Positions 1-38,566 of a DNA stretch of 38,566 bases are shown here, one piece after another. The notes under the pieces were generated by a model. The model had not been told where the DNA came from, ran no database searches, and worked only from the letters and a program-made list of their open reading frames with translations. The first letter of the stretch is position 1. Every line of letters starts with the position of its first letter. Position numbers and translations under genes: made by a program. This DNA comes from Alphaproteobacteria bacterium. Its GTDB lineage: Bacteria; Pseudomonadota; Alphaproteobacteria; UBA9655. The stretch covers positions 1 through 38,566 of the forward strand of contig JAIEOZ010000190.1 of NCBI GenBank assembly GCA_019750035.1. The letters are read 5' to 3'.

Positions 1-57
1 AGTGGCACCTTCTTAGTTGAATTTCTTAAAAACTGCAAGGGGGAAATCTACTGTGTC

Positions 58-885
58 TTAAGAAACCCTCAATACCCTTTGGGTTTTCATTGAGGAAAGA
101 TTAACGTTTCGAATGTGAGAGACGGTGCCACCACGAGCGACTCTTCGAACTTCTGTTTTAGGAGGATGAGTTGCTGCCTTTACTAACTGTAATGTTTTAC
201 CAGTGGCAAAACGATGAATGTGCTTGGTTGGAGAAGAACCTAAGCGACTCTCTGCAAGGTAAACCCTTTCAGATTTTTTTTCTTGATGCCATGCTGCAAG
301 AACACTTTTTCGATAGGGGATATGATGGGTAGGATTGGCAGAATGATAATGAGCAACAGCTGTGTGCCAGGAGGCGCGTTCATTTTTCAATCTTGCCAGA
401 AAGTGAGCTGCGTAGGCCACGTTTTTAGCAGGATCAAACGCTTCACTTAAAGTTCGAAAAGCATCGGGATGATAATAAAGATTAACCTGCATACACCCCA
501 CATCAATGCTTTTAATGCCTTTGTTCTGCATCTTGATGACGGCAGCAATGGCGGCTTGTTTTGTCGGGAAAAAATAGCCTTGACCTTGCGCATTTATGGT
601 CCAAGGCCACGCGACGATGCGGCCTGTTTCATCCTTACGACCGGATTCAACTTTTGAAATAGCATGTAAAAGTCCTTCAGGAATACGATGCGTTTTTTCA
701 TACTGAGTAATATGAGTCGCACAACTGTTACTGCTGTAACTGTCGCCCATCAACGCTAAAAAAACAAAAACCACCCACAGTGAGGTCACTAAAAGAGTTA
801 ATTTACATAAAGGCCATAAAGGGGTAATCATTCTTTTTTTCCAATATAAATCATTCTTATCCCTTATGCATAGGACAGAATACAT
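58..885 (-). CDS. Secreted or membrane-anchored lytic transglycosylase (SLT fold)
   Basis: This probably cleaves peptidoglycan glycan strands in the periplasm. A hydrophobic segment at about residues 25-47 acts as a signal or anchor. The SLT-like core follows: AISKVESGR with the likely catalytic Glu at residue 80, then WPWTINAQGQG, then GCMQVN at about 130-135 and a VAHYHSA motif near 166-173. The combination of WPWT, GCMQVN and the HPDAF block matches a transglycosylase family I know from Rhodospirillales-type alphaproteobacteria. The C-terminal 80 residues are basic and look disordered. The start is uncertain: neither the first ATG nor the Met at residue 19 (position 831) has a convincing ribosome binding site, and the Met at 831 places the hydrophobic segment closer to the N terminus. 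The gene is transcribed away from the methyltransferase gene. Such enzymes often make wall openings for secretion machines or pili, but that role is not shown here. Confidence 0.85.
   Translation of the reverse strand: MYSVLCIRDKNDLYWKKRMITPLWPLCKLTLLVTSLWVVFVFLALMGDSYSSNSCATHITQYEKTHRIPEGLLHAISKVESGRKDETGRIVAWPWTINAQGQGYFFPTKQAAIAAVIKMQNKGIKSIDVGCMQVNLYYHPDAFRTLSEAFDPAKNVAYAAHFLARLKNERASWHTAVAHYHSANPTHHIPYRKSVLAAWHQEKKSERVYLAESRLGSSPTKHIHRFATGKTLQLVKAATHPPKTEVRRVARGGTVSHIRNVNLSSMKTQRVLRVS
67..95 (-). terminator. Stem-loop overlapping the 3' end of the transglycosylase gene
   Basis: CCTCAAT pairs with ATTGAGG (7 bp), and inside it ACCC pairs with GGGT around a TTT loop. The stem lies within the last codons of the minus-strand gene and is followed on that strand by GTTTCTTAA, which is only a weak U tract. 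It may act as a terminator or a 3'-end stabiliser. Confidence 0.35.
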
Positions 886-1161
886 TACTAAATCGTTAAC
901 AAAGATGAAAGGAAGAATTAAAACTAATTTTTAGCTATTTCGGTATAAGTGGTTATAATTAAAATTATATTTTTATTTTTTTATAAATCTAAACCATAAA
1001 TCATGTTTTTTTATCATTAATAAAGTATTAGTTAAGTCTTAAAAAATTTTTAGAGAGGAGGAACTCAGGAGGGTTAAAATCGTCAAAGAAATAGGCTTCA
1101 CTATCATCAGAAGACATGTATACCCTATGAGAAGAAAGTTAATCTTGGATTCTATGGTTCA

Positions 1162-1929
1162 ATGACCCGTCTTTTAAAAGTTTCGCAAGCGTTTTCTCGA
1201 GCAGCGAAAAGTTATGATTGCCACGCTCTGATTCAAAATTTTGTTGCTCAAAGACTAGCAAAAAAAATCTTTAATCAGGTAGATTCCTCATTAGGGGATG
1301 TTTTGGAAGTCGGGTGTGGTACAGGAATTTTGAGTCAACATTTGGCTTCAAAAGCTGCTTTTTACGTTTTGACAGATATTTCTCTTGCCCTTTTGCAAAA
1401 GGCTGAAGAAAAAGTGAGGAATGCACAGGTTATTCCTTTGGTTGTTGATGGGGAGCATCCTTGTTTTACGGCGTCTTTTGATCTTATCATTTCAAATCTG
1501 GCGCTTCACTGGTTCCAAGATCCGAAAGCAGCTCTTACCCGTCTCACAGCATGCTTAAAACCAGGGGGAAGCCTTTATATCAGTATATTGGGGAACAACA
1601 CGTTTCATGAATGGAGAACGGCTTCTAGTCTGGTTGAAGCCCCTTGCGGTGCTTTAGATTTTATTACCTTCGGCCAGCTCAAAAATTGGCTTCCTCTTTC
1701 AGGAACTCGTCTTGTGGAAGAAGAATGGGTAACTGTCAAGCCTGCAAATGCGCTTGAATTTTTGCGCAGTTTAAAAGCGATGGGAGGGGGGGTGCCCCAT
1801 CCTGGTCATCGTCCTTTACCCTATAAAATCTTTAAAGAAGTGATGGATGTTTATAATCAAAACCCACAGGTATCTTGTCAGATTTTGTATGGGATCTATC
1901 AGCGGCCTGAAAAAATGCAAGAAGAATGA
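1162..1929 (+). CDS. BioC-like SAM-dependent methyltransferase
   Basis: This is a class I methyltransferase of the BioC/NDUFAF5 type. SAM-binding motif I is VLEVGCGTG at residues 47-55. A SNLALHW motif near 110 is typical of malonyl-ACP O-methyltransferases and of the related mitochondrial assembly factor family. The N-terminal FSRAAKSYD segment is also usual for this family, and 255 residues is its normal length. BioC would methylate malonyl-ACP to start biotin synthesis, but no other bio gene is present in the window, so the substrate is open. The ATG overlaps the stop of a possible 12-codon leader frame (1127-1165). The gene contains a run of seven G at 1786-1792 inside an in-frame Gly-Gly-Gly. 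The cytochrome c gene follows 66 bp downstream on the same strand. Confidence 0.8.
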   Translation: MTRLLKVSQAFSRAAKSYDCHALIQNFVAQRLAKKIFNQVDSSLGDVLEVGCGTGILSQHLASKAAFYVLTDISLALLQKAEEKVRNAQVIPLVVDGEHPCFTASFDLIISNLALHWFQDPKAALTRLTACLKPGGSLYISILGNNTFHEWRTASSLVEAPCGALDFITFGQLKNWLPLSGTRLVEEEWVTVKPANALEFLRSLKAMGGGVPHPGHRPLPYKIFKEVMDVYNQNPQVSCQILYGIYQRPEKMQEE

Positions 1930-1995
1930 CTACCATCTTTTTTCAGAGCTCTGTATAGTAATCAAAGTTTTGTGGGTTAAAAAACAACAGGGAAG

Positions 1996-2670
1996 ATGGA
2001 TAGTTTTGAATTTAACAAAATGGTTGCCGCGATTCTTATTGCCCTGCTTACGGTTAAAGGGGCTAGTTTGATTTCTGAGATTCTTATTCATCCTCATATG
2101 CTTAAAGAAAATGTTTTTAAAATTGCAGGTGTTGAAGCAACGCAAACGGCTGATGGAGGATCTGCACAACCCAAAGGACCAGCCCCTATTGAACCTTTGT
2201 TGGCAAGTGCGAGTGCTGAAAAAGGAGCACAGGTTTTTAAAAAGTGTGCCAGCTGCCATACCATTGATGCAGGGGGGGCCAATCGAGTAGGGCCCAATCT
2301 TCATAATATTGTTGGAGCGCAAAGAGCCAAGCACCCCGGCTATGCTTATTCTCAAGCCATGGAGCAAAAAGGCGGCAGCTGGAGCTACGATGACTTGAAT
2401 ATCTATTTATATAATCCACGTCATTTTGTCCCTGGAACCAAGATGTCCTTTGCGGGTATTAAGGATGATAAAGAACGAGCCGACTTAATTGCTTATTTAC
2501 GTCAAGAAACAGATAATCCGCCCCCTATCCCTGATGCTCCTGCAGCATCGCCTGGGACACCAGCAGAAAAGCCAGCTGCTTTGGCTCCTACTTCTTCAGC
2601 CGCTGTACCACCCATCTCCGCGTCTCCAGTAGCCCCTGAACACTCCCCTCCACAAGAGAATAAACGTTAA
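1996..2670 (+). CDS. Membrane-anchored c-type cytochrome (CycM-like)
   Basis: This is a monohaem electron carrier tethered to the inner membrane and facing the periplasm. An uncleaved N-terminal hydrophobic helix (about residues 9-31) is followed by a linker. The haem-binding CASCH motif is at 84-88, with VGPNLHNIVG just after it. The sixth ligand is probably Met130 in GTKMSFAGI. A C-terminal tail from about residue 172 is rich in Pro, Ala and Ser. The core matches class I cytochrome c-552/CycM proteins, which carry electrons from the bc1 complex to terminal oxidases. AGGGAAG lies just before the ATG. The yejA gene begins 21 bp downstream, so the two may share a transcript although their functions are unrelated. 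Confidence 0.9.
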   Translation: MDSFEFNKMVAAILIALLTVKGASLISEILIHPHMLKENVFKIAGVEATQTADGGSAQPKGPAPIEPLLASASAEKGAQVFKKCASCHTIDAGGANRVGPNLHNIVGAQRAKHPGYAYSQAMEQKGGSWSYDDLNIYLYNPRHFVPGTKMSFAGIKDDKERADLIAYLRQETDNPPPIPDAPAASPGTPAEKPAALAPTSSAAVPPISASPVAPEHSPPQENKR

Positions 2671-2691
2671 AATGATGAGGAACCTTTTAAA

Positions 2692-4515
2692 ATGAAATTA
2701 TTAAGATTATGTTTACTAAGTTTATTTGTTCTTCCTTTTTCCTTCCTTCATGCTGACAATTCCCCCTCTTCTCCCTCTCAACCCAGTCATGGAATTGCTA
2801 TTTTTGGGGACCTTAAATACCCTGAAAATTTTACTCATTTTGAGTATACCAATCCAGAGGCGCCTAAAGGGGGAGTGATAAAAGGGGCGGCTTTTGGAAG
2901 TTTTGATAGCTTTAATCCTTTCGTGATTAAGGGAAATTCAGCTGCTGGATCGGGCCTTATCCATTGCTCTTTACTTGAAATCGCATCAGATGAGCCTTTT
3001 TCATTATATGGCTATTTAGCTGAAAAGGTAGAGGAGGCGCCTGACCATAAAAGCGTGACCTTTACCCTTAACAAAAATGCTAAATTTTCCGATGGGACAC
3101 CTGTGACAGTCGATGATGTGATTTTCTCGTTCCAGACGTTAGTTAAAAAAGCAATTCCTCTTTTTGCTCAGTACTATAAAGACGTTAAAGCGGTGGAAAA
3201 GGGGGGACCTGATCAAGTCAGATTTGTCTTTTCAACAGATAAAAATCGCGAACTTCCGGCAATCTTGGGGCAATTGGTCGTGTTTTCAAAAAACTATTAT
3301 ACAAAACATGACTTTGAAAAAGCGGATTTAACCCCACCTGTTGGGTGTGGACCTTATAAAATTGCAACCTTTCAACCAGGCCAATCGGTCATTTATGAGC
3401 GCATTCCAGGATGGTGGGGAGAAAATATTCCTTCTCAAAAAGGTCAATATAACTTTGACATAACGTATATCTATTATCGAGACCAAACCGTTCTTTTTGA
3501 AGCTTTTAAGGCAGGAGATCATGATTTCCGCGTGGAAAACATCGCCAAAAATTGGGCTCAAGGCTATGATCTTCCTGCGGTGAAAGAAGGAAAACTGGTC
3601 CGCAAGGAAATTCCCAATAAGTTACCCCAGGGCATGGCGATAATGGTTATGAATACTCGCAAGCCCCTTTTTAAAAATCGGAAGGTTCGAGAAGCCCTTG
3701 CAAAGGCCTTTGACTTTGAGTGGGCTAATAAAAATCTTTTTTTTAATGCGTATACCCGAAGCTTAAGCTACTTTAGCAACTCTGATATGGCTTCATCTGG
3801 GCTTCTTGAAGGGGAAGAGCTCAGTATTTTGGAGCCTTTTAGAGACAAACTGCCTCCTGAGGTTTTTTCAGAAGAATTTAAGCTTCCGATCACAAATGGG
3901 ATGGGGAATGATCGAAAAGTCACCGCAGAAGTTGATAAGTTATTGAAAGCAGAAGGGTGGGTTGTCAAAAATGGCAAGAGAGTAAATGAAAAAACGGGAG
4001 AGCCTTTTGTTTTCGAATTTTTATTGAATGACCCTACGTATGATCGACTTGTGTCTGTGCTGCAACGCAATCTTGCGGCCTTGGGTATTGAGATAACGAC
4101 TCGGACCGTTACCCCATCCCAATATATTCAAAAAACAACAAATTTTGATTATGATATGATCATGGCCATCATTCCTGAAACTGAAACACCCGGCAATGAG
4201 CAGCGTGAGTATTGGCAATCGAAATATGCAGATTTGAAAGATGGGCGAAATTATTCAGGCATAAAAGATCCTGTTGTTGATCAACTCGTTGACCTTGTGA
4301 TTGATTCCCCAGACAGACCGATCCTTCGGACTCGTGTTCATGCGCTTGATCGTGTGTTACTTTGGAACTATTACGGTATTCCAGGATATCATAGCAAAGT
4401 CACGCGAATTGCGTACTGGAACAAGTTTGGGATGCCTGAAAAAAAGCCTAAAGATGGTGTTGGTCTTTATAGCTGGTGGGTAGATCCTGTGCTTGAGAAA
4501 AAGCTACAAAGGTAA
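2692..4515 (+). CDS. yejA: Periplasmic oligopeptide-binding protein of the YejABEF importer
   Basis: This is the solute-binding component (SBP family 5) that delivers peptides to the YejB/YejE channel. YejABEF systems import oligopeptides and, in enterobacteria, microcin C. A signal peptide covers about residues 1-21 (KLLRLCLLSLFVLPF, likely cleaved after LHA). The mature protein begins with the YejA-type block HGIAIFGDLKYP, then FTHFEYTNPEAPKGG, then a long family-5 body with FSDGTPVTVDDVIFSF near 130. The 607-residue length is normal for YejA. GAGGAA lies upstream of the ATG. The permease gene begins 6 bp after the stop, so these genes form one operon. The subfamily assignment rests on the sequence and on the yejB-yejE-yejF order. 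Confidence 0.92.
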   Translation: MKLLRLCLLSLFVLPFSFLHADNSPSSPSQPSHGIAIFGDLKYPENFTHFEYTNPEAPKGGVIKGAAFGSFDSFNPFVIKGNSAAGSGLIHCSLLEIASDEPFSLYGYLAEKVEEAPDHKSVTFTLNKNAKFSDGTPVTVDDVIFSFQTLVKKAIPLFAQYYKDVKAVEKGGPDQVRFVFSTDKNRELPAILGQLVVFSKNYYTKHDFEKADLTPPVGCGPYKIATFQPGQSVIYERIPGWWGENIPSQKGQYNFDITYIYYRDQTVLFEAFKAGDHDFRVENIAKNWAQGYDLPAVKEGKLVRKEIPNKLPQGMAIMVMNTRKPLFKNRKVREALAKAFDFEWANKNLFFNAYTRSLSYFSNSDMASSGLLEGEELSILEPFRDKLPPEVFSEEFKLPITNGMGNDRKVTAEVDKLLKAEGWVVKNGKRVNEKTGEPFVFEFLLNDPTYDRLVSVLQRNLAALGIEITTRTVTPSQYIQKTTNFDYDMIMAIIPETETPGNEQREYWQSKYADLKDGRNYSGIKDPVVDQLVDLVIDSPDRPILRTRVHALDRVLLWNYYGIPGYHSKVTRIAYWNKFGMPEKKPKDGVGLYSWWVDPVLEKKLQR

Positions 4516-4521
4516 CCGTTC

Positions 4522-5628
4522 ATGATTTCCTATTTAATAAGACGGCTTTTGCTTATTATTCCAACGCTTTTTGGGATTATGGTCATTAATTTCATCATTA
4601 TCCAAGCCGCTCCCGGAGGACCGGTGGAGCAAATGATTGCCAAAATTCGCGGGAATAACGTGGATGCCACAGCCCGTTTGAGCGGGTCAGGGGCGGAAAC
4701 AACCCAAGCCCTAGAACAGTTTGGTGAATCCCATCTTTATGAGTCTAAGTATCGGGGCGCTCAGGGCCTGGATCCTGAATTCATTAAAAAACTTGAGAAG
4801 ATGTTTGGGTTTGATAAACCTCCCCTTGAACGGTTTCTTTTGATGATAAAAAATTACCTGACCTTTAATTTTGGCGAAAGTTACTTTAAGGATCGTTCCG
4901 TCATTGGATTGATTATTGAAAGAATGCCTGTTTCTATCAGCATTGGTGTTTGGACAGTCCTCCTGATCTATTTGATTTCCATTCCGTTAGGTATTCGTAA
5001 AGCGGTGCTGGATGGGTCTCCTTTTGATATCTGGTCAAGTGCAATCGTGATTATAGGATATGCTATTCCTAGCTTTTTATTCGCCATTCTCCTCATCGTT
5101 CTTTTTGCAGGAGGCAGTTTTTGGTCAATTTTTCCCTTACGTGGACTTGTCTCTGATAATTGGCATCAATTGGACTTAGGCTGGAAAATCCTTGATTATT
5201 TATGGCATATGGTGCTCCCCATTACGGCTTTGGTGATTAGTGGATTTGCAAGCCTTACCCTGCTCACGAAGAATTCATTCTTAGAAGAAATTAATAAACA
5301 GTATGTGACGACAGCGCGCGCTAAAGGGTTAACAGAGCGACGTGTTCTTTTAGGCCATGTTTTTCGTAATGCGATGCTTATTGTGATTGCTGGCATGCCC
5401 TCTGTACTCATTCTTATTTTCTTTACAGGGTCTCTCCTGATTGAAGTTATTTTTTCCTTGGAAGGTCTTGGGCTTTTGGGGTATGAGTCAGTGATTAATC
5501 GAGATTATCCCGTTGTGTTTGGCACGTTATATATTTTTACCCTTTTAGGGCTTTTATTACATATTATGGGAGATATGACCTATACTTTTGTGGATCCGCG
5601 CATTGATTTTGAGCGAAGGATGGGATAA
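4522..5628 (+). CDS. yejB: Peptide ABC transporter permease YejB
   Basis: This is one of the two inner-membrane channel subunits. The N terminus ([19 protein letters not shown]) is typical of OppB/DppB/YejB permeases, followed by [11 protein letters not shown] roughly 100-residue periplasmic insert precedes the BPD_transp_1 domain (about 130-365). The cytoplasmic EAA-type loop is visible as [23 protein letters not shown]. The C-terminal [10 protein letters not shown] motif is also family-typical. At 368 residues it is close to the usual YejB size. Its stop codon overlaps the yejE start by one base (TAATG), which implies translational coupling. Confidence 0.92.
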
Positions 5629-6653
5629 TGGCGTTCTCACCTCTTACAAAGCGACGTCTCCATCAATTTAAAGTTAATAAAAGGGGCTATATTTCCTTCT
5701 GGATTTTTTTGGTTCTCTTCTTCCTTACGCTTTTTGCTGAGTTTATTGCGAATGATAAACCTCTGCTTGTTCGCTATAATGAGCATACCTATTTTCCTAT
5801 TTTTCAAGAATACCCCGAAACAACCTTTGGGGGGGAATTTGAAACAGAAGCTAATTATCGAGATCCTTTTGTTCGAGACTTAATTGATAAAAAGGGGTGG
5901 ATGATTTGGCCCATGATTCCTTATAGCTATAATACGGTCAATTATGATTTACCCGTACCCGCGCCAGCACCTCCCTCAAAAGAAAATTGGTTAGGAACAG
6001 ATGACCAGGGTCGAGATGTGCTGGCACGCTTGATTTATGGGTTCCGTATATCTGTTTTGTTTGGACTGACATTAACTCTCTTTAGTTCGTTAATTGGAGT
6101 GGCAGCAGGAGCTGTGCAGGGGTATTTCGGAGGAATAACGGATCTTGTTTTCCAAAGGTTTATGGAAATATGGTCTGGTATGCCTGTCTTGTATTTATTG
6201 ATTATCCTGGCAAGCTTGGTCCAACCCAATTTTTGGTGGATCTTAGGGTTGATGTTGCTTTTTAGTTGGATGGCTTTAGTGCCTGTCGTTCGAGCCGAAT
6301 TTTTAAGGGCACGAAATCTTGATTATGTCAGAGCAGCGCGAGCTCTAGGTCTTGCAACACCGCGCATTATTACTCGCCATGTGCTACCCAATGCAATGGT
6401 TGCCACCCTCACATTTGTACCTTTTATCCTGAATGGATCTATTGCAATATTAACCTCGCTTGATTTTTTAGGGTTTGGGCTTCCTCTTGGATCACCTTCG
6501 CTGGGTGAAATGATCAATCAAGGAAAAAATAATCTTCAAGCTCCCTGGCTTGGAATAACAGCTTTTGCGGTTCTTGCATTGATGTTAACTCTTTTAATAT
6601 TTATTGGGGAAGCTGTGCGAGATGCCTTTGATCCTCGGAAGGCAAACTTATGA
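5628..6653 (+). CDS. yejE: Peptide ABC transporter permease YejE
   Basis: This is the second permease subunit of the YejABEF importer. The protein has an N-terminal membrane segment (about residues 21-40), a long periplasmic stretch characteristic of YejE that ends in NWLGTDDQGRDVLAR, and then the transport domain. The EAA loop is YVRAARALGLATPRIITRHVLPN and the C terminus is VRDAFDPRKA, both typical of OppC-type subunits. The start overlaps the yejB stop, and the stop overlaps the yejF start by four bases (ATGA), so the three genes are tightly coupled. A run of seven G occurs in frame at 5829-5835. Confidence 0.92.
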   Translation: MAFSPLTKRRLHQFKVNKRGYISFWIFLVLFFLTLFAEFIANDKPLLVRYNEHTYFPIFQEYPETTFGGEFETEANYRDPFVRDLIDKKGWMIWPMIPYSYNTVNYDLPVPAPAPPSKENWLGTDDQGRDVLARLIYGFRISVLFGLTLTLFSSLIGVAAGAVQGYFGGITDLVFQRFMEIWSGMPVLYLLIILASLVQPNFWWILGLMLLFSWMALVPVVRAEFLRARNLDYVRAARALGLATPRIITRHVLPNAMVATLTFVPFILNGSIAILTSLDFLGFGLPLGSPSLGEMINQGKNNLQAPWLGITAFAVLALMLTLLIFIGEAVRDAFDPRKANL

Positions 6654-8254
6654 TAAAACCTTTGTTATCCGTTGAGAATTTGAGTGTTCACTTCCGACAG
6701 GGCGACACAGTTATTGAAGCTGTGAAGTCCGTTTCGTTTACCCTTAATCCGCATGAAACTTTAGCGCTTGTGGGGGAAAGTGGATCGGGAAAGTCAGTAA
6801 CGGCCCTATCTATTCTTCAACTTTTGCCTTACCCAAAGGCATCTCACCCCATAGGTCATGTTTATTTTCAAGGACATGATTTAGTGGGGGCAGGGGAGGG
6901 GTATCTGCGTGAGATTCGTGGCAATAAAATTGCTATGATCTTTCAAGAGCCCATGACGTCTTTGAATCCTCTGCATACGGTTGAAAAACAAATTGGAGAA
7001 GTTTTACAAATTCATAAAGGCTTAACAGGGGAGGTGGCTCGCAAGCGTTGTCTTGAAGTTCTTGAAATGGCAGGATTTAAAGACGGGAAGTCCCGTCTAC
7101 AAGCTTATCCTCATCAACTTTCTGGTGGTCAACGACAACGAGTTATGGTCGCTATGGCCCTTGCTTGTGAGCCGCAAATCCTCATTGCAGATGAGCCAAC
7201 AACCGCTTTGGATGTCACAATTCAGGCTAAGCTCTTAGATCTTTTGAAAAAGCTTCAAAAAAAACTGGGCATGGCCATGCTCCTGATTACCCATGACTTA
7301 GGAATCGTGCGGAAAATGGCAGATCGTATTGTCGTAATGAAAGATGGTAATGTGGTCGAGGAAGGAGATATAGAAGCCGTTTTTGCTTCTCCTGCTTCCC
7401 CTTATACCCGCCGTCTTATTCATTCTTTCCCCAAAGGAGAGGCTGTTCCTGTCTCTCCTGACACACCTCTCTTGCTTAAAGCCGATAATCTGAAGGTTCA
7501 CTTTGATATTCGTGAAGGCATTCTTCGAAGAAAGGTTGGAGACATTAATGCCGTTGATGATGTGAGCTTTAGCTTAAAGGAAGGTCATACTTTGGGGATT
7601 GTTGGGGAAAGTGGATCAGGAAAGACAACCCTTGCCATGGCCCTCTTGCGGCTTGAAAAAAGTCAAGGAATCATTAGCTTTAAAGGTCAAGAAATTCAAG
7701 ATTTTTCTCGAAAAGCTCTCCGTGCTTTGCGACGAGAAATACAGGTTGTTTTCCAAGATCCTTACGGCTCATTGAGTCCACGAATGAGCGTAGGACAAAT
7801 TGTTGCGGAAGGGCTTGAGATTCATAAGCTGGCGAAAACAATGGAATTAAAAGATCTTCAAGTGATCCAAGCTCTTATGGAAGTCGGACTTGATCCTGAG
7901 GCTCGCCACCGCTATCCTCATGAATTTTCTGGGGGACAACGTCAACGTATTGCTATCGCTCGTGCGATTGTCTTAAAACCAAAGCTTCTCATCTTAGATG
8001 AACCAACATCTGCTTTGGATCGATCCGTACAAGTGGATGTTATTGACTTACTCCGAAAATTGCAAACGAGCCATAAGCTTGCTTATCTTTTTATTAGTCA
8101 TGATTTAGCTATTGTGCGAGCCATTAGTCATGATGTTTTGGTGATGAAAAAAGGGAGAATTGTGGAACGTGGTTCAACAGCGTCTATCTTTATGTCTCCT
8201 CAAAAGTCTTATACAAAATCTCTGATTAAAGCAGCTTTTGACTTGAAATTTTAA
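6650..8254 (+). CDS. yejF: Peptide ABC transporter double ATPase YejF
   Basis: This cytoplasmic protein carries two complete ABC ATPase domains that power the YejB/YejE channel. Domain 1 has Walker A GESGSGKS near 44-51, the signature LSGGQRQRV and Walker B ILIADEP. Domain 2 begins near residue 280 and has GESGSGKT, FSGGQRQRI and LLILDEP. Both halves retain their catalytic motifs, so both sites look active. The length (534 residues) is normal for fused YejF. It is the last gene of the operon. No convincing terminator hairpin follows, only T-rich sequence before the convergent gene at 8317. Confidence 0.93.
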   Translation: MIKPLLSVENLSVHFRQGDTVIEAVKSVSFTLNPHETLALVGESGSGKSVTALSILQLLPYPKASHPIGHVYFQGHDLVGAGEGYLREIRGNKIAMIFQEPMTSLNPLHTVEKQIGEVLQIHKGLTGEVARKRCLEVLEMAGFKDGKSRLQAYPHQLSGGQRQRVMVAMALACEPQILIADEPTTALDVTIQAKLLDLLKKLQKKLGMAMLLITHDLGIVRKMADRIVVMKDGNVVEEGDIEAVFASPASPYTRRLIHSFPKGEAVPVSPDTPLLLKADNLKVHFDIREGILRRKVGDINAVDDVSFSLKEGHTLGIVGESGSGKTTLAMALLRLEKSQGIISFKGQEIQDFSRKALRALRREIQVVFQDPYGSLSPRMSVGQIVAEGLEIHKLAKTMELKDLQVIQALMEVGLDPEARHRYPHEFSGGQRQRIAIARAIVLKPKLLILDEPTSALDRSVQVDVIDLLRKLQTSHKLAYLFISHDLAIVRAISHDVLVMKKGRIVERGSTASIFMSPQKSYTKSLIKAAFDLKF

Positions 8255-8316
8255 ATGTTTTTTCTATTTCTTGATTTTTTCTTGTTCAATGGAAGATTCA
8301 TTAGATTGATCTCAAC

Positions 8317-8994
8317 TTATTTTTGTTGGATATTTGGAGAATGAATTCGTGAATAAATTTGCTTCTCTGCGGACAAAAACCTATCTAAAAAAACTGAATT
8401 TTCATCATGATATCCTGGATAATAAGGGTTTAGGTAGCTTGGATAATAAAAAAAGGGATTGAAATATTTTCCTAAAATATCTCTTTCAAGGATGAACAAG
8501 CTACGAATTTCAATGTTTAAATATGTTTGAAATTTTGGTAAGGTCACATTCCCAAAAAATTTTTGTTTGGTAAAGTATGATTTTCCTAAATAATCTATAC
8601 TTGTGGGTAATTCCGAGTGCGCGTGAAAGTGCTTCGTTGAAAAGTCATGAGGAGGAGAGGGGACAACAGAAAAATTGTTGTGTGGAGGAAATACTATTGA
8701 TGGTGGTATAGACTTTATTTCTGATGATTGTTCTTGTGGCAAAGAATCTTCAACTACGCTCGTGTCCAATGGAATATCTTTTTCTTTCCTCTCTTTTATC
8801 GTAGATGGACTGCTACTTACTCTTTTTCTGTGCCCTACCTGATGTGGAGGAGAAGGAATGACTTGAAAATGTTCAGGTTGATGACTATTAGAATCAATGT
8901 TTGATGAAGAAGCTCTACAGCTTATATAAAATATAGACGGAGTTAAAAAAAAGAGCAAACAAATGGTAAGCATAAAAAATATTTTTGTTTTCAT
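8317..8994 (-). CDS. Unrecognised exported protein with repeated Pro-Ser-Pro-Pro-His motifs
   Basis: I do not recognise this 225-residue protein. It has a strong N-terminal hydrophobic signal (residues 5-24). A Cys at about residue 26 follows ISC, but the lipobox is imperfect, so it could be a lipoprotein or a secreted protein. The middle is Ser/Pro/His-rich and apparently disordered, and it contains two similar motifs, VIPSPPH near 46 and VVPSPPH near 111. The C-terminal third is rich in Tyr, Phe and Asn and could fold. The gene is AT-rich and stands alone between convergent yejF and a 270-bp intergenic stretch. Signal, composition and an uninterrupted frame support a real gene. Its function is unknown. 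Confidence 0.6.
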   Translation of the reverse strand: MKTKIFFMLTICLLFFLTPSIFYISCRASSSNIDSNSHQPEHFQVIPSPPHQVGHRKRVSSSPSTIKERKEKDIPLDTSVVEDSLPQEQSSEIKSIPPSIVFPPHNNFSVVPSPPHDFSTKHFHAHSELPTSIDYLGKSYFTKQKFFGNVTLPKFQTYLNIEIRSLFILERDILGKYFNPFFYYPSYLNPYYPGYHDENSVFLDRFLSAEKQIYSRIHSPNIQQK

Positions 8995-9264
8995 TTTTTT
9001 CGCTATCTATATCAAATTGCTTAATTTATGTTTTTTATTATAGCAAATAAATAATGAAAAAATAATGAAAAAATCAAATTTTCATTTTTCTTCAAGTTTT
9101 TCGAGAATTTGGGTATAAAAATTAACACGATTTAGGCTAAAGGAATTGACTATTACTCCGTCCAGCGTGTAGCCCAATCCAAAGTTAAGATATTATATTT
9201 AATAATAAATTAAATCATTTTATGTAGTATTTATTTTTACCTATAAACAGAAAGGAACACTAGC

Positions 9265-9570
9265 ATGCAACAAGGATTTTTAACCCACAAAACAGGATCT
9301 CTTTCTAAAATCCTCATGGGAACTGCCATGATCGGATTTTTCGGGATTTTCTCTCCCAATACGGCCGCTAAAGCTGTAGATTGTGATCATTTATATCATC
9401 AACACGAGTGTGAAAGTAACGATGCCTGTTACTGGAGCTCCTGGGGCCCAAGTTGTGTGGGCGAGCAGCACTGTGCGGGTTTAGATGAGACGACGTGTAG
9501 CCAAACGGCAGGATGTTTTATGAGCTATCCAAGCTCAGATATGGGCACCTGTTATCCTAAGCACTGGTAA
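9265..9570 (+). CDS. Small exported cysteine-repeat protein
   Basis: I do not recognise a named family. The 101-residue protein has an N-terminal signal (hydrophobic residues about 14-31, likely cleaved after AKA). The mature part of about 65 residues holds eight cysteines in two four-Cys units. Unit 1 has spacing C-x8-C-x5-C-x8-C and unit 2 C-x7-C-x5-C-x11-C. Aromatic residues follow the third Cys of each unit (CYW and CFM). Similar C...L....C.....C.W repeats occur in secreted bacterial and protist proteins, and such proteins are usually disulfide-bonded. AAAGGA lies upstream of the ATG. Its base composition is less AT-rich than the flanking DNA, which supports coding. A surface, periplasmic or host-directed role is possible but not shown. 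Confidence 0.7.
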   Translation: MQQGFLTHKTGSLSKILMGTAMIGFFGIFSPNTAAKAVDCDHLYHQHECESNDACYWSSWGPSCVGEQHCAGLDETTCSQTAGCFMSYPSSDMGTCYPKHW

Positions 9571-9598
9571 TAATGGTCTCACTCCATTTATGCGGCTT

Positions 9599-9636
9599 CA
9601 TCCCTAAAATTCACTTAAAACGACTTTTAAGGGATG
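9599..9636. terminator. Stem-loop between convergent genes
   Basis: CATCCCT (9599-9605) pairs with AGGGATG (9630-9636), extended by AAAA/TTTT with one bulge. An alternative inner stem is CTTAAAA/TTTTAAG. It lies between the end of the cysteine-repeat gene and the convergent end of asd, where a bidirectional terminator would be expected. There is no good T tract. Confidence 0.4.
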
Positions 9637-9674
9637 GGGTCGCCTAGATGATGATCCTCTCAAGGAGCTCCCTC

Positions 9675-10718
9675 CTAATTCACGCCCCGTGGATATTCCC
9701 CACATTCTAAATAATCAGCAACAATTCTTTCAGCAATTTGCACGGCATTAAGGGCCGCTCCTTTACGTAAATTATCACTGACAAGCCAGAACAAAAGGCC
9801 ATTTTCAACCGATTTATCACGACGAATCCGGCTAATGAACACTGAGTCCTCACCTGCAACTTCCGCAGGGGTCACATACCCATCCTCTTGACGATAATCC
9901 ACAATGGAGAGCCCCGAAAACTCTCGCCATAAAGCCCGCGCTTCACCGACCGACAAAGGATTTTCAAACTCAACAGCCACAGCCATAGAATGACCAATAA
10001 ACACAGGAACGCGAACACACGTGATCGCCATTCCCACCTCACTTCCTAAAATTTTTTGCGTTTCAGCGGTAACTTTTGTTTCTTCATAGGTTGTTCCATC
10101 AGGTAAGAAAATATCGACTTGAGGAATGACATTGAAAGCAATTTGCTTGGGCAGTTCTTCCTTGATCACAGGCTGATTCATATAAATCGCGCGTGTTTGG
10201 TTGAAAAGTTCATCCATCGCCGCACGCCCTGCCCCTGAAACAGATTGATAGGTTGAGACGACAACGCGTTTAAGACCTACCTCATCTTTTAAGGGCTTTA
10301 AAACCATCGTGAGAGGAATAGCCACGCAATTAGGGTTGGCAATGATGTTACATGTCCGATAACAAGAAAGAGCCTCAGGATTCACCTCAGGAACAACCAA
10401 AGGAACTTCCGTTTCCTGACGGAAATGAGACGAGTTATCAATAACAATACATCCTGCCTCTGCCGCAATGGGTACAAACTCTGCTGAAACCGCACTTCCT
10501 GCGGCAAAAAAAGCAAAATCAACGTCCGTAAAATCAAAATCCGCAATGGGAATCACATCTAAAACAAGATCTTCACCAAAGGAAACACGCTGACCGATGG
10601 ACGTTGCAGAAGCTACCGCTTGAATCTCATCAATCGGAAATTTTCGTTCAGCGAGCGTATTTAAAATCTCACGGCCTACATTCCCCGTAGCCCCAACAAC
10701 AGCAACTCGATACCCCAT
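9675..10718 (-). CDS. asd: Aspartate-semialdehyde dehydrogenase
   Basis: This cytoplasmic enzyme reduces aspartyl phosphate to aspartate semialdehyde with NADPH, the branch point to lysine/diaminopimelate, threonine and methionine. The N terminus has the dinucleotide-binding motif GATGNVG (residues 9-15). The catalytic Cys is residue 131 in NPNC, and SVSGAG and RVPVFIGHS (probable catalytic His) follow. At 347 residues it has the normal length. It is the last gene of the rpmF-plsX-fabH-asd set, 10 bp after fabH. The link to fatty-acid genes is unusual and may simply reflect co-transcription of growth genes. Confidence 0.95.
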   Translation of the reverse strand: MGYRVAVVGATGNVGREILNTLAERKFPIDEIQAVASATSIGQRVSFGEDLVLDVIPIADFDFTDVDFAFFAAGSAVSAEFVPIAAEAGCIVIDNSSHFRQETEVPLVVPEVNPEALSCYRTCNIIANPNCVAIPLTMVLKPLKDEVGLKRVVVSTYQSVSGAGRAAMDELFNQTRAIYMNQPVIKEELPKQIAFNVIPQVDIFLPDGTTYEETKVTAETQKILGSEVGMAITCVRVPVFIGHSMAVAVEFENPLSVGEARALWREFSGLSIVDYRQEDGYVTPAEVAGEDSVFISRIRRDKSVENGLLFWLVSDNLRKGAALNAVQIAERIVADYLECGEYPRGVN

Positions 10719-10728
10719 ATGACTCTCC

Positions 10729-11691
10729 CTACATGCGAATTAAATTAGATCCCCAGGCAAATCCTCCTCCAAAAGCTTCACAGAGGATAAGGTCTCCCTT
10801 TTGAATACGTCCATCCCTTACAGCGTGATCTAAAGCTAAAGGAATTGAAGCGGCAGATGTGTTGGCATGATCTGCCCCTGTATGAATAACCTTTGACTCA
10901 GGAAGACCTAGCTTTTTCGCTGTTGCATCAATAATACGCTTATTCGCTTGATGGGGAACAAGCCAATCAATTTCATCTCGTGAAATACCATAGTTTTTTA
11001 AGATATCTTCGACAGCTTCTTCTAACCGACACACAGCATTGCGAAAAACGTCACGGCCATTCATTTGAATGGCTCCTGTTGTTTGTGTCGTACTCACGCC
11101 TCCATTGACATACAAGGCCTCATAGCCACAGCCATCTGTTCGCAGCAAGTTCCCAATAATTCCTCGCCCCGCATCTTGTTGGGCTTCTAAAACCACCGCA
11201 CCTGCGCCATCCCCGAATAAAACAGCCGTTCGCCGATCACTCCAATCCAATAAGCGACTCATCGTTTCCGCCCCAATGACAAGAGCGGTTTTTGCCATTC
11301 CTTGCTTCAGATAGGCATCTGCCGTCGCGAGGGCAAAAACAAACCCACTACAAACAGCCATCTGATCAAAAGCAAAGCCTTTGGAAATTCCTAACTTTGC
11401 TTGAACACGTGTTGCTGTTGCAGGAAATGTATGATCAGGTGTTGAGGTTGCGAGAATGATCATATCAATGTCTTGCGGTATGCGCCCTGCTGCTTCTAAG
11501 GCGCGTCTGGCCGCTGTAGCCGCCATATCCGATGTATATTCGTCAGAAGCCGCAATATGCCTGGCACAAATGCCCGTTCTTTCAACGATCCATTCATGAG
11601 AAGTATCAAGGTCTTCCGCAAGATCATTATTGGTCACTCTCTTTGTAGGAAGATAGCTTCCCGTTCCTATCATCACAGAACGAAGAGTCAT
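10729..11691 (-). CDS. fabH: Beta-ketoacyl-ACP synthase III
   Basis: This enzyme condenses acetyl-CoA with malonyl-ACP to start fatty-acid synthesis. The complete triad is visible: Cys114 in MAVCSGF, His247 in VPHQANKRI and Asn277 in [13 protein letters not shown]. The [10 protein letters not shown] block near 160-169 and the C-terminal FGGGFAWGS are also typical. The length (320 residues) is normal. The start overlaps the plsX stop by four bases, consistent with translational coupling. The plsX-fabH pair is conserved in many proteobacteria. Confidence 0.96.
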
Positions 11692-12719
11692 TTATGAGTA
11701 ACCTTTTGCAAAGAAGCCTCCGAGTTAAATTCTTTAAGCAGATGGTCATTCACGTGGGAAGTCACCATATCAACAGCTAAATCAATGGCATGAGCAAAAC
11801 CCAAAGGGTCTGCTCCTCCATGGCTTTTAATCGCAATTCCATTAAGACCCAACCATATCCCTCCGTTGTAACGTCTGTAATCAAGACGTAATGATAACTT
11901 GTTGAGCATGGGTTTTGCTAAGAGATAACCGAGACGTGCCGTCCAAGAACTTTTAAAAGCTTCTTTAATATAGTTAAGTGCAAGCTGCATCACACCTTCC
12001 CCGACTTTAATAACCACATTACCTGTAAATCCATCCATCACAACAACATCAACCGTTCCCCGCGTCAGATCATCTCCTTCAATAAAGCCATAAAAATTAT
12101 TTTTGATAGAAGATGTCCGAATAAGATCGGCAGCTTCTTTTACCGTCGCATTTCCTTTAATATCCTCAGACCCAACATTAATAAGTCCTATTGTAGGATG
12201 GGGCAAATGGAGAACATGGCGGGCAAAAATTTCACCCATAATAGCAAATTGTTGAAGGTTTTTAGAGGAGCATTCAACATTAGCTCCTAAATCTAAAATA
12301 ACAACATCTCCCCTTAAGCTAGGAGCAAGGCTCGCAAGAGCGGGCCGGTCAATGCCTGTCATCGTTTTTAAAATGATTTTTGCAAGAGCCATATAAGCTC
12401 CTGTGTTGCCTGCAGAAATGACACCTTGAGCTCGCCCCTCTGCGACAGCTTTAATAGCCTGGCGCATGCTAGAATTTGGAAATCCTCTTATCGCTGCGGC
12501 CGGTTTTGTATCTGGGGTAATAACCTCTTCGCAAGGTATAAAAGTAACTTTTCCTGATAATATCTTCGTTTGAGCCAGCAAAGGTTCAACCGTTTCTTTT
12601 TGACCAAAAAGCAAAAAATGAACAAAAGGATAACGCTGTGCTGCGATTTGCAGCCCTTGAATGACGACTTCAGGGGCTTTGTCTCCGCCCATTGCATCAA
12701 CAGATAACGTAAATGTCAC
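11688..12719 (-). CDS. plsX: Acyl-ACP:phosphate acyltransferase PlsX
   Basis: PlsX converts acyl-ACP to acyl-phosphate, the donor for PlsY in phosphatidic acid synthesis. The N-terminal signature [16 protein letters not shown] is diagnostic. [13 protein letters not shown] and [17 protein letters not shown] are further family blocks. The 343-residue length is normal. It lies 30 bp after rpmF and overlaps fabH by four bases. The protein is a peripheral membrane enzyme in bacteria studied so far. Confidence 0.96.
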
Positions 12720-12749
12720 TCCAGAGTCTCCCTCTTATTGGAAGATCGA

Positions 12750-12944
12750 CTAAGCAACAGTCGCCGCAATGACCTGTCCTAAAACCTGACGCCCCTTGTA
12801 ATGGCCGCAAGAAGAACATAGATGATGGGGAAGCTTTCGTTCCCCACAATTAGGGCACTCAACGCTCGCAACAATCTTCAACGCATCATGAGACCGCCGC
12901 ATTCTACGCCGTGAGGGTGATGTTTTTTTCTTAGGAACTGCCAT
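12750..12944 (-). CDS. rpmF: 50S ribosomal protein L32, four-cysteine form
   Basis: This is a component of the large ribosomal subunit. The N terminus [20 protein letters not shown] is typical. CPNC (about 34-37) and CSSC (about 43-46) form a zinc-ribbon-like four-Cys site, so this is the C+ form, whereas many alphaproteobacterial L32 proteins lack these cysteines. The rpmF-plsX-fabH order is widespread. The DUF177 (YceD-like) gene that often precedes rpmF is absent here. A weak promoter candidate lies upstream. Confidence 0.95.
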
Positions 12945-12980
12945 TGTTACTACCTATCGTTTTCGTGAATGTTTGATTGC

Positions 12981-13016
12981 TTGTTTAGCGCAAAAAAAAG
13001 ATAACAGCAAGTTTAT
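12981..13016 (-). promoter_or_regulatory. Possible promoter of the rpmF-plsX-fabH-asd operon
   Basis: On the minus strand TTGCTG is separated by 17 bases from TAAACA, about 40 bases before the rpmF ATG. The -35 match is fair and the -10 match weak, so this is only a candidate. Confidence 0.25.
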
Positions 13017-13159
13017 TCCTCTCCTCATCGAAAGGAATCCCTCTTTGTTTAAGCTGTCTCGAGGGGAAATTCAACTGCTGTGAAAAAGAAAAGTTCCAAG
13101 GTCATTTTTTTGTACACCATTTTGTCTTCTATTGGCTTAGCAAAGTCTTGATAAAGCCT

Positions 13160-13299
13160 AACGTTGAATTGACATCATTGACTGAGCCTATTTTATAAAA
13201 GAACGCGTTGATGAAGATTATTCCGATGCAGAAAAGATAAAACATTTGCTGAATATATTAATAGATATGAACTTATTATCAATATACTATAGAACTTCA
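13160..13299 (+). pseudogene. Decayed fragment resembling an IS630-type transposase
   Basis: The 381-bp gap between rpmF and the RND pump gene holds a coding relic. At 13160-13174 one frame reads NVELT. From 13186 a different frame reads AYFIKERVDEDYSDAEKI and then continues as LLNILIDMNLLSIYY. IS630/Tc1-type transposases typically read H-V-E-x-T, a short gap, D-W-A-x-F, then Y-P-x-A-E-K-I-x-L-V-x-D-N-L-N-T-H-x-x-x-S-L-Y. Here Asp is followed by TGA in place of the usual TGG (Trp), there is a small deletion or frame change, and the catalytic D-N-L-N-T-H block is lost. No intact transposase or clear terminal repeats are visible. The assignment rests on remembered family motifs. Confidence 0.5.
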
Positions 13300-13325
13300 T
13301 TTTGTGTAAGCGATAGTTTACAAGC

Positions 13326-16300
13326 TCACCTTTTAGAGGGCTTAATTTCCTCAGCCAGAAATATATACATGGCAGGGACAACAAATAAGGTAAAGAGTGT
13401 TCCAATAGAAATTCCTGAAGCAATGACAAGCCCAATACAATAGCGACTTACAGCTCCAGCGCCTGTTGCCGTGATTAAAGGAATAACGCCTAAAACCATG
13501 GCCGCTGTTGTCATTAAAATGGGACGGAGACGAATGGCAGCGGCTTGTTCAATGGCTTCTCTTTTGCTTTTGCCTTCCTGTTGAAGATCATTGGCAAATT
13601 GTACAATGAGAATGCCGTGTTTACTAATAAGACCGATTAAAGTGACAAGGCCGACTTCTGTATAGATATTGAGACTGGCCCCGCCGATGCCAAGACATAT
13701 AAAAATCATGGCGCCACAAATTGACATGGGGACACTGATCAGAACAATAAAAGGATCTCGGAAACTCTCAAAAAGAGCGGCAAGGGAGAGGTAGATAATG
13801 ATAATGGCAAAAAAGAAAGTCACTAAAAGGGAACTTCCCTCTTGTACGTATTGTCTTGAGGCTCCTCCATAATCTATCGAAAATTCGTTGGGAAGATTTG
13901 TTTTCGCAATATCTTGCATCACACCAATGGCTTCACCTAAGGTGACGCCAGGAGCAGGAACACCAGAAATCGTCGCAGACCGAAGTTGCTGAAAATGGTT
14001 AATGGATTCGGGAACGACTTTTACTTTGAATTTTGTCACTGTTGAGAGGGGAATCGAAGATCCATCGATTGTATTCATATAATAGTTTGCTAGCTGAGAG
14101 TAATTTATACGTTCACTGTGGATGACTTGAGGAATGACCTGATAAGAGCGTCCATAAAAATTAAAAAAGTTAATGTAACCTTGACTTAAGGCGGCTTGAA
14201 GAAGATTACCCAAATCGGTCATATTCAAGCCAAGTAAAGCGGCTTTATAGCGATCAATTTCAAGAGTTGTTTGCGCTTTATCAATTTTAAGATCAGAATC
14301 AAGATAAGCAAATTTTCCCGTCTTTGATGCGGTATCCATGATAGTTTGTGCAACTTCATTAAGGATGGCATAGGTTTCAGTTGTTTGAATGACAAATTGC
14401 ATCGGCAATCCACTTCCTGCTCCGGGAAGGGGAGAGGGTTGGAAAACAGCGGCTTTCACTCCTGCAATTTGATAAAGAAGTTTTTGTGCTTGAGGTTGTA
14501 ATTGATCTGCGGTGCGTGTTCTCTCGTTCCAAGGTTTAAGAACCATTCCGGCAAGACCTAAATTAAGGCCACCGCTGCCATCAAGTTGAAAAACATGGTC
14601 TGTTTCAAGAAAACTGTCATAATCTTTATAAACTTGCGCTGAATAAAGCTGTGTTTGCATTAATGCTGCATTTGGAGCAGCCGTGAGTTGAGAAATGATA
14701 ATCCCTTGATCTTCCTGAGGGGCGAGCTCAGATTTTGAATTTACATATAAAAATCCAATGCTTATAAGGACAATAGCCGCAAAAACGCCGGTGACAGGCA
14801 GATAGTTAAGAGAGTCATGTAAAGTTCTCGCATACCCTTTTTCGAGACTGGAAAAATGATGATTGATAACAGCAGCAAACCGCCCTTCATTTGCAGGTTT
14901 TAAAAATTTTGAACACATCATCGGGGAAAGTGTTAGGGCAATAATAGCTGAAATCGCAACAGCTCCCGCTAAGGTAAAAGCAAATTCAGTAAAAAGAACA
15001 CCTGTGAGTCCGCCCATAAAACCAATAGGAACGTAGACAGCAATGAGAACCACTGAGATAGCAATGATGGGATTGGCGAGTTCTCGAGCACCAAGAATGG
15101 CCGCATCGAAAGGTTTTGTTCCCTCTTCAATATGACGATAAACGTTTTCAACCACAATAATGGCATCATCTACGACAAGGCCAATGGAAAGAACCAGGGC
15201 TAAAAGGGTCAATAAGTTAATAGAATACCCCAAAAGATACATGATAAAAAAAGCGCCAATCAACGACAATGGAATGGCAAAAATAGGAATTATCACGCTT
15301 CGAAAAGAGGCTAAAAAAAGAAAGATAACAACAATAACGATAGCAATGGCTTCGAATAAAGATTGCTCAACTTCAAGAATAGAGGCATTAACGTATTTTG
15401 TTGAATCATAAACAATTTTCCCATTTAATCCTTCCGGAAATTGGACTTGAATAGAAGGGAATAACTTTGTAATATTTCCAACAACAGTGAGAAGGTTTGC
15501 TGCGGGGGCAACCTGAATTCCAATATAAACAGCTTCCTTTCCATCGAATTTAACGGCTGTATCATAATTTTGTGCTCCTAGAGAGACAGTTCCGACGTCC
15601 TTGAGTCGCACAATCGTATCGTTTTCTGCTTTTACAACAAGGTTACGAAACCCTTCAATCGTTTCTAAGCCCATATCGGTTGATAAGTTAAAGGTCATCA
15701 TTTGGCCGTCTGTTCGACCTGCAGCCGCAATAAAGTTATTTGAGGTGAGTGCGGCTGAAACCTGGTCAGGGGTCACGCCTACGGCCGACATTTTCACAGG
15801 ATCAAGCCAAGCGCGCATTGCAAATTGTCGGCTGCCTAAAATTTCAGCAAGTTGAACCCCATCTACAGCCTGTAGCTTAGGCTGGACAACACGGATTAAG
15901 TAGTCTGTAATTTTATTATTGGGAAGAATATCGCTATAAAACCCAATATACATAGCATCAAGAACATCACCGATGGTAACGGTAATGACGGGCAGCTGAG
16001 ATCCTTTAGGAAGTTGATTTAAGACAGCGTTCACTTTTGTATTAATTTCAGTAAGCGCTTTTTGTGTATCGTAATTAAGACGTAAAGTGGCTTGGATTGT
16101 ACTAGAATTTTGATTGCTTATGGAGGTTAAATAATCAATGCCATTGGCTTGAGCAATGGATTGCTCAAGAGGAGTGGTAATAAAGCTGGTAATAAGCTCA
16201 GGATCTGCGCCTGTAAAGGTCGTTGAGACTGTGACAACGGCATTTTGCGTAAAAGGAAATTGACGGATGGGAAGCATGCCCAGAGAACGCAACCCTAAAA

Positions 16301-16367
16301 CAAGAATCATTAAGCTCACAACGCAAGCGAGCACAGGTCGATGAATATAGAGGTCCGTAAATTTCAT
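13326..16367 (-). CDS. RND-type multidrug efflux pump, inner-membrane transporter
   Basis: This is a proton-driven HAE1-type exporter of the AcrB/MexF superfamily. The N terminus FTDLYIHRPVLACVVSLMIL is typical, and the length of 1013 residues is normal. The proton-relay Asp pair is intact in IGLVVDDAIIVVENVYRH within TM4 (about 400-417). Two large periplasmic loops separate TM1-2 and TM7-8, and the C-terminal VGLVTLIGLISKHGILIVQFAN block matches the family. It is the third gene of an operon after the outer-membrane factor and fusion protein. Substrates cannot be told from sequence. The 3' end lies next to the transposase relic. Confidence 0.95.
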   Translation of the reverse strand: MKFTDLYIHRPVLACVVSLMILVLGLRSLGMLPIRQFPFTQNAVVTVSTTFTGADPELITSFITTPLEQSIAQANGIDYLTSISNQNSSTIQATLRLNYDTQKALTEINTKVNAVLNQLPKGSQLPVITVTIGDVLDAMYIGFYSDILPNNKITDYLIRVVQPKLQAVDGVQLAEILGSRQFAMRAWLDPVKMSAVGVTPDQVSAALTSNNFIAAAGRTDGQMMTFNLSTDMGLETIEGFRNLVVKAENDTIVRLKDVGTVSLGAQNYDTAVKFDGKEAVYIGIQVAPAANLLTVVGNITKLFPSIQVQFPEGLNGKIVYDSTKYVNASILEVEQSLFEAIAIVIVVIFLFLASFRSVIIPIFAIPLSLIGAFFIMYLLGYSINLLTLLALVLSIGLVVDDAIIVVENVYRHIEEGTKPFDAAILGARELANPIIAISVVLIAVYVPIGFMGGLTGVLFTEFAFTLAGAVAISAIIALTLSPMMCSKFLKPANEGRFAAVINHHFSSLEKGYARTLHDSLNYLPVTGVFAAIVLISIGFLYVNSKSELAPQEDQGIIISQLTAAPNAALMQTQLYSAQVYKDYDSFLETDHVFQLDGSGGLNLGLAGMVLKPWNERTRTADQLQPQAQKLLYQIAGVKAAVFQPSPLPGAGSGLPMQFVIQTTETYAILNEVAQTIMDTASKTGKFAYLDSDLKIDKAQTTLEIDRYKAALLGLNMTDLGNLLQAALSQGYINFFNFYGRSYQVIPQVIHSERINYSQLANYYMNTIDGSSIPLSTVTKFKVKVVPESINHFQQLRSATISGVPAPGVTLGEAIGVMQDIAKTNLPNEFSIDYGGASRQYVQEGSSLLVTFFFAIIIIYLSLAALFESFRDPFIVLISVPMSICGAMIFICLGIGGASLNIYTEVGLVTLIGLISKHGILIVQFANDLQQEGKSKREAIEQAAAIRLRPILMTTAAMVLGVIPLITATGAGAVSRYCIGLVIASGISIGTLFTLFVVPAMYIFLAEEIKPSKR

Positions 16368-16376
16368 GGGTATCCC

Positions 16377-17513
16377 TCAGTTTTGATCATTTATAACTTG
16401 GGGAGTTGGATTGTTGCTGGGAACAATAGAATTGTTAATGACGACAAGACTGCCATTTTTAAGCTTGAGCTGACCTGCGGTCACGACCAATTCTCCTTTT
16501 TCAAGACCAGAAAGAATTTGTATTTGATCTCCTCGAGTTTCGCCCACAGTGACGAATTTTTGAGTCGCGATATAGATAATGTTTCCGCTTTTATCTTTAT
16601 CTTTTTCTTTTAAAATATAAACTAAGTCGCCATAAGGATTGTAACTAATGACCGTTTGGGGAAGCGTAAGATAGTCTTGAGCCGCGCCTGTATTGATGGT
16701 GACCACACCATACATGCCAGGAAGCAACTTTTGATCAGTGTTAGAAAGGGTTCCTTCCACCTCGACATTTCGTGTGTGAAGATCGACAATGGGATTAATT
16801 GTTGTGATTTTTCCTGCAAACGACGCTTGTGGATAGCTATCTGTGGTGAGGGAGATGGATTGGTTGAGGGCAATTTTTGCGAGATCTTGCTGAGGAAGAT
16901 AAAAATCCGCATAAATGGGATCTAGAGACTGAAGCGTCACAATTTTATCCCCGGGATTTAAGAATTGACCCAAGTTAACAGCTGAAATGCCAAGGCGTCC
17001 TTTAAAAGGAGCACGAATAATTTTCTGCGCAATGAGAGCTTTTTGTCGAGCAACTTGGGCGATTGCGCTTTTAAGGTTTGCATCATCCGTATCAAGTGTG
17101 GCTTGGCTTACTCCATGAACGACAAACTGTTCTTTATCTCGTTTAAAGGTAATTTGCGCCAATTCTGCTTGAGCTTCTAAAGCCCTGAGTTGCGCAATTT
17201 CAACGTCTGGATTTAATTCAAGAATGAGGTCGCCTTGAGTGACAATTTGCCCAGGCTTAAACCAAATCGTTTTAATAAGCCCTTGAATTTCAGATGTTAT
17301 GTCCACACCATTGATCGCTCGGAGAGAGGCCGTCGCTGTCAGATGAGGTTGCCAAGATGAAAGTGTCACCGTCATGGCTGATACAGTGCTAGGGGGGGCT
17401 GTGTGGGTACTCATATATTTTTTCGTCATGAACGACTCAAAAGCCTTATAGGCAAAAATGCCTCCAAAAAGTAGCCCTGTAAGGATAAGCATGATGATCA
17501 TGCGTTTTGACAT
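16377..17513 (-). CDS. RND efflux periplasmic adaptor (membrane fusion protein)
   Basis: This protein links the RND pump to the outer-membrane channel. It has one N-terminal membrane anchor (about residues 5-25). A split lipoyl domain follows: GLIKTIWFKPGQIVTQGDLILELN before, and IIRAPFKGRLGISAVNLGQFLNPGD after, a helical hairpin. The beta-barrel part (DPIYADFYLPQQDLAKI) and membrane-proximal part come next. At 378 residues it has family-typical length. The pump gene starts 9 bp downstream. A run of seven G (plus strand 17392-17398) is in frame near the anchor. Confidence 0.94.
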   Translation of the reverse strand: MSKRMIIMLILTGLLFGGIFAYKAFESFMTKKYMSTHTAPPSTVSAMTVTLSSWQPHLTATASLRAINGVDITSEIQGLIKTIWFKPGQIVTQGDLILELNPDVEIAQLRALEAQAELAQITFKRDKEQFVVHGVSQATLDTDDANLKSAIAQVARQKALIAQKIIRAPFKGRLGISAVNLGQFLNPGDKIVTLQSLDPIYADFYLPQQDLAKIALNQSISLTTDSYPQASFAGKITTINPIVDLHTRNVEVEGTLSNTDQKLLPGMYGVVTINTGAAQDYLTLPQTVISYNPYGDLVYILKEKDKDKSGNIIYIATQKFVTVGETRGDQIQILSGLEKGELVVTAGQLKLKNGSLVVINNSIVPSNNPTPQVINDQN

Positions 17514-17551
17514 TATTTATCTCCGTTCAATAACCAATTAAGATTTACCGG

Positions 17552-19042
17552 TCATTTTGCTTCTGTAGGTATTGTGCAAACAATAGGCGGGCGATTCCAC
17601 CATCCTCCTCCTAATGCTTGAAAAAGAGCGGCGGTATCTGCATAGCGAGTCGCTTCAGCCTGGATGCGACCAATAAGTGCTTGTTGATATTGGTTTTCTG
17701 CATTCAGTAAATTCAAATAACTGACAGCACCCACTTTGTATTGAACCTGCGTGAGTTGAAGGGTTTGCCGAGCGGCTTGTTCAGCATCTGTTTGAATGTG
17801 AAGTTGTTTTGCATCATTTTCAAGGGCTTGCAAAGTATCAGCAACATTTTGAAAAGCTTGAAGAATGGTTTGTTTGTATTGGGCCAGGGCTTGCTCGAAT
17901 CCGGCAATAGCCGCTTTTCGCTTTTCAATAAGGAGACCTCCCTGAAAGATAGGTTGCAAAACACTACCGACAAGACTCCAGACAATTGATCGTGGGTCAA
18001 ATATTCTATCTATCCTATCGGCTAGTCCCCCATATCCTGCTGTAATGGTAAATTGTGGAAATAAATTAGCTGTTGCAACACCAACTTGCGCACAAGCGCT
18101 GTGAAGAAGAGCTTCGGCAGCTTTAATGTCGGGTCTTTGTTGGGTAAGAGATGAAGGAAGACTTAAAGGTAATTCCGTAGGAAGTTGCAACTCCGTCAAA
18201 CTAAAAGTAGGAAGCTTACTTTCACTTGGCAAATCTCCAACAAGAATGGCGAGCGCATTCCGGGTTTTTGCGAGAGATGTTTCAAGAGGAGGAAGATTCG
18301 CTTGCGTTTGAGCGAGTTGAGTCTCTTGAGCCAAAACATCTAAACCGGAAGCTGCGCCTAGCATGAATTTTTCTCGTATAATCTTTAGAATATTTTCTTG
18401 AAGAGAGATGAGTTCTTTTGTGGCTTGAATTTGCCCGCGCAAAGAGGCTTCCATGATTGCGGTGGTTACAATATTTGAGGTTAATGTCAAATAAGTTGCT
18501 TCTGTGACAAAGAGTTGATAGTCAAATTGCGCTTCTGAGGCTTCGATTTGACGGCGAATGGCGCCAAATACATCCAAAGTATAAGATGCATTGACGGTAG
18601 CAAAAAAAACATTAAACGTTTCAGGTGGTACGATGGCTTCACCAAATATGGCTGGGTTAAATCGTTGTCTTTCGGGAGAAAACTGAGCGCTGATGGAAGG
18701 ATAGATCGCGGCGGTTGAAATTTGAAGATTAGCTTGAGCCTGCAGAAGGGCGGCTTGAGCGGCCTGCATCGTAGGGCTATTTTTAAGAGCTTTTTCAATA
18801 AGCTCGTTCAAGGGCTTCGAGTGAAAGAGATACCACCAACAGGCAGGAAGGTCTTTACCCTCAATAAAATATTGGGCTTGACCTCCTGAACCTTTTGTTT
18901 CAACTGTTTTTTTTGGCAATTTAGAGTCTGTATAGGATTTTGTTTCAGGGGGTGGAGGTGTTTCAAAATCAGGGCCAAGGGTGCACCCTACAAGATAGAA
19001 GGTCCACAAAAAAATTAAAGAAAATAATGATAAATGACGCAT
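17552..19042 (-). CDS. RND efflux outer-membrane channel lipoprotein (NodT/OprM type)
   Basis: This is a TolC-like outer-membrane factor. The signal peptide ends in a lipobox, LVGC, with the lipidated Cys at about residue 20, followed by TLGPDFETPPPPE, the usual start of NodT-family proteins. Two repeated helical coiled-coil halves follow, each with many Ala, Gln and Leu; RPDIKAAEALLHSACAQVG near 312 marks the second half. The length (496 residues) is normal. It is the first gene of the tripartite efflux operon, with 38 bp before the fusion-protein gene. A 21-bp palindrome lies about 48-68 bp upstream of its ATG. Confidence 0.93.
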   Translation of the reverse strand: MRHLSLFSLIFLWTFYLVGCTLGPDFETPPPPETKSYTDSKLPKKTVETKGSGGQAQYFIEGKDLPACWWYLFHSKPLNELIEKALKNSPTMQAAQAALLQAQANLQISTAAIYPSISAQFSPERQRFNPAIFGEAIVPPETFNVFFATVNASYTLDVFGAIRRQIEASEAQFDYQLFVTEATYLTLTSNIVTTAIMEASLRGQIQATKELISLQENILKIIREKFMLGAASGLDVLAQETQLAQTQANLPPLETSLAKTRNALAILVGDLPSESKLPTFSLTELQLPTELPLSLPSSLTQQRPDIKAAEALLHSACAQVGVATANLFPQFTITAGYGGLADRIDRIFDPRSIVWSLVGSVLQPIFQGGLLIEKRKAAIAGFEQALAQYKQTILQAFQNVADTLQALENDAKQLHIQTDAEQAARQTLQLTQVQYKVGAVSYLNLLNAENQYQQALIGRIQAEATRYADTAALFQALGGGWWNRPPIVCTIPTEAK

Positions 19043-19089
19043 CTCGATAAGTCTATTCTACTTTATTACAATTTTTAAGAGTCACATCA

Positions 19090-19110
19090 TTTTTTGTGTA
19101 ACATAAAAAA
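19090..19110. promoter_or_regulatory. 21-bp palindrome between divergent operons, candidate operator
   Basis: TTTTTTGTG followed by TAA and CATAAAAAA forms an almost perfect dyad with one mismatched pair. It lies in the 147-bp divergent region between the efflux operon and the ABC transporter operon. Its size suits a dimeric repressor such as a TetR- or MarR-type protein, but no regulator gene is adjacent. The A/T-rich arms could also be chance. Confidence 0.35.
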
Positions 19111-19189
19111 GCCTCGGCGGCATCATATTATATTTACGAATTGTGTGATATACCTTTTTCACTAAAAAAGGAGGTTTCTTATTTTAAGA

Positions 19190-20923
19190 TTGCTGTATGT
19201 CTCTTCGCTGTTACGCATAAAGTTATCTCGATGGGATGGTCTGGCCCTATTTGTCGTTATTACAGGGTTGACCCTTCTCATCTGGGGTAGTCGTGAAATG
19301 ACGGTTCCGTTTACAGGTACGGAACCGTTGCCTTTATCCTTAGATCCTATTCATCTTCCTTATTATGCTTTGCGGACCACCTTACGAATGTTTTTTGCGC
19401 TTTTTTTATCGCTTCTTTTTAGTTTTGTGTATGCAAGTATTGCGGCGAAGAATAAAAAGGCTGAACTTATCTTGGTTCCTCTTTTGGATATTCTTCAATC
19501 CGTTCCTATCTTAGGTTTTTTATCGATTACGGTTACTGGGTTTATGGTTCTTTTTCCGGGAAGTCTTCTGGGAGTTGAATGTGCTTCTGTTTTTGCCATT
19601 TTTACGTCTCAAGCCTGGAATATGACCTTTAGCCTTTATCAGTCCTTTATTAGCATTCCAAAAGAGCTGACTGAAGTTGCGAGCCTTTATCAGCTCTCGC
19701 CGTGGAGACGTTATTGGCGTCTTGAAGTTCCCTATGCTATTCCTCAACTTTTATGGAATATGATGATGTCTGTTTCTGGGGGATGGTTTTTTGTGGTCGC
19801 CTCAGAAGCCATTACCGTATCAGGCCATACCATTCTTCTTCCGGGAATTGGGTCGTATATTGCGTTAGCTTCTCAACAGGAATCGATCCAAGCCATTTTT
19901 TATGCTATTTTAACGATGTTGCTTGTTATCCTGTTGTATGATCAGCTTCTTTTCAAACCTCTTCTTGCATGGAGCGACAAATTTAAAGCCGAACTCACAG
20001 CCCATGAACAGCTTCCCTCCTCTTGGGTTTTAACAATGATAAGGAGAGCTAAGCTTTTTCAAATTCTCAACATCGTCTGGTTTTGGCTCATGGGAGGCTT
20101 AGATAAAGTGTTGCAAGGGCTTAGTCTCCATATCTCTAAGTTAGAAAAAGACCACGAACAAATCTATAAGCTCATCAACAAGATCCTCACTTTTTCCTTC
20201 TTTCTCTTCATTTTGTTTGTTTTTATATTTTATGGGGTTCAAGCTTATGCCTATATTTTCTTTGAAATCCCCTTTGAAGAAGTTCAGCATGTTTGCTTTT
20301 TGGCTTTAATGACTCTGATCAGGGTTGTGACTTTATGTGCTTTCGCCTCTCTGATTTGGGTGCCTATTGGCGTTATGGTTGGATTGAATGGACCCCTTGC
20401 CAGTCGGTTACAACCCTGGGTCCAATTTATGGCGGCGTTTCCTGCAAATCTTTTTTTTCCCATTGTAGTTATCGTTATCATTAAATATCACCTTGTTCCT
20501 GATATATGGCTCAGTCCCCTGATGATTCTGGGGACCCAATGGTATATTTTGTTTAATGTGATAGGGGGTGCCTCGTCCATTCCTTTCGATTTTCAAGAGG
20601 TTACAACAAACTTTCATGTTAAGGGGTGGCTTCGCTGGAAAAAACTCTATTTGCCTGGGATTGCTCCTGCCTATATTACGGGATTGATTACAGCCGCAGG
20701 AGGATCGTGGAACGCAAGTATTGTGGCTGAATATGTGAGTTGGGGAAATCAAACGATTGAAGCGGCTGGGGTAGGGGCTTACATTGCTGCAGCGACAGCA
20801 GCAGGGGACAAACCCCGTATTTTGTTGGGCGTTGTGGTGCTCTCTTGTTTTGTTCTTATTTTAAATCGAATTTTTTGGCGTCCTCTTTATCTTTATACAA
20901 CAACGCGCTATCGTTTGGATTAG
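19190..20923 (+). CDS. Fused double-permease ABC transporter subunit (nitrate/sulfonate/bicarbonate-type)
   Basis: Two BPD_transp_1-like permease domains are fused in one 577-residue inner-membrane protein (about 60-265 and 375-570). Domain 1 has a clear EAA loop, ELTEVASLYQLSPWRRYWRLE. Domain 2 has a related but weaker loop, FQEVTTNFHVKGWLRWKKLY. The two halves are joined by a charged linker near 265-320. The arrangement resembles the duplicated anion-transport permeases (COG4986-like). The start is unusual: a strong AAAGGAGG site (about 19167-19174) lies 15 bases before the TTG at 19190, whereas an in-frame ATT at 19181 would have ideal spacing. No binding-protein gene is near. The ATPase gene begins 9 bp downstream. 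Confidence 0.85.
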   Translation: MLYVSSLLRIKLSRWDGLALFVVITGLTLLIWGSREMTVPFTGTEPLPLSLDPIHLPYYALRTTLRMFFALFLSLLFSFVYASIAAKNKKAELILVPLLDILQSVPILGFLSITVTGFMVLFPGSLLGVECASVFAIFTSQAWNMTFSLYQSFISIPKELTEVASLYQLSPWRRYWRLEVPYAIPQLLWNMMMSVSGGWFFVVASEAITVSGHTILLPGIGSYIALASQQESIQAIFYAILTMLLVILLYDQLLFKPLLAWSDKFKAELTAHEQLPSSWVLTMIRRAKLFQILNIVWFWLMGGLDKVLQGLSLHISKLEKDHEQIYKLINKILTFSFFLFILFVFIFYGVQAYAYIFFEIPFEEVQHVCFLALMTLIRVVTLCAFASLIWVPIGVMVGLNGPLASRLQPWVQFMAAFPANLFFPIVVIVIIKYHLVPDIWLSPLMILGTQWYILFNVIGGASSIPFDFQEVTTNFHVKGWLRWKKLYLPGIAPAYITGLITAAGGSWNASIVAEYVSWGNQTIEAAGVGAYIAAATAAGDKPRILLGVVVLSCFVLILNRIFWRPLYLYTTTRYRLD

Positions 20924-20932
20924 GGAGAGTTC

Positions 20933-22258
20933 ATGGCACAAGATCTATTAACACTCAACGATATCTCTAAATGGTATGGTACTTCTCCAAAGACAACTCT
21001 TGTTCTTGATCATATCCAGCTGAGTGTCAGAGAAAATGAGTTTGTTGTCATTTTAGGAAAATCAGGGTGTGGAAAATCTACGCTTTTACGGATCATTGCG
21101 GGTCTGATTAAGCCCAATGAAGGAGGCGTGCTTTACCAAGGAAAAGAATTTACGAGTCTCTCTCCCCGTATAGCTATGGTTTTTCAATCTCATGCCCTTT
21201 TTCCCTGGTTAAACGTTTTAGAGAATGTAGAATTGGGTCTTGAAGCATTAGATCTGACCCCTCATCAATGCCGTCGTCGAGCCCTTGAAGCTATTGATTT
21301 AATTGGCTTGGATGGATATGAATCGGCTTACCCCAAAGAATTATCTGGAGGGATGCGTCAACGGGTGGGTTTTGCGCGAGCCCTTGTGGTGAACCCCGAC
21401 ATATTACTTTTAGATGAACCTTTTTCAGCTTTAGATGTTCTTACGGCAGATAATATTCGCAATGACCTCATGGAACTTTGGATTGAAAAACGTATTCCGA
21501 CAAAAGCAATTATCATGGTTTCTCATAATGTAATGGAAGCCGTAGAGCTTGCCAATCGTCTGGTGATCCTTGGGCATGAGCCAGGGCGTATTGTTAAAGA
21601 AATTGATGTGCCTCTTATGTATCCTCGCGATGAAACAAGTCGGCATTTTAGCCAACTTGTGGATAATGTCTATACAACCTTGATGATACCCACTGAGCTT
21701 CCTTCTTCTCTCAAAAAGGGAGCCGTAGCAAAAACAATCATTGGGATGGATTATCGACTTCCCGCTGTTTCTATTCATAAACTTCAGGGATTAATGGATG
21801 CCTTATTAGAAACACCCTATCATGGCAAAGCCGATATTTTTGCTTTAGCAGAGTCAGAAAATCTTTCAGCAAAAGACTCTCTCCCTCTTTTTGAAACGCT
21901 AGAACTTTTGGAATTTGCTCATATTTCTAAAGGGGATATCGAACTCACCAACTCAGGAAAAGCTTTGTGTAAAGCCGATATTTTAGAGCGAAAAAAAGTT
22001 TTTGCCTATCATTTGATGCGACACATTCCCCTTGCTAAGCATATCTATCACGTGCTGCAAGATCTTCCTCGACAGCGTGCGCCGAAAGAAAGATTCATGA
22101 AGGAACAGGAGCAGCTTATGCCCTCGGAGGAAGCACATCGAAATCTTTCGATAATTATTGACTGGGGGCGATATGCAGAACTTTTTGCCTACAATACACA
22201 ATCGGATATCCTAAGCCTTGAGAATCCACAAGTTGAAGAGCTAGAACAACCCTCATAG
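20933..22258 (+). CDS. ABC transporter ATPase with C-terminal AAA-associated domain
   Basis: This is the cytoplasmic ATPase partner of the fused permease. The first 250 residues are an SsuB/TauB-type ABC domain with Walker A GKSGCGKST near 43-51, the signature LSGGMRQRV, Walker B ILLLDEP and the H-loop SHNVMEAVELANR. The remaining 190 residues are not part of a normal ATPase. They resemble the AAA-associated C-terminal domain found in a subset of nitrate/sulfonate-like ATPases and contain winged-helix-like patterns (KLQGLMDALLETPYHGKADI and LELLEFAHISKGDIELTNSG). That domain may sense substrate or regulate activity; this is inference. The gene ends at a convergent junction. Confidence 0.9.
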   Translation: MAQDLLTLNDISKWYGTSPKTTLVLDHIQLSVRENEFVVILGKSGCGKSTLLRIIAGLIKPNEGGVLYQGKEFTSLSPRIAMVFQSHALFPWLNVLENVELGLEALDLTPHQCRRRALEAIDLIGLDGYESAYPKELSGGMRQRVGFARALVVNPDILLLDEPFSALDVLTADNIRNDLMELWIEKRIPTKAIIMVSHNVMEAVELANRLVILGHEPGRIVKEIDVPLMYPRDETSRHFSQLVDNVYTTLMIPTELPSSLKKGAVAKTIIGMDYRLPAVSIHKLQGLMDALLETPYHGKADIFALAESENLSAKDSLPLFETLELLEFAHISKGDIELTNSGKALCKADILERKKVFAYHLMRHIPLAKHIYHVLQDLPRQRAPKERFMKEQEQLMPSEEAHRNLSIIIDWGRYAELFAYNTQSDILSLENPQVEELEQPS

Positions 22259-22320
22259 AGAAAACAGTTCGTAGGAGCTTTAATCAATTCCGTCTGCCAA
22301 TAGTACTCTATGTGTCTCAT

Positions 22321-22356
22321 ATTGATGTTGCTGTCGAGTCTTTGACTAGCATCAAT
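22321..22356. terminator. Weak stem-loop between convergent genes
   Basis: ATTGATG (22321-22327) pairs with CATCAAT (22350-22356), with an inner GTC-TTT-GAC. It sits between the ends of the ABC ATPase gene and the convergent 506-residue gene. There is no T tract, so termination is only suggested. Confidence 0.3.
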
Positions 22357-22372
22357 TCAGTATATTCGAACC

Positions 22373-23893
22373 CTAAGGTTGGCAGAAAATATGAACCTGG
22401 CCCGTTTTGTTTTCGGGGCTTTCTGTGTTGATGACACGAATCTGGGTTGGACTAATTCCCATTTCAATGAGGAGGGATTTGATTTCTTCCCCTCGCTGGG
22501 GTGCTGTGTCTAAGCTCACAATTTCGACTATACTCTGAGGACCTTTAAGCCCTCTTTTCGCAGAAGAGAAAATATACCACTTATGATTTCGCAGGTCTTG
22601 GTTTGGTTCTAACACGGCTAAAGGAAATCTGCCATTTTCTATGGACGCATAAGAAGGGAGCTGTTCTGAATTTTTCGTCTGTATTTGCGGAATTTCCTCA
22701 AGGGGTTCTTCTTCTGAGAGAGGTTGGACTGGTGGAGGAGAAGGGATAGCAATTTGCGGGAGAGGTGGTGGAGGAGAAGACTCAGCGAGAACGGGATGAT
22801 TTTCTTCTTTTGCCTCTTGAGAGAGGGGAGGAACAAGAGATAAAGGCTCTGAGCTTATTAATTCAAGAGGCTCTTCGTCTGGTATATCAAGAAGGTTGCT
22901 TTCCTGAAGTTGTGTTTCAAGACGTTCATCGCCACTTTCTATGGATGTATAAGAAGATTGCTCCTGTGAATTTTTAGCTTGTCTGTAGAGACTATTACTT
23001 TCCTGAAATTGCGTCTTAAGGTACTCATCCTTTTGTAGTTGCGTATTATGAATACGTTGGGCTGGAGAATGAGAAAAGGAGGGAGGCATTTTTGCCTGTG
23101 ATCTGACGTCGGAGGGAATAGTTGGGATGGGATAGACAGAAGCTTTTTCGAGGCAAAGGATCTGATTTTTTCCCTTACTAATTGATGAAGAAAGAGTTGC
23201 AAAACGAATACGTTCTGAGCTTAGCCATTCCTTTTGTCTTGTCGCATTAGCTATCAGAATGGTTCTCACTTGAGTAATGGCCAGACTTACTTTTTTGAGC
23301 TCCTCAGACATAACGAAAAGGTGGGCATGATCTTCATCAACAGCCCCTGGAAGGTGAAGTGCATCTTCTATTTGAAAGGAGAGAGTTTCAACTTGTTGAG
23401 AGTCTGCGAAAAATCCTATGGCCAGTTCATCCATATGGGCAATCATTCCCTCAATTTGATCTAATCGTTGAAGAGCTTTGTCTTCTAGCGCAACCAACTG
23501 TGGATTTGAAGGTGTTGTTCCCAGTTGTAACTTAGCTTCAATCTTACTGACGATGAGGTGATAGGTATTGACGGTCGTGATAGCTTGTTCGTAGAGATTA
23601 CGTGTTGATCGAATGATGGTATTTGATTGGTCTCCTATATCCTGGATCATTTTTTGATATTCGGTGGCTTTTTCTCCTACCTGTGTACCCGTAGGCTTTA
23701 CCACATAGGTAGAGGCAGAAATTGCGGGTAAAGAAAGGCGTGCAATCGGAAGGCCGGGAATGTCTTTGCTTTCTCCCACTGCTCGAGTTCCTTTGAGAAA
23801 AATAATCATTAATGCCATTACTAAAAGTAAAAGAAAAAGAAAATTTTTATCAAATAAAGAACAAGCAGAAAGAGTACATAATTTCTTTCTCAT
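22373..23893 (-). CDS. Unrecognised membrane-anchored coiled-coil/proline-rich protein
   Basis: I do not recognise a named family for this 506-residue protein. One hydrophobic segment at about 18-35 anchors it. Residues about 75-260 are helical with charged heptad-like patterns. A disordered region follows with at least two related units that contain TQFQESNSL or TQLQESNLL, and KNSEQ..SY.SIE.G, about 34 residues apart. A Pro/Glu-rich stretch comes next (SSPPPPLPQIAIPSPPP). The last 75 residues look folded: SIVEIVSLD, then a helix with LLIEMGISPTQIRVI and a final GQVHIFC strand. That resembles the beta-alpha-beta end of CpaD in this same window. It lies 1.5 kb before the Tad locus, on the other strand. 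Confidence 0.65.
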   Translation of the reverse strand: MRKKLCTLSACSLFDKNFLFLLLLVMALMIIFLKGTRAVGESKDIPGLPIARLSLPAISASTYVVKPTGTQVGEKATEYQKMIQDIGDQSNTIIRSTRNLYEQAITTVNTYHLIVSKIEAKLQLGTTPSNPQLVALEDKALQRLDQIEGMIAHMDELAIGFFADSQQVETLSFQIEDALHLPGAVDEDHAHLFVMSEELKKVSLAITQVRTILIANATRQKEWLSSERIRFATLSSSISKGKNQILCLEKASVYPIPTIPSDVRSQAKMPPSFSHSPAQRIHNTQLQKDEYLKTQFQESNSLYRQAKNSQEQSSYTSIESGDERLETQLQESNLLDIPDEEPLELISSEPLSLVPPLSQEAKEENHPVLAESSPPPPLPQIAIPSPPPVQPLSEEEPLEEIPQIQTKNSEQLPSYASIENGRFPLAVLEPNQDLRNHKWYIFSSAKRGLKGPQSIVEIVSLDTAPQRGEEIKSLLIEMGISPTQIRVINTESPENKTGQVHIFCQP

Positions 23894-23961
23894 CGTTGAG
23901 TCTCTATTCCCCGTTTCTAAATTATCGAATATAACCTACAATTTTCAATCCCCATGAACAA

Positions 23962-23986
23962 GGCATATCTTTTACATGGATATGCC
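23962..23986 (-). terminator. Stem-loop after the MFS transporter gene
   Basis: GGCATATC (23962-23969) pairs with GATATGCC (23979-23986) around a 9-base loop, just past the MFS gene stop on the minus strand. The trailing U tract is weak (TTGTTC), so termination is likely but not certain. Confidence 0.4.
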
Positions 23987-23993
23987 AAACAGG

Positions 23994-25184
23994 TTACGGA
24001 TTCTTTTTGTAGATGAAAGGGAGGACGAAAGCTGAAGAGGCAGCAATAGCGGCACTCATATAAAACATAGATGATGGGCCCGATACACTCCAAACCCAGC
24101 CAGATAAGGTGTTGGCTATGATAAGGCAGACCCCATTAACGAGATGAAAAAGGCCAAAGCCTGTTCCCCTTAAATCCTTAGGGCAGGCATCTGCTAGGAA
24201 AATAGCTAAAATACTTTGGGTAATTCCCATTTCGACTCCCCAAAGGAGGACCCCTCCCAAAACAACATAAATGGATCCTTCTGAAGCGAGAAAAAAATTT
24301 GAGATAATGACGAGTAAAATTCCTAAGGCCATCATAGAGCGTCTTCCCATCTTATCTGAAAGATAACCTACAGGGTAAGCTGTGGCAGCTGTGGCCATAT
24401 TTTGAATCACCATAACGAGGGGAATAAGATGAATATCCAGGCCGATTTGCTCGGCTCGTAGTATTAAAAAGGCTCCTGAAAAATTGGAAAGCATAAAAAG
24501 ACCACTTAAAGTAAGAGTCATCCAAAAAACCAGAGGTAACTGTGAAAAATCTTTAAAGGTTAATTTTTTTTTTACCTTTTTATGTTGAAATTTATCACTG
24601 ACAGGATCTTTAACAAAGCTAATAAGAATCAGCAAAGCGATGATTGTTGGAATAGACCCTAACCAAAATACGAGTGAATAATTGTTTTGTGTAAACCATA
24701 AAAGCGCAACAGCCAAGAGTGATCCTGAAAAAGATCCCGCACGAGATAAAGACTCTCTAAGACCATAACAAGCGCCTTTAATGGTTGGGGGAGCAAGGTC
24801 CCCTACGAGTGCATCGCGAGGTGTGGCTTCCAACCCATTGCCAATGCGGTCAAAAGCTCTCCCTAAAAACACTCCTCCTAAGCTTGTTGCAAGCGCTAGG
24901 ATAGGGCGTGATATAAGGGCTAAGATATAACCACTCACGATAATGGCTTTCCTCTTGTGAAGGAAATCACTTAAAATTCCTGAAAAAAGGCGGCTGAAAA
25001 GGGTGATGGCCTCAACAAAGCTTTCTAGCAATCCTAAAACAATCGTGCTTGCCCCTAAAACTTGAGTCACAAACAAGGGGGTGAGACTAAAAATAATGAC
25101 TGATGAAATTTTCATGAAGAAAGAAACGCTGCCTAACGCCCAAATACTCGTGGGGATGGAAGGATGAGAGGGGGGACGAGTCAT
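23994..25184 (-). CDS. Major facilitator superfamily transporter
   Basis: This 396-residue inner-membrane protein has about 12 hydrophobic segments. MFS loop 2-3 is visible as RLFSGILSDFLHKRKAI near 67-83, and the pseudo-repeat in the second half as YPVGYLSDKMGRRSMM near 272-287. FDRIGNGLEATPRDALVGDLAPP (about 109-131) matches a bacterial MFS subgroup I know from its similar GKGIR-TAPRDAL block. The substrate is unknown. It is the upstream gene of a minus-strand pair with the 506-residue protein, 100 bp apart, and is divergent from tadD. Confidence 0.88.
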   Translation of the reverse strand: MTRPPSHPSIPTSIWALGSVSFFMKISSVIIFSLTPLFVTQVLGASTIVLGLLESFVEAITLFSRLFSGILSDFLHKRKAIIVSGYILALISRPILALATSLGGVFLGRAFDRIGNGLEATPRDALVGDLAPPTIKGACYGLRESLSRAGSFSGSLLAVALLWFTQNNYSLVFWLGSIPTIIALLILISFVKDPVSDKFQHKKVKKKLTFKDFSQLPLVFWMTLTLSGLFMLSNFSGAFLILRAEQIGLDIHLIPLVMVIQNMATAATAYPVGYLSDKMGRRSMMALGILLVIISNFFLASEGSIYVVLGGVLLWGVEMGITQSILAIFLADACPKDLRGTGFGLFHLVNGVCLIIANTLSGWVWSVSGPSSMFYMSAAIAASSAFVLPFIYKKNP

Positions 25185-25396
25185 AGAGTGTAGAAGTGCT
25201 TAAATTCCATTTTTGTATTTCTCATGAATAGAGGGAGAAGTCCAGGTTAAACTTAGAAATAAAATCAAGTTGTTGCTATTTTACAACAATGAAGGCAAAA
25301 ATAAAAAAGTTTATGAAAATTTTATGCTTTTTAAAAAGAGTATGTTAGCTTTCTGAGTTTAGAATAATAAATATTTCTTGGCTGGGAATCATAAGG

Positions 25397-26209
25397 ATGA
25401 AATTTTGGAGACGATGGTGTGCCTTGGGGGCGGGTGTTTTTTTGTCAGCTTGTGCTACTGACTTCGCTACACCTCCTTATGAAGACCATCCTAATCTTCA
25501 AGCAGCAGAAATAGCTCGTAAACGTGGAGATGTTGCGCAAGCTATTCATGATTACCGAGATATTATTAAACAATCTCCCCATTGTGAAAAAGCTTATATA
25601 GGGCTTGGGATGGCGCTTGTTGATGCGAATGCTGTTGCCGAAGCAAAATTGACTTTTGAAAAAGGGATTGCTTTATTTCCAAATTCATCATCTGCGTATA
25701 CTGGGCTAGGGGTTGTTTATCTGATTATGGATCAGCCAGAAAATGCCATCAATTCATTTGAACGAGCGCTTAAATTATGTTCGCAAAACGCTAAGGCTTT
25801 TAATGGGTATGGCATTGCTCTTGATTTATTAAATGATCATAAAGCCGCAGAAGCCAATTATCGTGCAGCCCTTGAACTTGACCCAACAAATATTTCATAT
25901 GAAAGCAATCTGGCTCTTTCTATGGCTCTTAGTGGAAACGTATATGAAGCTGTTCGCATTTTAGAAAGATTAGCCCGTTCGCCTAATGCAACCCCTCGTG
26001 TTCGGCAAAATCTTTCTCTTGCTTATGGTCTTTTAGGGGATATTAAGATGGCAAAGAAAATAGGAAGAGCTGACCTTTCAGATGATATGATTTTGAATAA
26101 CATTAGCTATTTTGAGGCTATCAAAAAAACACAAGATGTGGCGGGGATCATTCCTAAAAGTAACACGATGCCTTTAGATGGAGGTCGTAAATGGCAAGAA
26201 AGGCAGTAG
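25397..26209 (+). CDS. tadD: TPR lipoprotein TadD
   Basis: This is probably the periplasmic Tad pilotin or assembly lipoprotein that helps secretin CpaC. The signal peptide ends with the lipobox LSAC at about residues 16-19. At least four tetratricopeptide repeats follow from about residue 33 to 215, for example EKAYIGLGMALVDANAVAEA and AKAFNGYGIALDLLNDHKAA. The length (270 residues) matches TadD. It is the first gene of the locus, four bases before cpaA, which is an unusual place since tadD is often late. Divergent transcription from the MFS gene leaves 212 bp that should hold the locus promoter, though I see no clear sigma-70 pair. Confidence 0.9.
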   Translation: MKFWRRWCALGAGVFLSACATDFATPPYEDHPNLQAAEIARKRGDVAQAIHDYRDIIKQSPHCEKAYIGLGMALVDANAVAEAKLTFEKGIALFPNSSSAYTGLGVVYLIMDQPENAINSFERALKLCSQNAKAFNGYGIALDLLNDHKAAEANYRAALELDPTNISYESNLALSMALSGNVYEAVRILERLARSPNATPRVRQNLSLAYGLLGDIKMAKKIGRADLSDDMILNNISYFEAIKKTQDVAGIIPKSNTMPLDGGRKWQERQ

Positions 26210-26213
26210 AGAG

Positions 26214-26777
26214 ATGAGTGGGCTCATTATTATTGTTAAAATAGTATATGTTCTTATTCATGTGCTTATTGCAGCGTATGATTTTAGTTTTTACCGTATA
26301 CCGAATCTTCTTTTGGCAGCATTGCTCGTTCTTTATGGGCTTTTTGCTCCCTTTAGTTTAAGCTCTGACGCCCTTTTAAATTCGCTCATTGTTTTTGGCG
26401 TTGTATTAAGTATAGGATTTGCGCTTTTTGTCCTTAAAATTATTGGAGGAGGAGATGCAAAATATATAGCGGTGGCTTCTCTTTGGGTTGGATTTCCCGG
26501 CGTTATCCAGCTTTTATTTTTCATTACCACAGCTGGTGCTTTGCTAGCTCTCGTTTATTTGTTTTTAAAATATTATATGGCAAAATCTTCTGACTGGGGT
26601 TGGAAACAGATTCAAAATGCAGAAAGACGTCTACCTATTTTGCAATATGTTTGGTTGGGAAGTGGTGTAGGGCCTGAGGATGGGGTTCGTGAAAATATTG
26701 ATGCTCGTATGATTCCTTATGGTGTCGCTATTGCAATAGGGGCCATCATTGTGATGTTTCTGCATTCAACGACTTAA
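26214..26777 (+). CDS. cpaA: Prepilin peptidase CpaA/TadV
   Basis: This A24-type aspartic peptidase cleaves prepilins and pseudopilins at the inner membrane. Two catalytic Asp are visible: AAYDFSFYRIPN near residue 24 and GGGDAKY near 80. Several transmembrane segments are present. I chose the ATG at 26214 rather than an upstream in-frame ATG at 26178, because it lies four bases after the tadD stop and gives a normal short N terminus. Residues after about 115 include an extra segment (RRLPILQYVWLGSG) before a final helix. Substrates in the window would be TadE, TadF and possibly TadG. Confidence 0.9.
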   Translation: MSGLIIIVKIVYVLIHVLIAAYDFSFYRIPNLLLAALLVLYGLFAPFSLSSDALLNSLIVFGVVLSIGFALFVLKIIGGGDAKYIAVASLWVGFPGVIQLLFFITTAGALLALVYLFLKYYMAKSSDWGWKQIQNAERRLPILQYVWLGSGVGPEDGVRENIDARMIPYGVAIAIGAIIVMFLHSTT

Positions 26778-26793
26778 CAGGGGAGAAATCAAG

Positions 26794-27576
26794 ATGAGGG
26801 TTAGGGATATTATAGGGTTAATTGTAGCTCTTGCCTTAGCCATGGGCGTTGCCTTTCTGACTCGGTATTTTCTTACTAAAGAAGAAAAAGGAGTTGTACA
26901 GCAGGCAAAAGTAGCTTTACCTAAAATTCTTGTTGCGAATAAGATACTTAATCAAGGAGATAAGATCAATGCTGGTGATTTAATATGGGAAGAATGGAAT
27001 GAAGCGGTTATAAGCTCATATATTAAAGAAGACACGAGTAAGATTGAAGATTGGGTGGGAGCTATCGTACGGGCGCATTTTGATAAAGGCGAACCCATTC
27101 TGGCTTTAGATCTTATCAAGCCTGGAGATAAGGGAATTTTAGCAGCACTTGTGTCTCCTGGGAAGCGGGCTATTTCTATTGATGTGACGGCGCAAAGTGC
27201 GAGTAGTGGTCTGATTGCTCCTGGAGATTATGTAGATGTTGTCGTGTCAAAGTCTGTTACATCTTCTGGAGGAAACCAGTCTGGGCAAAGTAAACTCGTT
27301 GCTAAAAACGTAAAAGTATTAGCTGTGGACGTTGAAATGGTGGATACGCATGAGAAGCCAAAAGGTGCTCCTAAGGTTGTGACGCTTGAGGTGAGTCCAA
27401 GTGAAGCTGAAGTTATTACAGCGGCAACCAAAGAGGGAACCTTGAGTTTGAGTTTGCATAGCATCGAACAAGCAGAAGAGTCTGGTAAAGTCGCTGAGAA
27501 AGGGAGACAGGCTCCAAAGCATGAAGGGGTTACCCTTATACGTGGAAAAGAGAAAACCGAGGTTGATTTTAAATAA
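26794..27576 (+). CDS. cpaB: Tad pilus assembly protein CpaB/RcpC
   Basis: This periplasmic protein is tied to the inner membrane by an N-terminal helix (about 6-26). A SAF-type domain starts KILVANKILNQGDKINAGDLIWEEW near 46-70. The RcpC/CpaB core continues with PGKRAISIDVTAQSASSGLIAPGDYVDVVV. CpaB is required for pilus assembly in Caulobacter-type systems, and it is thought to work near the secretin. The length (260 residues) is normal. GGGGAGA upstream of the ATG serves as a ribosome binding site. Confidence 0.93.
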   Translation: MRVRDIIGLIVALALAMGVAFLTRYFLTKEEKGVVQQAKVALPKILVANKILNQGDKINAGDLIWEEWNEAVISSYIKEDTSKIEDWVGAIVRAHFDKGEPILALDLIKPGDKGILAALVSPGKRAISIDVTAQSASSGLIAPGDYVDVVVSKSVTSSGGNQSGQSKLVAKNVKVLAVDVEMVDTHEKPKGAPKVVTLEVSPSEAEVITAATKEGTLSLSLHSIEQAEESGKVAEKGRQAPKHEGVTLIRGKEKTEVDFK

Positions 27577-27663
27577 TGAAAAAAGCTTGCAAATTTTCTT
27601 CCCAAAAAAGAAATAAGAGCGAAAGTTTTAATTAAAATGTATTTAATAAATAGAAGAAATAAT

Positions 27664-29082
27664 ATGAAAAAAAGTACGATATGGGGATCTTTTGTTTTCT
27701 TTATATTGTTTTTATCCTTAACACCTGCAATGACAGAGACAATTAATCTTAGTATTGATGGAGCTGAAATTATTAATTTTGAAAAGCCTATTAAGGAGCT
27801 TTTTATTGCAAACCCTGATATCGCAGATGTTCAATTGAGTAGCCCCACGGCTGCCTATGTATTTGGGAAGGGGATAGGAATCACAAAGCTGATTGCAATG
27901 GATGAGAAGGGAAAGGAAGTTTTTAAAGCCACTGTTAATGTTTCGCAGAATCTTGGACAATTAAGAGAATTAATTGCTTGTTATGATCCCCATGGACTTG
28001 TGGAAATCAAATCCATTCCTGGGGGAATTCTTTTAGAGGGGTTAGTGAATTCTCCTAAAACAGCTGAAGATATAAGATCCTTAGCGGATGGCTTCATTAA
28101 AAAAGCGAAGGACACAAGCTTATTTATTATTAATCGCCTTACGATTAAACCGCCTGTGCAGATAAATTTGCGCGTTAGATTTGCAGAAGTGGAAAGAAAC
28201 ATTGTTAATCAGCTTGGGTTTGATTGGCAATCAGTTGCGGCTAATATTGGTAGCTTTAAATTCGGAGCGCTTGCTAACCGTGCTCCTTTTACAGCTCTTC
28301 CTATTTTAACGAATGATGTAACCTCTATTACACAGCCAGTGACAACAGTCCCTGGAGAAAACATCAGTTCGATTGGCTTTGGTTTTAATAATACGAATGT
28401 TAATATCAATGCAGCTATTGATTTGCTTGCGCAAGATGGGCTCGTCACTATTTTGGCTGAACCTAATCTTACAACTATTTCTGGAGAAACGGCCTCCTTC
28501 TTAGCTGGAGGAGAATTTCCTTATCCTGTGCCTCAACAATTTGGGAGCATTACCATTCAATTTATGCAGTATGGTGTGAGTCTTGCTTTTACGCCGACAG
28601 TTTTGGATGGAAATTTAATTTCGATACATGTACGCCCTGAAGTGAGTCAGCTTGATCCTTTAGCAGGGGTTTCAGTCAATGGTACATCTGTTCCCGGAAT
28701 TTTAACGCGGAGAGCGGAAACGACTGTTCAGCTGGGGAGTGGACAATCGTTTGCTATTGCAGGGCTTTTAAAGAACAACGTGGCATCACAAATCGCTTCT
28801 TTACCAGGATTAGGAGATCTTCCCATTTTGGGGGCTCTTTTCCGCTCAAATTCTTTTACGAGAGATGATACAGAACTTGTTATTTTAGTGACTCCGTATC
28901 TTGTTGAACCGAGTACAGGAAAAGAGATGCTCTTACCAACAGATGGCATGAATTACTCTACTTTTGTTGAGCAAATTTTTGAACGACGGATTCTTAAGGA
29001 AACGAGCGCTAAGGGGCAGGCTCCTGCTTTCGGTCCAGGAGGAGTTCGACTCGTAGGACCTGCGGGTTTTAGTGTTGAATAG
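27664..29082 (+). CDS. cpaC: Tad outer-membrane secretin CpaC/RcpA
   Basis: This forms the outer-membrane ring through which the pilus leaves. A signal peptide (about residues 3-22 of this start) precedes an N-terminal domain with EKPIKELFIANPDIADVQL, a BON-like region, and the C-terminal secretin domain with VTILAEPNLTTISGETASFLAGGEFPYPVP and GILTRRAETTVQLGSGQSFAIAGLL. The final LVTPYLVEP is also typical. I chose the ATG at 27664 with AGAAGAAA upstream. An in-frame ATG at 27637 has no good ribosome binding site. TadD and CpaD are its likely partners. Confidence 0.93.
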   Translation: MKKSTIWGSFVFFILFLSLTPAMTETINLSIDGAEIINFEKPIKELFIANPDIADVQLSSPTAAYVFGKGIGITKLIAMDEKGKEVFKATVNVSQNLGQLRELIACYDPHGLVEIKSIPGGILLEGLVNSPKTAEDIRSLADGFIKKAKDTSLFIINRLTIKPPVQINLRVRFAEVERNIVNQLGFDWQSVAANIGSFKFGALANRAPFTALPILTNDVTSITQPVTTVPGENISSIGFGFNNTNVNINAAIDLLAQDGLVTILAEPNLTTISGETASFLAGGEFPYPVPQQFGSITIQFMQYGVSLAFTPTVLDGNLISIHVRPEVSQLDPLAGVSVNGTSVPGILTRRAETTVQLGSGQSFAIAGLLKNNVASQIASLPGLGDLPILGALFRSNSFTRDDTELVILVTPYLVEPSTGKEMLLPTDGMNYSTFVEQIFERRILKETSAKGQAPAFGPGGVRLVGPAGFSVE

Positions 29083-29121
29083 TAAAAATAATAACTTATA
29101 AGCATGAGTAAATGAGGTGCC

Positions 29122-29871
29122 ATGAAGATTTATAAACTTTCTTTTATACTTTTTTTTCTTTTTTCAGGATGTACGCCTAAGGTTGCGGATTGGACGCCTG
29201 CAGAAAGTCCGAAGGAAAATAAAGTAGAACGGGCGGTTTTTACCCACACCCTTCACTACCCTGCCCATGCGAGCGCAATGGATAAAAATGTGAAAAAGAA
29301 TTTTTTGAGATTCTTAAAGGCAAACATAATAAGTCCTTCTGCTGTTACGGTAACGCTTGAAGAGTTTGGCGGGCATTCAGAAGACCGTATTAAAGATATT
29401 GAGCGTGAACTTTTAAGGTTTGGTATTCCTTACGAGTTTATTGTTGTCAGTTCAGAAAATGAGAATGAATCCTATCACGCCTCTTCTCATAAACACCATC
29501 AAAAGAGCTCAGGTTCAGGCGTTGAAATCATCGTTGAACGTTATGTCGTCATTCCTCCTTCTTGTGCTGATTTTTCCCAACCCATTGGAGATGCAAGGCA
29601 AGCTTATTCTCCGAGCAATTTTGCGTGTGCGGATACTGCAAATCTTGGAATGATGATAGCAAATCCACGAGATTTGATTAAAGGACGTCCGGTTGGTTCT
29701 GCGGATGGAACGGTTATGGCTGCAGGGATTAATCGCTATCGAACGGATAAAACAAAGGCGCTTTTGGATACATCAACAAATGAAGCTCCGGGTTCACAAC
29801 AATCTTCTTCCTCTTCCTCCTCCTCTTCTGGTACTGGTGGAACATCGGGAGGGGCAGGAGGAGCATATTAA
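29122..29871 (+). CDS. cpaD: Tad pilus assembly lipoprotein CpaD
   Basis: This is a periplasmic lipoprotein of the CpaD family, needed for the secretin complex. The lipobox is FSGC near residues 13-16. An OmpA-like beta-alpha-beta part follows (SAVTVTLEEFGG, then ELLRFGIPYEFIVV), then VEIIVERYVVIPPSCADFSQP and NFACADTANLGMMIANPRDL, all CpaD-typical. The tail has nine consecutive Ser then Gly-rich sequence, likely disordered. The stop is followed immediately by the GTG start of cpaE, so the two are coupled. Confidence 0.93.
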   Translation: MKIYKLSFILFFLFSGCTPKVADWTPAESPKENKVERAVFTHTLHYPAHASAMDKNVKKNFLRFLKANIISPSAVTVTLEEFGGHSEDRIKDIERELLRFGIPYEFIVVSSENENESYHASSHKHHQKSSGSGVEIIVERYVVIPPSCADFSQPIGDARQAYSPSNFACADTANLGMMIANPRDLIKGRPVGSADGTVMAAGINRYRTDKTKALLDTSTNEAPGSQQSSSSSSSSSGTGGTSGGAGGAY

Positions 29872-31068
29872 GTGCCTGTTTCAAAAGAAGATTCTGTACA
29901 GCTAATTGCATTTCTGCAGAGAGACGAAGATGTAGACACTGTTAACGAAGCTTTAAAAGGAATCAACGTTCAAAATAGCGAGGTAAATAAGGGAGGCATA
30001 GCTGAAGCGATTCATGTCTTTATGCATAAAAAGTCTCCTCGATTTCTTATCGTTGATATTTCCAAGTCAGACTTACCCCTTTCTGATCTTGCCAAGCTTT
30101 CAGAGGTGTGTGAGCCTGGTATTAGTGTCCTGACCATTGGTTTAAAAAATGATGTTGGACTATACAGAAATTTGATGAAGCTGGGTATTTTTGAATATTT
30201 AGTAAGCCCATTGTTTCCGGATATCCTTATCCGTACTTTAAAAAGCATGATTTTTGGCGAAGAAAAAGGGAAAGAAGCGCATACTAAATTTGGTAAGGTT
30301 ATTGCCGTGGTTGGAGCACGAGGGGGCGTGGGAACGACTTTCATTGCGACAAATTTTGCCGCTATCCTTGCAAGTGAAAAATCTAGACGGGCTGTTATTA
30401 TGGATTTGGATCTTTATTTAGGAACGGTTCCTCTCTATTTTGATTTGAAACCTAGTTATGGTCTTAAGGAAGCTTTTGAAGATCCAGAGCGTGTGGACCA
30501 AGTTTTTATTGAGCGCCTTTTAACTTCTATTAATGAACGATTGTTTATGATAAGTACGGAAGAATCCCTCGATGAACCATTAAAATATCAAAATCTTGGC
30601 GTAGAAACTATTTTAAAATATTTATCAAAGCTTTTCCATTATATTGTAATAGATGTTCCTCATTGTTGTAATGAAATTACGCAAGCAGCGCTTAAAAATG
30701 CTGATATCATGATTCTTGTCGCAGGGTCATCTATTTCGGATCTTAGGGATACGGCAAGATTGATTCAACTCTTTGAAAAAGAAGGAATGGAACGGCGTGT
30801 TATTGTTGTCATGAATAAATTTATGGGAGAGGGAAAAATAAAACTTGCGGATTTTGAAGAAAATTTTAAGCATAAAATTGATCATATAATACCTTATGAT
30901 TCCTTAATTCCTATGGAATCTATCACCTATGGCCAGACATTAGCTACTGAAAACAACCCTATAGCTGAATCTATTAGAAGCATTGTTGAAGATGTCCAAG
31001 GGGTACAAAAATCCATACAAAAATTAAGTAAACTAGAATCTTTCTTAAAAATGATTAAATTAAAATAA
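29872..31068 (+). CDS. cpaE: Tad localisation ATPase CpaE/TadZ
   Basis: This ParA/MinD-like protein places the Tad machine at the cell pole. The start is a GTG that abuts the cpaD TAA. Residues about 1-130 form a receiver-like domain without the usual phospho-acceptor pattern. The P-loop NTPase domain begins with VVGARGGVGTTFIATNFA (about 146-163), a deviant Walker A in which Thr replaces the second Lys, as in other CpaE proteins. VIMDLDLYLGTVPLYFDLKP follows. The length (398 residues) is normal. Confidence 0.93.
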   Translation: MPVSKEDSVQLIAFLQRDEDVDTVNEALKGINVQNSEVNKGGIAEAIHVFMHKKSPRFLIVDISKSDLPLSDLAKLSEVCEPGISVLTIGLKNDVGLYRNLMKLGIFEYLVSPLFPDILIRTLKSMIFGEEKGKEAHTKFGKVIAVVGARGGVGTTFIATNFAAILASEKSRRAVIMDLDLYLGTVPLYFDLKPSYGLKEAFEDPERVDQVFIERLLTSINERLFMISTEESLDEPLKYQNLGVETILKYLSKLFHYIVIDVPHCCNEITQAALKNADIMILVAGSSISDLRDTARLIQLFEKEGMERRVIVVMNKFMGEGKIKLADFEENFKHKIDHIIPYDSLIPMESITYGQTLATENNPIAESIRSIVEDVQGVQKSIQKLSKLESFLKMIKLK

Positions 31069-31080
31069 TTTTAGCTTTTA

Positions 31081-31089
31081 TGATATAAT
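31081..31089 (+). promoter_or_regulatory. Extended -10 promoter candidate before cpaF
   Basis: TGATATAAT is a perfect extended -10 (TGnTATAAT) 37 bases before the cpaF ATG, in the 57-bp gap after cpaE. There is no clear -35, which extended -10 promoters can do without. The same TATGATATAAT occurs before tadG. Confidence 0.45.
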
Positions 31090-31114
31090 GTTCCCTAAGA
31101 TTAATGACATTATA
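31084..31114 (+). promoter_or_regulatory. Inverted repeat in the cpaF leader
   Basis: TATAATGT (31084-31091) and ACATTATA (31107-31114) form an exact 8-bp inverted repeat with a 15-base spacer, running from the -10 box up to the AAGGGG ribosome binding site. It may be an operator or RNA structure that controls cpaF. Confidence 0.3.
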
Positions 31115-31125
31115 AGGGGTCAATT

Positions 31126-32526
31126 ATGGCCACTTTTGGGAAGAAGACGGACGATTCAAGTCTTTTAGGTCAAGAAAATAAAAAGCTAAGACAGGACTCC
31201 TCTGAAAAATCTTTAAGCTCTAACACGGTGACTTCTCAGCGTGAGGCTCTTAAGTCATTTAAAGTAAAAGCCTATGCAGCGCTCATGGAAAGAATAGATT
31301 TGGTTGCTGCTAGCCAGATGCAGGCAGACTATTTACGACGTGAGGTAGAACAATTTATAGCCGATTTTGCTTCCGAAAATAGCGTACAGATCAATGCAAA
31401 GGAACAAAAGCAGGTTGCTACCTCCTTGGTGGATGATATGATTGGGCTGGGTCCTCTTGAAGAACTTCTTGATGATACGTCTATTACTGATATCTTAGTT
31501 AACGGACCCTTTGATTTATTTGTAGAACGTAAAGGGAAGCTTGAAAGGGTCCCATACATTAAATTCCATGATGAAGCCCATCTTCAGCAAATTGCCCGAC
31601 GTATTGCGAGCCGTGTGGGGCGACGGGTTGATGAGTCAAGCCCTATGGTGGATGCACGCCTTGCGGATGGAAGCCGTGTGAATATTATTATGCCGCCATT
31701 GGCTTTAAATGGAACGACTATTTCGATTCGTAAATTTTCCCGTGTAAATATTACGCTTAATAAAATGGTTGAGAATATGAATCTTTCAAAGGCAATGGCT
31801 AGTGTTTTAAAAATTGCAGCCGCCAGTCGTCTTAACATTTTGATATCAGGGGGAACGGGTTCAGGTAAAACTACACTTTTAAATGCTATGTCTCAGCTTA
31901 TCCATCCTTCTGAACGTATCGTCACTATTGAAGACTCAGCGGAGCTGCGGCTGCAGCTACCCCACGTTGTGCGACTTGAAAGTCGTCCTCCCAATATAGA
32001 GGGTGAAGGAGCTGTTACGATTCGTGATTTAGTCAAAAATGCCCTACGTATGCGTCCTGATCGCATTATTGTTGGTGAGGTTCGAGGGGATGAAACCATT
32101 GACATGCTTCAAGCTATGAATACGGGCCATGATGGATCAATGTCGACGATTCATGCGAATCGTCCTCGGGAAGCTTTAACCCGCCTTGAAAACATGTTAT
32201 CAATGTCAGGGCTTGATTTGCCTCTACGTGTTGTTCGCGCTCTCATTGTGGGCGCGATTAATCTAATTGTTCATACGGACCGGATGCGAGATGGCATTCG
32301 TCGTGTGACGGATATTACTGAAATTACAGGGCTTGAAGGAGATGTCATAATGACACAAGATCTTTTTAAGTTTGAATTTCAAGGAGATGAACCAGAAAAT
32401 GCGGGAGAGGCAGGACATATTAGAGGCACTTTTAAATCCATAGGCTTAATGCCCCGTTTCATGACTAGGGCCAGTTTTTATGGTTTTGAGCAGGAGCTTA
32501 AACAGGCAATACGTGAGGACGGATGA
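31126..32526 (+). CDS. cpaF: Tad secretion ATPase CpaF/TadA
   Basis: This hexameric cytoplasmic motor drives pilus assembly and probably retraction. Walker A is GGTGSGKTT at 242-250. The ADSAELRLQ-like Asp box is [21 protein letters not shown], and [11 protein letters not shown] is the Walker B-like block, all typical of the T2SS/T4SS-E TadA subfamily. The N-terminal region (about 1-60) is variable and charged, then [11 protein letters not shown] near 107-117 starts the conserved part. The gene follows a leader with an extended -10 box, so it may have its own promoter. It overlaps tadB by four bases (ATGA). Confidence 0.95.
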
Positions 32527-33497
32527 GGGAGCACTTCATTGACATTATTTCCTTTGGTTCGATCTTCCTTGTCATGGCGATATACGTTTTTTTTGTGTAT
32601 TATCGTAAAATAAAAAATGAAAAATTTGACTGGAAAAAACGAATATCAGCTTCTCCTTCACTCTTAGTTGATGAAAAAGTAACTTCTACCTCACTTTTAA
32701 AAGATCAAAGTTATTCAGAACAGCATTTTAAAAGTAAACTCGTAAGGGTAGAGGGTCTTCGAGAGTGGTTGCAGCACGGGGGGATCACTGTGTCTCCAAG
32801 TCTGTTTATTGCGATTTTTGCCCTTGTTGGGCTTATCAGTGGCTCCATTTTTTATTTTATTCTGCATTTAAATGGTATAATTTCAGTTTTATTAGGAGTT
32901 GGACTTAGTTTAATGATTCCATGGATTTTGGTTTTGTATCTTACCAGCCGACAAACAAATCTGTTTTTAAATGATTTTCCAACAGCTCTTGATACGATGC
33001 GGCGCGCCTTGCGGGCAGGGTATTCGGCCGATCGTACCATGGAAATGGTAGCAGAGCAGCAAGCAGGACTTGTTGGAGAAGTTTTTCGAGTCATTACCGA
33101 AAAAATGCGTCTTGGTGAATCTGCGGAAACGGTGATGGCAGAAATGTCTAACCGTCTGGGCATTAATGAATTTCGTATGTTGTCAATTGTTTTTATTTTA
33201 CAAAGGGAAACAGGAGGTAGTCTTGCAGAAGCGATGGAAAGTTATGCGAAAATTATTCGTGCGCGGACAAGTTTGCGAAAGAAAATAAAAGCGCTTTCAG
33301 CAGAGGTACGTGTAACAGCCATGATCTTATCAGCGGTTCCTTTTTTTATATTAGGAGCTGTTTATATTACGAGCCCTAGATACTTAGATCCATTATTTTT
33401 TACTGAAAGAGGGAATCACCTTCTTCTCGTCGGGGGTGCAATGTTAGTTGTTGGTATTGGGATCATGTTTCGCATGGCCTATAAAGAGGTTTACTGA
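32523..33497 (+). CDS. tadB: Tad inner-membrane platform protein TadB
   Basis: This integral protein couples the CpaF motor to the growing pilus. An N-terminal helix lies at about 8-26. The central pair of membrane helices is near 90-145, and the T2SSF domain holds FPTALDTMRRALRAGYSADRTMEMVAEQ. Two C-terminal helices follow. The length (324 residues) is standard. Its start overlaps the cpaF stop by four bases, and tadC follows after 11 bp. Confidence 0.92.
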   Translation: MREHFIDIISFGSIFLVMAIYVFFVYYRKIKNEKFDWKKRISASPSLLVDEKVTSTSLLKDQSYSEQHFKSKLVRVEGLREWLQHGGITVSPSLFIAIFALVGLISGSIFYFILHLNGIISVLLGVGLSLMIPWILVLYLTSRQTNLFLNDFPTALDTMRRALRAGYSADRTMEMVAEQQAGLVGEVFRVITEKMRLGESAETVMAEMSNRLGINEFRMLSIVFILQRETGGSLAEAMESYAKIIRARTSLRKKIKALSAEVRVTAMILSAVPFFILGAVYITSPRYLDPLFFTERGNHLLLVGGAMLVVGIGIMFRMAYKEVY

Positions 33498-33508
33498 GGA
33501 GGGAAAAG

Positions 33509-34450
33509 ATGTTTGGCGGAATAGATTTTCTTGACTTTATTTTAGCCTTTATTGTATTGTTACTTGCATCATTTTATTTGTCAAAACTTCGTCAAAAAGA
33601 TGTTTTTAATGATCGTATTAAAGATTTAATACGATATAAAGAGCACCTCGTTCAAGAAGAATCGACGAGGAAAAAAATTTATCGAGGCACAGAAGATCCT
33701 TCTGTGCCTTGGCTAAGGAAGCTGATTCGGAAGATACAAAGGGCTGGAAAAGGGGAACAAGAATCTCTCAAAAATTTATTTATAAAAGCGGGGCTTCGAT
33801 CAGATAATGCGAGTTTCGTGTATGGGCTTGCCAAAATGATTATGATTTTTCCTCCTGCCATTATCACAGCAATATTTGTTTTTTACTTTGTCGAATGGAA
33901 TGTTTTATTTAAAATTCTCGCTATTATAACTGCTTGTTTGCTTGGATCGTATTCAGTTGATTTTACCTTACAAAGGATTATCAATGCTCGCCGCAATAGG
34001 ATTCGTAGGGCTTTTCCTGAGGCTCTGGACTTGATGGTCATTTGCACGGAAGCAGGATTAGGGCTTGCGCCGACAATTCAAAGAGTTGCACGTGAAATTT
34101 CGCAAATTGCCCCTGATTTAGGATATGAACTTGCCATTTTATCAATTGAATTAAGCATGTTTTCAGATCGACGGAAGGCCTTACAAAATTTTAGTGATCG
34201 GATGGATTCTCCTTATTTTAAGTCAATTGTGACCAATATCATGCAAGCAGAACAGTATGGAACACCTATTGCACAAACCATGCGTATTATTGCTGAGCAA
34301 TTTCGTCAAGATCGTTTGGTCGAGGCTGAAGAGAAAGCCGTGAAACTTCCGGTTTTGATGTCTCTGCCTATGATGCTTTTGATTTTTCCTTGTATTTATA
34401 TTGCGATCCTGGGGCCGGCAATCATACAAGTTTTAGCCACCTTTCATTAA
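33509..34450 (+). CDS. tadC: Tad inner-membrane platform protein TadC
   Basis: This is the paralogous partner of TadB. Four membrane helices flank a T2SSF domain with RRAFPEALDLMVICTEAGLGLAPTIQRVAREI (about 168-199). The C-terminal segment LPVLMSLPMMLLIFPCIYIAILGPAIIQVL is typical of TadC. GGAGGG precedes the ATG. After this gene the locus is interrupted by 327 bp that hold a palindromic repeat, before tadE. Confidence 0.92.
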   Translation: MFGGIDFLDFILAFIVLLLASFYLSKLRQKDVFNDRIKDLIRYKEHLVQEESTRKKIYRGTEDPSVPWLRKLIRKIQRAGKGEQESLKNLFIKAGLRSDNASFVYGLAKMIMIFPPAIITAIFVFYFVEWNVLFKILAIITACLLGSYSVDFTLQRIINARRNRIRRAFPEALDLMVICTEAGLGLAPTIQRVAREISQIAPDLGYELAILSIELSMFSDRRKALQNFSDRMDSPYFKSIVTNIMQAEQYGTPIAQTMRIIAEQFRQDRLVEAEEKAVKLPVLMSLPMMLLIFPCIYIAILGPAIIQVLATFH

Positions 34451-34537
34451 GAAGTCATTTAAAAAAATGATTCAGAGTTAAATATATTTTAATTGTTATG
34501 TGAATGTATTTTAGTAGGATATTTTTACTTTTTAATA

Positions 34538-34543
34538 TATAAT
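34538..34543 (+). promoter_or_regulatory. Possible -10 box in the tadC-tadE gap
   Basis: A consensus TATAAT occurs at 34538-34543, with TAGGAT as a poor -35 at 17-base spacing. A second TATAAT lies at 34557-34562. The region is very AT-rich, so chance matches are likely. Either could drive tadE if the repeat downstream blocks read-through. Confidence 0.25.
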
Positions 34544-34599
34544 TAATAAGAGGAGATATAATACCATTTACAAAAAAATAATTAAGAACAAGTATAGCT

Positions 34600-34698
34600 C
34601 TGGATTGCTTTATCGGGACTTCGTCCCTCCGCGCAATGACGAATCTGTAGTTTTTAAAAATAAAAACTCATCATTGCGAGCGGAGCGAAGCAACCCAG
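34600..34698. repeat. Dispersed-type palindromic repeat element inserted in the tad locus
   Basis: The 327-bp gap between tadC and tadE holds this 99-bp element. Its left end is CTGGATTGCTT and its right end is GCGAAGCAACCCAG, complementary apart from one G:T-type mismatch. The arms continue as CTCCGC.GCAATGA and TCATTGCGAGCGGAG. The left arm carries an extra GGGAC-TTC-GTCCC mini-hairpin, and an inner AGTTTT/AAAACT stem lies near the centre. This TCATTGCGAGCGNAGCGAAGCAA pattern is a familiar REP-like repeat in AT-rich alphaproteobacterial and other genomes. No other copy is seen in this window. Confidence 0.75.
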
Positions 34699-34777
34699 AA
34701 ATGTAAACTTAAATTACGTAATTGGTATAATTAAAAAATCCCCAAATTAATAAGGATATGAGAAGGGGGAGGAAAAA

Positions 34778-35290
34778 GTGTGGACGTGGTTGAATTCTCT
34801 TAGGAAAAGAGAAAAAAAATTGCTCTTTAGAGCCAGTGAAGGTGTGACGGCAATTGAGTTTGCCATTGTCGCCCCTGTGTTCTTTGTCGTTTTCTTGGGT
34901 ATTTTTGAGGTTGGAGCCATTATGCTGGTTCAAACCTCCCTTGAGACCTCCATTTTGCAAATTTCACGATTTGGGCGTACAGGAGACACGGTAGCCGGCC
35001 AAACGCCTCAACAAACAGCGCTTTCTCTCGCGTCAAACTATAGCTTTGGTCTTGTGAACCCAAACCAATTGGTGCTGACAGTAACGCCCTATTCAAGTTT
35101 TTCAGCAATGCCCTCTTTGGCGCAGGCTCCAACAACAGGAACGCAAGATTTTGGGGGGAGCAAGCAAGCAGTTCTCTATACTCTTTCTTATAATTGGCAA
35201 TTTTTTACACCTTTAGTCGGGACTCTTCTTTCCCCTAATGGATCCCTAAAGCTGACAGCATCTGCTGTTGTACAAAATGAACCTTTTTGA
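34778..35290 (+). CDS. tadE: TadE-like pseudopilin
   Basis: This is a membrane-anchored minor pilin of the Tad machine. The start is GTG with GGGGGAGG (about 34765-34772) upstream. The type-IV-like prepilin segment is SEGVTAIEFAIVAPVFFVVFLGIFEVGAIM (about 22-51), where Glu in AIEFA is the conserved Glu of TadE-family N termini processed by CpaA/TadV. The rest (about 120 residues) is periplasmic. The length (170 residues) is normal. The stop lies next to the tadF ribosome binding site. Confidence 0.9.
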   Translation: MWTWLNSLRKREKKLLFRASEGVTAIEFAIVAPVFFVVFLGIFEVGAIMLVQTSLETSILQISRFGRTGDTVAGQTPQQTALSLASNYSFGLVNPNQLVLTVTPYSSFSAMPSLAQAPTTGTQDFGGSKQAVLYTLSYNWQFFTPLVGTLLSPNGSLKLTASAVVQNEPF

Positions 35291-35298
35291 GGTATACT

Positions 35299-35850
35299 AT
35301 GCGTAAGTGGTTTAAAATAAAAATAGGAAAAGAAGATCGAGGAGTGGCGGCTATTGAATTTGCCATTCTTTTACCTGTTCTTCTCCTAACGTTCTTTGGT
35401 CTTTTTGATATTGCTAACTTTTCTTATTGCAGTAATAAAATGAACCGAACTGCCCAAGAAATTAACAATATTGTCACCCGTGGAAATCTGACGAAACCTG
35501 AGTTAGATTCACTGTTACAGGTTTCCGTTTTAATCGCGCAGCCCTTCAACTTTACGGCTTCAGGCAATGTTATTGTCACTTCAGTGGCTGTTGTGAGCGC
35601 AAATCAAGGGCCTCAGATTATGTGGCAAGATAGTTATCCTGGAGGAACGTCCGAGAGCAGAATTGCACCTGCAAGTTTGCCGGGAGGGTTAGTCCTTAAT
35701 ACGAACCAAACAGCCATCTTTACGGAAGTTTTTTTTACCTATACGCCGCTTATTTCAAATTATATTCTTGCGCCAAGTCAAACACAAATATATGCTTTGG
35801 CAGCAGCGCTTCCGCGCCAAGGTCAAATGACAACCCTTCCTGCAAGTTAA
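35299..35850 (+). CDS. tadF: TadE/TadF-like pseudopilin
   Basis: This is a second pseudopilin-like protein, with DRGVAAIEFAILLPVLLLTFFGLFDIANF (about 13-41) as the N-terminal membrane segment. I chose the ATG at 35299, preceded by TGAGGT at a good distance. A TTG at 35287 in frame overlaps the tadE stop but has no better site. The name tadF rests on position after tadE; by sequence alone TadE and TadF are hard to tell apart. Its C-terminal part is periplasmic. Confidence 0.85.
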   Translation: MRKWFKIKIGKEDRGVAAIEFAILLPVLLLTFFGLFDIANFSYCSNKMNRTAQEINNIVTRGNLTKPELDSLLQVSVLIAQPFNFTASGNVIVTSVAVVSANQGPQIMWQDSYPGGTSESRIAPASLPGGLVLNTNQTAIFTEVFFTYTPLISNYILAPSQTQIYALAAALPRQGQMTTLPAS

Positions 35851-35893
35851 CTTTTATTTGTTAAAAATTAAGTGAGTCTAATTTATTAATATA

Positions 35894-35902
35894 TGATATA
35901 AT
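35894..35902 (+). promoter_or_regulatory. Extended -10 promoter candidate before tadG
   Basis: TGATATAAT is a perfect extended -10, 37 bases before the tadG ATG, in an 88-bp gap after tadF. It matches the box before cpaF over 11 bases (TATGATATAAT) and at the same distance from the start codon. No good -35 is seen. Confidence 0.45.
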
Positions 35903-35938
35903 AATCGTATAAGTATATATGTAAAAAAAGAGGACAAA

Positions 35939-37636
35939 ATGGGGATCTGGGTAAGACTAAAAAGTAACTGTGGTTACGCATTGACCTTTTTCCAACATGA
36001 AGCTGGGGTTGTGGCCATTATTTATGGCCTTGCCCTTCTTCCTATATTTGGAATGCTTGGGCTCGCTATTGATGTGGGTCGTGTGTATTACGTTCACTCC
36101 ATTATTACAGGCGCTTCAGATGCTGCTGCTCTTGCAGGCGCGAGTGCAGGAGGAACAGCTGACAATATGACAGCGCAAGCGACAGCTATCTTTAATGCCA
36201 ACATTCCTAAAAATTTTATTGCAACGATTTCAGGCCCAACGATTCTGCTTTCATCTAACAATACAGTGGTTAATGTTTCGGCAACAGGAACGATTAATAC
36301 AACATTTATGCAAATTTTAGGAGAACCTACGATTGCGGCAACGGCAACGTCCCAGGCTCAAGTGACAACAACGGGAGCAGAAGTTGTTCTGGCGCTTGAT
36401 AATACAGGATCGATGGCGGGATCTCCGATGTCAGGAGAAATTAGTGCGGCTCAACTGCTGGTGAATACCTTATATGGAAGTGCAACAAATGATACGGTGA
36501 ATGGGCTTTGGGTTGGCGTCGTGCCCTATACAACAACAGTAAATATTAGCACAACAGGAGGGAGTAATTGGTTAACAACCCTGGGCAAAGCGCAAATTGC
36601 CAATACCAATCTGTACCCAAATATTGCACCTACCTCAACAAGTGTGGGGGGGAGATGGATGGGGTGTGTAGAAGCCCGTACACCGAACAGCTTTACGTCC
36701 TATGGCTATACAAGTTATGCGAATGGAACAGATGCAACGGATACGCCTCCCACCTCGGATTCAACAAAGTTTACTCCTTTCCTTTATCCATCAACAATGA
36801 TTCATCATTATACATTTGGCCAACCTTTGAACAGAGGAACACTATCAACGAGTAGGAATGCCCTCGGAACACCTCCCTGGGGGAAAAATGGGAGCACGCG
36901 CGGGGATAATGATTGGACATTGAGTGGGACTGTTCCTTCTGGATCGGGGCTTCATTTTGGAGATAACTATAATTGGCATGGAGGAGATGGGAATACGGGC
37001 GTAGGGCCTAATTTAGGCTGCCCTGTTCCGCTGCTTCCTTTAACGGCCTCGCAAACAACTGTGCAAAATACCATTAGCAACATGAAAGCGACCTTTAGGG
37101 GAGGAACCATGATCAATGTGGGTCTTTCCACAGCCTGGTTAATGCTTTCCCCAAGAATGCAGGGGTTATGGCCGGGAAGTCCTTCCACTTTGCCCCAAGC
37201 TTATGATAAGACGCTAAAAGTCGTTGTTTTGATGACAGATGGTCAAAACCAATGGTATGACTGGCCAGGAGGTGTGCCAGGGCAACCTGCTCCTAGTTCC
37301 GATAATTATTCTGCAGATGCTGACTATACAGGATATAGCCGACTGGCGGAAGGACGTACAGGGACCACTAGTCCTACTCAAATAACAACTAATTTAAATA
37401 ACAGCATGGCCACTATGTGCACCAACTTAAAAAATAATGGTGTTGTGATCTATACGATTCTCTTTAACCATGATGGATCGGCGGGAAGCTCTGCGAACCA
37501 AGCCCTTTTTCAAAATTGTGCAACGGATTCAAGTAAGTATTTCTTAACAATTACCAATGCCGAGCTCACGGCGGCCTTTTCAAACATTGGCCAATCCATC
37601 TCAAATCTTCGGTTGCAATGGCCCGGTACGCCTTAA
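35939..37636 (+). CDS. tadG: TadG-like protein with von Willebrand factor A domain
   Basis: This is a large Tad-associated protein whose role may be to anchor or cap the pilus. The N-terminal TadG/TadE-like membrane segment is AGVVAIIYGLALLPIFGMLGLAIDVGRVYYVHS (about 22-54), followed by ASDAAALAGA. The VWA domain begins at about 147, with the metal-ion site DNTGS at 154-158 and VVVLMTDGQN near 425-434. Between them is a long Ser/Thr/Gly/Asn-rich insertion (about 215-365). The 565-residue length is typical. GAGGA lies before the ATG, with its own extended -10 upstream. Confidence 0.9.
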   Translation: MGIWVRLKSNCGYALTFFQHEAGVVAIIYGLALLPIFGMLGLAIDVGRVYYVHSIITGASDAAALAGASAGGTADNMTAQATAIFNANIPKNFIATISGPTILLSSNNTVVNVSATGTINTTFMQILGEPTIAATATSQAQVTTTGAEVVLALDNTGSMAGSPMSGEISAAQLLVNTLYGSATNDTVNGLWVGVVPYTTTVNISTTGGSNWLTTLGKAQIANTNLYPNIAPTSTSVGGRWMGCVEARTPNSFTSYGYTSYANGTDATDTPPTSDSTKFTPFLYPSTMIHHYTFGQPLNRGTLSTSRNALGTPPWGKNGSTRGDNDWTLSGTVPSGSGLHFGDNYNWHGGDGNTGVGPNLGCPVPLLPLTASQTTVQNTISNMKATFRGGTMINVGLSTAWLMLSPRMQGLWPGSPSTLPQAYDKTLKVVVLMTDGQNQWYDWPGGVPGQPAPSSDNYSADADYTGYSRLAEGRTGTTSPTQITTNLNNSMATMCTNLKNNGVVIYTILFNHDGSAGSSANQALFQNCATDSSKYFLTITNAELTAAFSNIGQSISNLRLQWPGTP

Positions 37637-37659
37637 ATTTGACTGGGTGTTTAAAAGAA

Positions 37660-37684
37660 AAAGGGAGAGCTTAGCTCTCCCTTT
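37660..37684. terminator. Bidirectional intrinsic terminator
   Basis: AAAGGGAGAGC and GCTCTCCCTTT form an 11-bp stem around a TTA loop. On the minus strand it is followed by TTCTTTT after TTTTT, a good U tract for the repeat-protein gene. On the plus strand TTTAAATTT gives a weaker exit for tadG. Confidence 0.85.
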
Positions 37685-37705
37685 AAATTTAGAAAATTTT
37701 AGTAT

Positions 37706-38284
37706 TTATTTTTGTGCATTCAATTTGGTTTGAACTTCTTGATAGACGGGGTCAAGGTCCTTAACAAGGTCAAAATGGATAGGGCTTTTTCTGAAATACT
37801 CGATTGAATCTTGAATAATTAATCCTAAAGTTTCTTCAAAGCTGGCATTAGGATGTTCTCTTATAACTGTTCTAGAGGTTCCCCAAACAAGAGGTTGCTC
37901 TCTAAATTTTTTGATAACTGGATATTGGGCTTGCAACTCATCAAGTTTTCTTTCAAATTTTTGACGGTGCACGACCATATCAGCTTTTCTATACACAGGA
38001 TCCATACCTTCAACTAGATCAGAATAGAGGCTATAAGTCTTTATGAAATGCTGGATAGATTTATCAATAGTTAATTTTAGAGCTTCTTCGAAGCTAGCAT
38101 TAGGATGTTCTTTTATAACTGTTCTAGAGGTTCCCCAAACAAAAGGTTGCTCTCTAAATTTTTTGATAATTGGGTGGCGGACTTCCCAAGTATTAAGACC
38201 GACTTCAAATTCTTGGTGGAGATTAGCTTTAAGAGAACTTCCGACCATTAAACTCATTATAAATAGGGTGGCAATTTTTTTCAT
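37706..38284 (-). CDS. Secreted protein of two 84-residue repeats, unrecognised family
   Basis: I do not recognise this protein. A signal peptide (about 1-20, KKIATLFIMSLMVGSSLKA) precedes two tandem units with an 84-residue period. Each begins near P.IKKFREQP.VWGTSRTVI and runs on to EHPNASFEE, then a helix and a D-P-V-Y motif (DPVYRK and DPVYQE). I chose the ATG at 38284, the second of two adjacent ATGs, because it lies seven bases after AAGGAG. The core of the two units differs at only about three of 77 bases, so it looks recently duplicated or homogenised. It ends at a good terminator. Function unknown. Confidence 0.75.
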   Translation of the reverse strand: MKKIATLFIMSLMVGSSLKANLHQEFEVGLNTWEVRHPIIKKFREQPFVWGTSRTVIKEHPNASFEEALKLTIDKSIQHFIKTYSLYSDLVEGMDPVYRKADMVVHRQKFERKLDELQAQYPVIKKFREQPLVWGTSRTVIREHPNASFEETLGLIIQDSIEYFRKSPIHFDLVKDLDPVYQEVQTKLNAQK

Positions 38285-38403
38285 CATATAACTCCTTGTT
38301 ACCATCAAAGTGTCTAATAATGAATATAATTTATAATTGCAAATAAAATAATTTTAATAAAATTTAATTAAAATTTTAGTAATAATGGTTCGCTATATGC
38401 GTA

Positions 38404-38523
38404 ATGGATAAAGCAAAGTTTCTAAATTTTGGCATTGTAAGAGGGAGGGAGTTTATTAATAGAAGGAATCCAAAGATTGTGTCACCTCGGAATTTAGAAA
38501 ATCTTAGCGAATATACTCATTGA
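38404..38523 (+). CDS. Possible small protein of 39 residues
   Basis: The frame opens at ATG 38404 and ends at TGA 38521-38523. It reads MDKAKFLNFGIVRGREF and continues with basic residues to NLSEYTH. There is no clear ribosome binding site, and no family is recognised. It could be a remnant of a larger gene or a chance frame, in the otherwise empty 258-bp window end. Confidence 0.25.
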   Translation: MDKAKFLNFGIVRGREFINRRNPKIVSPRNLENLSEYTH

Positions 38524-38566
38524 ATTTGAAGATACCATGTTTCCTACCGACGGGTGTCATTCCCGC

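Follow-up and report, generated by a model that had tools for sequence, protein, structure and literature searches.

Probable gene conversion between the two units of a secreted-type protein gene in an alphaproteobacterium

Repeats within one protein can be made alike again after they have diverged, and Persi, Wolf and Koonin (2016; PMC5120217) describe such homogenization, or concerted evolution, as relatively rare. Between bacterial paralogues, ectopic gene conversion is well known, for instance in the rRNA operons of E. coli (PMC8022953) and in M. tuberculosis (PMC12046097, PMC13061034). Here we describe a gene encoding a protein of two units that share a core of nearly identical DNA, found in a window of 38,566 nucleotides, by which we mean the whole stretch of DNA analyzed, taken from a 327-contig draft assembly. 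We consider that the core most likely became near-identical by gene conversion from the first unit, R1, into the second, R2, in the lineage of the window, a reading to which we give a probability of roughly 0.8.

The features of the gene, which is single-copy in its own genome, are collected in Table 1. A second ATG at 38284, the one chosen in the original prediction, is as plausible a start as that at 38287 and gives 192 rather than 193 residues; the stop codon occupies 37706-37708 on the minus strand, and ahead of the gene an AAGGAG resembling a ribosome-binding site is visible by eye at 38297-38292. The protein begins with lysines, a hydrophobic run and SLKA preceding the mature part, without a lipobox cysteine (as judged by eye), and this signal-peptide-like N terminus is also conserved in the orthologue discussed below. 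The protein with its putative signal peptide is probably Sec-exported. Two repeats of 84 residues had been predicted; there are indeed two units, but they measure 84 (R1) and 83 (R2) codons and differ by a one-codon indel. The convergent neighbor, a tadG-like gene, closes a Tad-pilus region in which Tad, VWA and TadE domains were recognized.

Table 1. Positions of the two-unit gene, its parts and adjoining features in the window.
Feature	Position	Strand	Remark
Two-unit protein gene	37706..38287	minus	ATG at 38287; 193 codons plus stop
Signal-peptide-like N terminus	38225..38287	minus	MMKKIATLFIMSLMVGSSLKA; by eye
Unit R1	37958..38209	minus	residues 27-110
Unit R2	37709..37957	minus	residues 111-193
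Terminator-like stem-loop	37660..37684	minus	between the two-unit gene and the convergent tadG-like gene; also present in G006
Donor copy of the tract, in R1	38084..38169	minus	best segment; the originally predicted core, 38097-38173, lies mostly inside
Recipient copy of the tract, in R2	37832..37917	minus	R2-specific sequence on either side
16-nt R1 stretch identical to the unconverted R2 of G006	38158..38173	minus	overlaps the 5' edge of the tract; longest identity between R1 and the R2 of G006

Two observations concern the DNA upstream of the gene. The contig end (38547-38564) falls inside a dispersed repeat, the 18-mer GGGAATGACACCCGTCGG, which has 36 matches in the genome at two or fewer mismatches (0 for the backward control) and is also present upstream of the two-unit gene in G006. 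The stretch 38314-38381 is A+T-rich and has, by eye, a TTGCAA-17-TATTAG arrangement; it matches DNA just upstream of single-unit relatives of the gene in genomes G004 and G010, and also DNA upstream of other genes whose products, among them a subtilase and a Cys-rich protein, have a signal-peptide-like start. These matches possibly reflect a common promoter type, with chance matches between A+T-rich stretches as an alternative. A regulon of secreted proteins, at which the region had hinted, was set aside, as to the eye the sites look like an ordinary TTGCAA-type promoter plus A+T tracts.

The near-identity of the cores amid diverged units was correctly predicted: 37845-37921 and 38097-38173 differ at three of 77 bases (37860, 37891 and 37918), and the best segment shared by the units, the tract of Table 1, is identical at 82 of 86 positions, where the units as a whole agree at 174 of 246. 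Codon shuffling never reached such a segment (0/20,000, p = 5e-5), and a repeat finder also picked out these two copies (176 nt, 80%, spacing 252). Could the assembler simply have pasted the R1 core into R2? The genome is a draft, and the tract is shorter than the usual short read. A pasted copy would be identical, however, and the copies differ at four of the 86 tract positions; moreover, two R2 tract codons (GCC and ACT) match the R1 of the orthologue and not the R1 of the same gene. We regard an artefact as very improbable.

Most weight falls on comparison with the one other two-unit gene in what was searched, that of G006, a genome of the same genus. There the gene order is M16 peptidase, two-unit gene, convergent tadG; the upstream DNA is 93% identical to that of the window over 102 nt and the two-unit proteins share 64% identity, and from synteny and these identities together we take the genes to be orthologous. 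The cores of R1 and R2 agree at 80 of 84 positions in the window and at only 45 of 84 in G006; between the genomes, the R1 cores agree at 76 of 84 and the R2 cores at 47 of 84. Where R2 follows either R1 or the R2 of the orthologue, it follows R1 at 34 sites to 1 in the core, and at 20 to 42 in the flanks (Fisher p 6e-11). Orthologue-type sites outnumber conversion-type sites by 8 to 0 in the 5' flank and by 24 to 2 in the 3' flank, and a quartet of the flanks favors the orthologue topology by 51 lnL. R2 is thus a mosaic, and this supports gene conversion, one of the causes originally put forward.

Measurement of synonymous change inside and outside the core, which had also been proposed, gave a concordant picture from few sites, the core holding only about 17 synonymous ones. 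Between R1 and R2 the synonymous p-distance is 0.12 in the core, 0.35 in the 5' flank and 0.64 in the 3' flank, and between R2 and the R2 of the orthologue it is 0.59, 0.06 and 0.41, respectively. Silent sites in the core have therefore been homogenized as replacement sites have, few though they are.

The other two causes first suggested, recent duplication and selection on the core, were not supported by this comparison. As to recent duplication, G006 has the second unit as well, and its units are not equally alike; the two units predate the split from G006, and the flanks hold 32 orthologue-type against 2 conversion-type sites. Selection could in principle keep the cores alike, for example as a shared binding surface, with no transfer of DNA, and the R1 core is fairly conserved across species, as its 76 of 84 identities indicate. 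Selection alone would, however, predict alike cores in G006, where they are not, and the synonymous sites of the core are alike too; furthermore, the R2 core of the orthologue is not conserved, differing from R2 at 0.59 of synonymous and 0.41 of non-synonymous sites. Nor does a core that merely evolves more slowly account for the data. The flank tree scaled to the core with only the overall rate free fits badly (lnL -282.5, vs. -245.6 with free branches), and of 2000 cores simulated under it, with a nucleotide model without codon structure, none reached the observed 80 of 84, the maximum being 75. We consequently think it very improbable that selection alone explains the cores. Homologues with cores no more similar than their flanks had been named in advance as grounds for refutation. 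G006 is such a homologue, yet, given the conserved synteny, its cores date the event to one lineage and do not refute conversion.

Did the change occur in the window's lineage, or in that of G006? If the ancestral cores were alike, then the R2 core of G006 was later replaced or evolved very fast, and that core does form a long branch (0.74-0.78 substitutions per site); given a branch of that length, the core quartet is compatible with the orthologue topology too. Against this, the R2 core of G006 is the one that resembles the six single-unit relatives described below. A profile of these six gives it 15.4 bits, and 8.0 to R1, 6.6 to R2 and 5.3 to the R1 of G006, although over the whole unit the R2 of G006 scores lowest (41.6, vs. 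57.5 for R1, 49.6 for R2 and 53.2 for the R1 of G006). Its excess of core over flank has permutation p values of 0.0087 against R1, 0.028 against R2 and 0.0098 against the R1 of G006. One core position is F in all six single-unit relatives and in the R2 of G006, and V in every R1-type core. In addition, no second family member that might have donated a core was found in G006. A change in G006 therefore seems unlikely to us, and the sequences argue with moderate force that the R2 core of G006 is the older form and R2 the recipient. The force is moderate rather than strong because polarity on the core alone is not significant, with a bootstrap P of 0.12.

R1 and R2 differ at 4 of 84 core positions and the R1 of the two genomes at 8 of 84, with a silent distance of 0.12 for both pairs, which would place the conversion near or after the split of the window and G006. 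All three core quartet topologies stay in the confidence set, which leaves the branching among the R1-type cores ambiguous and the timing relative to the split only loosely fixed; the GCC and ACT codons that R2 has in common with the R1 of G006, and not with its own R1, add to this.

How might such a mosaic have formed? We envisage that the unit was duplicated before the split from G006 and that the units diverged to about half DNA identity; in the window's lineage, a stretch of some 80-86 bp would then have been copied non-reciprocally from R1 onto its counterpart in R2. The copy would have taken the place of the R2 core, to which predicted helices 2 and 3 and the linker that follows them correspond, while the sequence on either side stayed R2-type. 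A strand exchange or template switch probably started in the 16-bp identity of R1 and R2 at the 5' edge: R1 and the unconverted R2 of G006 share only two identical runs of at least 7 bases, of which the longer, at 16 bases, lies at that edge, and the other edge has no comparable run. The molecular route may have been RecA conversion, template switching or two unequal crossovers. The last of these, in which three units formed and one was then lost, yields the same R2-R1-R2 mosaic and cannot be told from conversion by sequence, and unit number does vary, with single- and two-unit forms both in the order. It needs two events and an intermediate, though, and none of the 8 genomes, out of 17, in which a homologue occurs showed a three-unit form. 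We thus hold crossovers to be unlikely, if the least unlikely of the alternatives, and prefer conversion.

Those eight of the 17 genomes surveyed in the order, the window's own included, divide into two with the two-unit form (its own and G006) and six with a single-unit form (G003, G004, G005, G010, G015 and G016), in a count that leaves out one weak second row of G010. Like the window protein, the single-unit relatives (L003, L006, L007, L013, L014 and L015) have a signal-peptide-like start and a unit with the conserved pattern, consensus EFE, YPIIKK and LDPVYRD; they differ in having one unit and other neighbors, at 23-32% identity to the window protein. In G016 the gene is followed, in a different frame, by a second, incomplete copy of the unit's C-terminal portion (L007, 1871-2107 and 1492-1941), a further partial tandem duplication in the family. 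At class level, four of 385 genomes match the family profile at E 0.01, and three of these hold true family members; in the fourth, L026, the similarity is weak and limited to the signal-peptide part. Other candidates were rejected: L012 is antisense to a lysyl-tRNA-synthetase-like ORF and L018 lies inside a tRNA-dihydrouridine-synthase-like ORF (both named by eye), and L009-L011, L021 and L022 were dropped as weak matches (E 0.12-0.57). The GTDB species genome scan, with patterns drawn from the N terminus only, gave one locus, in JAGONT010000001.1, which matches G006. Searches among viral contigs, plasmids and phages found no relatives.

Within the genus, 8 of 15 genomes have the tadG-like gene, and the two-unit gene adjoins it in two of the eight; the other six have a different gene in the downstream stretch read, which in G009 is only about 300 bases. 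In G014 (L032, 3201-4450) the tadG-like gene directly abuts a convergent peptidase gene, called M16-type by its likeness to that of G006, for which the domains were shown. The site thus appears empty, its borders being the two genes that stand on either side of the two-unit gene in G006, and this suggests that the two-unit gene came or went as one piece.

That the protein belongs to no recognized family, as originally predicted, holds for Pfam (best 14.4 bits, cut-off 31.7) and NCBIfam (best 14.8 bits, cut-off 175), where all matches were below the curated cut-offs, for PHROGs (best E 0.22, not significant) and for PDB sequences, where neither the protein nor the family profile found anything better than E 0.5; unnamed relatives, however, exist. 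In a scan of eight family members at E 0.1, one of them hit Peptidase_C9 (E 0.00097), and four further families drew weaker hits, each from a single member. A separate protein in G001 (L049, 836-1465), with a signal-peptide-like start by eye, shows a weak likeness to F-box (E 0.0098) that falls short of the curated cut-off; such a match would be unusual in a free-living bacterium.

An AlphaFold2 model of the two-unit protein, built with eight relatives, is confident and all-helical (mean pLDDT 86.7, pTM 0.74) and places the converted tract in helices 40-45 and 48-60 of R1 (124-129 and 132-144 of R2) together with the linker after them. The model of a single-unit relative has the same helix order at lower confidence (pLDDT 71.9). 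With the two-unit model, Foldseek gave no E under 3.8 and the best Z was 5.7; the best Z for the single-unit model was 4.8. Fold searches of the PDB and of viral models yielded nothing usable, and their weak rows indicate neither kinship nor its absence. The protein may be a periplasmic or extracellular helical binding or scaffold protein. One doubtful reading is that helices 2 and 3 form a functional surface patch and that the conversion of this patch alone was kept since two matching surfaces, as in a bivalent binder, were favored; if it were true, intragenic conversion would have switched a secreted protein with two sites from two specificities to one.

We conclude that this gene offers a clean, small case of probable conversion within a single bacterial gene whose units had only about half their sequence in common, with one tract edge in a 16-bp identity, in an unnamed family that has no match in the libraries searched and, as far as searched, is confined to one order and hardly found beyond. 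A more general lesson is that a near-identical repeat core can mimic recent duplication or selection, and that one orthologue settles the cause. The kind of event is known, and this gene is a new example of it. Homogenization as Persi et al. define it (PMC5120217) is what the core of the window protein displays; compared with the cases treated there, the window protein has just two units, with only one segment homogenized and flanks that keep their orthologue-type relations. As in the cases from E. coli (PMC8022953) and M. tuberculosis (PMC12046097, PMC13061034), the proposed copying is non-reciprocal and between paralogous stretches of one genome; unlike them, it would have taken place within one short gene, between units about half identical, and over less than 100 bp.
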